A stretch of DNA of 55,943 nucleotides, taken from assembly GCA_003209165.1 (NCBI GenBank), contig QCSL01000010.1:1-55943 (forward strand), given 5' to 3'. This DNA comes from Synechococcus sp. AG-670-B23 (lineage in GTDB: Bacteria; Cyanobacteriota; Cyanobacteriia; PCC-6307; Cyanobiaceae). Position numbers and translations under genes: made by a program. Every line of letters begins with the position of its first letter. Position 1 is the first letter of the stretch. Shown here piece by piece: positions 1 through 55,943 of the stretch. The notes beneath the pieces were generated by a model, which worked only from the letters and a program-made list of their open reading frames with translations, was not told the origin of the DNA and made no database searches.

Positions 1-1
1 C

Positions 2-259
2 CTGGCCTCTGTTCTGTTGGTGGCGGCGATTGTGGTTCTGATCGCAGGATCGATCCTGCTGGTGTTCGGCAGCAACACGGTGCTAGGAGCCTCGCTGCTG
101 CTGCTGTTCCTGGTACCCACCACGCTGATGTTCCACACCTTCCCGGTGGACAGCGGGTTTGCGATGAACCTGGCTCTGATTGGGGGGCTGATTCTGGCCA
201 TCACCCGTGCCTGGGGCAATGGCGTGCCCAGCTTTACGCACCTGCGCTCCAAGGGTTGA
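2..259 (+). CDS. DoxX-family membrane protein, C-terminal part
   Basis: The frame is open from the window edge, so the N-terminus lies outside. The visible 86 residues are strongly hydrophobic, with about three membrane segments, and contain the pattern GASLLLLFLVPTTLMFHTF followed by MNLALIGGLILA, which resembles the C-terminal half of DoxX-type four-helix membrane proteins. DoxX proteins are inner-membrane proteins linked in other bacteria to thiol redox homeostasis; the substrate here is unknown. It converges with the gamma-glutamyltransferase gene 16 bases downstream. The family call rests on motif resemblance only. Confidence 0.65.
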   Translation: MASVLLVAAIVVLIAGSILLVFGSNTVLGASLLLLFLVPTTLMFHTFPVDSGFAMNLALIGGLILAITRAWGNGVPSFTHLRSKG

Positions 260-275
260 TCATCAGTTGGCTGGA

Positions 276-2039
276 TCAGGGCAAGGCCAGGGCTGTTCCC
301 TCTCGGCGCGGATCCGCGGCCCCCTGCCAGCCAGCTTCGATCCTTCGCACAAGTGCGGTGCCACTGCCGATTCCTTGTCGCCGCAGGCTTGCCTCGCTTT
401 TCAGCTGCTGCAGTGGAAACGGCCAGGGCAGCGGTGGATCGCTTTCCAGTACCAGCGTTTTGCCCCGGCTGGAGAGATGGGGCAGGGCCACCGCCCGCGC
501 GGGCGGCTCATTCCAGGCCAGGGACGCCAGCAGCACCCGGCTAAGCAGATGGGGAATGCTGCGGCCGCCGGGGCTGCCGAGGGCCAGCACCGGCTCGCCG
601 TTGCTGAACACCAGCGTCGGTGCCATCGACGACATCGGCCGCCGTCCAGGCAGGCGGCGGTTGGCAACTGGTTTGTTGCCAAGGCTTGGTTTGAAGGCGA
701 AATCGGTGAGCTGATTGTTCAGCACCATGCCGGCGACAAGGTGCCGACTCCCGAAGATCGTCTCTACCGATGAGGTGTATGAGGCGATGTTGCCGCCGGC
801 ATCCACGATCGTGATCTGGCTGGTGCCATGTTCGATGCCCCGATCCGGCACTCCGTAGGGATAGTTCTCGATGCCTAGGGGTAGTCCTGGTGTTGGCCTC
901 AAGCCGTTGGCGCTTTGCATGGCTCTGGCCCGTCTTGCGATGTAGGCCTGATCCAGTAGGGCTTCGGTGGGGATCGCTCCATCGAGGGGGTCGTGCACCC
1001 AGTAGAGGCGGTCGGCATCCGCCCAGGCCTGGGCGCGGGCCAGCTGCCGCCAGACCTTCGGCTTGCCAGCACTGGAACTTGGCAGGTCGGTGCTCTGGTT
1101 CAGCAGCGCCAGGGTCTGAAGCAGCGCCAAGCCACCGCTGCTGGGGGGCGGCATCGTGCAGATCCGATGTTGCAGCTGCTGGTTGCAGAGGGGCGCGCGT
1201 CGGACCACGTCATAGTTGCTTAGATCGGCAGGGGTCCAGCCGCGGAAGTTTGGCTCGCTTGCCTGCAGTTCGTTGATCCCGCGCAGGATCTGCTGCGCCA
1301 GAGGCCCTTGATAGAAGGTCGGCCCCCCTTTTCTGGCCAATTGCCTGAGGGTCTGGGCCAGGGCGGGGTTGCGGAAGAGTTGAGCCGCTGGTGGTGGCTG
1401 GCCGCCGGGCAGATAGATCTCCTGAAAATCAGGGCTGTGGCTGACGCCGAAACGCTGTGCCAGGCGAATGGAGCGCAAGAGCCGTGGGCTCGGCAGGAAG
1501 CCAGCGTTGGCAAGGCGGATCGCAGGTTGCAGCGTTCGGCCCCAGGACAGATGGCCGTGGCGTTGATGGGCCTCCCAGAGCAGGGCAACGGTGCCGGGAA
1601 CGCCGATGGCGTTGGCTTGGGCGGTGGCCTGACGCCAGGGCAGGGGATCACCTGAGGCGTCGAGCAGGTCATCGGGCTGGCTGCGTTCGGGGGCCACTTC
1701 ACGGCCGTCCAGCACGACCAGGCGGCGTTGCTTAGCATCCCAGTGCAGGAGAAAACCGCCGCCAGCCAGTCCAGAGCTCTGGGGTTCCACTACCGCCAGA
1801 ACCGCCTGCGCTGTGACTAGGGCGTCGATGGAGCTGCCACCTTCCTTCAGAACAGCCAGCGCTTCGGCACTGGCCAAGGGATTGGCGGTCACCACAACGG
1901 CTGATCCGCTGGCGCTGGAGGTGCCCTTGCGGTCCGGATAGGTGGATTCCGGATCATCGCGGCTGATGGGTGCCGCTGTTGCGGGGAGGAGGCTCCAGAG
2001 GCTCAGCGTTAGAAGCAACGCTTTGAGCAGGGGGAGCAC
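276..2039 (-). CDS. ggt: Gamma-glutamyltransferase (GGT)
   Basis: GGT cleaves the gamma-glutamyl bond of glutathione and related compounds, normally as an exported proenzyme that self-cleaves into two subunits. Seen here: an N-terminal signal-like segment (VLPLLKALLLTLSLW ending ATAAP), the early block GLAGGGFLLHWD, the MPPPSSGG block, the self-cleavage region EHGTSQITIVD whose Thr (about residue 406) would be the catalytic nucleophile, and GSPGGRSIPH near the C-terminus. About 587 residues, normal for the family. I chose the GTG at 2039 because it places the signal peptide at the N-terminus; the frame stays open to 2168, but the extra residues look non-coding. Convergent with the DoxX-like gene. 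The function is secure, the start is not. Confidence 0.93.
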   Translation of the reverse strand: MLPLLKALLLTLSLWSLLPATAAPISRDDPESTYPDRKGTSSASGSAVVVTANPLASAEALAVLKEGGSSIDALVTAQAVLAVVEPQSSGLAGGGFLLHWDAKQRRLVVLDGREVAPERSQPDDLLDASGDPLPWRQATAQANAIGVPGTVALLWEAHQRHGHLSWGRTLQPAIRLANAGFLPSPRLLRSIRLAQRFGVSHSPDFQEIYLPGGQPPPAAQLFRNPALAQTLRQLARKGGPTFYQGPLAQQILRGINELQASEPNFRGWTPADLSNYDVVRRAPLCNQQLQHRICTMPPPSSGGLALLQTLALLNQSTDLPSSSAGKPKVWRQLARAQAWADADRLYWVHDPLDGAIPTEALLDQAYIARRARAMQSANGLRPTPGLPLGIENYPYGVPDRGIEHGTSQITIVDAGGNIASYTSSVETIFGSRHLVAGMVLNNQLTDFAFKPSLGNKPVANRRLPGRRPMSSMAPTLVFSNGEPVLALGSPGGRSIPHLLSRVLLASLAWNEPPARAVALPHLSSRGKTLVLESDPPLPWPFPLQQLKSEASLRRQGIGSGTALVRRIEAGWQGAADPRREGTALALP

Positions 2040-2615
2040 GGTAGTGGTTCGGTTGTTTTCAGTCTCGATGTTGATGATGCGGACTGCTGGCCTTGCGGTC
2101 AAAAAAAGAGCCGGCCCCTGAGCTCGCGCATGATTGACGCATTGAAGACACCACGACTTTCCTTGCAAAAGTGGCTCAGTGGAGCTCCGCGACTGGTGCG
2201 ATTGAAGCGTTTCCTAGAGAACTCTCAGGAGTCGAATTAAGATTCGCTGCTCATTAATAATGAATTCCCCTGGCCTATGAACCTGCAGGCGCGAGCACCA
2301 CTGCAAACGTTTCTGGAGGCAATAGGAACATGAGCTTCGTCTGCTCCTTTCCCTTTGGCTCTTACTGAAAAGTGGTCATGAAATAGAAAGAGATGTATCC
2401 GCAGGCCCACCTACGGGATACACCCTCTCCTGCAGTGAACTTACCGAAAAAAATGTTCCCTAAGAGCCCACTCCTCGGGAACGACTCGTGCATGCGGCAG
2501 GAACTTAATGCTCCTCAATCTCCCTTAACAATGGGTAATTCTGCTCAGCGCGTGATTGTTGGGTCTCGTTTTGCAGTTCTGGTGCCTTGGCCTCGTTTGG
2601 CGCGTCGCCAGCGAC

Positions 2616-2647
2616 CAATAAAAAACACCTGCCCAAGGCAGGGGGTG
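2616..2647 (-). terminator. Rho-independent terminator, minus strand
   Basis: A GC-rich hairpin (CCTGCC / GGCAGG with a three-base loop, 628-642) is followed on the minus strand by a T-run (the A-run at 618-625 on the plus strand). It lies about 30 bases past the stop of the small gene at 2677-2856 and fits as its terminator. Confidence 0.7.
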
Positions 2648-2676
2648 ATAAGAGTAGTTGTTCTTGGCTGACCGGC

Positions 2677-2856
2677 TCACAAGCCTAGGAATTTGGCGGG
2701 AATGCCATCCAGGCTGTTGTTGCCCAACATCTGGAAGATGACGTTGATCAGCATTCCTCCGATGTGAAAGGCTCCCACCAGAGCCAGGCCTCTCCAGAGT
2801 TTTTCGGCTGCTGCTGGGGGCTGATTGTTGGCCCAGGTGCCGGATCCGTCGGTCAT
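2677..2856 (-). CDS. Small membrane protein, unknown (59 aa)
   Basis: ATG to TGA, 59 residues, starting MTDGSGTWANNQPPAAAEKL. A polar, Pro/Ala-rich N-terminus is followed by a hydrophobic helix with GLALVGAFHIGGMLINVIF at about residues 24-43 and a short tail ending FLGL. The size and the single helix recall high-light-inducible proteins, but the chlorophyll-binding pattern (ExxNGRxAM) is absent, so I do not call it one. The minus-strand terminator just downstream supports it as an independent transcription unit. No strong Shine-Dalgarno sequence is visible. Confidence 0.6.
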   Translation of the reverse strand: MTDGSGTWANNQPPAAAEKLWRGLALVGAFHIGGMLINVIFQMLGNNSLDGIPAKFLGL

Positions 2857-3007
2857 CGGTTGTTCGAAACTGCGAACACGTTGGCGGACGAGGTTGCAGG
2901 GGTCCAGCAGTCTTCACTGAGATTCATCACTCCGTGGTTGTTGAGCTTTGGTAAGTCTCGATTGAGGTAGGTATTGCTGCTCTGGCAGAACCCCATCAAT
3001 CCGTCGT

Positions 3008-3238
3008 ATGGATCGAATCATCAGCCCAAGGGAGGCTGCCATGTTTGAGGTCCTCAAGGGTCATACCGGTAGCTGCCAGCGCAGAACCTGTCTGAAGTGG
3101 GAAATCAACGGTGAGCTGTCTGCTCTTGATCGTTGGAATCTCATGCAACTGTTGTGCCAAGTGGACAAACAAGCCTGTCTAGACGAGGTCAGCCTCGACC
3201 CTCATGAAGGTGTGGAGAAAGAACTTCGAGGCGATTGA
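3008..3238 (+). CDS. Hypothetical protein (76 aa)
   Basis: Soluble small protein with no recognised family. Its core is RTCLKWEINGELSALDRWN followed by LMQLLCQVDKQACLDEVSL, with three Cys and an acidic C-terminus. An internal ATG at 3041 (MFEVLKGHTG) is an alternative start that keeps the whole core. It is isolated, with the minus-strand gene 2677-2856 upstream and a poorly coding stretch downstream. Judged real from coding-like composition only. Confidence 0.5.
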   Translation: MDRIISPREAAMFEVLKGHTGSCQRRTCLKWEINGELSALDRWNLMQLLCQVDKQACLDEVSLDPHEGVEKELRGD

Positions 3239-3857
3239 TTGATCATGCGTTCTCACGCACAGTTGGCTCCTTCGTGAATACGCCATGCCGCTCATGTATC
3301 TGCTCGGGCACTTGGGCGATGACTGAAGCTTTCAATGGAATGGTCTAAGACCAAGAGACAAATCCAGTGAATGCTTCCACCGGTCCCGGGGGGCGGCGTG
3401 GGTGTTTTTTGTGATGTCAGCGCACGGGCGCTGAACAGCGCCGCCAACGTATTTTCAGCATCGTATTCCAAGCTTCGATGGCGTTGTGCCGCAGCATCCG
3501 TCGCCGGGTCAGTGGCACCGGTGGCCTGGGCAGAATCCAGCTTTAGGTGCGCATCGCCACCCACTGTGAATGGGCGGTGGCTGCTTCTGGCTTGAACTGG
3601 AAAACCTTTTGCTGCTTTGGGCTCACCAGTTAGCCTTCTACTCCTGGCTGTCCCGGTGGTTCGTAGGTGACGCGGTAACGAGACAAGTGGGTGGGGCGAC
3701 TGCAACAGAAGACATCGCTGTAGACCACCTGTTGCCGGAGCAACGCCCCAAAGGCAGGATGGTGAATGCCAGCTTGGACGGCGGGCCGCATCGAGCAGAA
3801 AGCTGGTCAGGCCTCAAGGCCTAAATGGAGCTCGGGATTTCAACGAAGACAGGAAAG
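3239..3857. other. Gap with decayed minus-strand coding traces
   Basis: No intact gene is convincing here. On the minus strand around 3380-3695, protein-like stretches occur in two different frames (for example LSRYRVTYEPPGQPGVEG then stop, and later NAIEAWNTMLKI in the same frame after further stops, alongside a longer frame without known motifs). This looks like a gene eroded by frameshifts and nonsense mutations, but I cannot name a family, and chance open frames are possible. Confidence 0.3.
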
Positions 3858-4022
3858 ATGGATGAGTTTTGTTGTTGTGCGCGAGAAAAAGAAGCTTTTC
3901 TCAGTCAAAACGAGGCTCGAGAGAAGCTTCGGGTGGCCTTCGCTTGCGACCACTGTCCAACGAAGGCAATTTACCTTTGCACTGGTAGATGCGTGGGTTC
4001 AGGCCTTGCAGAAAGATGTTGA
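3858..4022 (+). CDS. Cys-rich small ORF ending at an in-frame TGA
   Basis: 54 residues starting MDEFCCCAREKEAF behind AGGAAAG. It contains seven Cys, including CDHCPTKAIYLCTGRC, which could bind metal or form disulfides. The frame stops at TGA (4020-4022) and then stays open in the same frame into the next gene (4059-4451) through ASFCFSNKKHKVLYLIDKEE. The two may be the halves of one gene broken by a nonsense codon, or two separate genes. No family recognised. Confidence 0.4.
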   Translation: MDEFCCCAREKEAFLSQNEAREKLRVAFACDHCPTKAIYLCTGRCVGSGLAERC

Positions 4023-4058
4023 GCATCTTTTTGTTTCTCCAACAAAAAACATAAAGTT

Positions 4059-4451
4059 TTGTATTTGATCGATAAGGAAGAATGCGAAGTTCAAATCATT
4101 GATTCAAAAAATTATTGGGACTTCATTGTTTTCTCGGATACATTCCAGCAAATTCAGAAAGCGATGCCCTGCCGTCAGGTTGAAGATTTTTCCCAGAAAA
4201 TTGCCTCAGACTTTGCATCAGCCTGCCGGAGTGATGAGGAGAGTGAGGATTGTTTTGGTACTGCTTACAACTATGGTCGCGACCATGTGACCCGTTTGAC
4301 GCACGACATCATTCGACTTCAGGGGGAGAGTGGTTTGTCGAGAAAGGAGATCGTTGAATCGATCAAGGATCTGGCCAGTCATATGAATGCACTCTCTTAT
4401 GTGTTTCTTGTGGCAGCCGACGTTGCAGAGAAAGCATTGGATCATGATTGA
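4059..4451 (+). CDS. Hypothetical protein (130 aa)
   Basis: Starts at a TTG in the same frame as the Cys-rich ORF upstream; an ATG at about 4162 (MPCRQVEDF) is an alternative. The protein is soluble and apparently helical, with QIQKAMPCRQVEDFSQKIA and a C-terminal half rich in charged and hydrophobic residues (LSRKEIVESIKDLASHMNAL). No known domain recognised. Its TGA lies inside the start region of the next gene (ATG at 4444), so the two are probably translated together. The base composition is more AT-rich than that of the core genes, which suits an accessory region. Confidence 0.55.
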   Translation: MYLIDKEECEVQIIDSKNYWDFIVFSDTFQQIQKAMPCRQVEDFSQKIASDFASACRSDEESEDCFGTAYNYGRDHVTRLTHDIIRLQGESGLSRKEIVESIKDLASHMNALSYVFLVAADVAEKALDHD

Positions 4452-4698
4452 TCCTGAGAATTTGCACGGACAAAACGACCCAAATGCAATCCCGCCGAGT
4501 TACGCCCCGCGGGCCGATTTTTTGATCAGTCTTGCCCAGGAAGCGCTCTCCCTCACCAGGAGACGGAAGCTTGAGAAGGAGATCCCTGTGATCATATCAG
4601 CGTTGATGGACCATGACGACAAACCCACAACTCGTCTCGTCAAGCAACTCAAGAATCGTCTTGACAAACTCAATGATGAATTGAAAGGCAATTCATAG
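4444..4698 (+). CDS. Hypothetical protein (84 aa), coupled to upstream gene
   Basis: The ATG at 4444 overlaps the end of the preceding gene by 8 bases. The protein begins MIDPENLHGQNDPN and is a mostly helical, charged small protein ending in a basic-acidic helix (LVKQLKNRLDKLNDELKGNS). No membrane segment and no recognised family. With 4059-4451 it forms a two-gene unit of unknown role. Confidence 0.5.
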   Translation: MIDPENLHGQNDPNAIPPSYAPRADFLISLAQEALSLTRRRKLEKEIPVIISALMDHDDKPTTRLVKQLKNRLDKLNDELKGNS

Positions 4699-4740
4699 GA
4701 ATCATTGCCACAACCCCTGGGACTCTCACCTTCAGGCCGT

Positions 4741-5130
4741 TCAGACCCTGCTGTATCCGAGCTTGGTTTCAAAGATCTTCAGTGGAAGGCCAAACGACTC
4801 CATTAGCTTTCGGCACTCATCGCCGACCGTGCCGTAGACCTCAACGCTGAAGCCATCTCCAAGCACCGCATGCTTCTGCAGATACTCCTGCACAGGAGGG
4901 TTGGAGACATGGGCACTGAACGCTTCGTCATTTGCGTAGACCTCTGACCAAACAAATGTCTGAGGATCGTCTGGATCCTGATCAAAAGTGTGGTGAATCA
5001 TGCCTGGCTCAGATGCCTGAACGGCTTCGTCGGTGACGTGGGCAAGCTCCAGATACTGGTCAACGCAACCTGGTTTGACGTGGATTCGCGCCAGCAACAT
5101 GAAGGGGGTGGACTTGTCGAAGCAGGCCAT
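4741..5130 (-). CDS. ABM-family putative monooxygenase
   Basis: 129 residues with the dimeric alpha-beta barrel pattern of antibiotic-biosynthesis-monooxygenase/quinol-monooxygenase proteins: LLARIHVKPGCVDQYLEL (first strand and helix), then EPGMIHHTFDQDPDDPQTF, FVWSEVYANDEAFSAHV and a final EVYGTVG strand. Proteins of this fold act on quinols, heme or aromatic compounds without a bound cofactor, or are only structural relatives; the substrate cannot be read from sequence. The start could also be the internal ATG of MLLARIHVKPG. The residues after the barrel (about 105-129) form an extra tail. Confidence 0.8.
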   Translation of the reverse strand: MACFDKSTPFMLLARIHVKPGCVDQYLELAHVTDEAVQASEPGMIHHTFDQDPDDPQTFVWSEVYANDEAFSAHVSNPPVQEYLQKHAVLGDGFSVEVYGTVGDECRKLMESFGLPLKIFETKLGYSRV

Positions 5131-5250
5131 TGGCTCGCGGCTGGTGCTTTAGTGTTTCATGGATCTAGCCATACGTCTGTTCATCTGACGTGAGAGGGAG
5201 AGTAAGTGCTCGCACGCTCTCTGCATCACCCTTGGACAGCGTGAGCCATG

Positions 5251-5278
5251 AAAAAAACCTGGGTATGTACTACCCAGG
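5251..5278 (-). terminator. Rho-independent terminator, minus strand
   Basis: Perfect 8-bp stem (CCTGGGTA / TACCCAGG, loop TGTAC), followed on the minus strand by seven T. It sits 43 bases after the stop of the gene at 5321-5554 and clearly serves it. Confidence 0.85.
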
Positions 5279-5320
5279 GAAACTCTAGCTTCTGTTGTCG
5301 AGGAGTTCAAAAGAATTCAA

Positions 5321-5554
5321 CTATGCGACTAAAGGTTGGTGCTTCAGTGATAAGCGTCCGCCAGCCATTGAGTTGTGAACCAAGTCTTCGGCATAGCGGC
5401 GGCCTGCTGTTTGAGCTTCCCGAACGCTTTTGAAATTGCCGACAAAGTCGTATTGCTGGCCATCAACCGTTGCGGCTACCGCATAGAGCTTGTCTGCAAC
5501 CTTGCTAACAGACCAGCGTAAAAAGCATGCAGGGGATTTCTTCTGACTTTGCAT
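5321..5554 (-). CDS. Hypothetical protein (77 aa)
   Basis: Start chosen at ATG 5554 because GGAGGA lies 4 bases upstream; the frame is open upstream (ATGs at 5611 and 5746). The protein reads as a small beta-rich domain: FLRWSVSKVADKLYAVAATV, DGQQYDFVGNFKSVREAQTA, then a helical, basic end. No family recognised. The strong terminator downstream shows a discrete monocistronic unit. Confidence 0.65.
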   Translation of the reverse strand: MQSQKKSPACFLRWSVSKVADKLYAVAATVDGQQYDFVGNFKSVREAQTAGRRYAEDLVHNSMAGGRLSLKHQPLVA

Positions 5555-5754
5555 ACAGTCCTCCATGAAATAACGGAACGACTTAAGCACTTGTTTGATT
5601 GCCTTATCCATTGCCTTTATATATCGCAAATAGGTAATTATATTTCTTTCAGGTTTTCCGTTAAAGTTTCGTTTGATCGAATGGAGTTGAGAAGGCTGGT
5701 CAGCTGACTTCGAACAGCTCCTTCTGCCGCGATGGCTGTCCTTCAACCAAGCAG

Positions 5755-6472
5755 CGACTTAATAATCTGGAGCCACGGAACCACGAGAAGTAACGAGTTC
5801 TCCCTGAGCGATGCGGTATCTGCAAAATACCTTCGCCAAGACACATTGATTTTTGCCTTATGCACTGAATGTCTATAGTTTTAAGTCACAGAGACATTTC
5901 CCATTGATCTCTCTCAACGGGGAAATGCTTCTGTCAGCGCCAGGGTCGCTCTCCCCGTGCTGCTAGCACTACATCTGGTTTGCAGGTAACTGAATCACAA
6001 TAATGAGGTTATTCGGCAAGCTTGTCTGGGAATTTCTGAAGATGTTTTGATCAGCAAAAAATCTCGGTAGATGCAGGCGATGGTTGCGAGCGATACGGAC
6101 CCATCGCATGCTTGTTTTGCCCCGCCTTGTTAGGAGCTAGCAGCTTGCTCACAGGCGCCAACACAACCTTTGGTTCTCCCAGGCCCTTTTTGGCCTGTCG
6201 TGCCGAGACGAGCTCTCGCAGAAGCAGTCGCTGCCGCTCTCTTGGTGAAGGAGGGCCTTTTGTTGATAAGCGTGGGGTGGCTGTTGTGCTTGCGTCCAGA
6301 TCGATACACATGCCGTGGGCGCAAGGTGCGATTCGCTAGACAAACGAACCCAGCAGTTGCCGCTGACATGTGTCCGCGTCCCGGGCTAGGTGCATGAGAC
6401 TGAGACCCTTTATAAATAAGACATTGGACCCAGTCGATTCAGCAGAATTTGCTACTCAAAAGGCTTCACTCG
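5755..6472. other. Long gap, no supported gene
   Basis: Several open frames of 60-90 codons overlap on both strands (6051-6400), but none has a ribosome binding site plus protein-like composition. One hairpin-forming pair, CATTTCCC / GGGGAAATG, lies at about 5894-5927 and is not followed by a T-run. I see no tRNA, insertion sequence or clear small RNA. Confidence 0.4.
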
Positions 6473-6670
6473 TCATGCCGGCGCTTTGCGGAAACTGTTG
6501 GAAGGGAATCGGTACCCAAGCTCCATTTCTTCCAGCTGCTCTTCGGCGAGGTAGAGGCTGCGCGTGAAGAAGCATACGTTTTCGCTATCACACACCAGAA
6601 ATTTGCCCGCTTCGATTTTCTGGATGGATGAACCGTGCGGGGTCTGAGCAATCAAGTCTGGCTGAGCCAT
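6473..6670 (-). CDS. Small protein, paralog of the 25332 gene
   Basis: 65 residues. The core GSSIQKIEAGKFLVCDSENV followed by CFFTRSLYLAEEQLEEME aligns with the protein at 25332-25493 (GSTIDAIGEGRYLVCNPAYC followed by FMVHGLRQAHEAV): shared GSxI..I..G.[FY]LVC, an aromatic turn, then a Glu-rich helix. This shared pattern is the best evidence that both are real. No named family recognised; both lack membrane segments and signal peptides. Confidence 0.6.
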   Translation of the reverse strand: MAQPDLIAQTPHGSSIQKIEAGKFLVCDSENVCFFTRSLYLAEEQLEEMELGYRFPSNSFRKAPA

Positions 6671-6898
6671 TGGGCTTGCTGATAAGTTCCTTCTGTCATG
6701 GCTTTCATCGTTAAAGTCTGGTCGTTACAACGCTCACACTTCGTCGATGTCGCCCGCTCATTAGCCCACTTGAATTTTTGGGAAAGATGCATTGAGCAAG
6801 CTCTTTAGTAACAACGGATACTTGGGTTAAGCGTTAAGAACAATCTCTCGTGCCAGCCCAAAAATGGGCTATTCACGGTTTCATTTGAAATCGATGCG

Positions 6899-7393
6899 AT
6901 GAAATGGCTGCTCTCAAAACTCGGTTTGCTCAAGCAGGAAAAAAAGACCCAGGACCTTAAGAAAGATCTCTCGTTTTTTAAGACCTCGGTTCGCTCTAAT
7001 TCCATTTCGTGTCAATGGGGCCTAAGGAAGCAAACTCAGGTCTTTCTGAGCCAAAACAAAGGAGCAGCACTGATGTTCAGAATTAGGGACGCATCCGGTG
7101 ATGGCACTGTTGCTACCAAGTTGATAGAAATCGGGCTCAATGCAACTCAAGCTAAGATTGATACCCCATTTACAAGCGGCCAGATTCTTCTTGAGCTTGG
7201 TTATCGAACTTTTGGAGGTGATTTCATTACGCTTGAGTATACTTTCATTGATCTTGGACCAAAAAAATATGTTAAACCTGAATTTACCGATTGGTTTAGC
7301 AAGGAATCGGACGATATTCACCAGGAAATGTACGATTTGGCTACCAAAGGGAGAGCCCTTGGTGGGTCCGAACTCATGCCCATCGGCCGATAA
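6899..7393 (+). CDS. Hypothetical protein, DUF4912-like (164 aa)
   Basis: Residues about 35-130 follow the pattern of DUF4912-type domains in cyanobacteria: a strand (ISCQWGLRKQTQVFL), ALMFRIRDASGD, then ILLELGYRTFGGDFITLEY, which matches the usual ..VELGYR..GGEF.. signature. The function of such domains is not established. The N-terminus (MKWLLSKLGLLKQEKK) is short and basic, the C-terminus acidic. The gene is AT-rich compared with the window's core genes and lies in the accessory region. The family link is moderate. Confidence 0.6.
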   Translation: MKWLLSKLGLLKQEKKTQDLKKDLSFFKTSVRSNSISCQWGLRKQTQVFLSQNKGAALMFRIRDASGDGTVATKLIEIGLNATQAKIDTPFTSGQILLELGYRTFGGDFITLEYTFIDLGPKKYVKPEFTDWFSKESDDIHQEMYDLATKGRALGGSELMPIGR

Positions 7394-7575
7394 TCCTGGC
7401 TGTCAAACGGCATCGCTGGGCTGTTGAGGCTTTGCATCTAGCGTTTGTGGGTGGGGCATAAGACATCAACAGCCCGTGTTTATCCAGATGAGACAACGAT
7501 CAAAAGGGTTCGGTTGTGCCTCTTTGCGTTTCAGTTCGTCTGCTCTAGACCAAGTTCAGATGCAGGGAGGGTTGG

Positions 7576-7677
7576 ATGTTCTACACACTGTTCCTCACAG
7601 CAGCTGTCTGTGAAGTTATCGTTGGTGTGGCAATTTTTGCATATGGCGTTGTGCGGTTGCTACGGCACAACGTATAG
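7576..7677 (+). CDS. Single-helix membrane peptide (33 aa)
   Basis: ATG preceded by GGGAGG at good spacing. The peptide starts MFYTLFLTAAVCEVIVGVAI, forms one membrane helix over nearly its whole length, and ends with a basic tail (VRLLRHNV), implying the C-terminus stays in the cytoplasm. The size and shape are like small subunits of photosynthetic or respiratory complexes, but no known subunit is recognised. Confidence 0.55.
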   Translation: MFYTLFLTAAVCEVIVGVAIFAYGVVRLLRHNV

Positions 7678-7729
7678 AAGCTTGGGAGACGATGAATTTC
7701 ATTGTTCAAATATCCGGCAACCATCGATT

Positions 7730-8262
7730 TCACCAGTGCTTTCCAGCTGGCTTAGAAGGATCACAATGATAAGGCTTGTACATTGTTTCTCCAGCATCTA
7801 TTCTGCAATCACGATCTAGTTTTCCTGTTTCAATATCATATTTGATCATGAAATGAGTAGTACCACTTTTCGCTGCAACTTGAAAGCAACTATGTTGAGG
7901 TCGAAGTTGAATTTGGGAATTAAGGCCCGTGTCCAATACCCAACCGCCAAATACCGGGTGGTCCCCCTGGCCTTCTCCGAACTGTATACCTAATCGAGTA
8001 CCTCCTGGAGCGTTGTTTGCACCGTATGCAGTCATCGCAAGATCTCCAGCCGTAGCAGACCCGTTTCTTAAGTAAACAACCATGCACTCGGAAATGATTT
8101 TACTTAGCAAATCTTTGCCGGTAGCTACTTTTGCATCGTGAAGAACCTGGCGATAGCTTGGGAAGGCTAACACAGCAATTATTCCTAGAACCGCGCTATT
8201 ACTATAACAAGCTCAATTAAGCTAAATCCACAATGCTTTGTTGCGTTGATTTTTCGCCTCAT
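7730..8262 (-). pseudogene. Type IV pilin-like gene, frameshifted after the N-terminal helix
   Basis: From ATG 8262 the product begins MRRKINATKHC then GFSLIELVIVIA, a classical type IV prepilin cleavage site with Phe/Glu-5 helix. At 8191-8196 the minus strand reads GCGCGG and the frame runs into TAG. With two bases removed the expected VLGIIAVLAFPSYRQVL continues into the frame at 7730-8173, which carries a normal-looking pilin head with four Cys (including ECMVVYLRNG and HCDPSKPAG). Thus the gene is split by a CG-dinucleotide duplication: a pseudogene, a phase-variable repeat, or a sequencing error. The intact relative would form pili for DNA uptake or motility. Confidence 0.85.
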
Positions 8263-8319
8263 TAGTTCGTTTTTAAAAACTTTTTTCACGACTTTCCATC
8301 TGCTTTTTAAGTTATAGCA

Positions 8320-8514
8320 ATGGCAATCACCCTCAAGCAGCAGCAACACCGGCCACCAATGAGGACCACCAAGGCCGAACGCAAACGCCGCAGGGAAGCT
8401 GCTCTGGCCAAGATCGGCGATGGGCATGGCTTCGCAGATACCGTGGTGTTTGTGATGTCTGAGGGGGTGCAGCCGCTCAACTACAAGTTGGGACGTGCAT
8501 TGGGCTCACGGTGA
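8320..8514 (+). CDS. Small basic hypothetical ORF (64 aa)
   Basis: ATG at 8320. A basic N-terminus (MRTTKAERKRRREAALAKIG) is followed by a neutral end. There is no ribosome binding site and no recognised family. It sits between the broken pilin and the recombinase and may be a remnant. Weak call. Confidence 0.28.
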   Translation: MAITLKQQQHRPPMRTTKAERKRRREAALAKIGDGHGFADTVVFVMSEGVQPLNYKLGRALGSR

Positions 8515-8606
8515 GCTTCAGCTGGGCCTGGATGCGCACGACGCTGAAGACGGGCTGGAGGCGCTGCCCGCCGCCTTTGCGCCGATTAATAGCAGTTGCA
8601 GCTTTG

Positions 8607-9878
8607 TTATTGCTGTTGCTGCATCTGCTGCTGACGCTTACTGAGCGTTGCCACCACAGCCATGTTGGCGGCGTCCACTTCCTTCTCCATGTCCTGGTCG
8701 TCAATCCAGTGGCCGTTGTGGTTTATATGAATGGAAACGTTATGGCCCATAAGCCTTGCGGCAGTGCGGATGGCGATCGGTGTGTAGAGAGCAATGCGCC
8801 AAGCGAAGCCATGGCGCAGGCTGTAGGGCTTCAAGCCTTTGATCTCTACTCTCAGGACTTCATCCCAGAAAGGATGTCGATCGAGGTATTGCATAAAGGC
8901 TGCCCCGCATTCCTTGAGGCTTTTGGCGTTTCGAATACTGGTCGGGAGCTTCACCAGTCCGCTGTGCCACAGCTGCACCAGGCGCTCACCTTCTCCGGGT
9001 AGCTCTTTCAGGTTGAGCGCACGAGCAGTGCGGGGCTTTTTGGGTGTTGCCGCTGTTCTGCTGTTCCGCTTCGTGTTGCCGACTTTGAGTTTGTCGTCCT
9101 CAAAGGACAACACCGTTAATTCAGCAGGGCGCAATCCATAGAAGGCAACCAGCCCCACTGCTAAGTGCAGCTCAGGGTTGCCTTCAAGACTGTCCAGCAG
9201 CCTGATCAGCGCTGCTGGTTTCACTGGTGGAGTGTCTTCTTTGGGTGTCGTCCTAACCCCAATAAGTAGGTTCACCTCCTCATCATCAGGGGGTAGCCAT
9301 AGGTTGTCTGCGGTGCACCGCTTCACCGCAAAACTCAGGAAGCTACAGACACCATGCAGGTTGCGTTTACGGCCGTCGGAACCTGGTGGGATCGTGCTTT
9401 GGTGCTTCTCGTTGTAGAGGCGAAGGAGTGCACCAGCATCATGCGCAGCGAGATTGTGAGCCGTTGTGAGGTCAACTACACACTTTACATTGTAAGCCTC
9501 ATTGCCGTTGTAGTTCGACTCTGACAATGTTCCAGAGTCAACCCGGAAGCTGCGATAACGCTCAGCTACCACATTCCAGTTGGTTGCTTCACCAGCCAGC
9601 TCAGGACTATCTGAGATCAGTTCATATGCGTCCTTGAGGCCGATGTTCTGGTCGGCCATTGTTTCCCGCAGCTTTTTCACCAGTGCGGTAAATGCATCGC
9701 TGCTGCTGGGAGCAAAGGGCAATGGAGTGGATATGGATGGCCGTCTAGCTGATCGTCGCGTTCCTTCAATCTTCTGGATCTTGAAGCGACCGTACTGATC
9801 TTCCAGTACCCAGCCAGGACAATGGCTGCGTCGAATGACAGACCTCAGATCCTTCAACCAAGGAGCTGCCTTCGCCAT
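8607..9878 (-). CDS. Tyrosine recombinase / integrase, catalytic Tyr apparently lost
   Basis: 423 residues in the usual integrase layout: an N-terminal arm and core-binding region (about 1-200), then the catalytic domain. Seen: the first Arg in YGLRPAEL, the box II region PYSLRHGFAWRIA, and LMGHN before the nucleophile. In relatives the tyrosine lies where this protein has HINHNGHWID; the Asn at residue 388 (codon 8715-8717) sits at the expected position and is AAC, one base from TAC. The C-terminus is a Gln-rich run encoded by CAG/CAA repeats. An AAAGGA site precedes the ATG. If the Tyr is truly missing the enzyme cannot cut DNA, consistent with a fixed, decaying island around 3-11 kb. Confidence 0.88.
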   Translation of the reverse strand: MAKAAPWLKDLRSVIRRSHCPGWVLEDQYGRFKIQKIEGTRRSARRPSISTPLPFAPSSSDAFTALVKKLRETMADQNIGLKDAYELISDSPELAGEATNWNVVAERYRSFRVDSGTLSESNYNGNEAYNVKCVVDLTTAHNLAAHDAGALLRLYNEKHQSTIPPGSDGRKRNLHGVCSFLSFAVKRCTADNLWLPPDDEEVNLLIGVRTTPKEDTPPVKPAALIRLLDSLEGNPELHLAVGLVAFYGLRPAELTVLSFEDDKLKVGNTKRNSRTAATPKKPRTARALNLKELPGEGERLVQLWHSGLVKLPTSIRNAKSLKECGAAFMQYLDRHPFWDEVLRVEIKGLKPYSLRHGFAWRIALYTPIAIRTAARLMGHNVSIHINHNGHWIDDQDMEKEVDAANMAVVATLSKRQQQMQQQQ

Positions 9879-10118
9879 GTTCCTTTCTGCTTTTGCAGGT
9901 GGTCAGAGCTTGGCGTTGATTAAGTGTGTTTTCTGCCTTTATGTGCCCCAGCATGCTGTCGCAAGTTGTGCGAAGTTCCTTGAGAATGCTTAGTGTTACT
10001 TGGCTTTCTTTAGTTATCGCAGGCAGTCTCAGTTATTGAATTCCCTTCTGGCGATGGAGGGAGTCAGACCAGCGTTGTTCAGACTATTGTCCCGCTCGTG
10101 TGCTCCATCAACTTCTGC

Positions 10119-10430
10119 TCATCGCAGCCAGGGCGATAGTGTCACCTCCAGGGTGTATTTACCCGTGCGGGTGAAGCGAAGCGGAATGGAGTTGATGCGG
10201 ATGTAGGTCTCTCCCTGTTCGGCAGCCAGAAAGTTGAACTCATGCACAGGGCTAATTACCATTACGTTGCCGCCGAGCTGCAGGAAGTCACAGCGAAACG
10301 TCTCAACGGTGGTTTTGGTGTCGTCGTAGCTGAGCAGTCGGCAATTTGAGGCAACGATTTCAGCATTTGCCGTCATCGCTGTGGCGATGGCGAGACTTGC
10401 AGCTGCAAGGGTGGTTCGTATGCCAATCAT
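10119..10430 (-). CDS. Exported hypothetical protein (103 aa)
   Basis: The start at 10430 puts a clear signal peptide at the N-terminus (MIGIRTTLAAASLAIATAMT, cleavage after ANA). The mature part has two Cys (NCRLL, FRCDF) that could form a disulfide, and is predicted to be strand-rich: ETYIRINSIPLRFTRTGKYT followed by LEVTLSP. No family recognised. Probably a small periplasmic or secreted protein. Confidence 0.65.
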   Translation of the reverse strand: MIGIRTTLAAASLAIATAMTANAEIVASNCRLLSYDDTKTTVETFRCDFLQLGGNVMVISPVHEFNFLAAEQGETYIRINSIPLRFTRTGKYTLEVTLSPWLR

Positions 10431-10629
10431 TGGAACGTTGCGGTACGCATTGGCTTGACTTCCGAACTCACTCTGCTGTCTCAACCCTTCTAAAGCTGGC
10501 ATCTCTGGAGCGACTCCCAAGATTCTCTTAAGCATTGCGGGACGCGGCGGCAACCGATCTGCGCGATGATTTTTAAACGCGAAATGGCCGAGAGACCACG
10601 ACGCGAGATCTGAATAAGAGGAAACTCCA

Positions 10630-10788
10630 ATGAGCAGGAGAGGTATTCATCCCCTTTTGATGGGGTTGGACAAGCCCGAACGAAAACCCGTTAAGCCGTC
10701 GAAGCCAAGCGATCTATCTGGCAATGAATCCGCTCAGCGCAAGCGATTTATCCTATTAGAAGAAGAAGGCAACCAGCAGGCTGCTTGA
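10630..10788 (+). CDS. Small charged protein (52 aa)
   Basis: ATG preceded by GAGGAA at good spacing. The protein starts MSRRGIHPLLMGLDKPERKP and continues with a lysine/proline-rich stretch and an acidic helix (KRFILLEEEGNQQAA). No family recognised; it looks soluble and partly disordered. The strong terminator about 60 bases downstream closes the unit. Confidence 0.6.
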   Translation: MSRRGIHPLLMGLDKPERKPVKPSKPSDLSGNESAQRKRFILLEEEGNQQAA

Positions 10789-10845
10789 TCAACCACGTAA
10801 CCCGTGATCTGAGAGCGCGTTGCCTCATCTCTAAACGAGAGCGCT

Positions 10846-10880
10846 AAACCGCTCGTCCAGCAGGACGAGCGGTTTTTCTT
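10846..10880 (+). terminator. Rho-independent terminator
   Basis: A 13-bp stem (AAACCGCTCGTCC / GGACGAGCGGTTT) with a 4-base loop followed by TTCTTT. Serves the small gene 10630-10788. Confidence 0.88.
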
Positions 10881-10957
10881 TGTGTAAAGGAATGCGTTAA
10901 GTACCTATTGATTTTGCAGGTTAGAGGAGTAGAGATAAGTCAGTGACAAGGAGAGAG

Positions 10958-11137
10958 ATGATCACGATTTGTTCAGGATTTTTCGATCTATGCATTCCCC
11001 TCAATGCATTTGACCAGACGCAGTCCAAGCAGGCTGATCAACCCAAACAAGCAATGATGTCTCAGCACGATCTGTACTGGGAGGATCGTTGCGACAAGTC
11101 CCCCACTGCGCCTGGATGCAAGATCTACGACGATTGA
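10958..11137 (+). CDS. Mini-protein with a CP12-type C-terminal tail (59 aa)
   Basis: ATG 10958 has AAGGAG just upstream. The last 20 residues, WEDRCDKSPTAPGCKIYDD, match the GAPDH-binding tail of CP12 (pattern C-x8-C followed by [KR].YDD). CP12 is the redox switch that joins glyceraldehyde-3-phosphate dehydrogenase and phosphoribulokinase in the Calvin cycle. The N-terminal CP12 cysteine pair and the AWD core are absent; the first 35 residues are unrelated (with C5 and C12). It could dock on GAPDH without phosphoribulokinase, or only mimic the tail. The tail similarity is seen; the function is inferred. Confidence 0.65.
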   Translation: MITICSGFFDLCIPLNAFDQTQSKQADQPKQAMMSQHDLYWEDRCDKSPTAPGCKIYDD

Positions 11138-11208
11138 GCGCAGCACTAATCACACTAATCAGTTGAGGTGATTGAGGCAATTCATTCCATTGTTTTTAGT
11201 GAGACAGC

Positions 11209-11235
11209 AACCCCTTGCTGCTCTGCAAGGGGGTT
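11209..11235 (+). terminator. Terminator after the CP12-tail gene
   Basis: AACCCCTTGC / GCAAGGGGGTT stem with a 6-base loop and a short T-run (TTTTG). It lies 70 bases downstream of the CP12-tail gene. Confidence 0.65.
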
Positions 11236-11359
11236 TTGTGAGTACCTTCTGAAACCCCTGTTTTAAACAGCAGGGCGAAGTGAACATGCTGTTAGTTTTT
11301 GCTGATTAGCACTTTGATCGGCTTCTCAGCACCCATTCATTATTCTAGGGTGACATTTA

Positions 11360-12748
11360 ATGACATATAAAATAGTTGTTCTCGAAACGAATGTGCTGCT
11401 TCATGACCCTGAAGCACCGCACCGCTTTGGTGATCTAAGGGTTGTGATCCCCAGGCAAGTGGTTGAAGAAATCGACCGGTTTAAAAAAGATCACTCTGAA
11501 AAAGGCCGCAACGCCCGGCGGATTTCAAGGCTCTTGGATTCCTATCGAACCCGCGGAAGCCTTGCCGATGGTGTTCCCATCGAGGGGACTAATCACGGTC
11601 TGCTGCAGGTGGTTTTCTGTAAGGCCCAACCCCTTCAAGAATTACCGGCAGAGTTGCAGGGTGGCGGCGGCGACAACAACATCCTCGCGGTGGCTCTGGA
11701 GCAGATGCGTTGCATTGGGCTGAAACAGGCACCAGAGGTCGTGCTGATCAGCAAAGACATAAACCTGAGAATCAAGGCCGATGCGGTGGGCCTGCCATCC
11801 CAGGAGTACGTCAATGAGAGCGTTTCGCTTGATGATCTTTACACAGGGTTCCGTGAACTCAGCACCGATGCGGAGACGATCAAGACCCTTCATGACGAGG
11901 ATCAGCTCCCTCTTGAAGCTGTTGTAGATCCCGAGGGGCAGCATCTGCAGGCCAACGAAGGGGTGGTGCTGGTGAATCAGCGCAATAACAGCCACACCCT
12001 GCTTGCCCGGAATCAAGGCAACAGCAACACCATCAAACCGCTTCACTGGCTGAATCGCGCCCATTTGGGTCGGATCAAGGCGAGAAACCGGGAGCAAAGC
12101 TTCGCGCTGGATTTGCTGCTCGATCCATCTGTCGCCCTAGTGACCCTGGTGGGCAAGGCAGGCACAGGCAAAACGCTGCTGGCCATCGCCGCTGGTTGCC
12201 ACCAGGTGGCCGACACCCATAACTACGCCCGTCTTTTAGTGACGCGTCCTCCGATCTCCCTCGGCAAAGACATTGGGTACCTGCCTGGCACTCTTGAGGA
12301 GAAACTCGGCCCCTGGATGAAGCCGATCATCGACAACATCGACTTCATTACCGGTTCTTCCCCTGGAGAGGACTCAGAGCAGATGAAGAAACAGCGGCAC
12401 CGGGAACCACGCAATGCCTGGGTTGACCTGCAAGGCATGGGTTTGTTGGAGGTTGAAGCTATCAACACCATTCGCGGGCGATCAATTCCCAATCAGTTCC
12501 TGGTAGTGGATGAGGCGCAAAACCTGAAGCCCCTGGAAGTTAAGACGATCGTCACCCGGGTGGGTGAAGGAACCAAAGTTGTGTTCACTGGTGATCCTTA
12601 TCAAATCGACAATCCCTATGTCGATGCCGAAAGCAACGGGCTCACCTGGCTGGTTGAGAAGCTCAAAGGGCAGCCCCTGGTGGGGCACATAACCCTCATG
12701 AAGGGAGAGCGAAGTGAATTGGCTGAGCTGGCCGCAAACATCCTCTGA
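11360..12748 (+). CDS. PIN-PhoH two-domain ATPase/ribonuclease
   Basis: 462 residues: an N-terminal PIN nuclease-like domain (about 1-140, with VVLETNVLLHDP) and a PhoH ATPase domain (about 240-462) with Walker A GKAGTGKT near residue 265, the PhoH signature RPPISLGKDIGYLPG, Walker B FLVVDEAQN and the sensor block VFTGDPYQID. Such YlaK/PhoH2-type fusions are RNA helicase-ribonucleases linked to RNA turnover and stress. Odd point: the first PIN acidic residue, normally Asp in LDTN, is Glu-9. It is followed after 30 bases by the LOG-family gene on the same strand, probably one transcript. Confidence 0.92.
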   Translation: MTYKIVVLETNVLLHDPEAPHRFGDLRVVIPRQVVEEIDRFKKDHSEKGRNARRISRLLDSYRTRGSLADGVPIEGTNHGLLQVVFCKAQPLQELPAELQGGGGDNNILAVALEQMRCIGLKQAPEVVLISKDINLRIKADAVGLPSQEYVNESVSLDDLYTGFRELSTDAETIKTLHDEDQLPLEAVVDPEGQHLQANEGVVLVNQRNNSHTLLARNQGNSNTIKPLHWLNRAHLGRIKARNREQSFALDLLLDPSVALVTLVGKAGTGKTLLAIAAGCHQVADTHNYARLLVTRPPISLGKDIGYLPGTLEEKLGPWMKPIIDNIDFITGSSPGEDSEQMKKQRHREPRNAWVDLQGMGLLEVEAINTIRGRSIPNQFLVVDEAQNLKPLEVKTIVTRVGEGTKVVFTGDPYQIDNPYVDAESNGLTWLVEKLKGQPLVGHITLMKGERSELAELAANIL

Positions 12749-12778
12749 TTTAAGCCAACACAATTGAATGTTGAACAC

Positions 12779-13657
12779 ATGACTCACTTTGCTTATTATT
12801 CAAAATCTGAGCAAGTTAATCTAGATGCGATTTCGGAATCACCCACGTATCGAATTGCCCATGAAGATCCCGACTTGTTGAACAGCAATGACATGCGAGG
12901 TGTACGCATGTTGCTTGAAATCACCAAGCCAGATCTGCATCTGGATACTGCTGGGATTGAATCGACGATCATTGTTTTTGGTGGCGCCAGGATTGTCGAC
13001 AAAGACACTGCTCAACAGCGGCTGAAAGAAGCTGAGCAAAGCCTCAGTGAAACTCCAAGCTCATCGGCTTTGAAGAGACAAGTCATCCATGCAAAACAGC
13101 TCGTGGACTTGTCCCGTTTTTACGATGCAGCCCGGGAATTTGCTGCATTGGCGTCCCAGCATGGTCAGGCGGATAAAGGGCAAAGCCATGGATGCGCATC
13201 CCATGTGATCGTGACCGGTGGCGGACCGGGAATCATGGAAGCCGCCAACAGAGGTGCCTTTGAGGCCGGATGCCGTTCCATCGGGCTGAATATCACGCTT
13301 CCGTTTGAACAACATCCCAATCCCTACATCACCCCCGACCTTTGCTTCAAGTTCAACTATTTTTCGCTGCGTAAATTCCATTTTGTGATGCGCTCCATTG
13401 GAGCCATACTCTTCCCGGGCGGCTTTGGCACACTCGATGAACTGTTTGAGCTGCTCACCCTGCGGCAGGTTGGCACCAAAGGAAGCATGCCCATTGTTCT
13501 GTTCGGAACATTGTTTTGGACGAGGCTGGTGAACTTTGATTACCTCGCTGAGATGGGCTTGATTTCAGATGATGACCTTGATCTGATTCATTTCTCGGAC
13601 TCAGCGGAAGAGGCATGGGACTTCATTCGCAGCCGAACGCGGTCCGTACCTGAGTGA
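12779..13657 (+). CDS. LOG-family nucleoside 5'-monophosphate phosphoribohydrolase-like
   Basis: Rossmann-fold protein of the LOG/TIGR00730 family, once annotated as lysine decarboxylase. The signature GGGPGIMEAANRGA (about 145-160) and the second motif PGGFGTLDELFE are both intact. LOG enzymes release adenine-type bases from nucleotide monophosphates; in plants they make active cytokinin, and the cyanobacterial role is unclear. An N-terminal extension of about 60 residues precedes the domain. ATG 12779 is preferred to the TTG five codons upstream. It lies directly behind the PhoH gene, probably in an operon. Confidence 0.88.
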   Translation: MTHFAYYSKSEQVNLDAISESPTYRIAHEDPDLLNSNDMRGVRMLLEITKPDLHLDTAGIESTIIVFGGARIVDKDTAQQRLKEAEQSLSETPSSSALKRQVIHAKQLVDLSRFYDAAREFAALASQHGQADKGQSHGCASHVIVTGGGPGIMEAANRGAFEAGCRSIGLNITLPFEQHPNPYITPDLCFKFNYFSLRKFHFVMRSIGAILFPGGFGTLDELFELLTLRQVGTKGSMPIVLFGTLFWTRLVNFDYLAEMGLISDDDLDLIHFSDSAEEAWDFIRSRTRSVPE

Positions 13658-13690
13658 GGCCAGACGAACAGGCCAAGGTGCCCCGTACCA

Positions 13691-13858
13691 TCAAGGCAAC
13701 GACTGATTGTGCTTGCGCAGTTTCTTGAGTTGATCCTCGATCTGAAAGCGCAGCTGTCTCAGATTTTCAACATTGATCTGGTGTTCCCCCGAACTCCAGT
13801 GCTGCGGGTTGGCGACACGAATTTCCAGTTCACGCAGGCGGGAGCGATCAGATTGCAT
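13691..13858 (-). CDS. Small coiled-coil protein (55 aa)
   Basis: ATG at 13858 with GGAG at good spacing. The protein starts MQSDRSRLRELEIRVANPQH and the C-terminal half forms a charged helix (VENLRQLRFQIEDQLKKLRK) with heptad-like spacing, so a coiled coil is likely. No family recognised. It converges with the LOG gene and is followed on its upstream side by two other small minus-strand genes. Confidence 0.6.
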   Translation of the reverse strand: MQSDRSRLRELEIRVANPQHWSSGEHQINVENLRQLRFQIEDQLKKLRKHNQSLP

Positions 13859-13959
13859 GAGTATCTCCACGACCAGATTAAGTCTGTTGCCGCTGTCCCA
13901 GCCTCGACATGAGTTTTTCTACTGATCCAGGAAAACAATAGTTTTTAGGAGAACAAGGC

Positions 13960-14136
13960 TCAGATGGAGCCTGATTCGAGCAGGTGGTCCATCAAGGCCG
14001 CGTAGAGCTGGGTCTTCATGTTCAAAAGGCAGGTCTGTTCGTTGGCATCGCCTCCGGGCCAGTTGTCGTGTGCTTCGGCTACAACCCGGTGTAGAAGACG
14101 CAGAACATCTCTTTCCAAGGTGATGGTGGTGATCAT
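13960..14136 (-). CDS. Small hypothetical protein (58 aa)
   Basis: The start at ATG 14136 is chosen because GGAGGA lies 8 bases upstream. A short helical protein starting MITTITLERDVLRLLHRVVA, with EAHDNWPGGDANEQTCLLN in the middle. Unknown family. It lies between two other small minus-strand genes (13691 and 14185) and may share a transcript with them. Confidence 0.6.
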   Translation of the reverse strand: MITTITLERDVLRLLHRVVAEAHDNWPGGDANEQTCLLNMKTQLYAALMDHLLESGSI

Positions 14137-14184
14137 TTTGTTGTCCTCCAAGATGGCTGGAAACAAAGGGTTAACCGGTTGGGT

Positions 14185-14361
14185 TCAGAGAACCTCCGGC
14201 TGGCGCATGATCCAGGCCGAGGCTGCTTGCTGTTGCTTCCATGCCACCAACAGTTCTTTGGCAATGCTGCGTAGGGCCGCAAGATCATTTGAGTCGTCAA
14301 TTTCTCGTGAAAATTTCTCGATTTCAAATTTCTGGCCCAGAGTCAACGCTATCGGTTCCAT
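14185..14361 (-). CDS. Small protein with NblA-like pattern (58 aa)
   Basis: From ATG 14361 the protein begins MEPIALTLGQKFEIEKFSRE. The string IALTLGQKFEIEKF matches the N-terminal helix of NblA/Ycf18 phycobilisome-degradation adaptors (pattern [ST]L.Q.F.I..F), and the second helix (RSIAKELLVAWKQQQAASAW) has the expected position and length. NblA links phycobilisomes to the Clp protease under nutrient stress. It could instead be an unrelated conserved picocyanobacterial helical hairpin: the C-terminal NblA residues are not clearly present. No good ribosome binding site; the frame extends upstream to 14412. Confidence 0.55.
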   Translation of the reverse strand: MEPIALTLGQKFEIEKFSREIDDSNDLAALRSIAKELLVAWKQQQAASAWIMRQPEVL

Positions 14362-14558
14362 TGGCTTGTGGCATTGCAAGTGGAAGGTACCCGAAAATTT
14401 TTGGTGCTGCAAATCAAAAACGTAGTTGTTGCAACCGATTAGCGGGAATAATGATCAGTTCAAACCATTGCTGGCATTACAGAACATTTCTGAATCCCAC
14501 TGATCACTTGGATCGCAAAGGCTTATGGCCTTAGAAAACGTGTATAGGGCTAATTCTG

Positions 14559-14729
14559 ATGCAATTCTCTTGGGAAAAACATCTGGAATTGTCCCGGAAT
14601 GTAGCTGTTGCATCAGACGAAAATCAAGGCATGGCTCTTGCGCTTATGGGTATAGCTCTAACCATGCTGGCCACGGATCTTCTGGCCCATGAGCTGAAGA
14701 TCTCAGTCTTGCCATCATCCATGGCTTGA
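14559..14729 (+). CDS. Small hypothetical protein (56 aa)
   Basis: ATG 14559 to TGA 14729. The protein starts MQFSWEKHLELSRNVAVASD and has a hydrophobic segment (GMALALMGIALTMLATDLLA) that could be an amphipathic or membrane helix. No family recognised. No strong ribosome binding site. Confidence 0.45.
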   Translation: MQFSWEKHLELSRNVAVASDENQGMALALMGIALTMLATDLLAHELKISVLPSSMA

Positions 14730-14842
14730 CTTCCGAGGGCCATGCCCTCAATGTCTTCTATCGATTTATTCAGAGAAAATCCATCTCATCTTCGTTGTTG
14801 TCGTCTTCCTGGGATTGGATCCAAAGTGCTGAAAGCGGGAAG

Positions 14843-14974
14843 ATGAAGCAGCTAGCAATCAGAATTTCCACTCGTTTTGGAATTTGGTGTCTCTACGATG
14901 AAGAGAATTCCAAAGCGAAACTGTATCAACGGCTGTCGTATTTTTTGAATTTGGTTGTAGATCTATCAGTTTGA
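14843..14974 (+). CDS. Short AT-rich ORF (43 aa)
   Basis: ATG preceded by GCGGGAAG. The product starts MKQLAIRISTRFGIWCLYDE and has an aromatic-rich C-terminus. A longer in-frame reading starts at TTG 14726, inside the stop of the previous gene. Nothing recognised; could be chance. Confidence 0.28.
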   Translation: MKQLAIRISTRFGIWCLYDEENSKAKLYQRLSYFLNLVVDLSV

Positions 14975-14997
14975 TCATGTTGAGTGATTGTGCTTAG

Positions 14998-15069
14998 TCA
15001 GCCCAGGCTGATCAAGGTGACGCCTGCCACAAACAGCAGAACAGAGAGCACCAGCAATCCGCTGTTCAT
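14998..15069 (-). CDS. Very small membrane peptide (23 aa)
   Basis: MNSGLLVLSVLLFVAGVTLI plus three residues: one transmembrane helix and nothing else. Its ATG overlaps the stop of the upstream gene (ATGA), which suggests translational coupling and argues that both are real. Size and shape recall photosystem or cytochrome b6f micro-subunits, but no known subunit matches. Confidence 0.4.
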   Translation of the reverse strand: MNSGLLVLSVLLFVAGVTLISLG

Positions 15070-15296
15070 CGGTTGCTTGTTCCTTTGATCGATTTCATCC
15101 CTAGGCGTGCAACTCGGCGCCCCAGATCCACTGCTGCTTGAGCGGTGTTTTTGATCACATCCTTGGCGGTGCTGCGTACTCGGCGGCGGGGGCTGCGTTG
15201 CATGGCATCGGGCCAGGATCCTTCCGGCCACCGCGGTGAGCGGCGGGTGAATCGGTCACCAAGTTGAAGCAGGGATCGACGCAGCCGGCTGGCCAC
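15066..15296 (-). CDS. Basic small protein (76 aa)
   Basis: Starts at GTG 15296, giving a strongly basic protein (VASRLRRSLLQLGDRFTRRS at the start, SPRRRVRSTAKDVIKNT in the middle). It has no membrane segment. Coupled by an ATGA overlap to the 23-residue membrane peptide downstream. No family recognised, and no clear ribosome binding site, so moderate to low confidence. Confidence 0.42.
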   Translation of the reverse strand: MASRLRRSLLQLGDRFTRRSPRWPEGSWPDAMQRSPRRRVRSTAKDVIKNTAQAAVDLGRRVARLGMKSIKGTSNR

Positions 15297-15383
15297 AGCT
15301 TTGACGCGACAGCTTCAATGTGCTGGCTGTATCGGGAGTGTGTTGTGCCAAATGACACGAAGGTGGTCTGACACACCTGCTTG

Positions 15384-15412
15384 GGAAAGCCCTGCCACGT
15401 GGCAGGCTTTCC
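15384..15412. terminator. Long hairpin, possible terminator
   Basis: GGAAAGCC-TGCCA pairs with TGGCAGGCTTTCC across a 2-base loop, with one bulged C. There is no T-run on either side, so it may be an RNA structure rather than a terminator. It lies in the 285-base gap between 15296 and 15583, where I see no gene. Confidence 0.4.
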
Positions 15413-15582
15413 TGATATGGCGGTCGCTGGTGGGTAGGTGATGACGTCTTTTCTTGTCCTTCCTACGTGGTTTCACGATGACCCGGTTGGCGGCTTGGCC
15501 TTGTGCGCTGGTTCAAGCGGGGGCGTGTTGTTGGTCACAGAAGGGGTATCCCCCTGGCTTGTCTCCTCTTTTTTTCCTTTTT

Positions 15583-16413
15583 TCAAAGACCATCTATGGC
15601 ACTTTTGATCCCATCAATTACCGATGCGTAGAACGGCAAATTCAGGGTATCGATCGTGTCGCTTATTTGGTGGTAATTCGGGTTTCGCAGGAATGAGGTG
15701 TCGGTAACCATCAGCGCGTTGTAGCCGCGATCCCAAAACGGGTTGTGATCGCTCAGCCGAACGTCGGAAACATCGCGGCCTGCTCTGGGGACAGGTAACG
15801 ACTTGGTGGTGACGTGCTGCCCAATCGCATGGGTCAGTTGCGTGAGCATTAACCCCGCGCTGGTGTCGGCCACAAATGAAATGAATTCGCCTCGCTCGCC
15901 ATACAACTTGCGTATGGCTGGATGGGGGTAGCTCTGCTTTTCTTCGGTGAAGGCCAGCATCTCCAAGCTCACCATGAGCTTGAGCGCTGGCCTGGTTTCC
16001 TTCAGTTTTTCGGCGAGCGCAGCACTGTCGAGCATCCCCCACTCCTCTTGATCGAAAGCAACAAGCCACACCGGTCTTTTGGGAGGGTTGGCCGACCAGC
16101 GCCTCGCCAGTTCAAGTATGGCTACCTTTAGTCGGTCTACTAAGTCTGCACCTATGGAGTGCAGTGGCCCGTCGTAATGGGCGCCAACAAGAAGGGGCCT
16201 TCGATTGGGGTTACGGCCCGGGAGCTTGAGGATGAAGTTGATGCCTTCATCAATCCCGCTGGCGAAGTGGTGCTTCTCCAGCTCTCCCAGCGCCGAGAGC
16301 TGATCACGCACATAACTGCGCACTGCCATCAATCCCATCGGATTCCAGCGGGCGCGCCGCGGAATGGCTAGGGCCTCTAGGTCTTGAAGACAGCTCGGTG
16401 ACAGCGTGGCCAT
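15583..16413 (-). CDS. M28-family zinc peptidase-like protein
   Basis: 276 residues from ATG 16413. M28 landmarks: GAHYDGP (first zinc His), FDQEEWG (catalytic Glu pair), SLEMLAF (acidic ligand) and SDHNPFW (last His). M28 enzymes are di-zinc aminopeptidases. The bridging-Asp block, usually GADDN.SG, reads GADLVDRLK here at the same length, so that Asp is not evident and activity is doubtful. The start follows the stop of the 56-residue gene 16418-16588 by only four bases, so the two form an operon. No signal peptide is seen from this start. Confidence 0.85.
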   Translation of the reverse strand: MATLSPSCLQDLEALAIPRRARWNPMGLMAVRSYVRDQLSALGELEKHHFASGIDEGINFILKLPGRNPNRRPLLVGAHYDGPLHSIGADLVDRLKVAILELARRWSANPPKRPVWLVAFDQEEWGMLDSAALAEKLKETRPALKLMVSLEMLAFTEEKQSYPHPAIRKLYGERGEFISFVADTSAGLMLTQLTHAIGQHVTTKSLPVPRAGRDVSDVRLSDHNPFWDRGYNALMVTDTSFLRNPNYHQISDTIDTLNLPFYASVIDGIKSAIDGL

Positions 16414-16417
16414 GCCG

Positions 16418-16588
16418 TCAGTCTGCGACTGGATTCTTTTCTTGCATGGGAATTGGCAACTCCCCATCGCGCACTCGCCTCAAAATCTCACGCGCGATCG
16501 CCAGGTTGATCGGATCCGGATCGGTCGCAACCCCCTTGGCTTCAGCTGCCAAGCGTTTGCGAATTGGAGGTGTGTTGTCAGCAGGCAT
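16418..16588 (-). CDS. Small hypothetical protein (56 aa), operon with M28 peptidase
   Basis: ATG 16588 to TGA 16418. It starts MPADNTPPIRKRLAAEAKGV, continues with DPDPINLAIAREILRRVRDG and ends with a polar tail. Soluble, helical, no known family. It is 4 bases upstream of the peptidase gene, so they are co-transcribed; a role as a small partner of the peptidase is conceivable but unproven. Confidence 0.6.
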   Translation of the reverse strand: MPADNTPPIRKRLAAEAKGVATDPDPINLAIAREILRRVRDGELPIPMQEKNPVAD

Positions 16589-16614
16589 GGTTTCACTGTC
16601 TTGAGGAGAGCTGA

Positions 16615-16649
16615 ATCACACATCCCTCACTGGAGGGAGTTTGTGTGAT
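16615..16649. promoter_or_regulatory. Imperfect long palindrome upstream of the M28 operon
   Basis: ATCACACA-TCCCTC pairs with GAGGGA-TGTGTGAT across a 4-base loop, with a three-base bulge. It lies 27 bases upstream of the 56-residue gene of the peptidase operon, and no T-run follows, so an operator or 5' leader structure is more likely than a terminator. A second pair (GCCTCCATC / GATGGAGGC) lies immediately beside it at about 16652-16690. Confidence 0.45.
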
Positions 16650-16651
16650 GC

Positions 16652-17054
16652 ATGCCTCCATCAGTTGAGGGATTCCTATGGATGGAGGCCTATGCCGATC
16701 CGGTGATCTTCAAACCAAGCCTCGGCACCGGCAAGGTGGATTTTGTTCAAGCTCTCCACAGCCTCTTTGAAGGCGGCGTCTATTTACCCGAGGAGATTCG
16801 CAAGCTTGGTGCGGCCCAGGCGACGAACCCGAACCTGCCGCCGTTGATAGAAGAGATCACCGAGCGGGAGCTGGAGGTGGTGGCGGGTGTGGCCCGCGGT
16901 CGCACAAACCAGGGCATCGGCAGCAGCCTCGGCATCTCGGTGGAAACGGTGAAGACCCACGTGGTGAACACCAACGACAAGTTTGAGTCCCGCTGATCGC
17001 ACCCAATTGGCGGTGATGGCACTGCTGCATGGCCTGATAGATCCCCTTGGCTGA
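16652..17054 (+). pseudogene. LuxR/NarL-type response regulator remnant
   Basis: Only the end of a receiver domain remains (DPVIFKPS carries the conserved Lys, then FVQALHSLFEGGVYLPEEIR), followed by a LuxR helix-turn-helix (TERELEVVAGVARGRTNQGI and SVETVKTHVVN). The frame ends at TGA 16996, but the expected last helix continues in another frame as SPADRTQLAVMALLHGLID to 17054. The gene is therefore both truncated at the 5' end and frameshifted. The parent would have been a two-component DNA-binding regulator. Confidence 0.8.
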
Positions 17055-17185
17055 TCTATTCGGTGATCACGGCCGCCATTCCGCTTCGGTCGCCGTCGTC
17101 GGATCTATCCAGGCTCGCCATCGCGTGTGGATCCATTAGTAACGACACTCACAACCAGCAGTCCTGCGGCGGCCAGAAGAGGGCG

Positions 17186-17367
17186 ATGCTCGCCGACGGC
17201 CTGATTCAGATCTCCGCCACAGTTGTGTCCGCCGTGTCGTTGGCGGCCATTGCCTTCGGTCTGTGTGCCGTTAAGCAGGAGAGCCGTTTGTTCAACGGCT
17301 GCGTAAAAGCTTTTGTAGCCAGGGCAGCTTCCAGGCCGAAGCCGTTCGCTATCGCAATGGAGGTTGA
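17186..17367 (+). pseudogene. Small membrane protein remnant, frameshifted
   Basis: ATG 17186 starts MLADGLIQISATVVSAVSLA then a membrane helix and VKQESRLFNGCVKAFVA. Beyond about 17325 this frame becomes Arg/Pro-rich and runs to 17416, while the next frame gives GSFQAEAVRYRNGG then stop, which looks like the natural C-terminus of a small picocyanobacterial membrane protein. A frameshift in the GCCAGGGCAGC region is the simplest reading. Together with the LuxR remnant next door it marks a decaying stretch. The family call rests on recall of a recurring small-protein pattern, not on a search. Confidence 0.5.
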
Positions 17368-17461
17368 AATTCAACAACAGCGCTCGCTAGGGGCTGTGGC
17401 CAACACTCCTCAGTGAGCCTGCGTTTCGGCCAAGACCAGGCCTTCGTTTTGGGGAGAATCA

Positions 17462-17506
17462 ATGAACGCCCTTTACTGGACCAACGCAGCTTTTAACTAT
17501 TACTAA
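17462..17506 (+). CDS. Possible leader peptide before the linker gene (14 aa)
   Basis: ATG preceded by GGGGAG at ideal spacing, better than the site of the linker gene itself. It encodes MNALYWTNAAFNYY then TAA, very rich in aromatic residues, ending 60 bases before the linker start. It could be a regulatory leader peptide or simply a chance ORF; no attenuator hairpin is evident between it and the linker start. Confidence 0.35.
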   Translation: MNALYWTNAAFNYY

Positions 17507-17566
17507 GTTCATCTCCAATGATGAAGCGATCGCCATATCTTTGATCTGATTTCACTGTTTTCTCGG

Positions 17567-18439
17567 ATGCCAGCCCTGAAGTACAAGCGGGATTTCACCC
17601 ACGAACAGCGGGTGTCGTTCGCCTTTGCGAACTCCGTGGACGCAGCCAAAAGTGCCAGCTCCAACAAGGGCAAGGCGGCATCTACACCTGCTGAGTACAA
17701 GCAAAACCAGTGCGCCGCCATGGGCATTGGTATGGGCCCTCGGATCCATGAGGAGTGCCCCTATTCGGCGATCAACCACTCCTATGCATCAACGGGCAGC
17801 CAGGCTCTGGAAGCTGCCATCACCTCTGGCTACAAGCAGGTGTTTGGCAACATCGGGATCTCCGACAACCAGCGTCTCGTCTCACTGGAGGCTTTCCTCT
17901 GTGACGGCCGCATCAACGTGCAGGGCTTCATGGCAGGCCTGGTGAAATCTGAGCTTTACAAGCAGAAGTTTTTCCACGTCGTGTCTCCCATGCGCGGCAT
18001 CGAGCTCACCACCAAGCACCTGCTGGGTCGTCCTCCTATTAATCAGAAGGAGGTGAGTGCTGGCATTCAGCTGATCGCTGAAGAGGGTTTCGATGCTTTC
18101 GTTGACAGCCTCGTCCGCTCGGAGGAGTACCTCGAAACCTTCGGAACCGACACGGTTCCCTATCTCCGTGGTTTCAAGTCGGAAGCACGGGCTTCCTGCT
18201 CCACCTTTATTGGCATGGCCGAAATCACTCCGGCCAATGCCGGCTCTGAAAACGCCATGTACACCGGTCCTTCCCTGGTGAAACGTTTCACCATGGATCT
18301 CGGTTCCTTCGCTGCTGCTGCCGTCTACTCAGATGACAGCGATCGTGGTGGCTTCTCATACACGAACGCCGTCAGCAACCCCCGCAACGCTGCTTATCGT
18401 CGAATGTATGGCGGCAAGTTCAACTACGGCCGCTTCTGA
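17567..18439 (+). CDS. Phycobilisome rod linker, phycoerythrin II MpeC/MpeE type
   Basis: 290 residues with a PBS-linker domain at about 50-190 (landmarks: FRNIGIS-like VFGNIGISDNQRLVSLEAFL, FMAGLVKSELYKQKF and LVRSEEYLETFG). The N-terminal arm contains Cys-49 (KQNQCAAMG), the position that carries phycourobilin in the bilin-bearing MpeC-type linkers of marine Synechococcus, so this is probably a chromophorylated phycoerythrin II rod linker in the thylakoid antenna. No other phycobiliprotein gene lies in the window, so it is outside the main PBS gene cluster. No clear ribosome binding site, but a possible leader ORF lies upstream and a strong terminator downstream. Which Mpe paralog it is cannot be decided here. 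Confidence 0.9.
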   Translation: MPALKYKRDFTHEQRVSFAFANSVDAAKSASSNKGKAASTPAEYKQNQCAAMGIGMGPRIHEECPYSAINHSYASTGSQALEAAITSGYKQVFGNIGISDNQRLVSLEAFLCDGRINVQGFMAGLVKSELYKQKFFHVVSPMRGIELTTKHLLGRPPINQKEVSAGIQLIAEEGFDAFVDSLVRSEEYLETFGTDTVPYLRGFKSEARASCSTFIGMAEITPANAGSENAMYTGPSLVKRFTMDLGSFAAAAVYSDDSDRGGFSYTNAVSNPRNAAYRRMYGGKFNYGRF

Positions 18440-18471
18440 TTCCTTGCTGCCTGCATCACTGGGATGAGCAG

Positions 18472-18502
18472 AAAAGCAGGAGGCGTAAGCCTCCTGCTTT
18501 TT
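18472..18502 (+). terminator. Strong terminator after the linker gene
   Basis: AAAAGCAGGAGGC / GCCTCCTGCTTTT stem of 13 bp with loop GTAA, ending in T5. Serves the PBS linker gene 33 bases upstream, and being A/T-flanked could work in both directions. Confidence 0.9.
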
Positions 18503-18595
18503 CATGGGTAGGAATACCCCCTGAGAATCGTCCTCATTTCCGTAAAGTCTGCGGGCTTTTTGAGTTGTGGATGCATTACTTTGGATTGTTGGTGC

Positions 18596-18811
18596 ATGAG
18601 AGTGGAGCAGGTGACGCCGCTGTTTGGCACTGAAGTTCTCGAAGTTGCTGTATCCCAATTCTTTGAATGCTGTATGAGAGCAGGATACAAGCCAATTGAT
18701 GTTCACTTGCGGCTGATCAAATCGGCGTCATCAAAATTTCCAGCCGAGATATGTCTGGATAAAAATCTGCTGGTGTCGTCCTACAACCTGCAGGTGGAAA
18801 ACTATCAATAA
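18596..18811 (+). CDS. Hypothetical small protein (71 aa)
   Basis: ATG 18596 starts MRVEQVTPLFGTEVLEVAVS. The reading contains QFFECCMRAGYKPIDVHLRL and a polar tail. The frame is open further upstream to 18560. No family, weak ribosome binding site. Confidence 0.32.
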   Translation: MRVEQVTPLFGTEVLEVAVSQFFECCMRAGYKPIDVHLRLIKSASSKFPAEICLDKNLLVSSYNLQVENYQ

Positions 18812-18956
18812 GCTGATGCGCTCTTTAGGGATGCGGCTTGGCAAAAGGGGTGAGATCTTGGGGTTTCCCTCTGACTGATGCTTCGTGTCCAGCCCCGCCG
18901 ACGCAGACGCCAACCTCAAGCGTTCTTTTTAGCAGCTTAATGAGAACGAGGCGGCC

Positions 18957-19493
18957 GTGGCCGAGGCGATCAATGAAGCTCGGGCCGAGCACGCCCGCAG
19001 TGAGCTGCCCCTCCTCGGTTCCGCCCTGCTGGAACGCATCGATCAGTTGGCGAGCCAGCGATCGCTCGACAGTCAGGATGCCGCAATCCTCTGCAACTGG
19101 CCCGATGCCGCCTCCATTGGCCAGGCCTGGTTTGAGCTCAAGCACCCCGGCAAAAGCGTGCCCAGCCCGATGTTGGTGCTCGATGCCTACCTCGTTGGCG
19201 CCCCATCGTTTCTGAGCAAGGCCCAGCGGGATCTGGTGGGCGATTGGTACCGCAGCAAGGTGAGTGCCAACCCCGAGTACACCGATGCCGTCACCGGAGC
19301 AGCCAAGGCGTTCGTGCTGATCGGTGATCTCAATGCCAGTGCCGCTGGCATGGCCTGGCAGACGATCATTCCCGATTTACTGGAGCAGGGGCACGACCTG
19401 GAGTTCAACGTCACCAAGGAACAGGTGACGGCGGCGGCGGCCCGCTGGATTGTTGCGGTGGCCGACACCTTCGCGCCACCATCGCTGGATTGA
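18957..19493 (+). CDS. Conserved hypothetical protein (178 aa), probable 5' nonsense codon
   Basis: Soluble helical protein with GSALLERIDQLASQRSLDSQ, ILCNWPDAASIGQAWFELKH and a C-terminal domain ending ARWIVAVADTFAPPSLD. No family recognised. It starts at GTG 18957 after a TAG at 18930, but the frame upstream of that TAG looks like coding sequence from GTG 18885 (VSSPADADANLKRSF, then TAG, then QLNENEAAVAEAINEA). TAG for CAG is one base change, so the native protein may be about 24 residues longer and the strain may carry a truncated form. It runs with 19506-19703 and 19794-20048 in one direction. Confidence 0.65.
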   Translation: MAEAINEARAEHARSELPLLGSALLERIDQLASQRSLDSQDAAILCNWPDAASIGQAWFELKHPGKSVPSPMLVLDAYLVGAPSFLSKAQRDLVGDWYRSKVSANPEYTDAVTGAAKAFVLIGDLNASAAGMAWQTIIPDLLEQGHDLEFNVTKEQVTAAAARWIVAVADTFAPPSLD

Positions 19494-19505
19494 CGCGAGC
19501 GATCG

Positions 19506-19703
19506 ATGGGTCTGCTGCTGCTTTCCGCCGATTACCTCCACGACGACGGCATCACCTACCGGATCCGTCGCGACAACCTCGAGCAGGACTTCACCATTGA
19601 GGAGAAACGCGATGGCGCTTGGGTGGATTGCGGCCTGGATCGGGCGGTCAAGGATGTGAACTTCGCCGAGTTCAAGCGCCTCGGGCTACTTATAAAAAAG
19701 TGA
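19506..19703 (+). CDS. Hypothetical protein (65 aa)
   Basis: ATG 12 bases after the preceding stop, so probably one operon with the 178-residue gene. The protein starts MGLLLLSADYLHDDGITYRI, then a basic/acidic strand-turn pattern (RRDNLEQDFTIEEKRDGAW) and FAEFKRLGLLIKK. Probably a small beta-rich domain; no family recognised. Confidence 0.65.
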   Translation: MGLLLLSADYLHDDGITYRIRRDNLEQDFTIEEKRDGAWVDCGLDRAVKDVNFAEFKRLGLLIKK

Positions 19704-19793
19704 TGGACGCTGATCAGTGGCTGACATGAGCGGCCTGAATCGCAGCTGCCGGTCGGACGCGCCAGGATGTAACGAATTCGTTACACATCTCCT

Positions 19794-20048
19794 ATGACCG
19801 TCGGAGAAATCTTCCTGGAAAGCCTCTCCACTGGGGTGATTACCGAGCACGAGGTGAACTGGCTGGCATCCCACCAGACGAGCTTTGATCGGCCCGAGGA
19901 GGCCACCGCCATCCGCCTTGGGCGCCTAATGGATCAAGGTGAGATCAACCTTGGATGCCGCTTGCCAGAGCCGATGCTGCGTCACCAGGAAGTTCTTGTG
20001 GACTGGATCGAACCACTCGGCCGCCGTCGTCACCGCGCTGCTGCTTGA
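19794..20048 (+). CDS. Hypothetical protein (84 aa)
   Basis: Begins MTVGEIFLESLSTGVITEHE, contains WLASHQTSFDRPEEATAIRL and GRLMDQGEINLGCRL, and ends with an Arg/His/Ala tail. It appears helical and soluble. Its last 19 bases overlap the end of the convergent P450 gene, so the extreme C-terminus is shared DNA. Likely co-transcribed with the two genes before it. No known domain. Confidence 0.65.
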   Translation: MTVGEIFLESLSTGVITEHEVNWLASHQTSFDRPEEATAIRLGRLMDQGEINLGCRLPEPMLRHQEVLVDWIEPLGRRRHRAAA

Positions 20049-21271
20049 ACCAGCAGGCCGCCCTTTGGTGTGGGGCTGGGGATCAGCTGCAGAGACAGGT
20101 CTTGACCCGGATACAGCTGAAGATTCACTGTGCGCAGCAGTCCCACGACCATTAGGCGGATCTCCAGTTCCGCCAGAGCCTTTCCCAGGCAGACACGTTC
20201 GCCGCCGCCAAAGGGTAGCAGCGTCTGCTTGAACGATCCATCCAGGTGGCGTTGTGGCCGGAATGTCGCCAAATCGTCGTCATTCCCTATAGCCGTCGGG
20301 CTCAGCACCACCTGAACTACGCGTCCTTCGGGAATGGTCACACCAGCCAGGTTGATCGGCGCAAGGGTGCGCCGGAAGAATCCTCCCACCGGAGGCGTCA
20401 ACCGCATTACCTCCAGCACCGTCGCGTCCAATCGCGGCGATGTCGTGTCGACCATTAGGCCATCCAGCAACCAGTTCTCTACCTCTGGGTTTAGCAGCAG
20501 TGCCCGAAACAGGCAGCTCAGAGATGAGGCGGTGGTCTCATAGCCGGCGAAGAGCAACAGCAGCAGCTGTTCAGCCATGTCGTCATCCTCCAGGGAAATG
20601 CCGGTTTCATCCAATCCGCCGCTCAGCAGATCAAGGCCGCCTTTTTTGCTCCCCTCCTGGAACACTTTCTTGATGCGCTTCAACAGCCGTTGTCGGGCGG
20701 CCATTGCTTTTGCGAAGGGGGTGCCTGAAATCGCTAGCGGAATCGAGAACAGCGCTCGGGTCCAGATCTCGAAATCGGCGAACAGGGCATCACGGCTTGC
20801 GCCATCTAGCCCCAGCACCGTGGTGGCAATCACCGCAAAAGCGAACCGCCGCATCCGCGCCGCCAGCGGTAGTGGTGTGTTGGTGGTGATCAGCTCTTGG
20901 CAGAGCTCATCCACCAACTGTTGAATCGACGGGGTGTAGTGCGCCAGCGCTGCGCTGGAAAACAGTTGCCCCACCACCCGGCGCCGGGCTTTGTGGCCGG
21001 AGCCACTGCGGTTGGCCAGCGATTGGCTGCCCAGCAGTTGCCGCACGCTTTCGGGCCACCATCCCTCCAAGGCATCCCCTTGTCCAAGTAGGTCGGTGAT
21101 GGCCCGCTCGCCGCGGATGAACACCACCCGCTGGGCCAGCAGCTTGGTTTCGAACACATCGCCGTAGGCTTCGAAGCGCCGTTGGGCGAAGTCGGCCTGG
21201 GTGAAGAAGGCCAGGGTTTCCCCCAGTCCGCTCACGGCGCCCGTGCTGGGGAGGGGGTTGTCGATCATCAC
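20030..21271 (-). CDS. Cytochrome P450, CYP120-like
   Basis: 413 residues, soluble form without a membrane anchor. I-helix FAGYETTAS (oxygen-binding Thr), K-helix ExxR as LEVMR, the FRPQRHL region, and the heme loop LPFGGGERVCLGKALAELE with Cys-361 as iron ligand. All key residues are present, so an active monooxygenase is likely. Overall pattern fits the CYP120/CYP26-like group of cyanobacteria, where CYP120 hydroxylates retinoic acid; the substrate here is inferred only from that. No redox partner gene is adjacent. Confidence 0.93.
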   Translation of the reverse strand: MMIDNPLPSTGAVSGLGETLAFFTQADFAQRRFEAYGDVFETKLLAQRVVFIRGERAITDLLGQGDALEGWWPESVRQLLGSQSLANRSGSGHKARRRVVGQLFSSAALAHYTPSIQQLVDELCQELITTNTPLPLAARMRRFAFAVIATTVLGLDGASRDALFADFEIWTRALFSIPLAISGTPFAKAMAARQRLLKRIKKVFQEGSKKGGLDLLSGGLDETGISLEDDDMAEQLLLLLFAGYETTASSLSCLFRALLLNPEVENWLLDGLMVDTTSPRLDATVLEVMRLTPPVGGFFRRTLAPINLAGVTIPEGRVVQVVLSPTAIGNDDDLATFRPQRHLDGSFKQTLLPFGGGERVCLGKALAELEIRLMVVGLLRTVNLQLYPGQDLSLQLIPSPTPKGGLLVQAAAR

Positions 21272-21329
21272 AGCTCGGGGTGAGCTGTTGTTCTAGGCCT
21301 GACAGTGCTGCAGGCGTTGGCTATCCCAT

Positions 21330-21608
21330 GTGATGTGCTGCGCGTTCTCTGTGGAACTGAAGTCCCTGGTTGTGGTGCTCGTCGTCCATCTGATCAGCGC
21401 TGGTTTGACGAAAACCGTTGCTGCCCAGAAAGCGCGCAACAGCAACCGCTGGGCTGTTGTGGGTTTGCTCTTAGGGCCGTTGGGGCTGATCGCAGCTGTG
21501 GGCATGCCGGACCGTCATCAGATCGTCTACTTCCGCTACCTGGCTGAGCAGCAGGGTTACCAACCCCGCCATGCCTTTGGTGGGCAGAAAGGCGAGATGG
21601 ACGCCTGA
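21330..21608 (+). CDS. Small membrane protein (92 aa)
   Basis: Two hydrophobic segments: LKSLVVVLVVHLISAGLT and RWAVVGLLLGPLGLIAAVGM, separated by a basic loop (AAQKARNSN), then a polar C-terminus. Starts at ATG 21330; GTG 21351 (VELKSL) is an alternative. It diverges from the P450 gene. The GLLLGPLGL helix resembles those in many small cyanobacterial membrane proteins, with no named family. Confidence 0.6.
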   Translation: MMCCAFSVELKSLVVVLVVHLISAGLTKTVAAQKARNSNRWAVVGLLLGPLGLIAAVGMPDRHQIVYFRYLAEQQGYQPRHAFGGQKGEMDA

Positions 21609-21626
21609 GCGTTTGCTTGAACGTGT

Positions 21627-22082
21627 TCAGCGGCAGCGCTGAAAGCGAACGATGCTGCGGGTGAGGCCCTTCTCTGGCCAGTTGGGCATCACCCTCCAGG
21701 GGGTGTGCACCGTGAGCACGTCTCCGTCGATCGCGAAAAAACGGGTTTGTTCCGTGCCCACCCACTCGGGGTTCCAAGCCACATCAACCTGGGTGATCCA
21801 GCGGTCACCCTCGAGGCGGTAGATACCGGTGTAGGCGATCATGCTGCTCAGCAGGGCCGATCGCTCCTCGGCGTTGGACCCCGGTTGGCGTCCCTCGGCT
21901 GAAAGCATGAAGGAAAGACGCCCGTCCGGAGTGAAGATCACGTAGCCCGTGGGCTGATCGCCCATCGGTACAAAGGTGTCGCTGTTGGATTGCTGTTCGA
22001 CGTCGTAGCTCAACAGCTGCCAGGCGCCATGAACGGTGGGGGATGTATTGACCTGGGTGGGCTGAACCGAACTAACGCTCAC
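21627..22082 (-). CDS. Lipocalin-like domain protein
   Basis: About 151 residues: HGAWQLLSYDVEQQ, GYVIFTPDGRLSFMLSAEGR and VLTVHTPWRVMPNWPEKG follow the pattern of lipocalin-like (Lipocalin_5) beta-barrel proteins. The frame is open up to 22169, but the extra residues are low-quality, so I chose GTG 22082; the true start is uncertain. Such proteins are small ligand-binding or structural barrels without defined ligand. It converges with the small membrane-protein gene. Confidence 0.75.
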   Translation of the reverse strand: MSVSSVQPTQVNTSPTVHGAWQLLSYDVEQQSNSDTFVPMGDQPTGYVIFTPDGRLSFMLSAEGRQPGSNAEERSALLSSMIAYTGIYRLEGDRWITQVDVAWNPEWVGTEQTRFFAIDGDVLTVHTPWRVMPNWPEKGLTRSIVRFQRCR

Positions 22083-22506
22083 AACTGAACCTGTTCCTGT
22101 GCGGCAACTTACCGATCGTGATCCAGTTCGACAGCCTGAATTGAGGCATTCCTCCGCAATTGATGCCATTCAATGTCGATCAAGTAACAACAACAACGAA
22201 AGTGATCAGCAGGCCGGAGCCCGGTAGGGGCGCCAGCCTGTTTTCAGCATGTCTGTCCAGCTTTCGATAGCGGTTTAAGGCAGAACGCGAAGGTGGCTTA
22301 GGGGTTCAGGTGGTTTGTAGTGATACGTCTTGATTGAGACCCAAGCCGTCTTCCCTGAAACTGGTTCCGGTTTGAAATGCACCACTCTTTGTGGGTTGTG
22401 TTCACTAACCACCCGATGACCCCCGGTCATGTTTTGATTGGGGCTGGGGGTCGGTGTTGGCCATAGCAAGTCATTTTTGAGGCCAACGGTTTCGTGTTGA
22501 TCGCTG

Positions 22507-22545
22507 TGTGAAACCAACCACACAGCATGTGTGGTTGGTTTCACA
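22507..22545. promoter_or_regulatory. Perfect 17-bp palindrome upstream of cyAbrB
   Basis: TGTGAAACCAACCACAC and its exact inverse, separated by AGCAT. The arms match over all 17 bases; there is no T-run, so it is not an ordinary terminator. It lies 33 bases upstream of a sigma-70-like -35 box (22578) and about 86 bases upstream of the AbrB start, suggesting an operator or a folded 5' element. The intergenic region 22083-22577 otherwise shows nothing I can support as a gene. Confidence 0.6.
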
Positions 22546-22577
22546 GCAAATCAACTGAATTCAGATCTTTTTTCCCC

Positions 22578-22605
22578 TTGTGATCGGGACAATATTTGTT
22601 CTAAT
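22578..22605 (+). promoter_or_regulatory. Putative promoter for the AbrB gene
   Basis: TTGTGA (22578-22583) and TCTAAT (22600-22605) with a 16-base spacer. If used, transcription starts at about 22612, after the ATG at 22610, which favours translation from ATG 22631. Confidence 0.45.
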
Positions 22606-22630
22606 AGAGATGTCACATTCACACAGACCC

Positions 22631-22996
22631 ATGCTTACCGGAGCTGAATTGCTCAACCGCGTCAAAGAACTTGGCGATTGCGCCAAAACAGATCTGGCCA
22701 AAGGTTGTGGCTACGTCGTCAAAAAGAAAGACGGCACTGAACAGGTGAAATTCACAGCGTTCTATGAGGCCTTGCTTGAGGCCAAGGGACTGTCTTTCTC
22801 TACCGGAGGTTCTGGTGTTGGCAAGGGCGGTCGCAAGCTCTCTTACAAAGCAGTTGTTCAGGGCAACGGCAACCTGTTGATCGGCAAGGCCTACACCGCC
22901 CTGCTGGAACTGCAACCCGGTGATGAATATGAGATCAAGCTGGGACGCAAGCAGATCCGCCTGATTCCCGTTGGTGGCTCTGAAGAAGAGGATTGA
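22631..22996 (+). CDS. Cyanobacterial AbrB-type transcription regulator (cyAbrB)
   Basis: 121 residues, starting MLTGAELLNRVKELGDCAKT. The conserved N-terminal block (LTG..LL.RVKELG, LAKGCGYVVKKKDGTE, FTAFYEALLEAKG) and the C-terminal AbrB domain (LLIGKAYTALLELQPGDEYE, IKLGRKQIRLIP) are typical of cyanobacterial cyAbrB proteins, global DNA-binding regulators of nitrogen and carbon metabolism. Start 22631 is preferred over 22610 because of the promoter position. An independent unit with a terminator at 23025. Confidence 0.92.
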   Translation: MLTGAELLNRVKELGDCAKTDLAKGCGYVVKKKDGTEQVKFTAFYEALLEAKGLSFSTGGSGVGKGGRKLSYKAVVQGNGNLLIGKAYTALLELQPGDEYEIKLGRKQIRLIPVGGSEEED

Positions 22997-23024
22997 TCTC
23001 CGGTTCAGCAGAAACACCATTCTC

Positions 23025-23059
23025 CCCGTGGATCCCTTGGTTTCCACGGGAAATTTTTT
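23025..23059 (+). terminator. Terminator after cyAbrB
   Basis: CCCGTGGA / TCCACGGG 8-bp stem with a 10-base loop, followed by GAAATTTTTT. Confidence 0.8.
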
Positions 23060-23323
23060 GTCTCCGATGCCCTACCAGCACACCAAGTAGCATCTGAACC
23101 ATCACATTCCAGACGCTTTTTAAGAGCATCAACAACCTGATGCGTCAGCTGATGCAGGACATGGGTATTGATGACCGCTACATCGCCCTTATGCCTGATG
23201 CCCTGTCGCGGGAGTATTCAGTAAAACAGCCGAGCTCCGATGGTTTCGGCTCCCGATGTTATCCAATCGGCTCGGTGATCAAGCTGTTGCTATCAACCGG
23301 TGGAACGGCGTCTGCTTTCACTA

Positions 23324-23491
23324 ATGAAACGACTCTTGCTCGTCCACAACCTTGTGCATGGTCAGAGCGTTGTGTATGAACTGGACGACAAAGATTTTGC
23401 TGTGGAGTTGGTGGAGGGCGAGCCGGAGACTGACGACCAGGGCGAGATGGATGTGGAGAGTCGCTTTTTCATTCGCGTCGACAGCGAATGA
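23324..23491 (+). CDS. Small acidic hypothetical protein (55 aa)
   Basis: ATG 23324 (MKRLLLVHNLVHGQSVVYEL), then DDKDFAVELVEGEPETDDQG and a final FFIRVDSE. Strongly acidic, no membrane segment. The frame is open four to eight codons upstream. Followed about 110 bases later by another small gene in the same direction. No known family. Confidence 0.55.
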   Translation: MKRLLLVHNLVHGQSVVYELDDKDFAVELVEGEPETDDQGEMDVESRFFIRVDSE

Positions 23492-23599
23492 GGTGGATAT
23501 AAAGTCAATTCCGATTGAAGTCCGGTGAGCAGCTCAGCACAGAGGTAACTGGCTGGGCTTGATCAGCGCTAATCCGAAGGCATCAGTTAATAGAAGACG

Positions 23600-23782
23600 A
23601 TGGAAACGCGCTACGTGCTTCGGACGGGAGAGATCATCCTTTCCAACCGCAACCCTGAGGGGCTCGACGTCTACTGCTACCGAACGTGCAACAACCACCA
23701 AACCTGTCTGCTGCTTTCCGAGCAATCCGAAGCAGACTTTTTGCTTCGTTATGGATCAGAAGAGTTGAACGTCACCTATTGA
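23600..23782 (+). CDS. Small hypothetical protein (60 aa)
   Basis: Starts METRYVLRTGEIILSNRNPE and contains DVYCYRTCNNHQTCLLLSEQ with three Cys, which may bind metal, followed by SEADFLLRYGSEELNVTY. No known family. It has protein-like composition and sits in a row of same-strand small genes. Confidence 0.6.
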   Translation: METRYVLRTGEIILSNRNPEGLDVYCYRTCNNHQTCLLLSEQSEADFLLRYGSEELNVTY

Positions 23783-23828
23783 CGCTGCTTGGATCATGGC
23801 CTGAATGGGTGGGCATCAAGGCAACTCC

Positions 23829-23978
23829 ATGGACGACGTCAGGCTGCAACTTCTGCTTCAGGAAGCTGAGGACCATCTCCGTTCCCGCAGCTGCCGTCAA
23901 CGATATGAGCGCGCCGTTGTTCGACTTCCCGATAGCCGCCGCGGCATCTGGTTTGGTGATGACAAACGTGCCGCCTAA
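23829..23978 (+). CDS. Small hypothetical protein (49 aa)
   Basis: ATG 23829 to TAA 23978. It starts MDDVRLQLLLQEAEDHLRSR and ends SRRGIWFGDDKRAA. Helical and highly charged, probably soluble. It ends 11 bases before the DUF805 gene in the same direction, so the two may share a transcript. Confidence 0.5.
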   Translation: MDDVRLQLLLQEAEDHLRSRSCRQRYERAVVRLPDSRRGIWFGDDKRAA

Positions 23979-23989
23979 GTCATGAATCA

Positions 23990-24292
23990 ATGCTGAGCTT
24001 TTATCCCCAGTTCTGGACCTGTGCCTTCGATTTCGATGGGCGGACATCCCGGATCGATTATTGGAAAATCGTTCTCGTCAACCTCATCCTTGGGGGAGTT
24101 TTATCGAGGATCTCACCTTCAGCCATCTATATCGTTTTTGGGGTCGCCTCCATTTGTCCAGGCCTGGCGATGAACATTCGGCGCATTCGCGACACTGGAC
24201 GTGCATGGCAGTGGATCTTCATTTCTCTGATCCCGTTCATCGGCTTTTTCTGGTTGCTTTGGATTGAGCTCCAGCCATCAGCTGACCGCTGA
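23990..24292 (+). CDS. DUF805-family membrane protein
   Basis: 100 residues with the DUF805 pattern: an N-terminal FDFDGRTSRIDYWKI block, two to three membrane helices (IVLVNLILGGVLSRI, WQWIFISLIPFIGFFWLLW) and NIRRIRDTGRAW, the conserved arginine-rich turn. The function of DUF805 proteins is unknown; they are small inner-membrane proteins. Its 3' end overlaps the convergent TerB-like gene by 15 bases. Confidence 0.85.
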   Translation: MLSFYPQFWTCAFDFDGRTSRIDYWKIVLVNLILGGVLSRISPSAIYIVFGVASICPGLAMNIRRIRDTGRAWQWIFISLIPFIGFFWLLWIELQPSADR

Positions 24293-24706
24293 AGGGATTC
24301 CGGCTCGCTCCAGTGGGGCATGCAGTAACTCAAACACTGAATCGATGCGCTGGGCCTCCACTTGTGAGATCGAGAGCATCAAAGCCAGCAGATCGAGTCG
24401 GCGACGCTCCTCGGCTGAATAGGGCCCATCGGAGCGCATCAGTTCCGAGGCCATGGCATAGGCCGTGAGGGCCTGCTCGGCTGTTAGCACTTTGGCCGCC
24501 TCCAGCATCAGCGCCTTGTTTCCCCGCTCCAGACGCATGGCCAGCACCGCATCCATCAGCAGCACCACCTCGTTGTCACTCATCTGGCAGTAGGGCTCGC
24601 GGTAATCGAGGGCATGGCGGAACGCCCTGGCCCCAGCCCGGCTAAGTGTGTCGTCCCACGACACCGCGGTGAGGCCAACGGCCGCAAAAGCAGTGACGAC
24701 ATTCAT
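24278..24706 (-). CDS. TerB-like helical protein
   Basis: 142 residues, nearly all helical: NEVVLLMDAVLAMRLERGNK and LTAYAMASELMRSDGPYS followed by AEERRRLDLLALMLSIS. This resembles the TerB/tellurite-resistance fold with its acidic metal-binding turn (MRSDGPYS.EE). In other bacteria TerB proteins sit in stress-response membrane complexes; nothing here shows tellurite resistance. Convergent overlap with the DUF805 gene. Confidence 0.7.
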   Translation of the reverse strand: MNVVTAFAAVGLTAVSWDDTLSRAGARAFRHALDYREPYCQMSDNEVVLLMDAVLAMRLERGNKALMLEAAKVLTAEQALTAYAMASELMRSDGPYSAEERRRLDLLALMLSISQVEAQRIDSVFELLHAPLERAGIPSAVS

Positions 24707-24816
24707 TGAGAATGGCGTAAGTGATGACCAACTTTCAACGAATTTCCTGGATCGTCGTTGTTAAAAGCGCGACAGCCCGCTGCAGATGAGTCGATTGACC
24801 TAGTGGGCCGCTCGCG

Positions 24817-24978
24817 TCATTCCGGCAGGCGTTCCACCGCAACATGCATGAAGCGCTTCACCATCGCGATCGGCCACCCTTCCCGCTGCAGGTCTTCAGC
24901 GATTTGATCGATCTGAAAGCCGATCTCTTCAGCGACCAGCTCTTCAAGCAGCTGGTTCGAATGTTGTGTGGTGGTCAT
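24817..24978 (-). CDS. Small conserved-looking helical protein (53 aa)
   Basis: From ATG 24978: MTTTQHSNQLLEELVAEEIG then FQIDQIAEDLQREGWPIAMV and RFMHVAVERLPE. A compact helical protein. The frame is open far upstream, but the upstream residues are not protein-like. No known family. Confidence 0.6.
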   Translation of the reverse strand: MTTTQHSNQLLEELVAEEIGFQIDQIAEDLQREGWPIAMVKRFMHVAVERLPE

Positions 24979-25098
24979 TGCACGGAGCTCATGGTGCGGT
25001 GGCACTGCCTCGGGCCTAACCCATCCATGCTGTGCTTCGCCACATTGATTCCGTGGCGTCCGGTTGCAGGCTTGCTGTGCTGTTGCCAGTTTGATGGC

Positions 25099-25251
25099 AT
25101 GAAACAGGCATCCCTGCTCCGGCGTATCGGCACCTACCTGCTCGGTTTGGTGGATGAGTACTGGGCCATGCGTCGTCCCTGGCAGTACGGCGCCAAGCAA
25201 CCCCAGTGCGGGCTGCAGTGCGATGGCGACCATTGCGAACGCGTCGACTGA
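25099..25251 (+). CDS. Cys-rich small protein (50 aa)
   Basis: ATG 25099 starts MKQASLLRRIGTYLLGLVDE and ends QCGLQCDGDHCERVD with three Cys. It could be a metal-binding or redox-active peptide. A longer frame starts at 24990. No family recognised; 80 bases upstream of the 25332 gene. Confidence 0.48.
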   Translation: MKQASLLRRIGTYLLGLVDEYWAMRRPWQYGAKQPQCGLQCDGDHCERVD

Positions 25252-25331
25252 ATTTTCGCCAAAAATGCGCTATTTCACGGGTTGCCGCCCCTCAGCGTCC
25301 CCACAAGAGTGAGGTCAGCACTGGAGATGAG

Positions 25332-25493
25332 ATGGAGTTCAAAAGCCGCATCTTTGCTACCTCGCGTGGGTCCACCATCGACGCCATCGGAGAAGGGAGG
25401 TACCTGGTTTGCAATCCGGCCTATTGCTTCATGGTGCATGGCCTCCGCCAGGCCCATGAGGCCGTGCAACGTCAGGAAAAGCCCGCGCTCTAA
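25332..25493 (+). CDS. Small protein, paralog of the 6473 gene (53 aa)
   Basis: ATG 25332 starts MEFKSRIFATSRGSTIDAIG. The motif GSTIDAIGEGRYLVCN and the following helix match the small protein at 6473-6670 (shared GSxI..I..G.[FY]LVC). Its stop is only 4 bases before the zinc-ribbon-like gene, so the two are likely translated from one transcript. Unknown function. Confidence 0.62.
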   Translation: MEFKSRIFATSRGSTIDAIGEGRYLVCNPAYCFMVHGLRQAHEAVQRQEKPAL

Positions 25494-25496
25494 GCC

Positions 25497-25673
25497 GTGG
25501 CCGAATACCGAATTCACTGCAAGCACTGTGGCTATGAGGGGCAGGCCAACTCCCGTTGGATCCCCTTCGTGCGCGTTGAGGAGAGGGGGCAGGATTGCCC
25601 CCATTGCGGTCGTCCGACTCTGCTTGAGCCCTGGTGCACGCTTAGGGCTGAGGCGTCCATGCCCGACTACTGA
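25497..25673 (+). CDS. Zinc-ribbon-like small protein (58 aa)
   Basis: GTG 25497, three bases after the preceding stop. Two CxxC-type pairs (HCKHCGYEG and DCPHCGRPT) separated by about 25 residues make a plausible zinc ribbon, followed by a short acidic tail with a fifth Cys. No family name; likely a small nucleic-acid or protein binding module. Operon with 25332-25493. Confidence 0.65.
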   Translation: MAEYRIHCKHCGYEGQANSRWIPFVRVEERGQDCPHCGRPTLLEPWCTLRAEASMPDY

Positions 25674-25700
25674 TGACGCTGCTGCGACGGGGTCGTCGAG

Positions 25701-25892
25701 CTAGAAGTTCTGCCAGCTGCTGGTGAGCCACTGGGGAGCCACGCTCCACCAGATGGCGGTCGCCACAAAAATCGCGGTGAGGCCGATCAGGCTGGTGATC
25801 AGTTCCTCCTGCCGGTTGTCAGAACGTAGTTTCTTGGCTTTGCCCAATGTTCTCTTGGATGCTCCCCTCTGTGTAAGGCCTCTGTTGACCAT
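25701..25892 (-). CDS. Small membrane protein (63 aa)
   Basis: ATG 25892 starts MVNRGLTQRGASKRTLGKAK, a basic cytoplasmic arm, followed by one hydrophobic segment (LITSLIGLTAIFVATAIWWS) and a short tail. The frame stays open to 25919. Divergent from selO (start 25955), so the two may share a promoter region. No family recognised. Confidence 0.55.
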   Translation of the reverse strand: MVNRGLTQRGASKRTLGKAKKLRSDNRQEELITSLIGLTAIFVATAIWWSVAPQWLTSSWQNF

Positions 25893-25954
25893 TGGCCATC
25901 GGTGAAAACACCCGGCCACAGCCCTGGCGATGATGGGTTCAGCTTCAAGGTCCG

Positions 25955-27628
25955 ATGAAGACTGCCACGTTTGCTGAGTTCGCCGAACGGGCCGACTACT
26001 CCCTGCTGGAGGCCCTTACGCCTGATCCGGAGGCGACAGCGGATGGTGAGGACCACCGTCCACGCCAGGTGCTCTCTGGCCATTACGTGCCGGTGACGCC
26101 CACCCCGATTCCCGAGCCCCAATACCTGGCGCACAGTCGAACCTTGTTCAGAGAGCTTGGCCTCTGTGACGACCTCGCCCATGACGATCAGTTTCGCCGG
26201 ATGTTCTCCGGGGATCTCCATGTCGCCACTGGTCCGATGCGGCCCTTTGGCTGGGCCACTGGCTACGCCCTCTCGATCTACGGCACGGAGTACACCCAGC
26301 AGTGCCCCTTTGGAAATGGCAATGGCTACGGCGATGGCCGAGCCATGTCGGTCTTTGAGGGGTTGTTTGAAGGGCGCCGCTGGGAGATGCAGCTCAAGGG
26401 GGGTGGTCCGACGCCCTACTGCCGTGGTGCCGATGGTCGAGCAGTGCTCCGCTCCAGCGTCCGCGAATTTCTAGCGCAGGAGTTCATGCATGCCCTCGAT
26501 GTGCCCACCTCCCGTTCGTTGACGCTCTACGTCTCCCATGCCGAGACGGTGCGTCGACCCTGGTATTCCGAGAACTCACGCTCCATGGACCCGGACGTGA
26601 TGGTCGACAACCCTGCGGCCATCAGCACCAGGGTGGCCCCATCTTTTCTGCGGGTGGGTCAGCTGGAGTTGTTCGCCCGCCGTGCCCGCAGTGATGCCCA
26701 TCCTCGGGCGCATAAGGAGCTGCACCAGATCGTGGCGCACCTGATCGAACGCAATTACCGCCAGGAGATTGATCCCCGTCTGCCGTTCAGCGACCAGGTT
26801 GTGCTGCTGGCGCGCTTGTTCTGTGATCGCCTCACGGCCCTGGTAGCCAACTGGATCCGTGTTGGTTACTGCCAGGGCAACTTCAACAGCGATAACTGCG
26901 CCGCTGGTGGCTTCACCCTCGACTACGGCCCGTTTGGATTCTGCGAGCTGTTTGATCCGCGCTTTCAGCCTTGGACTGGAGGAGGCGCCCATTTCTGCTT
27001 CTTCAACCAGCCGGTGGCCGCGGAGGCCAACTACCGCATGTTCTGGAAATCCCTGCGCACGCTGATGGAGGGCCAGGCCGAGGCCCAGGCCCAATTGGAC
27101 CAGTTGCTGGAGGCCTTCCCTGCTGCCATGCAGGAGGCCATGGAACGGATGTGGAGCAGAAAACTCGGCTTGCCCAGCACCGACGATGCCCTGGTGCCTC
27201 AGCTGTTGAAGCTCTTGGCGGTCTCCAATGCCGATTATTCGATGTTCTTCCGCCGCTTGTCGGATCTGCCCGAGCAGGTCGATCCGCTGCGAGGCTGTTT
27301 CTATTTGCCCCTCTCGACGTCCCTCGAATCCCAGTGGCAGGAGTGGTTGCTGCGTTGGCGCGCCCAGCGGCCCAGTGGCGTCGACCCGGCCCTGATTTCC
27401 GCTGGTATGCGGCGGGTTAATCCGGCGATCACCTGGCGCGAGTGGTTGATCGCTCCGGCCTACCAGCAGGCAGCCCAAAGCAACACCTCCCTGATGGCTG
27501 AACTGCAGCAGCTGTTTAGTACTCCCTACGACACCCCTTCCCCTGAACTGGGGGCGCGCTACGACCGTTTGAAGCCGCGGGAGTTCTTCAGTGCTGGAGG
27601 GGTGTCCCACTACAGCTGTTCCTCTTGA
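25955..27628 (+). CDS. selO: SelO-type protein adenylyltransferase (YdiU family)
   Basis: 557 residues. Pseudokinase-fold SelO signatures: YGTEYTQQCPFGNGNGYGDG, LKGGGPTPYCRGADGRAVL followed by RSSVREFL, and GYCQGNFNSDNC then GFTLDYGPFGF. SelO transfers AMP from ATP to Ser/Thr/Tyr of target proteins, with a role in oxidative stress; targets are unknown here. Length is in the family range. ATG 25955 starts MKTATFAEFAERADYSLLEA. The DUF924 remnant begins inside its stop codon region (27625), so they were one operon. Confidence 0.94.
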   Translation: MKTATFAEFAERADYSLLEALTPDPEATADGEDHRPRQVLSGHYVPVTPTPIPEPQYLAHSRTLFRELGLCDDLAHDDQFRRMFSGDLHVATGPMRPFGWATGYALSIYGTEYTQQCPFGNGNGYGDGRAMSVFEGLFEGRRWEMQLKGGGPTPYCRGADGRAVLRSSVREFLAQEFMHALDVPTSRSLTLYVSHAETVRRPWYSENSRSMDPDVMVDNPAAISTRVAPSFLRVGQLELFARRARSDAHPRAHKELHQIVAHLIERNYRQEIDPRLPFSDQVVLLARLFCDRLTALVANWIRVGYCQGNFNSDNCAAGGFTLDYGPFGFCELFDPRFQPWTGGGAHFCFFNQPVAAEANYRMFWKSLRTLMEGQAEAQAQLDQLLEAFPAAMQEAMERMWSRKLGLPSTDDALVPQLLKLLAVSNADYSMFFRRLSDLPEQVDPLRGCFYLPLSTSLESQWQEWLLRWRAQRPSGVDPALISAGMRRVNPAITWREWLIAPAYQQAAQSNTSLMAELQQLFSTPYDTPSPELGARYDRLKPREFFSAGGVSHYSCSS

Positions 27629-28151
27629 CCGCTGACGACGTACTGCACTTCTGGTTTCAGCAGTGCCTTCCCTGGCAATGGTTTCGACGCCGGGACAGCT
27701 TCGATGGGCTGGTGCGCAATCGTTTCGCTGCTCTTGTGGAGAGGGCCCTGGTCGGAGAGCTTGATGCTTGGGCTGACTCGCCTGCGCAAGGCCTCGCCCT
27801 TGTGTTGCTTCTCGACCAGTTCAGCCGTCAGATTTGGCGCGATGAGGCCAAGGCTTTCGCGGGAGATCAGCAGGCGCAGGCCTTAAGCGAGGAGGCCTTC
27901 CACGGGGTTGGGTTTGACGTGAACCGGAGCGAGCCAAGCGTCAGTTCTGGCTGATGCCTCTGCTGCACAGCGAAGAGAACAAGGTGGTGGCGCAGGCCAT
28001 CCCCCTGCTCGAGCACTGGGTGGATTGCTCCACGGCTGATGTCGCCCGACGCAATCTCATCCAGCTGCAGCGCTTTGGTCATTATCCCCATCGCAATGCT
28101 GCTCTTGGGCGAGTGAACTCATCGGATGAAGTCTTGTTTTTGCAGCACTAA
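27625..28151 (+). pseudogene. DUF924-family protein, frameshifted
   Basis: First part (from TTG 27625): DVLHFWFQQCLPWQWFRRRD, ELDAWADSPAQGLALVLLLD and QFSRQIWRDEAKAFAGD, the DUF924 pattern. The frame stops at TGA 27954 just where FWLMPLLHSEENK should follow; that block and QRFGHYPHRNAALGR continue in another frame to 28151. A one-base change near 27935 (AGCGAGCCAAGCGTCAG) restores one protein of about 175 residues. So the gene is broken or the sequence has an error. The function of the family is not established. Confidence 0.85.
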
Positions 28152-28191
28152 CAACTTTGATGAGGTCTTTCGTGTCAGCCCTGCAATCTCC

Positions 28192-28365
28192 TCATTTCTC
28201 TGCTTGGCCCTCATCCTTCATCAGCCGCAGCGCCGCATTCATCACCGCTACTTTCACCTCCTGTCTCTCCAGTCCCTGGCGTTCAAAGTGACGGACGATG
28301 CGTGATAGGTCCCACCAAACGGCCACTTCGACTTCATCCATCTCATTGGCGACGTGGAGAGTCAT
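28192..28365 (-). CDS. Small helical protein (57 aa)
   Basis: ATG 28365 starts MTLHVANEMDEVEVAVWWDL, then SRIVRHFERQGLERQEVKVA and a basic helix ending DEGQAEK. Soluble, probably a helix-turn-helix-like or coiled fold; no family recognised. It converges with the DUF924 remnant. Confidence 0.55.
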   Translation of the reverse strand: MTLHVANEMDEVEVAVWWDLSRIVRHFERQGLERQEVKVAVMNAALRLMKDEGQAEK

Positions 28366-28470
28366 GGCAGCACTGTGTCTTATTTCAGCTGTAGCCCCTT
28401 AGCATATTTGAATGAGGCTCCTGCTGAATGACTGCTGAATTCAGTTGCAATTCAGCCTGAATGGACGTTC

Positions 28471-28821
28471 GTGGCTACCAATCAAGCGGTTGCTTCCTTC
28501 ACCTTGCAGCACTACTTGATTGTTTGGACGTTCCCGACCGTTGAGGGGGCCTGGGAGTCGTGTCCTGGCTTTGCTGATTACATTAATTCCGGAGCCCCTG
28601 GAGATGCTTTCGACGGATTTGCCCTCAAATATCGCGTCTGCGAACCGATAAGCGGCAGTGGAGTAGCGATTGCTGTTGCCAGTGATATAGGTAAGGTTTG
28701 GGCGCATCTCGGCCCCTGGATCAAGGACTTCGGCATTCAGTTCGATGTCACAGCCGTGGTCTCTGATGCCGAATTTGCTGCGATGTGGCCGATGGTGGAA
28801 GCTGCAGCAACCGTCGATTGA
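28471..28821 (+). CDS. DUF3303-family protein (116 aa)
   Basis: GTG 28471. The core YLIVWTFPTVEGAWESCPGF, ALKYRVCEPISGSGVAIAVA and GPWIKDFGIQFDVTAVVSD fits DUF3303, small ferredoxin-like proteins of unknown role found in cyanobacteria. It lies about 30 bases before the glycosyltransferase in the same direction, so a shared transcript is possible. Confidence 0.72.
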   Translation: MATNQAVASFTLQHYLIVWTFPTVEGAWESCPGFADYINSGAPGDAFDGFALKYRVCEPISGSGVAIAVASDIGKVWAHLGPWIKDFGIQFDVTAVVSDAEFAAMWPMVEAAATVD

Positions 28822-28851
28822 GACGGCTAACCCCTACACCTTTGCCGGGCC

Positions 28852-30045
28852 TTGACGCTTGACCTGCTTGAGCCTCTGTTGTTTCTCGCTGCGGCAGTAA
28901 CGGCTTCAGCGGGACTGTTGATTCTTCAATTGGGGCTGAAACGGGTGTTCGCTGTTGCGCCGCGCTTGAAGCGGGGTCAGTCGGACCCTGCTCCGGACAC
29001 CTCTCTCACCGTGGTGATCCCTGCCTTCAATGAAGCCCACAACATAGAAGCCTGCGTGGGCAGCGTGCTGGCCAGTTCACCCCCATGCCGGGACTGGTCG
29101 GTGCTGGTGGTGGACGACGATTCAACCGATGCGACGGTTGAAAACGCCATTGCCGCTGGATCTTCAGCGCCTCACTTCCGCCTGATCCAGGCCGGCCCCA
29201 GGCCGGTCAACGAACGCTGGGTGGGCAAGAACTGGGCCTGCAGCAAGGCCGTTGAACAGGTCTGCAGCGAGTGGCTGTTGTTCATTGATGCCGATGTTCG
29301 CCTCAAGCCCGATGCGTTGCAACGGGCCCTCGCTCAGGCGCTTGATGAAGATGCCGATCTGCTCAGCCTGGCGCCGCGGTTGAGCTGTGGATGCCTGGCG
29401 GAATGGATGGTGCAGCCGATCATGGCCAGCCTGCTGGGCCTCGGCTTTCCCATCCTTGAAACCAACGATCCTGCCTCGCCGGTGGCGTTTGCAGCGGGAC
29501 CTTTTATGTTGTTCAAGGCGTCCATCTACGCGCAGATTGGTGGCCACCGGTACCTGGCTGGCGAGGTGGTGGAAGATCTGGCCCTCGCTCGCGCCATCAA
29601 GGCCGGAGGTCATCGGCTTCGTTACGTCCTGGGTCTTGATGCAGTCGACCTTCGGATGTACACCGACCTCGCTGCTCTTTGGGAGGGGTGGACTAAGAAC
29701 TGGTTTCTGGGCTTGGACCGGGACCCCTTCAAAGCCCTCGGTGCCGCACTGGTGGTGGTCTTGATGTTCACGCTGCCTTGGCTGTTGTTGCCGGCATCGC
29801 TGGTTCTGCTCTGGCTTCAGCCCCTGCTGTCGTCGACTTGGTGGTGGTTGATGGCCTTAGCTGTCCTGGCCATCGTTCAACAGCTGCTGCTTCGGCTCTG
29901 GACGCGCAGCAACTTTTATGTGCCCCTCAGCTATTGGTGGCTGATGGGCGTTGGTGGGTTGCTGGTGGGTGCAATTGGACCCGTTTCGATCTGGCGCACC
30001 CGCACGGGACGCGGCTGGACATGGAAAGGACGGGCCCTGAATTAG
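28852..30045 (+). CDS. Family-2 glycosyltransferase, membrane-bound
   Basis: 397 residues: an N-terminal membrane helix, a GT2 domain (LTVVIPAFNEAHNIEACVGS, VLVVDDDSTDATVENA with the nucleotide-binding acidic cluster, LLFIDADVRLKPDAL with DxD, then GEVVEDLALARAIKAGG) and three C-terminal membrane helices. This layout matches HpnB/carotenoid-type glycosyltransferases such as CruG, which adds a sugar to myxol. I cannot decide between a carotenoid, hopanoid or other lipid acceptor. Starts at TTG 28852. Its stop overlaps the end of the small minus-strand gene by 3 bases. Confidence 0.88.
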   Translation: MTLDLLEPLLFLAAAVTASAGLLILQLGLKRVFAVAPRLKRGQSDPAPDTSLTVVIPAFNEAHNIEACVGSVLASSPPCRDWSVLVVDDDSTDATVENAIAAGSSAPHFRLIQAGPRPVNERWVGKNWACSKAVEQVCSEWLLFIDADVRLKPDALQRALAQALDEDADLLSLAPRLSCGCLAEWMVQPIMASLLGLGFPILETNDPASPVAFAAGPFMLFKASIYAQIGGHRYLAGEVVEDLALARAIKAGGHRLRYVLGLDAVDLRMYTDLAALWEGWTKNWFLGLDRDPFKALGAALVVVLMFTLPWLLLPASLVLLWLQPLLSSTWWWLMALAVLAIVQQLLLRLWTRSNFYVPLSYWWLMGVGGLLVGAIGPVSIWRTRTGRGWTWKGRALN

Positions 30046-30215
30046 GAGTGGTGTGCCTTTTTGCGGGCATCTTCAGTCCTCCGCCGCATTGCAGCATGCC
30101 GGAATGCTTTCTCCAGCTTGGTCAATTTGGGCTGCCTGTCTTCCAGGGCAGCCTCGCCTCTGGCTTTGGCTGCATTGATGAAATCGTCTGACTTGGTACC
30201 GCTGAGTCCACTCAT
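30042..30215 (-). CDS. Small basic helical protein (57 aa)
   Basis: ATG 30215 starts MSGLSGTKSDDFINAAKARG, then EAALEDRQPKLTKLEKAFRH and a basic tail (RRRTEDARKKAHHS). All helical, likely nucleic-acid or protein interacting. The stop overlaps the convergent glycosyltransferase stop by 2-3 bases (TTAG). No known family. Confidence 0.55.
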   Translation of the reverse strand: MSGLSGTKSDDFINAAKARGEAALEDRQPKLTKLEKAFRHAAMRRRTEDARKKAHHS

Positions 30216-30404
30216 CTCAATGCTTCTACTAGTTCAAGCTTGGTTCCGTCGTGGCTCAAATTGGCTCGAATAAAAGGCCTTCTATGGAATTCATCCTTGA
30301 ATAAAAAGTTGGCAGTATTCGATCACAGCGTTGAGCAATCCCCTTTCAAGGCTCTGCCCTTGGTCGCTTGTGTGCGAAGGTAAGCAGTATTGATCAATTT
30401 TTTT

Positions 30405-30650
30405 TTGACGATCTTCATCGGAAATCTCTCCTGGGACGCTGAGCGGGATGATCTCATCCATCTCTTCGGTCAGTACGGCGAGGTGAGCAAATGCTCCTTG
30501 CCCCTCGATCGGGAGACGGGCCGCAAGCGTGGTTTCGCTTTTGTGGACCTCAGCAACGAAGCCGATGAGCAGTCGGCCATAGACGACCTGCAGAACGTTG
30601 AGTGGATGGGTCGTGCCATCTCTGTTCGTAAGGCCGAACCCCGCCGCTGA
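30405..30650 (+). CDS. RNA-binding protein, single RRM
   Basis: 81 residues. RNP2 is IFIGNL and RNP1 is KRGFAFVDL, with ETGR between; the aromatic residues for RNA stacking are present. Cyanobacterial single-RRM proteins bind RNA and are often cold-induced. The start should be TTG 30405, giving the usual MTIFIGNLSW; an earlier in-frame TTG lies at 30390 across a run of nine T. That run is a candidate for slippage or mutation of a former ATG. Confidence 0.88.
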   Translation: MTIFIGNLSWDAERDDLIHLFGQYGEVSKCSLPLDRETGRKRGFAFVDLSNEADEQSAIDDLQNVEWMGRAISVRKAEPRR

Positions 30651-30718
30651 GCTTCGAAACAAACCCATGGTTGATGGGCCGGTGATCGTTCAACGGCAGT
30701 CATACCTGTGAGTTCACC

Positions 30719-30976
30719 TCACTGTCCAAAACCTCGATCGGTTGTGGACGGTGAGTTTTTGTCGTGGGTTGCTGTTGCGTTGGCTTGTTCCTGTTGTGAG
30801 GCCTCACTGAATCGACTGTCGAGCCAACGCGAGATCACGTAGATCCCGATGAACATCGGGATATAAATCTGATAAGCGCTCTGCTGCTCAATCTCGAGCT
30901 GATTGACGACAGTGACGGCTGCTGTGCTGAGCACGAGGTAAATCCCGACGCGTCGAAACAGGGGTGATTTGAACAA
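30719..30976 (-). CDS. Small membrane protein (85 aa)
   Basis: ATG 30976 starts MFKSPLFRRVGIYLVLSTAA. Two membrane segments (IYLVLSTAAVTVVN and YIPMFIGIYVISRWL) flank a short loop, followed by a polar, Gln/Ser-rich tail. No family recognised. The tail (about residues 55-85) is probably disordered. Confidence 0.6.
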   Translation of the reverse strand: MFKSPLFRRVGIYLVLSTAAVTVVNQLEIEQQSAYQIYIPMFIGIYVISRWLDSRFSEASQQEQANATATHDKNSPSTTDRGFGQ

Positions 30977-31180
30977 CGATTTGAGAGCTTCTGCACTTCA
31001 TCTTGCTCACCTGCCGTTGAACGCCCTGAGTTGGGAGATGTGCTAACTGCGCTTTGCCTGCTGAATGGAGAGACCCTGCACCGGCCCAATGACAACCGCT
31101 CATCACCTGATTATCGATCATCGAGGATTGATTCCCAACAAATGCAGCCTTAAGCTTCTTTTAGGATTTGGCGCGGCGCT

Positions 31181-31348
31181 GTGATCGGCTTGATCGCTTC
31201 AAGTTTGTTCCTGATGTTTCCATCAATGCCCAGGGCGGAACTTTCCCTGTTCAGTCAGCTGAAAAGGGAGCTTGGTGCCCTCTATGAGGAACCTCCCGTG
31301 CAGGCCATCAGGGTCTGTCGCCTGCATGCACGGTTAGTGAACGGCTAA
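31181..31348 (+). CDS. Small exported protein (55 aa)
   Basis: GTG 31181. The N-terminus VIGLIASSLFLMFPSMPRAE looks like a signal peptide, leaving a mature part of about 36 residues (LFSQLKRELGALYEEPPVQA). Two bases separate it from the convergent sodC stop. No known family; the GTG start lacks a strong ribosome binding site. Confidence 0.45.
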   Translation: MIGLIASSLFLMFPSMPRAELSLFSQLKRELGALYEEPPVQAIRVCRLHARLVNG

Positions 31349-31349
31349 C

Positions 31350-31886
31350 TCAACGTTCGTCTGGCACCACGCCGCATACCACCCGAGCGCCCCCTCCACC
31401 AAGGGGAGGCTCGTCTCTGTATGTGTCGCCTCCGGCGTGAACAATCAGTGCCTTGCCCCGAAGATCTGCTGTGCTGAGCCGTGGCGCCACCACGCTGGTG
31501 TTGGTCTTGCCATCGTTGTCCACGACCAGCCTGCTGAGGTCGCCCCGGTGTCCATTGCCGAAGGGCCCTAGGTGCCGACCGGTTTCGTCAGGGTCCCAGT
31601 GCCCGCCCGCGGCAAGCCCGGCCACAGAAGTGCCTTCGGCAGTTTGGCCCACATCACAGCTTCCATTGCTGTGGAGATGGAAGCCATGTTCCCCAGGTGT
31701 CAGCCCCACCAGATCGGGATAGATCACCAAGCCTTGGTCGGTGTCTTGCGCCGTAACGGTGCCTATCGACTCGCCAATGCCATTGGCATCGATGCTTTGC
31801 AGGGTCACCTCCAAGGCTCCGCACCAGTCTGGTGTGATCGTGAGCAGGCTGAAGAGCAGAACGAGCTGGGCGAGCAGGCGACGCAT
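31350..31886 (-). CDS. sodC: Superoxide dismutase [Cu-Zn], exported
   Basis: 178 residues from ATG 31886. Signal peptide (MRRLLAQLVLLFSLLTITPD) then a CuZn-SOD domain: GEHGFHLHSNGSCDVG (copper His pair and disulfide Cys), AAGGHWDPDETGRHLGPFGN then GHRGDLSRL (zinc/copper ligands), KALIVHAGGDTYRDEP (last His, zinc Asp) and RVVCGVV (disulfide partner). It dismutates superoxide outside the cytoplasm. Residues upstream of ATG 31886 in the same frame are not SOD-like. All ligands are present, so it should be active. Confidence 0.96.
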   Translation of the reverse strand: MRRLLAQLVLLFSLLTITPDWCGALEVTLQSIDANGIGESIGTVTAQDTDQGLVIYPDLVGLTPGEHGFHLHSNGSCDVGQTAEGTSVAGLAAGGHWDPDETGRHLGPFGNGHRGDLSRLVVDNDGKTNTSVVAPRLSTADLRGKALIVHAGGDTYRDEPPLGGGGARVVCGVVPDER

Positions 31887-31973
31887 CACAGAACAACGTG
31901 TTCTTGAATTGTGCCCCCCTACTGGTGCCCTCTGCAGCGCAAAGATGGTGCGTCGTTCGGCTGATTCTTGGTT

Positions 31974-32210
31974 ATGCGATGGGAATACACCCAGTTGCGC
32001 TTCGTTCCGCGTGGTAAGTCGTGGACCGGGGAAATTGAGGAGCTTTGGCTGGATGATCGCCAGCTGATCTCCAGAAGCCATCCGCAGCGTGACGTAAGCC
32101 TGGTGGGATTGATGAATGAATTGGGTGAACAGGGCTGGGAATTGGTGACCTACGCCCAACCCTTCACCGGTTATCACGGTGGTTGCTACACCTTCAAGCG
32201 GCAGAAGTGA
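31974..32210 (+). CDS. DUF4177-family small protein (78 aa)
   Basis: ATG 31974 starts MRWEYTQLRFVPRGKSWTGE. The pattern MRWEY..L.F, LMNELGEQGWELVTYAQP and CYTFKRQK fits DUF4177 proteins (WEL signature after an NELG.QG helix). Soluble, function unknown. It diverges from sodC. Confidence 0.75.
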   Translation: MRWEYTQLRFVPRGKSWTGEIEELWLDDRQLISRSHPQRDVSLVGLMNELGEQGWELVTYAQPFTGYHGGCYTFKRQK

Positions 32211-32219
32211 GCAGGTGGT

Positions 32220-32342
32220 TTATAGCGGGCTGGCATTGATGTGTTGGGCCATACCCATAAAACCAATCACGAAAAGAGCAACAGCCACAGTTGAGGCCAG
32301 GGATGCCAAACTAATTTGTGTTTGATGACTCAAGCTCTTCAT
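32220..32342 (-). CDS. Membrane peptide coupled to the twin CX3C protein (40 aa)
   Basis: ATG 32342 starts MKSLSHQTQISLASLASTVA, then one membrane helix (VALFVIGFMGMAQ) and a short tail. Its ATG overlaps the stop of the upstream twin CX3C gene (GCATGAAG), so translation is coupled. The pair therefore probably acts together at a membrane; role unknown. Confidence 0.6.
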   Translation of the reverse strand: MKSLSHQTQISLASLASTVAVALFVIGFMGMAQHINASPL

Positions 32343-32500
32343 GCATCAACCTCGTTTTTCAGATGCACAAGAATGCATTGCTCGTAGCAACTGCCATCGT
32401 CGAGATCGCAGAGAGTTAGACATTCAAAGTAGGCATTAACTTCTGATTCTGTGACACAGGATTGCGCTGCATTTGGTGATTGCAAATTTGTATTCAGCAT
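32339..32500 (-). CDS. Twin CX3C mini-protein (53 aa)
   Basis: ATG 32500, with GAGGAA at good spacing. The core YFECLTLCDLDDGSCYEQC has Cys at 27, 31, 38 and 42: CX3C-x6-CX3C on two short helices. Such a hairpin can be held by two disulfides or bind one metal ion. The spacing resembles the twin CX3C mitochondrial small proteins, though with a shorter loop, so homology is not claimed. Followed, with ATGA overlap, by a 40-residue membrane peptide. No known family; the pair looks like an undescribed two-gene unit. Confidence 0.65.
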   Translation of the reverse strand: MLNTNLQSPNAAQSCVTESEVNAYFECLTLCDLDDGSCYEQCILVHLKNEVDA

Positions 32501-32701
32501 GTTATTCCTCGATTCGCTTGATGACACTATGCTGATTTTTCTTTTGTGGCAACGAAACTATTACGGCGGGTAAATGCCTAGATAAAATTACCTAATTGGT
32601 CTTGATTGTGAACTTAAGGCTTTGTTTCGTTGGCTTGAATGCGACCACGAGTTGCTCACAAGCCAATCTGGCTTTCATCCTTTGGTTCCTAAGCTGAATT
32701 G

Positions 32702-33055
32702 ATGAGTAAGCGAAACCCCGTTGAGCGGCTAGAGGACGAGCTCACTCGTGCCAAGGCTCGTGGGCGCTGGCTCAGTGACGATGAGCAAGTAGACCTTGAT
32801 CGTGAAGCTGATGCTGTGGCGACTCAAGCTGAGGCCAAGCAACGGCGTGATCGCAAGCTGTTGATATTGACCGGGGTCTGCCTGTTGATTCCGCCTCTTT
32901 GGCCTTTGGCTCTTGGGATGACCTTGTTGCTTCTTTATCCAGTCACCATGGCCAGGATAGGGCTGGCCGCCGCGATCATCTTCCTGATGGGCGGATTGCT
33001 GTTGTCTGGTGTGCTCGGTTTGGCCATGTTCTGGCTGATTCAGCTGTTGTTCTAA
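32702..33055 (+). CDS. Membrane protein with charged N-terminus (117 aa)
   Basis: ATG 32702 starts MSKRNPVERLEDELTRAKAR. The first 58 residues are highly charged and helical (EQVDLDREADAVATQAEAKQ), followed by two or three membrane segments (LLILTGVCLLIPPLWPLALG, MARIGLAAAIIFLMGGLLLS). The membrane part resembles many small cyanobacterial proteins, no family named. Convergent with the YccF-like gene. Confidence 0.65.
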   Translation: MSKRNPVERLEDELTRAKARGRWLSDDEQVDLDREADAVATQAEAKQRRDRKLLILTGVCLLIPPLWPLALGMTLLLLYPVTMARIGLAAAIIFLMGGLLLSGVLGLAMFWLIQLLF

Positions 33056-33070
33056 TCAGCACATGTCAGA

Positions 33071-33475
33071 TTAATGTCTTGACTTCACAACCGTCATGCC
33101 GACCGGGGCCAGGGCAATCAAGGCCAGCTTGATGTGCTGAATGCCAAAGGGAATGCCGATGATCGTCACGAAACATGCCAACGCGCTGCTGAGGTGACCC
33201 AGGGCCAGCCACCAGCCGGCTACAAGAAACCACACCACGTTTCCGATCACTCCCGCTGGGCCCGTTCCCAGGTCACCTCTTCCCCTCAGCTGACGACGGT
33301 TGATGGCTTCTGTACCAAACGGCCAAAGGGAGAAGTAACCGATCACCCAGCAAGACCTCGCCCACGGCAAGCCAACGATCGTGATCGCGCAGATCAAGGC
33401 TGCCAACCACCAGGCCAGAGCCATGGGCAGCCCACCAAGGACAACCCAGATCAGGTTAAGCGCCACAGAGATCAT
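33071..33475 (-). CDS. YccF-family inner membrane protein
   Basis: From ATG 33475: ISVALNLIWVVLGGLPMALA, WWLAALICAITIVGLPWARS then CWVIGYFSLWPFG, a repeat-like pair of short helices with the IVGLPWA and PFG turns typical of YccF (DUF307). A second copy follows (NVVWFLVAGWWLALGHLSSA then IIGIPFGIQHIKLA). Function of the family unknown. ORF upstream of 33475 is not YccF-like. Confidence 0.83.
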   Translation of the reverse strand: MISVALNLIWVVLGGLPMALAWWLAALICAITIVGLPWARSCWVIGYFSLWPFGTEAINRRQLRGRGDLGTGPAGVIGNVVWFLVAGWWLALGHLSSALACFVTIIGIPFGIQHIKLALIALAPVGMTVVKSRH

Positions 33476-33540
33476 GTCTCCATTGTCACGGCAAAGCCAA
33501 TGTGAGTTCGTTAAATTATGTAATATATATTTGACCAATC

Positions 33541-34404
33541 ATGTCCGGTAGCTTCGGGATTATTGGCTGTGGATACGTCGGATCTGCTGTCGCTGCCCAT
33601 TTCAGAAATAATGGGTATGAAGTTGTCGGCACCACCACCAGTTCCGAACGGCTTGCTGAACTATGCGATCTGGTCGACCATCCCCGCATCTACAGGGCTG
33701 GTGACCCCATGGCTGATGACAGCTTTTTTAATCGTCTAGATGGTGTTCTGATTGCTATAGCGCCAACCACCTCCTCCTCTGAAGTAGATCAATACGAGAA
33801 GGTCTATGGCCAGGCTGTGCCGGCTCTCGTTGATGCTCTTCGTCAAAGGAAGGGACCTAGTCCGCTGCATGTCACATATTTGAGTAGTGCAGGGGTGTAC
33901 GGAGATCAGTCTGGAGCCATCTGCAACGAGCTGACGCCTCCGGATTGTTCGAACAACACCAACGCTTTGCTGGCCAGCGCAGAGTCCTCTGTTCTTGCAT
34001 TGAACGAAGCTTCTATCCAGGCCTGTGTGCTGCGGTTGGGTGGTATTTACGGCCCTGGTATGGATATTCCTTCTTACATCCGAAGCGCTGCTGGCCAGTC
34101 GGTTCGCAAGAACGGCAATCACATCAACGCTTGGGTTCATCTGCATGACATCATCCGTGGTATTGAATTCGCCTTTGAAAGACAGCTTCAGGGCATCTAC
34201 AACCTTGTGGATGATCTGCAGTTCACCAGGCGTCAGCTTTCCAATGCACTTTGCGACGATCATGGCCTGCCTCCCGTGATCTGGGACAACCACGATCGCC
34301 CTGGAGCTCGCATCTTCAATGCTCGTGTGAGCAACGCCCGGCTGCGTGAAATCGGCTTCCAGCCCAGCGTTGGCTCCATGCTTGACCCTGTTGCAGCGGC
34401 CTGA
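33541..34404 (+). CDS. NAD(P)-binding epimerase/dehydratase-like protein
   Basis: 287 residues starting MSGSFGIIGCGYVGSAVAAH. The Rossmann GxGxxG is GCGYVG, followed by SSERLAEL, the YLSSAGVYGDQSGA block (YxxxK-like Tyr without the usual Lys at +4), LRLGGIYGPG and NLVDD. Fits extended short-chain dehydrogenase/epimerase (YeeZ/SDR-type) proteins; the sugar or lipid substrate is unknown. It diverges from the YccF-like gene with 66 bases between starts. Confidence 0.83.
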   Translation: MSGSFGIIGCGYVGSAVAAHFRNNGYEVVGTTTSSERLAELCDLVDHPRIYRAGDPMADDSFFNRLDGVLIAIAPTTSSSEVDQYEKVYGQAVPALVDALRQRKGPSPLHVTYLSSAGVYGDQSGAICNELTPPDCSNNTNALLASAESSVLALNEASIQACVLRLGGIYGPGMDIPSYIRSAAGQSVRKNGNHINAWVHLHDIIRGIEFAFERQLQGIYNLVDDLQFTRRQLSNALCDDHGLPPVIWDNHDRPGARIFNARVSNARLREIGFQPSVGSMLDPVAAA

Positions 34405-34766
34405 CGTTCAGATCCTGCTAGCGCCCCAGGTCAACGGGTGCGACTGATTTGATCTTTCGATACAGATATTAAATTAAAACGCTCTTGTTGTTTATCGATG
34501 TAAAGCAGAATTGCGAGATCCACGGTCGAATGCCTTCGTTGATTAGAACCTCTGCATTCGATGCAATTGTGTTGTGAAAGACGAGTCGTTCTGCATCGAA
34601 TTTGCTTCGTCTTTAGCGCTGATCTTGCTTGAGCTCAACGCAGAAATGCTTGCCCTTGCAGAAGAAGACTTTTGCTCCACAGCAGATGTCTTTGTTGTAG
34701 AGCTCGAGCCTGGTTGTTGATGTTGGATCGCATTCGTTCCGTCTTTGCTGACTCTCAATCGGAGGG
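34405..34766. other. Gap, no convincing gene
   Basis: About 360 bases. A minus-strand open frame (34543-34758) gives a Ser/Thr-rich product without motifs and is not supported. No terminator or tRNA seen. AT-rich in its first half (34445-34500), so promoters may lie here. Confidence 0.35.
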
Positions 34767-35012
34767 TTGGATCAGCTCTACTACGTAGTTAATGCAGCTC
34801 GTGATCTTGCGCTGGATTCAGATTTTCAAGCCTGTTACGACATTGTGATGGCCTCCGGTGGACTTGAAGTTGAGGCCTGGATCAACTTCACTGTTTTCAC
34901 AGCCATCTGCTTCGATCTCGATCATCAACCGGAGCCTGAACAGTTTCTATTTGTTCTTGAGGAATGCTGTGATGCCCGTCGCGATCAGCAGGCGGCTCAA
35001 CCTTCGGAGTAG
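34767..35012 (+). CDS. Small acidic protein (81 aa)
   Basis: TTG 34767 after GGAGG. The protein is MDQLYYVVNAARDLALDSDF, then IVMASGGLEVEAWINFTVF, ending in an acidic, Gln-rich tail. Helical and acidic, no family recognised. Its end overlaps the end of the minus-strand gene 34997-35362 by 16 bases. Confidence 0.5.
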   Translation: MDQLYYVVNAARDLALDSDFQACYDIVMASGGLEVEAWINFTVFTAICFDLDHQPEPEQFLFVLEECCDARRDQQAAQPSE

Positions 35013-35362
35013 CGCAATGCTTTGAGGCCCATCACTAGATGGGTGCGGAAGCTTCCAAGTGCCATCACCTGCTTGGGCGATCGCGTGTCGCTCACCGCAT
35101 CCCCTTGCGCTTCAATCCAACGCAGCAACTCCTGGGTTTGGTCGGCCCATGCAGTCAGCGCGGCTCGAAGCAGTTCGTCATCGCTGAGCTGGCCCTCTGG
35201 AACGGCGGATTCGTCCATCGCCGCTCTCAGCATTGCGTTGAGTTGCTGATGGCTCAGCGCGTCCGGAACAAAGGGATCAGGGTCGATACTTAAGAAAATC
35301 TTTAGGCACGTCTTGACAGTAGCCCAGTGGTATTGGTTGCGACCACCCGTGTTTTGACCCAT
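34997..35362 (-). CDS. Hypothetical protein (121 aa)
   Basis: Starts MGQNTGGRNQYHWATVKTCL. Middle region LNAMLRAAMDESAVPEGQLS, DDELLRAALTAWADQTQELL and C-terminal SFRTHLVMGLKALRYSEG. Helical and acidic; no known domain. It lies 4 bases after the stop of the DCC-family gene on the same strand, so probably an operon with it. Confidence 0.55.
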   Translation of the reverse strand: MGQNTGGRNQYHWATVKTCLKIFLSIDPDPFVPDALSHQQLNAMLRAAMDESAVPEGQLSDDELLRAALTAWADQTQELLRWIEAQGDAVSDTRSPKQVMALGSFRTHLVMGLKALRYSEG

Positions 35363-35366
35363 TAAT

Positions 35367-35753
35367 TCAGCTTTGGGGCGCCTGATCCAGGTCCACGTTC
35401 AGGCCGCGTGAGGCCAGGGCAAGGCGCCGGGCTGCCAAAAGAGCTGGATAGGCCAGCGCTGACCGTTTGTCATTACAGAACAGCTTGGCCAGCAATCTCA
35501 ACAAAGGATCGCTTGGCTTCATGCGACGGCTGAGTTCTGCAATAGCTTCACTGCCATGCCAACGCTGCTCTCCTTCGATCAGAACCGCTCCATCTCGGAG
35601 GTGCAGTCCGAGGGCATTGAGTTCTCGACGGATGTTGTGATCAGCGCGCCCGTCAACAATCTGGAGGTCGGCAACTCCAGCCTTGAGTTCACTTCGTAGG
35701 GCGAACTCCCGACAGAATGGGCATCCGCCGTCGTAGATGAGGGTTAAAAGCAT
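35367..35753 (-). CDS. DCC-family thiol-disulfide oxidoreductase-like (YuxK/DUF393)
   Basis: 128 residues beginning MLLTLIYDGGCPFCREFALR: the YDGxCPFC motif with the CPFC redox pair is the DCC signature. Further typical stretches are LQIVDGRADHNIRREL, GAVLIEGEQRWHGSEA and LLRLLAKLF. Such proteins are predicted thiol-disulfide exchangers; partners are unknown. Its start codon lies on the same bases as the start of the divergent 35753 gene, an exceptionally tight divergent arrangement. Confidence 0.85.
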   Translation of the reverse strand: MLLTLIYDGGCPFCREFALRSELKAGVADLQIVDGRADHNIRRELNALGLHLRDGAVLIEGEQRWHGSEAIAELSRRMKPSDPLLRLLAKLFCNDKRSALAYPALLAARRLALASRGLNVDLDQAPQS

Positions 35754-36121
35754 TGCTGAATTCTGTCGCGAAGGGGCTGGGCCTTGCGTTGTTTTTGGTC
35801 TGCTTGTTATTGGTTAATCCCCAGCCTTCATGGGGCGATTGGATCTGCGATGGGGATCGGCTCAGTGTGGAAATCACGCGGGGAGCTGTTGATCTCACTG
35901 GTCTGACGGAAGGCATTCCGAACACTTTGGAAGGAACCCTTCCTGGGGATGGTGTTCTGCTGCGCTGGCGCGACTTGGAGTTGCAGCTTCCGCGCACCAA
36001 CAACGCAGGCTCACCCAGTTACACCGATGGCCGTTGGTGGTGGCACGTTGTTGATGCTTCAGCACCGGATTTTTGGGAACGCCGCGGCACGGTGATTCGC
36101 CATCAATGCGAGCTGATCTGA
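35753..36121 (+). CDS. Exported hypothetical protein (122 aa)
   Basis: TTG 35753 gives MLNSVAKGLGLALFLVCLLL with cleavage predicted near SWG. Mature part is strand-rich with ICDGDRLSVEITRGAV, LLRWRDLELQLPR and WWWHVVDASAPDFWERRGTV; two Cys (C32-type and near the C-terminus) could form a disulfide. Secreted or periplasmic, no family recognised. The true start could be a later TTG, since the chosen one overlaps the opposite-strand start. Confidence 0.6.
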   Translation: MLNSVAKGLGLALFLVCLLLVNPQPSWGDWICDGDRLSVEITRGAVDLTGLTEGIPNTLEGTLPGDGVLLRWRDLELQLPRTNNAGSPSYTDGRWWWHVVDASAPDFWERRGTVIRHQCELI

Positions 36122-36139
36122 GCCTGCATCCAGTAACCG

Positions 36140-36392
36140 CTATTTGCGGTTGCGGCGGTTGGCTTTGCGGGTTCCTCCGTAGCGATAACCAGTTTCGCTT
36201 CGATAGTTTGGCCAGCAGGTTTCGCAAACAAGGATCCACTCCTTGAGTTGGTCGGTGATGACCCGGAAATGCACATTCCCCGGCTGTCTGCAGTGATCAC
36301 AAAAGTCTTTTGTTTTTCCACAGTTCTTCCGCTGATTCCTGAGTTAACTCGGCGCATTGGAGTCTCAGCTCAGGATTCTTCGCTTCGGTCAT
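36140..36392 (-). pseudogene. Zinc-ribbon-like small gene with apparent frameshift
   Basis: From 36140 the minus strand encodes, without a start codon, CDHCRQPGNVHFRVITDQLK, then EWILVCETCWPNYRSETGYR and a basic end (GTRKANRRNRK): two CxxC pairs, a zinc-ribbon layout. The frame is closed by TAA upstream. In the neighbouring frame, ATG 36392 starts MTEAKNPELRLQCAELTQES and ends LWKNKRLL at 36297. The switch point is an AAAAACAAAA tract, where one slipped base would fuse them into one protein of about 83 residues. It could also be programmed slippage or two overlapping genes. Confidence 0.6.
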
Positions 36393-36606
36393 GGCATGCA
36401 GCGGTTCGTTTGAAATCAATGCTTTTTCAGAATCGCTGAGGCTTTTGATCCGTGAAAACAAACGTCAGCACAGCATTTTCAACACGGCCTTCAGGATTCG
36501 CTTGATGCTGGCACACTTTTGAGGTTTGTTTTCCACGTCGATTCCCAAAACCGCTGTACTCGCCAGGATCGCTTGTTCAAGACCTGTGGAAAAGCTGTGT
36601 ATAACG

Positions 36607-36858
36607 CTAAGAATCGACTGGGATTGGGGCGTTTATGGATGCTTTTAAGGCAGCCATCTCATGGGCGGTGAGGTGAGCTTCGACAGCCTCAGGCGTGATG
36701 GTTAGATAGCTGACCCATGCCTCGTAGCACTGCTCTTGCGTGGCGACGGGGTTCTGCTCTTGGTCTTCCCTTTCGCTCAGCAGGATCTTCTCGATCCTGG
36801 TCAGCCGTTCTTCGATGTGGCTCAAGCGGCTGGCAATGGTCTCATCCAGTTGCGTCAT
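36607..36858 (-). CDS. Coiled-coil hypothetical protein (83 aa)
   Basis: ATG 36858 starts MTQLDETIASRLSHIEERLT, followed by a helical heptad region (RIEKILLSEREDQEQN) and a second helix (YEAWVSYLTITPEAVEAHLT). No membrane segment, no known family. It may oligomerise through the coiled coil. Confidence 0.62.
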   Translation of the reverse strand: MTQLDETIASRLSHIEERLTRIEKILLSEREDQEQNPVATQEQCYEAWVSYLTITPEAVEAHLTAHEMAALKASINAPIPVDS

Positions 36859-37232
36859 CTGCAGTGAGGCGGATCGTCCTGTGATTGTTGCGGGGATACT
36901 TTGGGTTGACGCAATAGTACATGCGCACTAAAACAGATGTATTGGTCTCATGCTCATGTCTGCGAGTTCCCCTTACGCCACTTTCCGTGCGGATGAGTGG
37001 ATGCGTCATTCTTTGATTCGCCCACGCAAGGCTTTCCCTGCGGCGGCTTCAGCTGTGTCGACATCTCGCGACAGGACTTCCTCTTCGGTTCGAGCCTGTG
37101 ATGCCGTGCAAGGAGAGCTGTTCCTCTTTCCCGTCGTGATGTGCTGAGGCTGCTTTCTGCGACAAACGTTTGCAGGAGTCGCTGATAACGCCCTGTTCTG
37201 CCAGTGTGTTCAATGGTGTTTGTTGCCTGACC

Positions 37233-37358
37233 ATGCTGTTGTTCGCCTCCCAGACAGCTCAAGGCGGTCCGACTGTTATCCTCCCGGCCCTGTTGATCAC
37301 CGGGCTTCTCGTCGCTGCATCCCAGGCTTTCGTTCCTAAGGGCGACGACAAGAACTGA
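37233..37358 (+). CDS. Single-helix membrane peptide (41 aa)
   Basis: ATG 37233 starts MLLFASQTAQGGPTVILPAL, then LITGLLVAASQAFVPKGDDK. One membrane helix with a polar N-terminus and a charged tail; size and shape resemble small thylakoid-complex subunits, but no known subunit matches. The frame is open upstream to 37170. Confidence 0.5.
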   Translation: MLLFASQTAQGGPTVILPALLITGLLVAASQAFVPKGDDKN

Positions 37359-37373
37359 GCTTTGCCGTTCACT

Positions 37374-38759
37374 TCAGCGCAGGGCTGAGAGAACATTAGC
37401 CCCGAAAGCATTCGCATCAAATCCTGCTTTCTTCGGTGTCTGTCCCAGGCGCACTATTACCGCATGCTGCGATGGAGCCACCAGAAGCAGTTGTCCTTGG
37501 TAGCCCTCTGCTGAAAAGCTGTCTTTAGGTAGATCCCTTCGCGATTTGCGGCGGCTGAGCCACCAGTGGGCTCCGTATTTCTTCTTGGATCCCCGTGACG
37601 CAGTTCGTGCCTGCTGGACCCAGTTCGCGGGTAAAAGCTGATGGCCGTTCCAGATTCCCTGATCTAGGTAGAGCTGGCCAAAGCGTGCCCAATCGCGTCC
37701 GCTGGCCCAGACCAACGATGAGCCCACCAAGGTTCCACTGTTGTCGCTTTCGAGAACAGCGGTCGTCATGCCCAGGGGGCCGAACAACGCCTGTGAGGGA
37801 AAGCGCCAGTAGCGCTGATCGTCATCGATGGCCTGCCTCAGAAGCCGGCTGAGGATGTTGGTGGTCCCGGATGAATAGTTCCATTTATTACCGGGTTGTT
37901 TGGCGAGGGGTTGACTGGCGGCGAACCTTGCCATGTCGGCTTCTTGGGTCAGCATCCGCACCAGATCTGAGTTGAAGTATCCCGTCGATTCCTCGAAGGC
38001 CAGCCCGCTGTTCATTCTCAACAGCTGATCCAAGCTGATCCTTTGACGTGGGTCCTCCGGATCACTCCATTCGGGCACGCTCGGCGGCTGGTGCGGATCC
38101 AGAAGCCTTTCTTGGATGGCCCGTCCGATCAGAGCATGGGTGATGCTTTTGCTCATCGACCAACCAATAAGAGGCATGTCGGGCCGGATGCCTTCGGCGT
38201 AGCGTTCAGCAATTACCCAGCCGTCCTGCACCACCACCACGGCGCGGGTTCGTTTTGGTGTGAGAGGGTCTTCCTCTTGAAAGGCGCGATTGAGAACTTT
38301 TTTTAGCGCTTGGCGATCGATTTCAGGCGGCTCTGACCGGGCTGTGGCGATGAGCGGCCAGGGTTCGTCGGTTGGCGTTGAATCCCTTCTGGCAGGTTTG
38401 GCTTGACTGGGGACTTGGGGTGTTGGCAGTTTGTTGATCCGCCAGGTGCAGCCCCGATTGCCGTTCTGAACGGCTTCAGCGCGAAACAGTCCAAACAAGG
38501 CACTGGCTTCAACGCGTCCACTGCTTGGAACGATCTTGGTTTGGATCAGTCCCTTGCCGACGGCCAGGTCTTCACTAAGTATCCGCTCCGGGTCCATCCC
38601 AGCCATGAGCACGCTGCTGCAGAGCTGTTTGGCGCTGAAACTCGTTCCCGCCTTGGCAAAGTTGATCAGGTGTCGCAGCGGAGGTTCAAGGGCAGCCGCG
38701 CCGCTGAAGGCCACTGCCGCGGCTGAGATCAGTACAGTCCGCCACTCGTTTTTTGTCAC
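37374..38759 (-). CDS. Serine hydrolase, beta-lactamase family
   Basis: 461 residues from GTG 38759. The active-site SxxK is GWSMSKSITHAL, with the second motif WNYSSGTTN (Tyr) and a C-terminal EGYQGQLLLVAPSQ in place of the usual HxGxxG/KTG motif, typical for class C-like esterase/D-aminopeptidase proteins. An N-terminal hydrophobic stretch (TVLISAAAVAFSGAAAL) suggests export. The frame is open to 38993, but the terminator at 38769 proves the start is downstream of it. Substrate unknown. Confidence 0.88.
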   Translation of the reverse strand: MTKNEWRTVLISAAAVAFSGAAALEPPLRHLINFAKAGTSFSAKQLCSSVLMAGMDPERILSEDLAVGKGLIQTKIVPSSGRVEASALFGLFRAEAVQNGNRGCTWRINKLPTPQVPSQAKPARRDSTPTDEPWPLIATARSEPPEIDRQALKKVLNRAFQEEDPLTPKRTRAVVVVQDGWVIAERYAEGIRPDMPLIGWSMSKSITHALIGRAIQERLLDPHQPPSVPEWSDPEDPRQRISLDQLLRMNSGLAFEESTGYFNSDLVRMLTQEADMARFAASQPLAKQPGNKWNYSSGTTNILSRLLRQAIDDDQRYWRFPSQALFGPLGMTTAVLESDNSGTLVGSSLVWASGRDWARFGQLYLDQGIWNGHQLLPANWVQQARTASRGSKKKYGAHWWLSRRKSRRDLPKDSFSAEGYQGQLLLVAPSQHAVIVRLGQTPKKAGFDANAFGANVLSALR

Positions 38760-38768
38760 TCTGGACGG

Positions 38769-38806
38769 CCATAAAAAAAGCGGGGATGGTCCCCGTTTTT
38801 TTATGG
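38769..38806. terminator. Symmetric bidirectional terminator
   Basis: CCATAAAAAAAG-CGGGGA / TCCCCG-TTTTTTTATGG around a 3-base loop; A-run and T-run on both flanks, so it works in both directions. It separates the DUF4278 gene from the serine hydrolase gene, which begins just past it, so the hydrolase promoter must lie within the few bases between or inside the hairpin region, or read-through occurs. Confidence 0.85.
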
Positions 38807-38826
38807 CTAGAGACTCAACTTTAGGA

Positions 38827-39069
38827 TTAATATACGGCATAGCTTGCGCCGCGGTAACGCAGTTCTCGCCCACCGCTTGGGTGTTGTTGTGGGTCGATCG
38901 CAACGTAGGTGACGGGCCGATAGAGCAGGACCTTGGTTTTGGTTCCCGCTGGGGTGTGCGCCCTGTCGGTGTGGCCTTCGTGACGGAAGGCAAGTGCCAT
39001 CTGGGTTCTGGCCGTTTCGATGGCCTGATTGCGCACAGTCCGTGCCTTGATCAATTGAAGGGTGTTCAT
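38827..39069 (-). CDS. DUF4278-like small protein (80 aa)
   Basis: ATG 39069 (preceded by AGAGAG) starts MNTLQLIKARTVRNQAIETA. The C-terminal ELRYRGASYAVY and the earlier VLLYRPVTYVAI fit the YRGxxY signature of DUF4278 proteins, found in many cyanobacteria with unknown role. The upstream extension to 39141 is not protein-like. The bidirectional terminator lies 20 bases past its stop. Confidence 0.75.
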   Translation of the reverse strand: MNTLQLIKARTVRNQAIETARTQMALAFRHEGHTDRAHTPAGTKTKVLLYRPVTYVAIDPQQHPSGGRELRYRGASYAVY

Positions 39070-39224
39070 CTCTCTCTTACGCGGTGCCCACGCCCCCGTT
39101 GCCTGGCATGGATCTGGCTGCGGCCTGTTAAAGAGGCTCAACGTGCTTACAAGATAGCTCTAATTTGTATCAACAGCTACTATTTTGTCGCCTCTTTGCG
39201 GGTCTTTTGTCAGCATGAATCTGG

Positions 39225-39836
39225 GTGGCTGGGTGGAGGCGGCGTTTGTCTGGGGCAGTTCCTATAATTTGCATCTGTGGACCGTCAGCTGCCGGTAAGA
39301 CAACATTTGCGGCCCATCTCGCCGAGCAGTTGCGCTCCAGAGGACGAAATCCACTGCTGATCGCATGCGACGACTACTACCGCAGTGGTTGGTCGCCCAA
39401 CTCTCGCTATGGCTTTGACACGATTGATGCCATCGATGCTGATCAGCTGCGGATGCAGCTCAGTGCTGTTCGCTACCGGCAGCTGAGCTCACTGCGCAGC
39501 TATGACATGCGTAGCCGCAAGGTAGGTTCTAGGTCATTGGTTCAGCCCTATGACCTAGTTCTGATTGAAGGCTCCTATGGGCCGCAACACTTTCTTCAGG
39601 CGGTGCCGATCTCGTTGGTGGTTTACATCGAAACCCCTCTTTTGCAGAGGCTGGTCAAGCGTCTCAGGCGTGATGTTAGCGAAAGGCAGCGGCCAGCTTT
39701 GTACGTAGTTCGCCAGATGCTGCAAGAAATGCTTCCGGGCGAGCGACGCTTCATTCACCCTTTGAAGCGCTGCGCAGACATGGTTCTTCGTGGCTACGAC
39801 TGGGATATTGAGCCCGTTCTCAGCAGAATTGAATAG
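39225..39836 (+). CDS. P-loop kinase, uridine-kinase-like
   Basis: 203 residues. Walker A GPSAAGKTTFA near residue 20, then IACDDYYRSGWSPNSRYGFD and TIDAIDADQLRMQLSAVRYR (the kinase lid and Asp region), and DLVLIEGSYGPQHFL (the characteristic EG... after Walker B). These features fit the uridine/phosphoribulokinase fold family. The exact phosphate acceptor is unknown. GTG 39225 start is uncertain by a few codons. Confidence 0.85.
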   Translation: MAGWRRRLSGAVPIICICGPSAAGKTTFAAHLAEQLRSRGRNPLLIACDDYYRSGWSPNSRYGFDTIDAIDADQLRMQLSAVRYRQLSSLRSYDMRSRKVGSRSLVQPYDLVLIEGSYGPQHFLQAVPISLVVYIETPLLQRLVKRLRRDVSERQRPALYVVRQMLQEMLPGERRFIHPLKRCADMVLRGYDWDIEPVLSRIE

Positions 39837-40004
39837 CCGTGGGTGGGGGAGGAAGCTGTAAAAATCCACTCCACTGAGGCAACAAGAAAAACCTCTGGTG
39901 CATTTCAGTCCCAGAGGTTGAGCTCTCCTCGCCGCTACAAGGCTGGTGCACCGATGTGTCCAGGCTGTGTTCTTCGCCTGAGGAGTGATGACCAGGTGCA
40001 ACTC

Positions 40005-40269
40005 TCAGACCTTGTTCCCCTCTTCGTCCCAGTACTTGATCCTTTTCACGCATAGGTCTGGTTTCTTGAGCTTGGCGGCGAACTCCTTTGCCCTTGCCCT
40101 CAGGTGCTCTCGTCGGTGACCAGGCTCTTGTTACCGATCTCTTCCAGCGTCTCTACGGAAGCTTCTGAGACGATCTGCTTCACGTCGCACCCTTGCTCAG
40201 TTTTAAGTCGGTTCGGATGCTGACGGTTTGGTCGAAGTCGAATTCGATTTCGTTGATGTTCGAATTCAT
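40005..40269 (-). pseudogene. Hypothetical protein gene with two frameshifts
   Basis: From ATG 40269: MNSNINEIEFDFDQTVSIRT, then the frame fails; the next frame continues LKTEQGCDVKQIVSEASVET and LEEIGNKSLVTDE, and a third gives LRARAKEFAAKLKKPDLCVK to IKYWDEEGNKV at 40005. Joined, these make one plausible protein of about 85 residues. Two frame changes argue for real decay rather than a single sequencing error. No family known. Confidence 0.65.
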
Positions 40270-40280
40270 TGGATTCTTCG

Positions 40281-40315
40281 CATAAAAAAGAAACCCCGCC
40301 GAAGGCAGGGTTTCA
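40281..40315 (-). terminator. Terminator upstream of the frameshifted gene
   Basis: GAAACCC(T)GCC / GGCGGGGTTTC hairpin followed on the minus strand by TTTTTT. It ends transcription arriving from the right (40473-40721 gene region), just before the pseudogene. Confidence 0.8.
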
Positions 40316-40318
40316 AAC

Positions 40319-40358
40319 GCCTCTCAGGAGTGTTTCCTTGTTACCACTCCTGAGAGGC
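40319..40358. repeat. Perfect 14-bp inverted repeat
   Basis: GCCTCTCAGGAGTG and CACTCCTGAGAGGC around a 12-base loop. It abuts the terminator at 40281-40315, giving a double hairpin. A T-poor 3' flank makes it a poor terminator; it may be a second, backup hairpin or a remnant of a mobile element end. Confidence 0.6.
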
Positions 40359-40472
40359 ATCTTTCCTCACAAGTTTAAATATGCCAATTAGTTGAGTGAG
40401 GTGGGATTGCTGATGGACACCCTTGGAGTTGGCCCCAGATGTCTCTATGGGTAGGCCGCTGCTCGAATCAGA

Positions 40473-40721
40473 TTAGAGTTCAACTGCGTCACCCCAGGCC
40501 GGTGCAGCGAGGCGCTTCCATCCCTTGGTCTGCAATAACGCCCAAAGTTGATCTGCTTCGCCCTTGTTCAGGTGTCGGCGCTCCTTCAGCAAAGGAGGGC
40601 CATCAGAGGTCCTGCGGCCTCTGTCAATGAAAACCTTTGGCTCGTTGATCCAATCCTTTTGATCTCGGTGAAACCTCCAGATCCAGCGGTCATCGCTGTC
40701 AATCAGCCAGCCTTCTTCCAT
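40473..40721 (-). CDS. DUF1651-family protein (82 aa)
   Basis: Starts MEEGWLIDSDDRWIWRFHRD. The signature EGWLID, WRFH.D.K, PKVFIDRGRRTSDGPPLLKE and RRHLNKGEADQLWALLQTKG is the picocyanobacterial DUF1651 pattern. Function unknown; the family is almost restricted to marine Synechococcus and Prochlorococcus, a useful organism marker. Confidence 0.85.
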   Translation of the reverse strand: MEEGWLIDSDDRWIWRFHRDQKDWINEPKVFIDRGRRTSDGPPLLKERRHLNKGEADQLWALLQTKGWKRLAAPAWGDAVEL

Positions 40722-41391
40722 GCTCTGCCTTTCAGTACGCCAGTACTAGTTGAAGTGAGCTGGGCTTGTCAAGTGTTGATCTATTTGGAGCGATGGTCAA
40801 AGAAAGGAGCAGGCCCCTGACCCTGAGCTGAGCCCACCCCTTCCTGGAGGCATGGAATCACTGCTTTCGCAGGTACATTTCAGAGCTTTTTCAGGTGTTG
40901 CTGCATAGACAGCGCCGAACTTGTTTGGGTGATGATCATTCAGGCGAGATCACTTTTGCCAACGCTTGAGGGCGTTGAACAAGCGCAGTTTCCCTAGCCT
41001 ATGCCTCTTTAGAAGCGATGCGCTTCCAGGACCTGGGGTCGATCCATTCTTCTTGCTACGGCTGATAGGAGATCGGCCCACATTCACACCAGGAAATGAG
41101 GGTAGTCAAAGCCTGCAGTTGCTCTTTCGAGCCTTGAAGTCCATGAAGATGGGATCGGCAGTTGTCCGCTGCTCCTTGCACCTGGCATCGATGGACATCG
41201 TCAGGATAGGGTCTTGGACTTTTGGATGACAGGCAGGTCTCTCTGCTGGGCCAGGACGTATACGACGGCTGGAGAGAGGATTGCAGTGACCCTAATAAGA
41301 GCGGTAATAGCTGACCGATAATCGGTCAAGGGATAACTTCTCGATTAGATAAAAAAGTTTAAAGTGTTTGTACCAGAATATGAATGACTGT
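40722..41391. other. Long gap, nothing supported
   Basis: About 670 bases. One plus-strand frame (40966-41229) has no motif and no ribosome binding site. A short hairpin (CAACGC / GCGTTG) lies at about 40960-40977. No gene, tRNA or mobile element recognised. Confidence 0.4.
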
Positions 41392-41685
41392 TTATGCCTG
41401 CCGCTTTGAGCTCTGGCGTCTATCTGTCTTGTCTGCCGCTGCTTGGCTGTGAATCGCCATCATCGTGTCGTTCAGTTCACCGACATCCCTCAGCCCTTCT
41501 GCGCTGAACCAAGGTGCGTTCTCCCAGTTGAATCCTTCGCCAAAGGTGTTGTCTGGTGCCGTGACGTACCAGTGGCAATCAACATCGGGGGTGTCAACAG
41601 AGCATTGAGACCAGTCCGGATGCCATTGCGGCACTTGCACCCACATCACTGCGGCAAAAACCATGGAGAACAAGGCTTTCAGCAT
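41392..41685 (-). CDS. Exported hypothetical protein (97 aa)
   Basis: ATG 41685 starts MLKALFSMVFAAVMWVQVPQ, a signal peptide or anchor. The rest is Trp-rich with three Cys (QCSVDTPDVDCHW and others) and FGEGFNWENAPWFSAEGLRD; likely periplasmic. The upstream frame to 41847 is not protein-like. No family recognised. Confidence 0.6.
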   Translation of the reverse strand: MLKALFSMVFAAVMWVQVPQWHPDWSQCSVDTPDVDCHWYVTAPDNTFGEGFNWENAPWFSAEGLRDVGELNDTMMAIHSQAAADKTDRRQSSKRQA

Positions 41686-41891
41686 GAGGTTTGTGAGACA
41701 GAGTTGAGACCATAACGAATTTGTTCCATGGGACCCACTCCATGGGGAGGTACCTGTGATCGCCCATGGGGCGTTCTTTGATGAGTAGTGGAGACATTCC
41801 CGGATGTTTGTTGCAGCGGCCGCCACAGACCCAGCTGCCCTTGGCACGGATTGTCTGATCCAGCTACCAACCTTTCAGGACCTTCTGAGTC

Positions 41892-42176
41892 ATGGCCTCT
41901 TTCAACATCAGCATCGAGGGTGGTGCCAGTTTTTCATGCTCTGATGACGTCTACATCCTCGATGCGGCTGAGGAAGCTGGAGTCGATCTGCCCTATTCCT
42001 GCCGAGCAGGAGCATGTTCAACCTGCTCCGGCCGCCTGGTGAGTGGCTCGGTTGATCAGACCGATCAGAGTTTTCTCGATGATGATCAGATGGGGCAGGG
42101 GTTTGCTCTCCTATGTGTGAGCTATCCCACCTCCGATTGTGTGATCAAGGCCAACGCTGAAGAGCATCTGTCTTGA
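41892..42176 (+). CDS. petF: [2Fe-2S] plant-type ferredoxin
   Basis: 94 residues. Cluster ligands C37, C42, C45 ([13 protein letters not shown]) and C75 (FALLCVSYP) are all present in the CxxxxCxxC...C spacing. Electron carrier between photosystem I and FNR or other reductases. The loop sequence departs from the main photosynthetic form, so it may be a secondary ferredoxin paralog. Its stop is next to the nth stop (convergent). Confidence 0.94.
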
Positions 42177-42830
42177 TTACGGCTTGCGGGTGATCACTGG
42201 ACGGCGCCGTTTCGGATAAAGCTCACGGCACATGGAGCAAACAGTTCCGTCGCATCCCCGTGCTGTGCAGAACTCGCGGCCCCAGAAAATGATTTGAAGG
42301 TGCAGCCGGTTCCAGTGCTCCTTTGGAAAGAGCTGCTTGAGATCTTTTTCCGTGCTCGCCACACTGCTGCCGTCACTCAAGCCCCAGCGCTGTGCCAGCC
42401 GGTGAATGTGGGTGTCGACGGGGAAGGCTGGAGTGCCGAAAGCCTGGGCCATCACCACGCTGGCTGTCTTGTGCCCCACGCCGGGTAAGGCTTCGAGCTC
42501 CTCAAAACTCTGTGGAACGTCGCCTTCGTAGGCCGTCACCAGAATCTGGGCGAGTCGGCGCACATTTTTTGCCTTGGTTTTGGCCAATCCCAGCTGCCTT
42601 ATGAGACCGAGGATCTCCTCTTCCTCCAGTTCCGCCATGGCGGCGGGTGTTGGGCCGGCAGTAAACAACGCCGGCGTGACCTCGTTTACTTTCTTGTCGG
42701 TGCATTGGGCACTCAACAGCACAGCGATCAGCAGGGTGAACGGATCACTGTGATCCAAGGGGATGGGTGTTTCCGGGTACTGCTCTTGGAGGCGCTGCAG
42801 AATCACCTCCACCCGATCTGATCTGCGCAC
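42177..42830 (-). CDS. nth: Endonuclease III
   Basis: 217 residues. The HhH motif LPGVGHKTASVVMAQA carries the catalytic Lys (GHK), and FPVDTHIHRLAQRW the catalytic Asp. A C-terminal Cys-rich part (EFCTARGCDGTVCSMCRELY) holds the [4Fe-4S] cluster, but its spacing is C-x4-C-x4-C-x2-C, unlike the E. coli C-x6-C-x2-C-x5-C. DNA glycosylase/AP lyase in base excision repair. It converges with the ferredoxin gene without any gap. Confidence 0.95.
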   Translation of the reverse strand: MRRSDRVEVILQRLQEQYPETPIPLDHSDPFTLLIAVLLSAQCTDKKVNEVTPALFTAGPTPAAMAELEEEEILGLIRQLGLAKTKAKNVRRLAQILVTAYEGDVPQSFEELEALPGVGHKTASVVMAQAFGTPAFPVDTHIHRLAQRWGLSDGSSVASTEKDLKQLFPKEHWNRLHLQIIFWGREFCTARGCDGTVCSMCRELYPKRRRPVITRKP

Positions 42831-42928
42831 GGGTTTTCAGTGGGTGAAGTGATCTTGGCGCTTCGGCGACTGCATCGCTTCGTTGCAACGTTTCCCTGGC
42901 GTTAACTCATTTGTTTTAGGACCAATAA

Positions 42929-43897
42929 ATGCGATCCTTGACCAGCCCAGTTCAGTCTTCGTTGCAGCTGTTCGACTGGAAGCGTTCAGGGGCTGTGCTG
43001 CTGATCTTGATGAGTGTTCTGCTGGCCTCCTGCCGCAGCCGAGATAAGGACATCGCCTCGGATTCTCGGCCCCAGGTGCTGACCACCTTCACGGTCTTGG
43101 CCGATCTGGCTCGGAATGTGGGGGGTGATCGGTTGCAGGTGGCTTCGATCGTTAAGCCCGGTGCCGAGATCCATGGCTACCAACCCACCCCCAGTGACAT
43201 CGAGCGCGCTAGCAAGGCTGATCTGATTGTGGAGAACGGGCTGGGGTTGGAGTTGTGGTCCCACCGCTTCACTTCTGCAGCGGGGGATGTTCCCACCATC
43301 ACCCTCTCGGAGGGAATGGACCCTCTGCTGATTGCAGAAGACGCATATTCCGGCAAACCCAATCCCCATGCCTGGATGTCCCCCCAGCGCACCATGGCCT
43401 ATGTGGACCATCTTGAGCGGGCCTTCAGCCAACTCGATCCTGCCGGGGCCGAGGTCTATGCAGCCAATGCGACGGCCTACAAAGCCAAGCTCCAGACCCT
43501 CGATGACGAGCTGAGGACGGCGATTGGTGCACTGCCTGAACAACAGCGTTTGCTGGTGAGTTGCGAGGGAGCCTTCACCTATCTGGCAGCAGACTACGGG
43601 CTCGAGGAGGCCTATCTCTGGCCTGTGAATGCCGAAAGCGAGATCACACCTAAACGCATGGCACGGTTGATCGACACCGTACGAGAGCGCCAGGTGCCAA
43701 CCATTTTTTGTGAAAGCACCGTGAGCGATAAAGCCCAACGAGAGGTAGCGGCGGCAGCTGGGGCTCGATTCGGCGGAATGTTCTACGTGGATTCCCTGTC
43801 ATCACCGGACGGGCCCGCCCCCACCCTCTTGGAACTGCAACGGCACAATGTGGGTCTGATCCTTAAGGGCCTGGACTTCTCCGAGAGCAACCGCTGA
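42929..43897 (+). CDS. mntC: Manganese ABC transporter, substrate-binding lipoprotein
   Basis: 322 residues. A lipobox (LLASC, Cys-35) follows a membrane helix, so the protein is anchored outside the cytoplasmic membrane. Metal ligands in the order His-82 (GAEIHGYQPT), His-147 (PHAWMSP), Glu-213 (SCEGAFTYLA) and Asp-288 (YVDSLS): His-His-Glu-Asp is the Mn-type set, as opposed to the His-rich zinc set. Binds Mn2+ for import, needed for photosystem II. The stop overlaps the start of mntA (TGATG). Confidence 0.94.
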   Translation: MRSLTSPVQSSLQLFDWKRSGAVLLILMSVLLASCRSRDKDIASDSRPQVLTTFTVLADLARNVGGDRLQVASIVKPGAEIHGYQPTPSDIERASKADLIVENGLGLELWSHRFTSAAGDVPTITLSEGMDPLLIAEDAYSGKPNPHAWMSPQRTMAYVDHLERAFSQLDPAGAEVYAANATAYKAKLQTLDDELRTAIGALPEQQRLLVSCEGAFTYLAADYGLEEAYLWPVNAESEITPKRMARLIDTVRERQVPTIFCESTVSDKAQREVAAAAGARFGGMFYVDSLSSPDGPAPTLLELQRHNVGLILKGLDFSESNR

Positions 43898-44652
43898 TGC
43901 GCATTCAGGCCGAACAGCTCTGTGTGGACTACAACGGCAACGTTGCCTTGTACGACGCCAGCCTGCACCTGCCAGCGGGTTGCATCTGCGGTCTGGTGGG
44001 CATGAACGGTGCCGGCAAATCGACGTTCTTCAAGGCCCTCACTGGCTTTGTTCGCCCCTCGCGCGGCAGAATTCGGATCAACGGCAGCAGCATTGCCGAA
44101 GCTCAGCGTCATCAGGCGGTGGCCTACGTGCCCCAGAGCGAAGGGGTGGATGCCCACTTCCCAGTTTCGGTTTGGGATGTTGTGATGATGGGCCGCTTCG
44201 GCTCGATGAATCCGCTGCGGATTCCTCGCAGTTCCGATCGCGTTGCCGTGCGAGATGCCCTGACGCGGGTCGATCTGCTGGAGCTGGCCGATCGTCCCCT
44301 CGGTACTCTCTCGGGTGGTCAGCGCAAACGCACGTTCCTGGCCCGGGCGATCGCCCAGCGTGCTGATGTGCTGCTGCTGGATGAACCCTTCAACGGGGTT
44401 GATGTTCGAACCGAGCAGCTTATGGCCCAGCTTTTTCTTCAGTTCCGCGACGAGGGCCGCACGATCCTGATTTCGACCCACGACCTGGGCCACGTCCGTG
44501 ATTTTTGCGATCTAGTTGTTCTGATCAACAAGACCGTGCTCGCCTATGGAGAAACCTCGGAAGTGTTCACGCCGGAGAACCTCGCCATGACCTTCGGCGG
44601 CGTGCCTCCGGATCTGCTGATGGGCAACAGCTCTCCTGAAGAGACGGTTTAA
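43897..44652 (+). CDS. mntA: Manganese ABC transporter, ATP-binding protein
   Basis: 251 residues: Walker A GMNGAGKST, Q-loop AYVPQSEGVD, signature LSGGQRKRTFLARAI, Walker B VLLLDEPF and H-loop STHD. Standard metal-importer ATPase. Translationally coupled to mntC. Its permease partner mntB is not next in the operon; an opposite-strand acyltransferase lies between. Confidence 0.95.
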   Translation: MRIQAEQLCVDYNGNVALYDASLHLPAGCICGLVGMNGAGKSTFFKALTGFVRPSRGRIRINGSSIAEAQRHQAVAYVPQSEGVDAHFPVSVWDVVMMGRFGSMNPLRIPRSSDRVAVRDALTRVDLLELADRPLGTLSGGQRKRTFLARAIAQRADVLLLDEPFNGVDVRTEQLMAQLFLQFRDEGRTILISTHDLGHVRDFCDLVVLINKTVLAYGETSEVFTPENLAMTFGGVPPDLLMGNSSPEETV

Positions 44653-44661
44653 GTCGGAACC

Positions 44662-46017
44662 TCACGCTTCAGTCGCCGTTTCGCGAGAAGCATCTGGCAT
44701 TACTGCGACGAGAGCCTGCTCCAGGTCTTGCATTAACAACTGCATCGCCTCGCGTCGGTTGCCTCGGTATTGCTGGAGTCGGGGCCTTACAGGCAAGGGC
44801 CGTCCAAGTCGCAGTTCGACCCGTTGTGCTCCGAGGTTGGGCTGACCTTTCCAGGGTTTGTCTTCGATCCAGCCGATCGCCTCCTCCACCAGAAGCAACA
44901 TCTCGGCAAAGCGGTCAAAGTCGGGGCAATCGCTGATGTAGTGACCACTCACGCTGGTGAAATGCTCCACCAGTCGCATCCGCGTGAGTTGGAGGTCGGC
45001 TTCCCGTGCCTCCCAGTCAGCCAGGCTCCGCTCCAGGGGTGGGAGCTGATCAACCCCTTCCCTGTAGATCCGATCCCAGGCGGCCTGCTCAATCCGACGG
45101 CAACGCTCTTGCAGATTGCCGACGGCACGCAAGGCGAAATGGGCCTCGGCTTTGCCCAGGCCATGCAGGCGATATGCGCCAATCCGTTCGCTAAAGGTCT
45201 GATCTGGATCGGGCTTGAGCCGCTCGAGCTGCTCAAGGGCTTTAAGCAGATTCATGCCTATCTGGATCAGCCGGTCGCGCCTGCTTGTCTCGGCATTCTC
45301 TGGTTCGGCGTTGGCGCTGGAAATGCCGAGATGGCATTCGAGGGCTGACAACCGCGCATCGAGGGCCCCCCAGTTGTGTTGTCTCCAGCGGTAGTGAATA
45401 CCAACTGGCAACACTTCCAGTTGCTGCACGTCGCTGGCTTTCTCCAGATCCTCAGCGGCCCAGAACGCAAGTTGGGCCACTCCCGGTTCCAACGGCGCCA
45501 TCTCGCCGGAGAGGTTGTTGGTGGCTCCTTCCGGTGCCACCACCAGCGCATAGCGCCCCTGGGCCAGAGCCGTACGGGCCTGAGCGAGGGCCGGGCGGTC
45601 CAATCGACCGCGATGGATCGCAATGCCACCGCTCCGTTGCAGCAGCCAACCAATCACAGGGCCAGCCCAGATCGGGATGCCACGGTCGTAGAGAAACCGC
45701 AACTGGATGGGACGTGGCAGCTGCAACTTGAGCCGCCGTGCCGCTTGTGGAACTCGGTTCCAGAACAGATCCGCGAGCACCAACGGATCGCGGGTACTGG
45801 GGTGACGAAAGGCAATCAGCAGATTGCTGGCCCCCGACTGCTGGGCCGAGAATGCCTTGGCCAGGCCTTCTGCGGCATCGCGATGGCTGAGTTCGAGCCC
45901 CTGACTGCCGAAGAGCAGCGGAAGCAGGCGGCTGATCAACGCCTGAACCATCTGGCTGGGGCGGGTGGGCAGCCGCCGCAAAGCTGGACGGGCGTTCTGG
46001 ATTGCGGCGCGTGGCAT
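44662..46017 (-). CDS. PlsC-like acyltransferase (glycerolipid)
   Basis: 451 residues. The acyltransferase box IAFRHPSTRDPL (HX4D) and the EGATN motif (APEGATNNLSGE) are both present; residues 1-45 are a basic region. The C-terminal 200 residues are a long helical extension, unusual for PlsC itself. It likely acylates a lysophosphatidate or similar lipid at the membrane. It is convergent to mntA and divergent to mntB (33 bases), splitting the transporter operon. Confidence 0.83.
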   Translation of the reverse strand: MPRAAIQNARPALRRLPTRPSQMVQALISRLLPLLFGSQGLELSHRDAAEGLAKAFSAQQSGASNLLIAFRHPSTRDPLVLADLFWNRVPQAARRLKLQLPRPIQLRFLYDRGIPIWAGPVIGWLLQRSGGIAIHRGRLDRPALAQARTALAQGRYALVVAPEGATNNLSGEMAPLEPGVAQLAFWAAEDLEKASDVQQLEVLPVGIHYRWRQHNWGALDARLSALECHLGISSANAEPENAETSRRDRLIQIGMNLLKALEQLERLKPDPDQTFSERIGAYRLHGLGKAEAHFALRAVGNLQERCRRIEQAAWDRIYREGVDQLPPLERSLADWEAREADLQLTRMRLVEHFTSVSGHYISDCPDFDRFAEMLLLVEEAIGWIEDKPWKGQPNLGAQRVELRLGRPLPVRPRLQQYRGNRREAMQLLMQDLEQALVAVMPDASRETATEA

Positions 46018-46049
46018 CGAACCGGCAGCAGCGCGCCCATACTGATCCG

Positions 46050-46910
46050 ATGGAGCTCTTGCTGGAACCCCTCAGTCACGCCTTCATGGTCAAGGCGTTG
46101 ATGATCAGCGCCCTCGTCGGCGGTGTTTGTGGGCTGTTGTCCTGCTTCATGACCCTGAAGGGGTGGGCGTTGATGGGCGATGCCGTCTCCCATGCCGTTC
46201 TCCCCGGTGTAGTGGTTGCCTATGCCCTGGGCCTGCCCTTTTCCCTTGGGGCGTTCGTCTTCGGTGTGGGCTCTGTTGCCGCCATCGGCTTTGTGAAGCA
46301 GAAATCACGGGTCAAGGAAGACACCGTCATCGGGCTTGTCTTCACCGGCTTCTTTGCCCTGGGGCTCGTGCTCGTCTCCAAGACCCGCAGCAACATCGAT
46401 CTCACTCACATCCTGTTCGGCAATGTTCTGGGAATTTCAGCAGGGGACGTGCAGCAGACCTCGGTGATCTCCGTGCTGGTGCTGGTGCTACTGCTGCTGT
46501 TCCGGCGGGACCTGATGTTGTTCTGCTTTGACCCAACCCACGCCCGTTCGATCGGGATCAACACCGGACTCCTGCACTACATGCTTTTGGGGCTCCTCTC
46601 CCTAGCCGCCGTCGCTGGTCTTCAGACCGTTGGAATCATCCTTGTGGTCGCCATGCTCGTGACCCCTGGTGCCACGGCCTATCTGCTCACCGATCGGTTT
46701 GACCGGATGACGCTGTTGGCCGTCACCAGCAGTGTGCTCTCCAGTGTTCTGGGAGTGTTCATCAGCTACTGGACCGACAGCTCCACCGCCGGTTGCATCG
46801 TGCTGGCACAAACCGCGCAGTTCGTGCTTGCCTTCCTACTGGCCCCTGGCCAGGGGGTACTGCGGCGTCTCTGGTCGATGGATCAGCCCTCGTCGTCGTC
46901 CCAGTCGTAG
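46050..46910 (+). CDS. mntB: Manganese ABC transporter, permease
   Basis: 286 residues with at least seven membrane helices (start MELLLEPLSHAFMVKALMIS). The ABC-3 family pattern is clear: GLVFTGFFALGLVLVS, FGNVLGIS, GLQTVGIILVVAMLVTPGA then TAYLLTDRFDRM. ATG 46050 gives the usual N-terminus. Works with mntC and mntA as the Mn2+ importer, although separated from them by the acyltransferase gene. Confidence 0.94.
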   Translation: MELLLEPLSHAFMVKALMISALVGGVCGLLSCFMTLKGWALMGDAVSHAVLPGVVVAYALGLPFSLGAFVFGVGSVAAIGFVKQKSRVKEDTVIGLVFTGFFALGLVLVSKTRSNIDLTHILFGNVLGISAGDVQQTSVISVLVLVLLLLFRRDLMLFCFDPTHARSIGINTGLLHYMLLGLLSLAAVAGLQTVGIILVVAMLVTPGATAYLLTDRFDRMTLLAVTSSVLSSVLGVFISYWTDSSTAGCIVLAQTAQFVLAFLLAPGQGVLRRLWSMDQPSSSSQS

Positions 46911-47071
46911 GTGTCGTTGAACCGCTGAACGCCCGCTTCTCGAAAGTGAAAGTCCTTGGAGGCAACACCCTGATTCAATCCCGAGTCTGTGGAACCTGCC
47001 TGGTCCCATGGCTCGAGGTAATCAAGTTCTTCCCGCATGTCCTGGAACGGCTCAGGAGGCTTCGCTGTCAT
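46883..47071 (-). CDS. Small acidic hypothetical protein (62 aa)
   Basis: ATG 47071 starts MTAKPPEPFQDMREELDYLE; an upstream ATG at 47089 is also in frame. Acidic and probably disordered at both ends (ending RFNDTYDWDDDEG). It overlaps the end of mntB by 28 bases and the end of the next gene (47052-47252) by 20 bases. No family recognised. Confidence 0.55.
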   Translation of the reverse strand: MTAKPPEPFQDMREELDYLEPWDQAGSTDSGLNQGVASKDFHFREAGVQRFNDTYDWDDDEG

Positions 47072-47252
47072 CCCATTTGGCTTTGCCATCCAGCAGTTCG
47101 ATCAGCTCCTGGAGCTTGCCCATTGTGACGCGTACATCGGCACCGTCGGGAAGAACACCATCGGCTACCACGTTGTAGTGGTCACGGCACTGGTTACGCA
47201 GCTCCTGCAGGCGCTTTTTCGTGATGGTCTTTTTCTGTTCTGCCGTTGCCAT
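47052..47252 (-). CDS. Small hypothetical protein (66 aa)
   Basis: ATG 47252 starts MATAEQKKTITKKRLQELRN, then DHYNVVADGVLPDGADVRVT and MGKLQELIELLDGKAK, a coiled helical C-terminus. It overlaps its downstream neighbour by 20 bases and follows the ABC ATPase gene by 55 bases in the same direction. No known family. Confidence 0.6.
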   Translation of the reverse strand: MATAEQKKTITKKRLQELRNQCRDHYNVVADGVLPDGADVRVTMGKLQELIELLDGKAKWDDSEAS

Positions 47253-47307
47253 GGCGATTGCGTCGTCTTGCCCTCATCCCTAGCAGAGCAGGGTGCTGCG
47301 TATGGAT

Positions 47308-48096
47308 CTATCTGGGAAGAATCTGGCGAAAGCCATTGGCCTCGACCACGTTGAGCGGGGTCTTGAACAGCTCGCTCAGCTCGACTGGCCGCAGCATCTC
47401 CCGCGGACTCCCATCCCCAACAATTCGTCCCTGCGCCAGAAACAGCACCCGTTCCATCTCCGGCACGATCGTGTCCACGCGGTGGGTGACCTGCATCACG
47501 GTTGTTCCCGCTAGAATCAAGCACCGAAGGATGCCCAGCAATTGATGGCAGGCCTGGAGATCGAGGGCGCGACTTGGTTCATCCAGCACCAGCACCTCAG
47601 GTTGATGAACCAGGGCACGAGCGATCAACAGGCGGCGCCGCTGTCCGTCGGACAACTCTCCATAGCAGCGCTTACGAATGCTGTGGAGGTGCAGTTTATC
47701 GAGTAGATCTCGCGCCTGCTCCCATTGCCGGGGGCTCGGCATCTGATCACGGCCCAGCCGGGTGGCACCAAAGAAACTGCTGACCACCACCTCTTCAACA
47801 GCTGTTTTGAGATGAAGCCGCTGTTCCAGCTCGCTCGACACCACCCCCAGGCGGCTGCGCAGCGCCCAGAGGTTCACCGTCTCGCTACCAAATAACCGCA
47901 GGTGCGCGTCGGGGCGAACAGTGGGATACAGGCTGCGGTCGATCAGTTTCACCAGGCTGCTTTTGCCTGCGCCATTGGGGCCCAACACCGTTATGGACTG
48001 CCTCAGTTTCAGTTGCAAGTTGAGATTGTGCAGAACTGGGCGATCGCCCAGCCATGCCTCCACATTGCGGAGATCGAGCCAGGTTTCAGTGGTCAT
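47308..48096 (-). CDS. ABC transporter ATP-binding protein, ModF-like
   Basis: 262 residues: Walker A GPNGAGKSS, signature YGELSDGQRRRLLIARAL (LSDGQ instead of LSGGQ), Walker B LVLDEPSRALDL, H-loop THRVD. Resembles PhoB-type or molybdenum/lipid-associated stand-alone ATPases. No membrane partner is adjacent. It overlaps the Nudix gene by 11 bases, as part of a compact operon. Confidence 0.86.
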   Translation of the reverse strand: MTTETWLDLRNVEAWLGDRPVLHNLNLQLKLRQSITVLGPNGAGKSSLVKLIDRSLYPTVRPDAHLRLFGSETVNLWALRSRLGVVSSELEQRLHLKTAVEEVVVSSFFGATRLGRDQMPSPRQWEQARDLLDKLHLHSIRKRCYGELSDGQRRRLLIARALVHQPEVLVLDEPSRALDLQACHQLLGILRCLILAGTTVMQVTHRVDTIVPEMERVLFLAQGRIVGDGSPREMLRPVELSELFKTPLNVVEANGFRQILPR

Positions 48097-48517
48097 GGCA
48101 CTTCTGCAGCAGCCGTTCGATCACGATCGACAGGCGGGGAGCGACAGGTCGCAGCTCCTGCTGCCGTTCACTCCAGATCGACTCACGCTCCAGTTCGCTG
48201 AGGGAGATCAGCTTCATCTCCTGGCCCTCCTTCAACTGCAGCTGGCTCAAGGGCACGGTGAGGTCTCCGCGGAAAACATGGGCAACCCGGTTGCCGCTGT
48301 TGTCGCTGAACCAAGGTTCTAGCGGAACGCTGGGTGACCAATCGATCTCCTCCTGCAGTTCGCGGTGCACGGCCTCGATAGCTGTTTCACCTGGGTCGAG
48401 ATGGCCGCCAAACAGCCCCCAATGGCCCGGATAAATGATCGAGTCGATGTCGTCTCGCAGTTGGAGCAGCCATCGGCCCTCCCGCTGGAGCATGGCCAGG
48501 GCAACGGCGGGCTTCAT
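48086..48517 (-). CDS. Nudix hydrolase (143 aa)
   Basis: From ATG 48517, MKPAVALAMLQREGRWLLQL. The Nudix box is GHLDPGETAIEAVHRELQEE followed by I, with all catalytic Glu residues. It cleaves a nucleoside diphosphate linked to another group; the substrate is unknown. Its ATG overlaps the stop of the fibrillin-like gene (ATGA), and its end overlaps the ABC ATPase gene, so it is the second gene of a tight operon. Confidence 0.9.
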   Translation of the reverse strand: MKPAVALAMLQREGRWLLQLRDDIDSIIYPGHWGLFGGHLDPGETAIEAVHRELQEEIDWSPSVPLEPWFSDNSGNRVAHVFRGDLTVPLSQLQLKEGQEMKLISLSELERESIWSERQQELRPVAPRLSIVIERLLQKCHDH

Positions 48518-49011
48518 GGCGACTCCGGCATGTGGCGCGACCACTGGGCCAGTCCACCGCCCCTGCCCCGCGCCGTGAGTGTTCCCTTCTGCTCGTTCAG
48601 CTCGATCAAGGCAAAGAAGGGCAGTCGTTGGGCCTTCGGTGAAGTCAGCCTTCGCTGAAGCAGCACCTGATCCAACCAGGACAGCTCCATCGATGTAAAG
48701 CTGAACATCAGCAGCGGTCTTGAACCCTTGAGCTGGGCATGACCACTGAAACGCAATCGGAAAGCGGCCAGGGACACTTGATTCACGATGTCCAGGTCCT
48801 GCTCGCCACGGCTCAAGATCAGGCTGGCTTGCAGCCAACGCAGCAGTGTTGCCGAGCCAGGCGCCGGAGCATCGCCGTTGCGACTCCACGTTTGCTGCAA
48901 CATCCAGCAGCCCGGCAACTGCTCAATCTGAATTCCGCTGCCCTTATGGCGGCTCTGGCGTTCCCTGGCCAGAAGTTCTGCGGCAGGCGGACTAGGCACG
49001 GCTGAGATCAT
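48514..49011 (-). CDS. PAP/fibrillin-like protein
   Basis: About 165 residues from ATG 49011 (MISAVPSPPAAELLARERQS); ATGs at 49023 and upstream are possible. The pattern LPGCWMLQQTWSRNGDAP then LRFSGHAQLKGSRPLLMFSF and FFALIELNEQKGTLTARGRG with GGLAQW resembles plastid-lipid-associated/fibrillin barrels that bind plastoquinone or lipids in thylakoids. First gene of the minus-strand operon with Nudix and ABC ATPase. The family assignment is tentative. Confidence 0.65.
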   Translation of the reverse strand: MISAVPSPPAAELLARERQSRHKGSGIQIEQLPGCWMLQQTWSRNGDAPAPGSATLLRWLQASLILSRGEQDLDIVNQVSLAAFRLRFSGHAQLKGSRPLLMFSFTSMELSWLDQVLLQRRLTSPKAQRLPFFALIELNEQKGTLTARGRGGGLAQWSRHMPESP

Positions 49012-49049
49012 GGGGCTCTGCATCCTCCCCATCTTTTCGGAGTAGGCCC

Positions 49050-49241
49050 ATGGAGAGCGACAAGCGCCGGACACCTCCCCTAACGGACCTGGTTCTAGGG
49101 GGACTGCGCATCGGTGCCAGCACCATCGCCCTGGTTGAACTGCTTCGCAGCGATTGGATCGGAGGAGGGCTCGCCAGCCTCGCCTGGCTGGTCTTCGTTC
49201 AGGTGGAGCGTCGGCGAGCGTCGCTCAAGCCTCCGTCCTGA
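49050..49241 (+). CDS. Small membrane protein (63 aa)
   Basis: ATG 49050 starts MESDKRRTPPLTDLVLGGLR. Two hydrophobic stretches (ASTIALVELLRS and IGGGLASLAWLVFVQ) surround a short loop; a basic tail follows. Divergent from the fibrillin-like operon, with 38 bases between the starts. No family recognised. Confidence 0.58.
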   Translation: MESDKRRTPPLTDLVLGGLRIGASTIALVELLRSDWIGGGLASLAWLVFVQVERRRASLKPPS

Positions 49242-49410
49242 GTATCGAGTCGATGCAGTTTGGGTGCTGACGGATGTATGCGTTGAACTCCATGGCCAGC
49301 AGACGCGCTTCAAAAGCGTCCGTGGCGTAGAAACAGGATTCCAGCTTTTCTCCGTTGGATGTCTTGTGGCGGACGGTGTAAGCAGCCCGTCCTTTAGCAA
49401 TGCTGGCCAT
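49225..49410 (-). CDS. Small hypothetical protein (61 aa)
   Basis: ATG 49410 starts MASIAKGRAAYTVRHKTSNG, then EKLESCFYATDAFEARLLAM followed by EFNAYIRQHPNCIDSIL. A small beta-alpha protein with two Cys; no family. Its 3' end overlaps the end of the 49050 gene by 17 bases. Confidence 0.6.
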   Translation of the reverse strand: MASIAKGRAAYTVRHKTSNGEKLESCFYATDAFEARLLAMEFNAYIRQHPNCIDSILRTEA

Positions 49411-49545
49411 GGACTGATGAAGCAGTGGTTTCAAGCTGGCACTCCTGCCTGGTGGAATTCCATAACCATTCGTTCATGTTTGCGTTTCAACGCTTCGTAA
49501 AGCTATTTGAAGCGTCTGGCAAGTCCCTCTGACCCTTATGCCCGC

Positions 49546-49971
49546 ATGGTGCTGCCCATGGCCTCCTGCTCTCTGATTTTCAAAGTTGCTCTCGCCTCAT
49601 TGTTGTCCCTGAGCTCACTGCCTGGTCTGGCGGAATGGCAGCCGGCGGCGGAGCCGGTTGTTTGGCAATCCCGTCGCGGCCAGTTGCTGCCCGGCGACGG
49701 CTGGATCTTCATGGAGTCCCTCGATACCCCTGCGGTCAAGGCGGCTGAATACATCCGGGCTCCCCAAGCCGTTGATGGTGCCGTTGAAGTGGAGGCTGGC
49801 TTGTTGATCCAGCGCGCAGGTCAGGACCGCTGGACCCGCCGGGTTCTGCCAATGCGTGCCAACTGCGTCAGCGGTCAGATGGAGCGACGCCAGTTCGATG
49901 GTGCTTGGACCGTCTACCCCGGTCGCGATGGGACCGTGGTTAAGGTCCGCTGGATTTGCGCTTTGCGATGA
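49546..49971 (+). CDS. Exported hypothetical protein (141 aa)
   Basis: From ATG 49546 a signal peptide (SLIFKVALASLLSLSSLPGL then A) precedes a mature domain with QSRRGQLLPGDGWIFMESLD, EVEAGLLIQRAGQDRWTRRV and AWTVYPGRDGTVVKVRWICA. Two conserved-looking Cys near the C-terminus. Its stop overlaps the ATG of the Hli gene (ATGA), so they are translationally coupled. Confidence 0.6.
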   Translation: MVLPMASCSLIFKVALASLLSLSSLPGLAEWQPAAEPVVWQSRRGQLLPGDGWIFMESLDTPAVKAAEYIRAPQAVDGAVEVEAGLLIQRAGQDRWTRRVLPMRANCVSGQMERRQFDGAWTVYPGRDGTVVKVRWICALR

Positions 49972-50189
49972 GTCGGCCTGCTTTTCTCTACGAACAACCG
50001 GAACGCTTTGGCGAGTCGCTCACCACAGCCCGTCCCTGGAACCGGTCTGCTCTGACAGATGTGGAGCGGCTCAATGGCCGTGTGGCCATGCTGGGTTTCG
50101 CAGCTGCAGTGTTGCTTGAAAAGTTCACCGGATTGGGAATCGCGGGCCAGCTCGGTGCTGCTTTGCGTTGGTATCTGCAACTGGGTTGA
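49968..50189 (+). CDS. High-light-inducible protein (Hli)
   Basis: 73 residues. The chlorophyll-binding signature ERLNGRVAMLGFAAAV in a single membrane helix, then LEKFTGLGIAGQL, is the Hlip/Scp/CAB-like pattern. It protects photosystems under excess light and binds chlorophyll and carotenoid. N-terminal extension of about 30 residues (MSRPAFLYEQPERFGESLTT) is polar. Coupled to the upstream exported protein. Confidence 0.93.
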   Translation: MSRPAFLYEQPERFGESLTTARPWNRSALTDVERLNGRVAMLGFAAAVLLEKFTGLGIAGQLGAALRWYLQLG

Positions 50190-50192
50190 TCG

Positions 50193-50849
50193 ATGATTGT
50201 TGTTCCTGTTCTTGAGGATTCCCAACGGTTCAAGTTGGATTCCTCGGACGACGCGATCTTCTACAGCGAGCCTCGTTTTGTTCACCACCTGGATGCAGGT
50301 TTTCGGGCTCGGCTGACCAGCCTTTACCGCGAGCGCATTCCCCCCTGTGCCCAGGTGTTGGATCTAATGAGCAGTTGGGTGAGCCATCTGCCGGAAGACG
50401 TCAGTTACGACAGGGTCTTTGGCCATGGCCTCAATGAAAAGGAGCTGGAGGCCAACCCCAGATTGGATCGGCACTGGGTTCAGAACCTGAACCGGGAACA
50501 AACCCTCCCTGTTGAGGATGCTTCGATCGACGCCACCCTCATTGTTGCCGGTTGGCAGTACCTGCAGCAGCCCGAACCGATTGCCGCTGAGCTGTTGCGG
50601 ATCACCCGTCCCCGGGGGCAGGTGATCGTGGCGTTTTCCAACCGAATGTTCTTCACCAAGGCTCCGCAGGTTTGGACCGATGGTGATGACGGTGATCACC
50701 TGCGTTATGTCGCTGAAGTGTTAATGGCCCAGGGTTGGGCCCGGCCGGAGATCATTGCCGAAGACACCCGCGCCGAAGGTGTGATGGGCTTATTCGGTGG
50801 CAAGGGTGATCCTTTCTTTGCCGTGGTGGCTCAGAAACCTCTCCACTAA
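50193..50849 (+). CDS. SAM-dependent methyltransferase-like protein
   Basis: 218 residues. A Rossmann-type methyltransferase pattern: AQVLDLMSSWVSHLP (motif I, the glycine-rich loop is not classical), EDASIDATLIVAGWQYLQQP (motif II region) and ELLRITRPRGQVIVAFSNRM (motif III). Substrate unknown. It follows the Hli gene by 4 bases, so the two are likely one operon. Confidence 0.75.
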   Translation: MIVVPVLEDSQRFKLDSSDDAIFYSEPRFVHHLDAGFRARLTSLYRERIPPCAQVLDLMSSWVSHLPEDVSYDRVFGHGLNEKELEANPRLDRHWVQNLNREQTLPVEDASIDATLIVAGWQYLQQPEPIAAELLRITRPRGQVIVAFSNRMFFTKAPQVWTDGDDGDHLRYVAEVLMAQGWARPEIIAEDTRAEGVMGLFGGKGDPFFAVVAQKPLH

Positions 50850-50927
50850 TCCCTCTATTTTCCTTTGGATTGAGGGGATGGACGCCGCTCTGAACTGCGG
50901 CAGCGTGCACAAAGAAACGTGATCTTC

Positions 50928-51110
50928 ATGAGCTTCACCCTTCCGGGTCTCCTCCCCTGGCGATTTCGGATCGTGTTGATCGGTCAGCAGGTTGTTCTCG
51001 AGGCTTCTTCAGAGGGGCAACAACTGAGCACGGTTCTTGAACCCGGCGGAAGTCGCATTCGGCGTGGCTACGACCTCATCAAGGCTCCTCAATGTGCGTT
51101 GATCAGGTGA
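50928..51110 (+). CDS. Small hypothetical protein (60 aa)
   Basis: ATG 50928 starts MSFTLPGLLPWRFRIVLIGQ, then QVVLEASSEGQQLSTVLEPG. Strand-rich, basic C-terminus (GSRIRRGYDLIKAPQ). No family recognised. It lies 16 bases before the hydrolase gene in the same direction. Confidence 0.5.
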   Translation: MSFTLPGLLPWRFRIVLIGQQVVLEASSEGQQLSTVLEPGGSRIRRGYDLIKAPQCALIR

Positions 51111-51126
51111 TCAGCACAACCAGATC

Positions 51127-51837
51127 TTGCCTGGCAGCACGTCCCGACTGTCCCAGCCCGTTGTCATTTTCGGCGGCTTTCTGATCACGGAAGAGGCCTA
51201 TCGCCCCCTCGCTGATTGGATTCATCAAGCCACTGGTGAAGAAGTGCGTGTCGTGCCTGCTTCCAAATTCGATTGGCTAGCCACCAGCTGGAGCTTCGGT
51301 TGGTGTCGCCTGCTTGATCGGGTTGATTCCTCAGTGCGCGAGCTTCAAAGCCAGTCGCCCACCGGGCGCGTCACCTTGATTGGCCACAGTTCAGGTGGGG
51401 TGATGTTGCGGCCCTATCTGGCCGATCAGACCTTTCTGGGACGCCGTTTCAACGGTGCAACCCGATGCAATCGCCTGATCACCCTGGGCAGTCCCCATCA
51501 GGCTCTGCGTGCCACACCGCTGCGGGCTCGCGTGGATCGTAAGTTTCCTGGTTGCCCTGAAGCCGATCGGGTGGATTACGTGTCGGTTGCTGGTCGGCTT
51601 GATCCTCTGGGCTCGAATGCATCAAGCTTCTCTAGCCTCAGCGCTGCTCGCAGCTATCGCCAGATCATGGGCGATCTGGGTCTAGAGGGCGATGGCCTGG
51701 TGCCGGTTCGATCAGCCCTGCTGCGGAATGCCCGTTGGATTGAGCTTGCCGATACTGCCCACGGAGGATTGTTCGGCCAAAGCTGGTATGGCTCAAACGA
51801 TCGCATCGAGCGCTGGTGGTCGCAATTAGGTGACTGA
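51127..51837 (+). CDS. Alpha/beta-hydrolase, lipase-like
   Basis: 236 residues. The nucleophile elbow GHSSGG (Ser at about 90), acidic EGDGLVPVRSA and the His in DTAHGGLFG complete a catalytic triad in the expected order. N-terminal oxyanion region VVIFGGFLI. Resembles small bacterial lipases/esterases; substrate unknown. TTG start at 51127 is uncertain. Confidence 0.85.
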   Translation: MPGSTSRLSQPVVIFGGFLITEEAYRPLADWIHQATGEEVRVVPASKFDWLATSWSFGWCRLLDRVDSSVRELQSQSPTGRVTLIGHSSGGVMLRPYLADQTFLGRRFNGATRCNRLITLGSPHQALRATPLRARVDRKFPGCPEADRVDYVSVAGRLDPLGSNASSFSSLSAARSYRQIMGDLGLEGDGLVPVRSALLRNARWIELADTAHGGLFGQSWYGSNDRIERWWSQLGD

Positions 51838-51855
51838 ACAAGGCGATGCGGCATT

Positions 51856-52200
51856 GTGGCGTGCTTCGCCGTTCAGGTTGTGCAGGAATCGAAAGGGTTT
51901 GGATGTCAGGCCAGGTCTGCCAAACGGAAATCCAGCAAGAAGCGCAAGCCGGGGACGTCAAACCATCGACGCGATCAATGTCCGATGGGTCGTGATCCCG
52001 GCGTTGAGGCGATTCAGGCCAGGCAGTGCCTTGCATTGCCGTTGACGGGGCGGTTGACCGTTGCCCAGATGAAGCGGGCCCACAAATTGCTGGCCGTTCA
52101 ACATCATCCGGATAAAGGTGGCGATCCCAAAATGATGACTCGATTCAACACAGCACGCGATGTGTTGCTTGAGCCCGAGATGGAGATGATTGCTGCCTGA
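51856..52200 (+). CDS. DnaJ-domain-like small protein (114 aa)
   Basis: The C-terminal 50 residues form a J-domain-like helix pair with the HPD motif: MKRAHKLLAVQHHPDKGGDP. J-domains stimulate Hsp70. No Gly/Phe or zinc-finger region, so it is a J-like protein only. The basic N-terminus (SAKRKSSKKRKPG) may bind nucleic acid. GTG 51856 starts 19 bases after the hydrolase stop, in the same direction. Confidence 0.7.
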   Translation: MACFAVQVVQESKGFGCQARSAKRKSSKKRKPGTSNHRRDQCPMGRDPGVEAIQARQCLALPLTGRLTVAQMKRAHKLLAVQHHPDKGGDPKMMTRFNTARDVLLEPEMEMIAA

Positions 52201-52215
52201 AACTCTGGAAGCCCG

Positions 52216-52338
52216 TTAGCTGCCATTGCTACGTCCCAGCACCAACCAGGTGATGAGCACCAGACCACTCAGGCTGACCACGGTGTAGATCCAATCGGCA
52301 TACGGCGTCCAGAACAGTCCCGAAACGGGGGCCTTCAT
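52216..52338 (-). CDS. Membrane peptide (40 aa)
   Basis: ATG 52338 starts MKAPVSGLFWTPYADWIYTV, one membrane helix (VVSLSGLVLITWLVLG) and a polar end. Its ATG overlaps a TGA (52335-52337) closing an upstream frame that encodes TQSLLTLFTPFIVFGALFVV then LLLIWDR, another helix-like peptide without a visible start codon. The coupling suggests an operon of two micro membrane proteins whose first gene has lost its start or begins at a non-standard codon. Confidence 0.5.
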   Translation of the reverse strand: MKAPVSGLFWTPYADWIYTVVSLSGLVLITWLVLGRSNGS

Positions 52339-52545
52339 CGGTCCCAGATCAGCAGTAGCACCACAAACAACGCACCGAAGACGATAAAAGGCGTGAACAG
52401 AGTGAGCAGAGACTGTGTTTCGATCTTTCAAGCTGCAGCAAGCGAATCATCCGGCTGTCTGTTTTGATCTGTCAAATCTCTGTTATTCACTGAGATTCAG
52501 CCAGCGCTCGCGGCCAATCAAGCTTCACCGGGATCGAGCAGTGGG

Positions 52546-52809
52546 ATGAACAACCGTCAGCGTCAACTCCTAGTTGCTTTTTCGGCCTCGATGGGGCTTG
52601 GTTTGCTTGGGGGCCTTGCCTTCAATTTCACATCTCAGCTGATCCGGCCGGGCAAGATTGATCTGGATCCGGCATCCCCTGATCAAAACAGCAGGCCTGC
52701 GCTCAATGGACCTCAGATCCCTGCGCAGAACAGAGCCCTGTCAGATTCCGACTGTGTCGTGCCTCCCGGAGGTGGTCCGCTTGTCACGAAAGACTTCAAG
52801 CCCTGTTGA
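52546..52809 (+). CDS. Exported hypothetical protein (87 aa)
   Basis: MNNRQRQLLVAFSASMGLGL starts with a signal or membrane segment (LLVAFSASMGLGLLGGLAF); the rest is polar, Pro-rich and with two Cys (DCVVPPGGGPL and the last residue). Secreted or lipoprotein-like without a lipobox. No family recognised. Confidence 0.5.
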   Translation: MNNRQRQLLVAFSASMGLGLLGGLAFNFTSQLIRPGKIDLDPASPDQNSRPALNGPQIPAQNRALSDSDCVVPPGGGPLVTKDFKPC

Positions 52810-52958
52810 TTGCATTATTCAAAAGGGCTTCAGCACAGCCTTCAAAAGAAATGATAAAAAAGTGCCTTTATGATACTCAATATTGTTTCAGTTGTTTGGT
52901 TCGATACCGAAATCAAATGCTCTCTGCGGTGATTGTTTGGACCTCTACGAGTCCATGC

Positions 52959-53108
52959 ATGAAAAGCGACCAGCGCCTCAGCTATTTGCACCTGATGAAC
53001 AAAGCTGCTGAGTCTGAGGACAGGCAGAGTTATTTCTATTACCTCAAGCTTGCTGAAGAAACACTTCAACGCCAAGACCCAGAAGTGCTCTGGAAGCCCG
53101 CAGGTTGA
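52959..53108 (+). CDS. Small hypothetical protein (49 aa)
   Basis: ATG 52959 starts MKSDQRLSYLHLMNKAAESE, then RQSYFYYLKLAEETLQRQDP. A short helical pair resembling TPR-like half repeats. The frame is open upstream to 52806 but those residues are low-quality. Convergent with the 53110 gene after two bases. Confidence 0.5.
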   Translation: MKSDQRLSYLHLMNKAAESEDRQSYFYYLKLAEETLQRQDPEVLWKPAG

Positions 53109-53109
53109 T

Positions 53110-53364
53110 TCAGCGAATCATGTTGGCCTTGAAAAAACCGAATCCAAGGCCAAATGAGGATGATTGATCGCGATGAAGCGTGACCGCGACATCGAAATCG
53201 AGTAAATCCGACTGTTCAATGTCCTCACGCTTCAGGTTGTAAGCATTCTCGGCTTCAAAGCGATCGATGATGGCATCGCGATGGGTCTCCAGGTAATCCA
53301 CCACCTGACTCAGCACATGGTCGCGCCAGGCCTCGCTTGCTTCATTGCCGACTCGATCAAACAT
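53110..53364 (-). CDS. Hypothetical protein (84 aa)
   Basis: ATG 53364 starts MFDRVGNEASEAWRDHVLSQ, then VVDYLETHRDAIIDRFEAEN, acidic and helical, ending in a glycine/phenylalanine-rich tail (FGLGFGFFKANMIR). No family recognised. Confidence 0.58.
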   Translation of the reverse strand: MFDRVGNEASEAWRDHVLSQVVDYLETHRDAIIDRFEAENAYNLKREDIEQSDLLDFDVAVTLHRDQSSSFGLGFGFFKANMIR

Positions 53365-53431
53365 GGTGGGTTAGAAGGTGGCTCCAGATTGAACCCGAGG
53401 CCGACTGATAGACCAAGTTTGTTTGATTCGC

Positions 53432-53524
53432 TTATTCGGTGTCTGTGCGTTGTTCGAGCACGAAACGCAACGCCCACAGTCCGGCATAGGAGCCCGTCAG
53501 TAAAAGGAGGATCAGGATCAGCAC
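53432..53524 (-). CDS. Single-helix membrane peptide (30 aa)
   Basis: GTG 53524: one membrane helix (VLILILLLLTGSYAGLWALR) followed by a short charged end. No strong ribosome binding site, no known family. Confidence 0.4.
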   Translation of the reverse strand: MLILILLLLTGSYAGLWALRFVLEQRTDTE

Positions 53525-53608
53525 GACACATCCTCAACGTTGTCATTTGTTGTAGCTGCCCTGGGTCTGTTCTGTGGATGCAGCCTTGTCGCCCTTGGAA
53601 GAGGTTGG

Positions 53609-54154
53609 TCAAATCGTCCAGTAGCCGTACCAATCGGGATAGTCTGGATTGTCATCAACTTGGGATTCCGCTATCAGTTTCAAATGCCACTGGCCATTGC
53701 CCTGAATCGGCAGCAGATCACCCAGAGTGCTGTCCATTTCCACAGGGTGGAGATCATCCTTGTGCACCTGTTCCTGCCCCTGCAGCCAACGCTGGCGTGC
53801 CCGAGCTTTGGCAGACGCTGAAGAACGGGCAGCGATCACCCCGAATGCGTGTTGTTCTGCCATCGATTTGGGGTCATAAGCCCCAAGGTTGACGAACCAA
53901 AGATGCAGACCATCAGTACTGGATGGATCCTGCCCGTGCTCAATAACCTCAACGCGATAACCATCGACATGTTCGATGCAGCGATAGCTGTCGATGTGCA
54001 AGCCACGGCGAAGGCCGAACCATTCTTGGCGCAGTGCCGGCAGGGTGGCGTCAATGGTTTCGCCCACGACCCAGCGCACATCGTGCTGCTCGATGTGGCA
54101 CCCCTTGCAACGTCCACCCAGCACCACCAGGAACAGCTTCTTTGCAGTGCTCAT
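53609..54154 (-). CDS. DUF1543-family protein (181 aa)
   Basis: ATG 54154 starts MSTAKKLFLVVLGGRCKGCH. The pattern KLFLVVLGGR, IEQHDVRWVVGETIDATLPA, LRQEWFGL and the strand pair DGLHLWFVNLGAYDP fits DUF1543, two-repeat proteins of unknown role with a possible metal site. Its ATG overlaps the stop of the 54151-54555 gene, so they are coupled. Confidence 0.8.
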   Translation of the reverse strand: MSTAKKLFLVVLGGRCKGCHIEQHDVRWVVGETIDATLPALRQEWFGLRRGLHIDSYRCIEHVDGYRVEVIEHGQDPSSTDGLHLWFVNLGAYDPKSMAEQHAFGVIAARSSASAKARARQRWLQGQEQVHKDDLHPVEMDSTLGDLLPIQGNGQWHLKLIAESQVDDNPDYPDWYGYWTI

Positions 54155-54555
54155 TGCGTTGTCGTTGATGTTTTCTCGGCATGGGCGACGACGGCATGGC
54201 ATTGGGCGATGAACTCCTCGGCGTTCCTCTCACCTTTGGCCTCTTTCGTCTTCAGGCTGAGAATCTCAAAGGTGGCGGTGGTGGTGCAGCTCACCTCGGA
54301 AACGGTTGGACTGCGTCTTCCAGCAAGAAGGCGACTGTCCAAGGACAGTTCGTCGTAAGGATCCTTGCCATCGCAACGCTGAAAGGCTGCATGAATGGCA
54401 TCGATGGCCTTCTTGACCTGATACGTGGCTCCTTGTTTTTTGGCGCGCTTGTTGATGGTTACCGCAGTGCGGTTCAGCAGCCGCTTGTAGGTGTCGGTGT
54501 AGGTGTCGATGTCCAGCCAGCTGGGTGGAGTAACTGTCAAGGTATTGCGTCCCAT
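54151..54555 (-). CDS. Hypothetical protein (134 aa), operon with DUF1543
   Basis: Starts MGRNTLTVTPPSWLDIDTYT, with YQVKKAIDAIHAAFQRCDGK in the middle and EVSCTTTATFEILSLKTKEA later. One Cys pair (QRCDG, SCTTT). No known family recognised. Coupled to DUF1543 by the ATGA overlap. Confidence 0.6.
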   Translation of the reverse strand: MGRNTLTVTPPSWLDIDTYTDTYKRLLNRTAVTINKRAKKQGATYQVKKAIDAIHAAFQRCDGKDPYDELSLDSRLLAGRRSPTVSEVSCTTTATFEILSLKTKEAKGERNAEEFIAQCHAVVAHAEKTSTTTQ

Positions 54556-54579
54556 GCACCCCTCGGTGGTTCCAGGTGC

Positions 54580-54684
54580 TCAGACTTTTTCGAGCCAGGC
54601 CAAAAACAACCTGCGGATCTCCTGTTCATTCGTTAACTGCTCGCTCAAAGAGGCTGTTAAAGCACGGGGGTGCTCGCGTTGCAC
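54580..54684 (-). CDS. Short ORF (34 aa)
   Basis: GTG 54684: VQREHPRALTASLSEQLTNE, ending LFLAWLEKV. It may extend upstream past an in-frame TAA. Helical, no ribosome binding site evident. Weak. Confidence 0.25.
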   Translation of the reverse strand: MQREHPRALTASLSEQLTNEQEIRRLFLAWLEKV

Positions 54685-54941
54685 GATCTGCTCAGCCTCC
54701 TCTTAAGCCTCTGCAGCCTCAACGGGTCCGAAGCCAGCGTCAACGAATGCTGGAGAGCAATAAAAGACTGGGTAACGGCTCATCAGCTCATTTCAACCTC
54801 CAACCGTTAGCAACGACTGTGCGATCGAAGGAAATCTTGCGGGGTTCTCTTGCCCTCATGTCGTTGCTTCAGGGATTTTCCTTAAGTCCTGAGCCTCAAC
54901 TTCAGCCTATCCATACCTTTGGTGGATGTTGCTGAGAGAAC

Positions 54942-55100
54942 TTGGCGTTTGATTCTGGAGATAAGACAGACCGATTCATTGCCGCAGCCAAGTCACGGGC
55001 GGAAGCTGCGCTGAATGAGCCGGCACCAAAACTTACGGCCCTTGAGAAGAGCATGTTGGAGTCGCTTCGACGTGGTGGAAGGCCCGTCCGACACGGATGA
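54942..55100 (+). CDS. Small helical protein (52 aa)
   Basis: TTG 54942 after a GAGAGAA sequence. It reads FDSGDKTDRFIAAAKSRAEA, then PAPKLTALEKSMLESLRRGG with a basic end. Convergent with 55103-55378, two bases apart. Good composition, no family recognised. Confidence 0.55.
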   Translation: MAFDSGDKTDRFIAAAKSRAEAALNEPAPKLTALEKSMLESLRRGGRPVRHG

Positions 55101-55102
55101 TT

Positions 55103-55378
55103 TCAGCGAATCAGCAGCCATACGGCCAAACCGCCACAACCAAATCCTTTGACGAACTGTGCCCAGGTGAGGCCGTAGGTATCGAGCGAAAGCGTTCTCA
55201 TCATCAGATTGAGAACCTCCTTGTGTTTTCGAATCAAAGGTGAGCTGTTGGCTGTGTTCAGTTGTGGAACCTGTTTGAGTTTGATCTCCCCGAGCTTTGC
55301 CAACGTTTTTGATACTTTCCTCTGCTGGACTTTAAGGGGACCGGAGTGGACCTCGGTTCTGTAATTACGGCGCGCCAT
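55103..55378 (-). CDS. Small protein with C-terminal membrane helix (91 aa)
   Basis: ATG 55378 starts MARRNYRTEVHSGPLKVQQR, basic, then a helical segment and a C-terminal membrane helix (FVKGFGCGGLAVWLLIR). A tail-anchored arrangement. ATG 55387 is an alternative start. The last block resembles the tiny peptide at 55608. No family. Confidence 0.55.
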   Translation of the reverse strand: MARRNYRTEVHSGPLKVQQRKVSKTLAKLGEIKLKQVPQLNTANSSPLIRKHKEVLNLMMRTLSLDTYGLTWAQFVKGFGCGGLAVWLLIR

Positions 55379-55607
55379 CGCGCTCAACCGCGTTGCGCTT
55401 CTGAAGCAGTTCTTGCTCTGGAATGTCGTCCGACAGCTTGAGCTACGGAGATGGTATTGGGCTCCTGAGGCGGGTTAAGGCCATCATTGGTGGAGCGGAA
55501 AGAAATCCAAAAAAGCGAAGAAGGCCAAGAAGATCAGCTCTGTCTTTCTATGGGACAAGACATTCATCAAGCGGATCAGGAAGCGGTTTGGTCTGAACTA
55601 GTACCAA

Positions 55608-55676
55608 ATGCTCTGGCTCACTTTTGGCAAAGGTCTAGTGATCGGCTATGTCCTGGCGTTCCTGCTTCACGGTTAA
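55608..55676 (+). CDS. Very short membrane peptide (22 aa)
   Basis: ATG 55608: MLWLTFGKGLVIGYVLAFLL then HG. One membrane helix. A preceding stretch in another frame (SGKKSKKAKKAKKISSVFLW) is basic and may be a frameshifted N-terminus of the same gene. Weak call. The rest of 55490-55943 shows nothing I can support. Confidence 0.25.
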   Translation: MLWLTFGKGLVIGYVLAFLLHG

Positions 55677-55943
55677 ATCACTTGGACGCCCTACTTCTCT
55701 GATGTCTCACCGAACAAACTCACCACCTCCCTCAGCCTTGGCTCTGAGGTGTATTTCCTTAGATGATTTGGGCTAAGACCAACACCAAGCCAGCAATTGG
55801 CAGAACGAAGGGAACTTTCCCAAGGGATCCACAGTTGTGTTCAAGAGGATCATGGCGTGAATAGATCGCACTGGCAAACATCACTTTGCGATGTTAATAA
55901 GCCATTATTAGCGAGCCGCTCAGAGCGAGTTCGCTTTCTGCAA

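Follow-up and report, generated by a model that had tools for sequence, protein, structure and literature searches.

A small gene lies on the forward strand of the window, by which the whole analysed stretch of 55,943 nucleotides from Synechococcus sp. AG-670-B23 is meant. It runs from an ATG at position 10958 to a TGA stop at 11135–11137 and is preceded, four bases 5′ of the start codon, by an AAGGAG ribosome-binding site (10948–10953, +) that is recognisable both in the sequence and in the alignment of 5′ regions. An in-frame TAG occurs 5′ of the ORF, and therefore only the GTG at 10943 could extend the product, by five residues. The 59-residue protein encoded at 10958–11137, hereafter the mini-protein, has the sequence MITICSGFFDLCIPLNAFDQTQSKQADQPKQAMMSQHDLYWEDRCDKSPTAPGCKIYDD and ends in WEDRCDKSPTAPGCKIYDD. 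It is the product of a real gene, as its ORF, its orthologs and their dN/dS values attest.

The mini-protein can be divided into a head, a linker and a tail. The hydrophobic head (residues 1–20, MITICSGFFDLCIPLNAFDQ; 10958–11017, +) carries C5 (10970–10972) and C12 (10991–10993) in a C-x6-C spacing and is followed by a variable linker (residues 21–34; 11018–11059, +). The CP12-like tail (residues 39–59; 11072–11134, +), identified by profile, phmmer, hhalign and conservation, contains C45 (11090–11092), P49, C54 (11117–11119) and Y57. Its pattern, C-x3-P-x4-C-x2-Y-D-D-stop, has the same spacing and position as in CP12. No other frame among the 863 stop-to-stop frames of at least 40 codons in the window ends in this motif, and the number of such endings expected from composition is 0.0002 per window and 0.009 per genome. 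The preliminary description had reported a C-x8-C...YDD tail of the CP12 type in a 59-residue protein at this place, which the ORF, the spacing and the orthologs confirm. In a single-chain AlphaFold model, a helix spans residues 36–47 and ends two residues past C45 (C+2), as in CP12. Because the model is weak (mean pLDDT 60.5, pTM 0.30), the predicted helix is taken as compatible with the geometry of the CP12 tail, and no more.

Matches to the mini-protein at E ≤ 1 are found in 26 of the 34 genomes of the genus, and full-length copies in 22, the source genome included. Five of the 12 genomes that lack a full-length copy are at least 98% complete, and five of 19 sister genomes (G001, G005, G006, G024 and G029) have no match to the tail profile at 1e-6. 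All seven named ortholog loci belong to Synechococcus (e.g., MU1642 and AG-673-B04). The median dN/dS of the orthologs is 0.13 (n = 20; 110 usable of 190 pairs), indicating strong purifying selection; the linker has the highest value (0.27), compared with 0.11 in the head and 0.10 in the tail. Sequences entered this set if they began with MxTIC, with no requirement placed on the tail; one with an early stop (L017) and one with an ambiguous residue (L025) were left out. Residues Y40, W41, C45, S48, P49, T50, P52, G53, C54, K55 and Y57 are identical in all 20 orthologs, each of which has the C45-x3-P49-x4-C54 pair near its C-terminus. The last two residues are more variable: the penultimate position is D or E in 18/20 orthologs and the final one is A in 7/20, where the window protein has D58 and D59. 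In one full-length ortholog of the genus (G002), a stop replaces the last tyrosine. The head cysteines are similarly persistent, C5 being present in 22/22 and C12 in 21/22 aligned rows (L004–L025).

The gene is flanked by two terminator-like hairpins found by a terminator scan, one on its 5′ side (10846–10875, +) and one on its 3′ side (11211–11232, +), the latter followed by a T-rich stretch. The 3′ hairpin folds at −20.2 kcal/mol with a weak folding z-score of −1.67, and terminator-like sites number four in 701 bases where 0.7 would be expected. The presence of hairpins on both sides suggests that the gene may be transcribed alone, as a single-gene transcript. A search of the plus strand between the hairpins, 5′ of the gene, found no sigma-70-type promoter. 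The 5′ region is unusually conserved among orthologs, and their alignment reveals an upstream element, TTAAGTACCTATTGAT (10897–10912, +), suspected to be a promoter or operator. The sequence AAGTACCTATTG occurs unchanged in 16 of the 5′ regions aligned for 20 orthologs, with one mismatch in two and two mismatches in one, and is absent from one. A similar element ('ggttaagtacctattta') precedes a mini-protein with a different head at locus L064. A regulon marked by TTAAGTACCTATTGA was considered and rejected: the source genome has one exact copy and one with two mismatches, against three matches to the backward control.

A PhoH gene lies 3′ of the mini-protein gene in 8/12 ortholog loci, and three of the other four loci have just 1.5 kb of flanking sequence. 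In genome G003, a mini-protein with the head MNLMKCFQFPNKK (L063) adjoins PhoH, the place held by the window kind in other genomes, and a mini-protein of the window kind lies about 7 kb away. None of the scanned neighbours, six in the window and seven of other mini-proteins, is a Calvin-cycle gene. Two small ORFs beside the gene (10119–10553, −; 10630–10788, +) have no family matches; the former has counterparts at L146 and L150 with 64–69% identity. Farther away, at 7730–8427 (−), is what we take from its motif to be a type IV pilin-like gene split over two reading frames, with a prepilin leader, GFSLIELVIVIA, in 8185–8427 and the remainder in 7730–8173 (−). A 423-residue ORF at 8607–9878 (−), presumably a tyrosine recombinase by motif, has no significant Pfam match. 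Horizontal gain through this recombinase-like ORF is unsupported, given that the PhoH neighbour is kept in 8/12 ortholog loci.

CP12 is built of two halves: its front binds PRK, and its end plugs GAPDH. The Pfam model of CP12, PF02672, matches the tail half of the mini-protein alone (model positions 38–70, E 0.036) at 15.3 bits, below its cut-off of 22.7. When the model was run on all six frames of the source genome at E ≤ 10, it found three places, namely two full CP12s and the mini-protein (E 0.22). At the same threshold, matches were also obtained in 10/14 control genomes (over the cut-off in one), and relatives likewise give rows at chance level (E 0.1–0.6). Because control genomes also give chance matches, the genome-wide match is weak taken alone.

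The relationship of the tail to CP12 emerges from further searches. Among 177,635 distinct PDB sequences, a phmmer search with the window protein yields four matches at E ≤ 10, every one of them CP12 or CBS-CP12 (E 0.02–1.2), which is weaker support than the profile results. A profile made of 19 mini-protein tails, with no CP12 among them, finds the same four CP12 entries and nothing else at E ≤ 10 (E 1e-4 to 3.6e-3). Against eight CP12s, hhalign gives probabilities of 89, 95 and 95% (P 2.5e-6, 4.3e-8 and 3.6e-8), with nothing aligned but the last 18–20 columns. The kinship of the tail with CP12 claimed beforehand is upheld by the PDB search with the CP12-free profile and by the hhalign probabilities over the tail. 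The outcome that would have refuted it, a profile search without CP12 matches, did not occur; PF02672 itself stays under its cut-off. The role suggested alongside, a redox-sensitive GAPDH regulator or decoy, stays putative.

The mini-protein as a whole is another matter. Its sequence contains neither the AWD_VEEL core of CP12 nor the PRK-binding half, and its head has nothing in common with CP12 in profile comparison. The statement that it lacks the rest of CP12 was correct in this respect and left unmentioned the cysteine pair of the head (C5/C12). Six residues separate these cysteines within a hydrophobic segment, and they do not correspond to the N-terminal pair of CP12, whose cysteines lie 7–8 residues apart; this pair is also missing from the two CP12s of the source genome (L001 and L002). 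Describing the protein as a stand-alone tail was incomplete, since it overlooked both the conserved head and the existence of a family of such proteins. What the mini-protein does have, like GapB and ADK3, is a CP12-like C-terminal module joined to a protein that is otherwise unrelated to CP12. It is not counted as a CP12 (PF02672) member, because the core is missing and the score is under the threshold. The possibility that it is a complete or frameshifted CP12 was ruled out, as two intact CP12s are present elsewhere in the genome and the head is unlike CP12.

Mini-protein tails share the consensus [YF]W-x3-C-x3-P-x4-C-x2-[YF]. Sixty distinct tails, selected for a W at −4, were compared with 32 tails without W (CP12), the C/P/C positions and an aromatic residue being required in both groups. 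In the mini-proteins so selected, K stands at +10 in 48/60 and T at +5 in 47/60. At positions that are nearly fixed in CP12 from the residue before the first cysteine onwards, and at the one before W, they mostly differ: they have [YF] instead of S before W, E/R instead of Y before the first cysteine, H/S instead of N at +3, T instead of D/E at +5, G/T/H instead of E at +8, and K instead of R. Several mini-proteins from small genomes stop after CKVY and have no acidic pair, and others end in YCD or YEV. With a tail consensus of their own, the mini-proteins form a separate class and are not degraded CP12s. The 19 profile tails have W, C, P and C without exception; most of them were picked for C-x8-C and an aromatic residue, not for W or P, and all came from matches similar to the window tail.

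By manual count, the tail profile matches 100 of 223 genomes of the taxonomic family at E ≤ 1e-6, the 223 being those at least 95% complete plus the source genome. All matches at this threshold whose letters were read are mini-proteins, and full CP12s score mostly from 1e-4 to 7e-3, with a best of 1.6e-6 (G144, L157). By genus, matches occur in 15/20 genomes of g1, 60/60 of g17, 12/12 of g56, 2/2 of g39, 2/3 of g10 and 2/23 of g34, and in the single genome of each of g4, g24, g26, g31, g52, g53 and g58; the remaining genera of the family have none at E ≤ 1e-6 (e.g., g5, 0/29; g45, 0/11). In a class-wide sample, at least 37 of 388 genomes match, all within the same family (7/159 genera), and misses are possible because scoring was limited in many genomes to some 22 first-look candidates. 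A G+C content of 30–36% at two g17 and two g56 loci, in genomes of 1.5–2.0 Mb, would fit Prochlorococcus. At E ≤ 1e-6, there are six copies in each of G339 and G300 and five in G199; two of the G300 copies may be one duplicated piece, since they score equally.

The heads of these proteins fall into at least eight kinds, counted by eye without clustering. The window type reads M[IVM]TICSGFFDLCIP, and the others include MKLRTPFxVIKNAxSDIRxMHDF, MKLFNQFNILP, MKLTTTFDILGD, MKLKTTFCIQDKNSRDLDNA, MNLMKCFQFPNKK, MNNLFKRPQALNTKP and MNAMACVVNPLAP, with more besides; some of the MKL kinds may be related. Existing family models cover these proteins poorly. In a Pfam search with ten mini-proteins including the window protein, only gp008 of phage S-CBS4 passes a CP12 cut-off, and of the eight others besides the window protein one matches PF02672 under the cut-off (17.5 bits) and seven have no PF02672 match. 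None of ten exceeds an NCBIfam cut-off. The best PHROGs match of nine is phrog_2603, a family of unknown function (E 0.0044), reached through the tail of the window protein.

Relatives of the mini-proteins are also carried by phages. A tblastn search of 50,697 phage records, with a g56 mini-protein as query, found a 51-residue relative (61% identity, E 2e-14) in P-TIM68, a Prochlorococcus phage. Annotated as a 'hypothetical protein', it lies 12 bases behind hsp20 and is followed by two small ORFs and DNA polymerase; CP12 is encoded elsewhere in the same phage. When viral contigs were scanned with the P-TIM68 protein, 52 loci with relatives were obtained; hsp20 lies directly upstream in 47, and the sequence of the other five starts inside the gene or at most 16 bases before it. 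The tail is present in 42/52 loci (38 complete ORFs and four cut at the left). Three of the loci without a visible tail are cut by the contig end before it, and seven are complete, with the head kept and the tail lost. For the 51-residue kind, 24 distinct DNA sequences give a mean pN/pS of 0.06 in the head and 0.13 in the tail, indicating strong selection on both parts. The head also stands at this place behind hsp20 in P-SSM2 and two single-cell marine viruses, in an ORF without the tail, and in P-SSM5, where it was seen as a tblastn row only. Since phages retain such head-only versions, head and tail can evidently part. The tail-less ORFs (L185:1001–1099, L186, L187 and L246–L252) begin with the head MKLTxPFSIIxNAxSDLKRVPK and continue into a lysine-rich end. 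A weak tblastn overlap in P-SSM2 had raised the possibility that the head derives from Hsp20; this was discarded when the match proved to be a separate small ORF overlapping the end of hsp20.

A motif scan of 13 other hsp20 phage loci (L188–L200) found no mini-protein tail. In S-SRM01 (L197:1136–1288), a frame directly behind hsp20 ends in C-x8-C-FGY without the proline and was not counted as a mini-protein. The 80-residue gp008 of S-CBS4 ends in STRWETLCRQSPEAPECRLYDV and exceeds the cut-offs of both PF02672 (29.1 bits, E 1.8e-6) and PF08659 (KR; 24.5 bits); it is a possible intermediate. Its gene (L258) lies near a terminase gene, and nine further relatives were found in IMG/VR (L253–L262). 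No mini-protein of the window kind was found in phages, where tblastn gave nothing better than chance (best E 0.09) and no viral contig matched. The established cyanophage CP12 family, phrog_627, is matched by the source genome's own CP12 at 4.9e-18 and has 360 phage records at E ≤ 1e-3. According to the available text of PMC5082946, cyanophages are believed to turn CP12 against the Calvin cycle.

How the tail may act is suggested by its better-known counterparts. CxxxPxxxxC ends interact with GAPDH in CP12, GapB and ADK3, according to the available text of PMC9406205. For Arabidopsis CP12, the accessible part of PMC10253348 gives residues 58–78 as the GAPDH-bound part, with a short helix (59–66) that includes Cys64 and a loop closed by a Cys64–Cys73 disulfide, and describes the C-tail as able to occupy the GAPDH active site. 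The terminal glutamate of GapB contacts Arg77 of the cofactor site, as excerpted in PMC4436894. The tail of the mini-protein (residues 39–59) has the same length as the GAPDH-bound part of Arabidopsis CP12.

With moderate confidence, we favour the reading that the mini-protein docks onto photosynthetic GAPDH under redox control, CP12-like in action without being CP12, because the mini-proteins keep the plug half of CP12 and replace its front. In the oxidised cell, in the dark or under stress, a C45–C54 disulfide would close the loop, and helix 36–47, the loop and the C-terminal KIYDD would adopt the shape of the CP12 tail. The tail would then enter the active site of Gap2 (GAPDH), as the GapB extension and CP12 do, and the Calvin cycle would consume less NADPH; under the reducing conditions of light, the loop would open and GAPDH would be freed. 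Having no PRK-binding half, the protein might address GAPDH only, or compete with CP12 for this enzyme. The lineage-specific head could add a partner, a place or a trigger, with a second redox input through C5/C12. Within this scheme, we infer the disulfide, GAPDH as the target, the inhibition, the redox dependence and the role of the head. In favour of GAPDH docking are the PDB matches, the hhalign result, the tail length, the tail dN/dS of 0.10 and the phage copies. Against it are the low PF02672 score, the changed CP12 residues, the ends in A or CKVY and the G002 stop, together with the 12/34 genus genomes that have no full copy, the lack of Calvin-cycle neighbours and the weak fold model. 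More tentatively, and in our estimate less likely than not, marine picocyanobacteria may possess a set of many tiny head-swapped GAPDH plugs, through which several independent signals could tap, localise or shut down carbon fixation; some cyanophages possibly took one of these plugs into their replication module, behind hsp20, as a second GAPDH handle in addition to phage CP12.

Other readings of the same tail have to be weighed against docking to GAPDH. A serious rival, which we nevertheless consider unlikely, is that the tail derives from CP12 and has been retargeted to another enzyme of the GAPDH fold, another dehydrogenase or thioredoxin, with W as a contact of its own. The mini-proteins' own consensus (K at +10 and T at +5), the acidic end missing from some of them and three GAPDH C-domain matches in the source genome speak for such a change of partner; against it, the spacing, the C-terminal position, C/P/C/Y and, in most members, the acid that follows agree with the GAPDH-binding end, and the PDB matches are exclusively to CP12. 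Alternatively, the protein could remain on GAPDH as a decoy or antagonist, weakly filling the tail sites with little inhibition and blocking assembly of the GAPDH-CP12-PRK complex so that the cycle keeps running or restarts more quickly. This is improbable in our estimate: a gene that undoes CP12 would be an odd companion in P-TIM68, which has both, even though the missing PRK-binding half, the two CP12s of the same genome and the changed loop residues, which could weaken inhibition, would all suit a decoy.

The most sceptical reading, in which a small cysteine-rich protein with a structural or metal site resembles CP12 by chance, appears very improbable. It would accommodate the heads unrelated to CP12, the mere seven or so shared positions, the score under the Pfam threshold and a genome-wide E in the range of chance matches. 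It is opposed by the expected frequency of the ending in a genome, by the PDB profile and hhalign results and by the possible intermediate gp008, whose PF02672 score is itself accompanied by the PF08659 match.

In the most abundant phototrophs, redox-dependent switching between the Calvin cycle and the pentose phosphate pathway is attributed to CP12. If GAPDH-docking mini-proteins add several more plugs with other heads, GAPDH would be under richer control than supposed in these genomes, which are poor in regulators, and phages might seize GAPDH through a second gene. A literature search covering titles, the opening parts of abstracts and selected passages returned no description of such mini-proteins. 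A multi-copy family of tiny, head-swapped proteins with a CP12-like tail, shared with phages, in which it lies beside hsp20, thus appears to be undescribed within that search. What has been known so far, to our knowledge, are isolated CP12 tails on enzymes and full-length CP12 in cyanophages.

CP12 includes forms with only the C-terminal cysteine pair in marine picocyanobacteria. The mini-proteins share with CP12 the C-terminal CxxxPxxxxC-x2-Y-[DE] end and its spacing, the size class and the organisms. They differ from it in having no AWD_VEEL and no PRK-binding half, in W for L/F at −4 and in the replacement of the acidic loop residues. A second, low-abundance CP12-related protein is known beside CP12, and no kinship between it and the mini-proteins is claimed. 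Cyanophage CP12 (phrog_627) and the phage mini-protein are both phage-borne with a CP12-type end; the former is full length, whereas the latter is a separate gene behind hsp20. The closest parallel in architecture is offered by the GapB extension, Chlamydomonas ADK3 and argininosuccinate lyase, which, as far as the available parts of the sources describe them, likewise carry a CP12 tail on an unrelated front (PMC9406205; PMC4436894). In those proteins the tail is attached to an enzyme, whereas in the mini-protein it follows a short head without a known domain.
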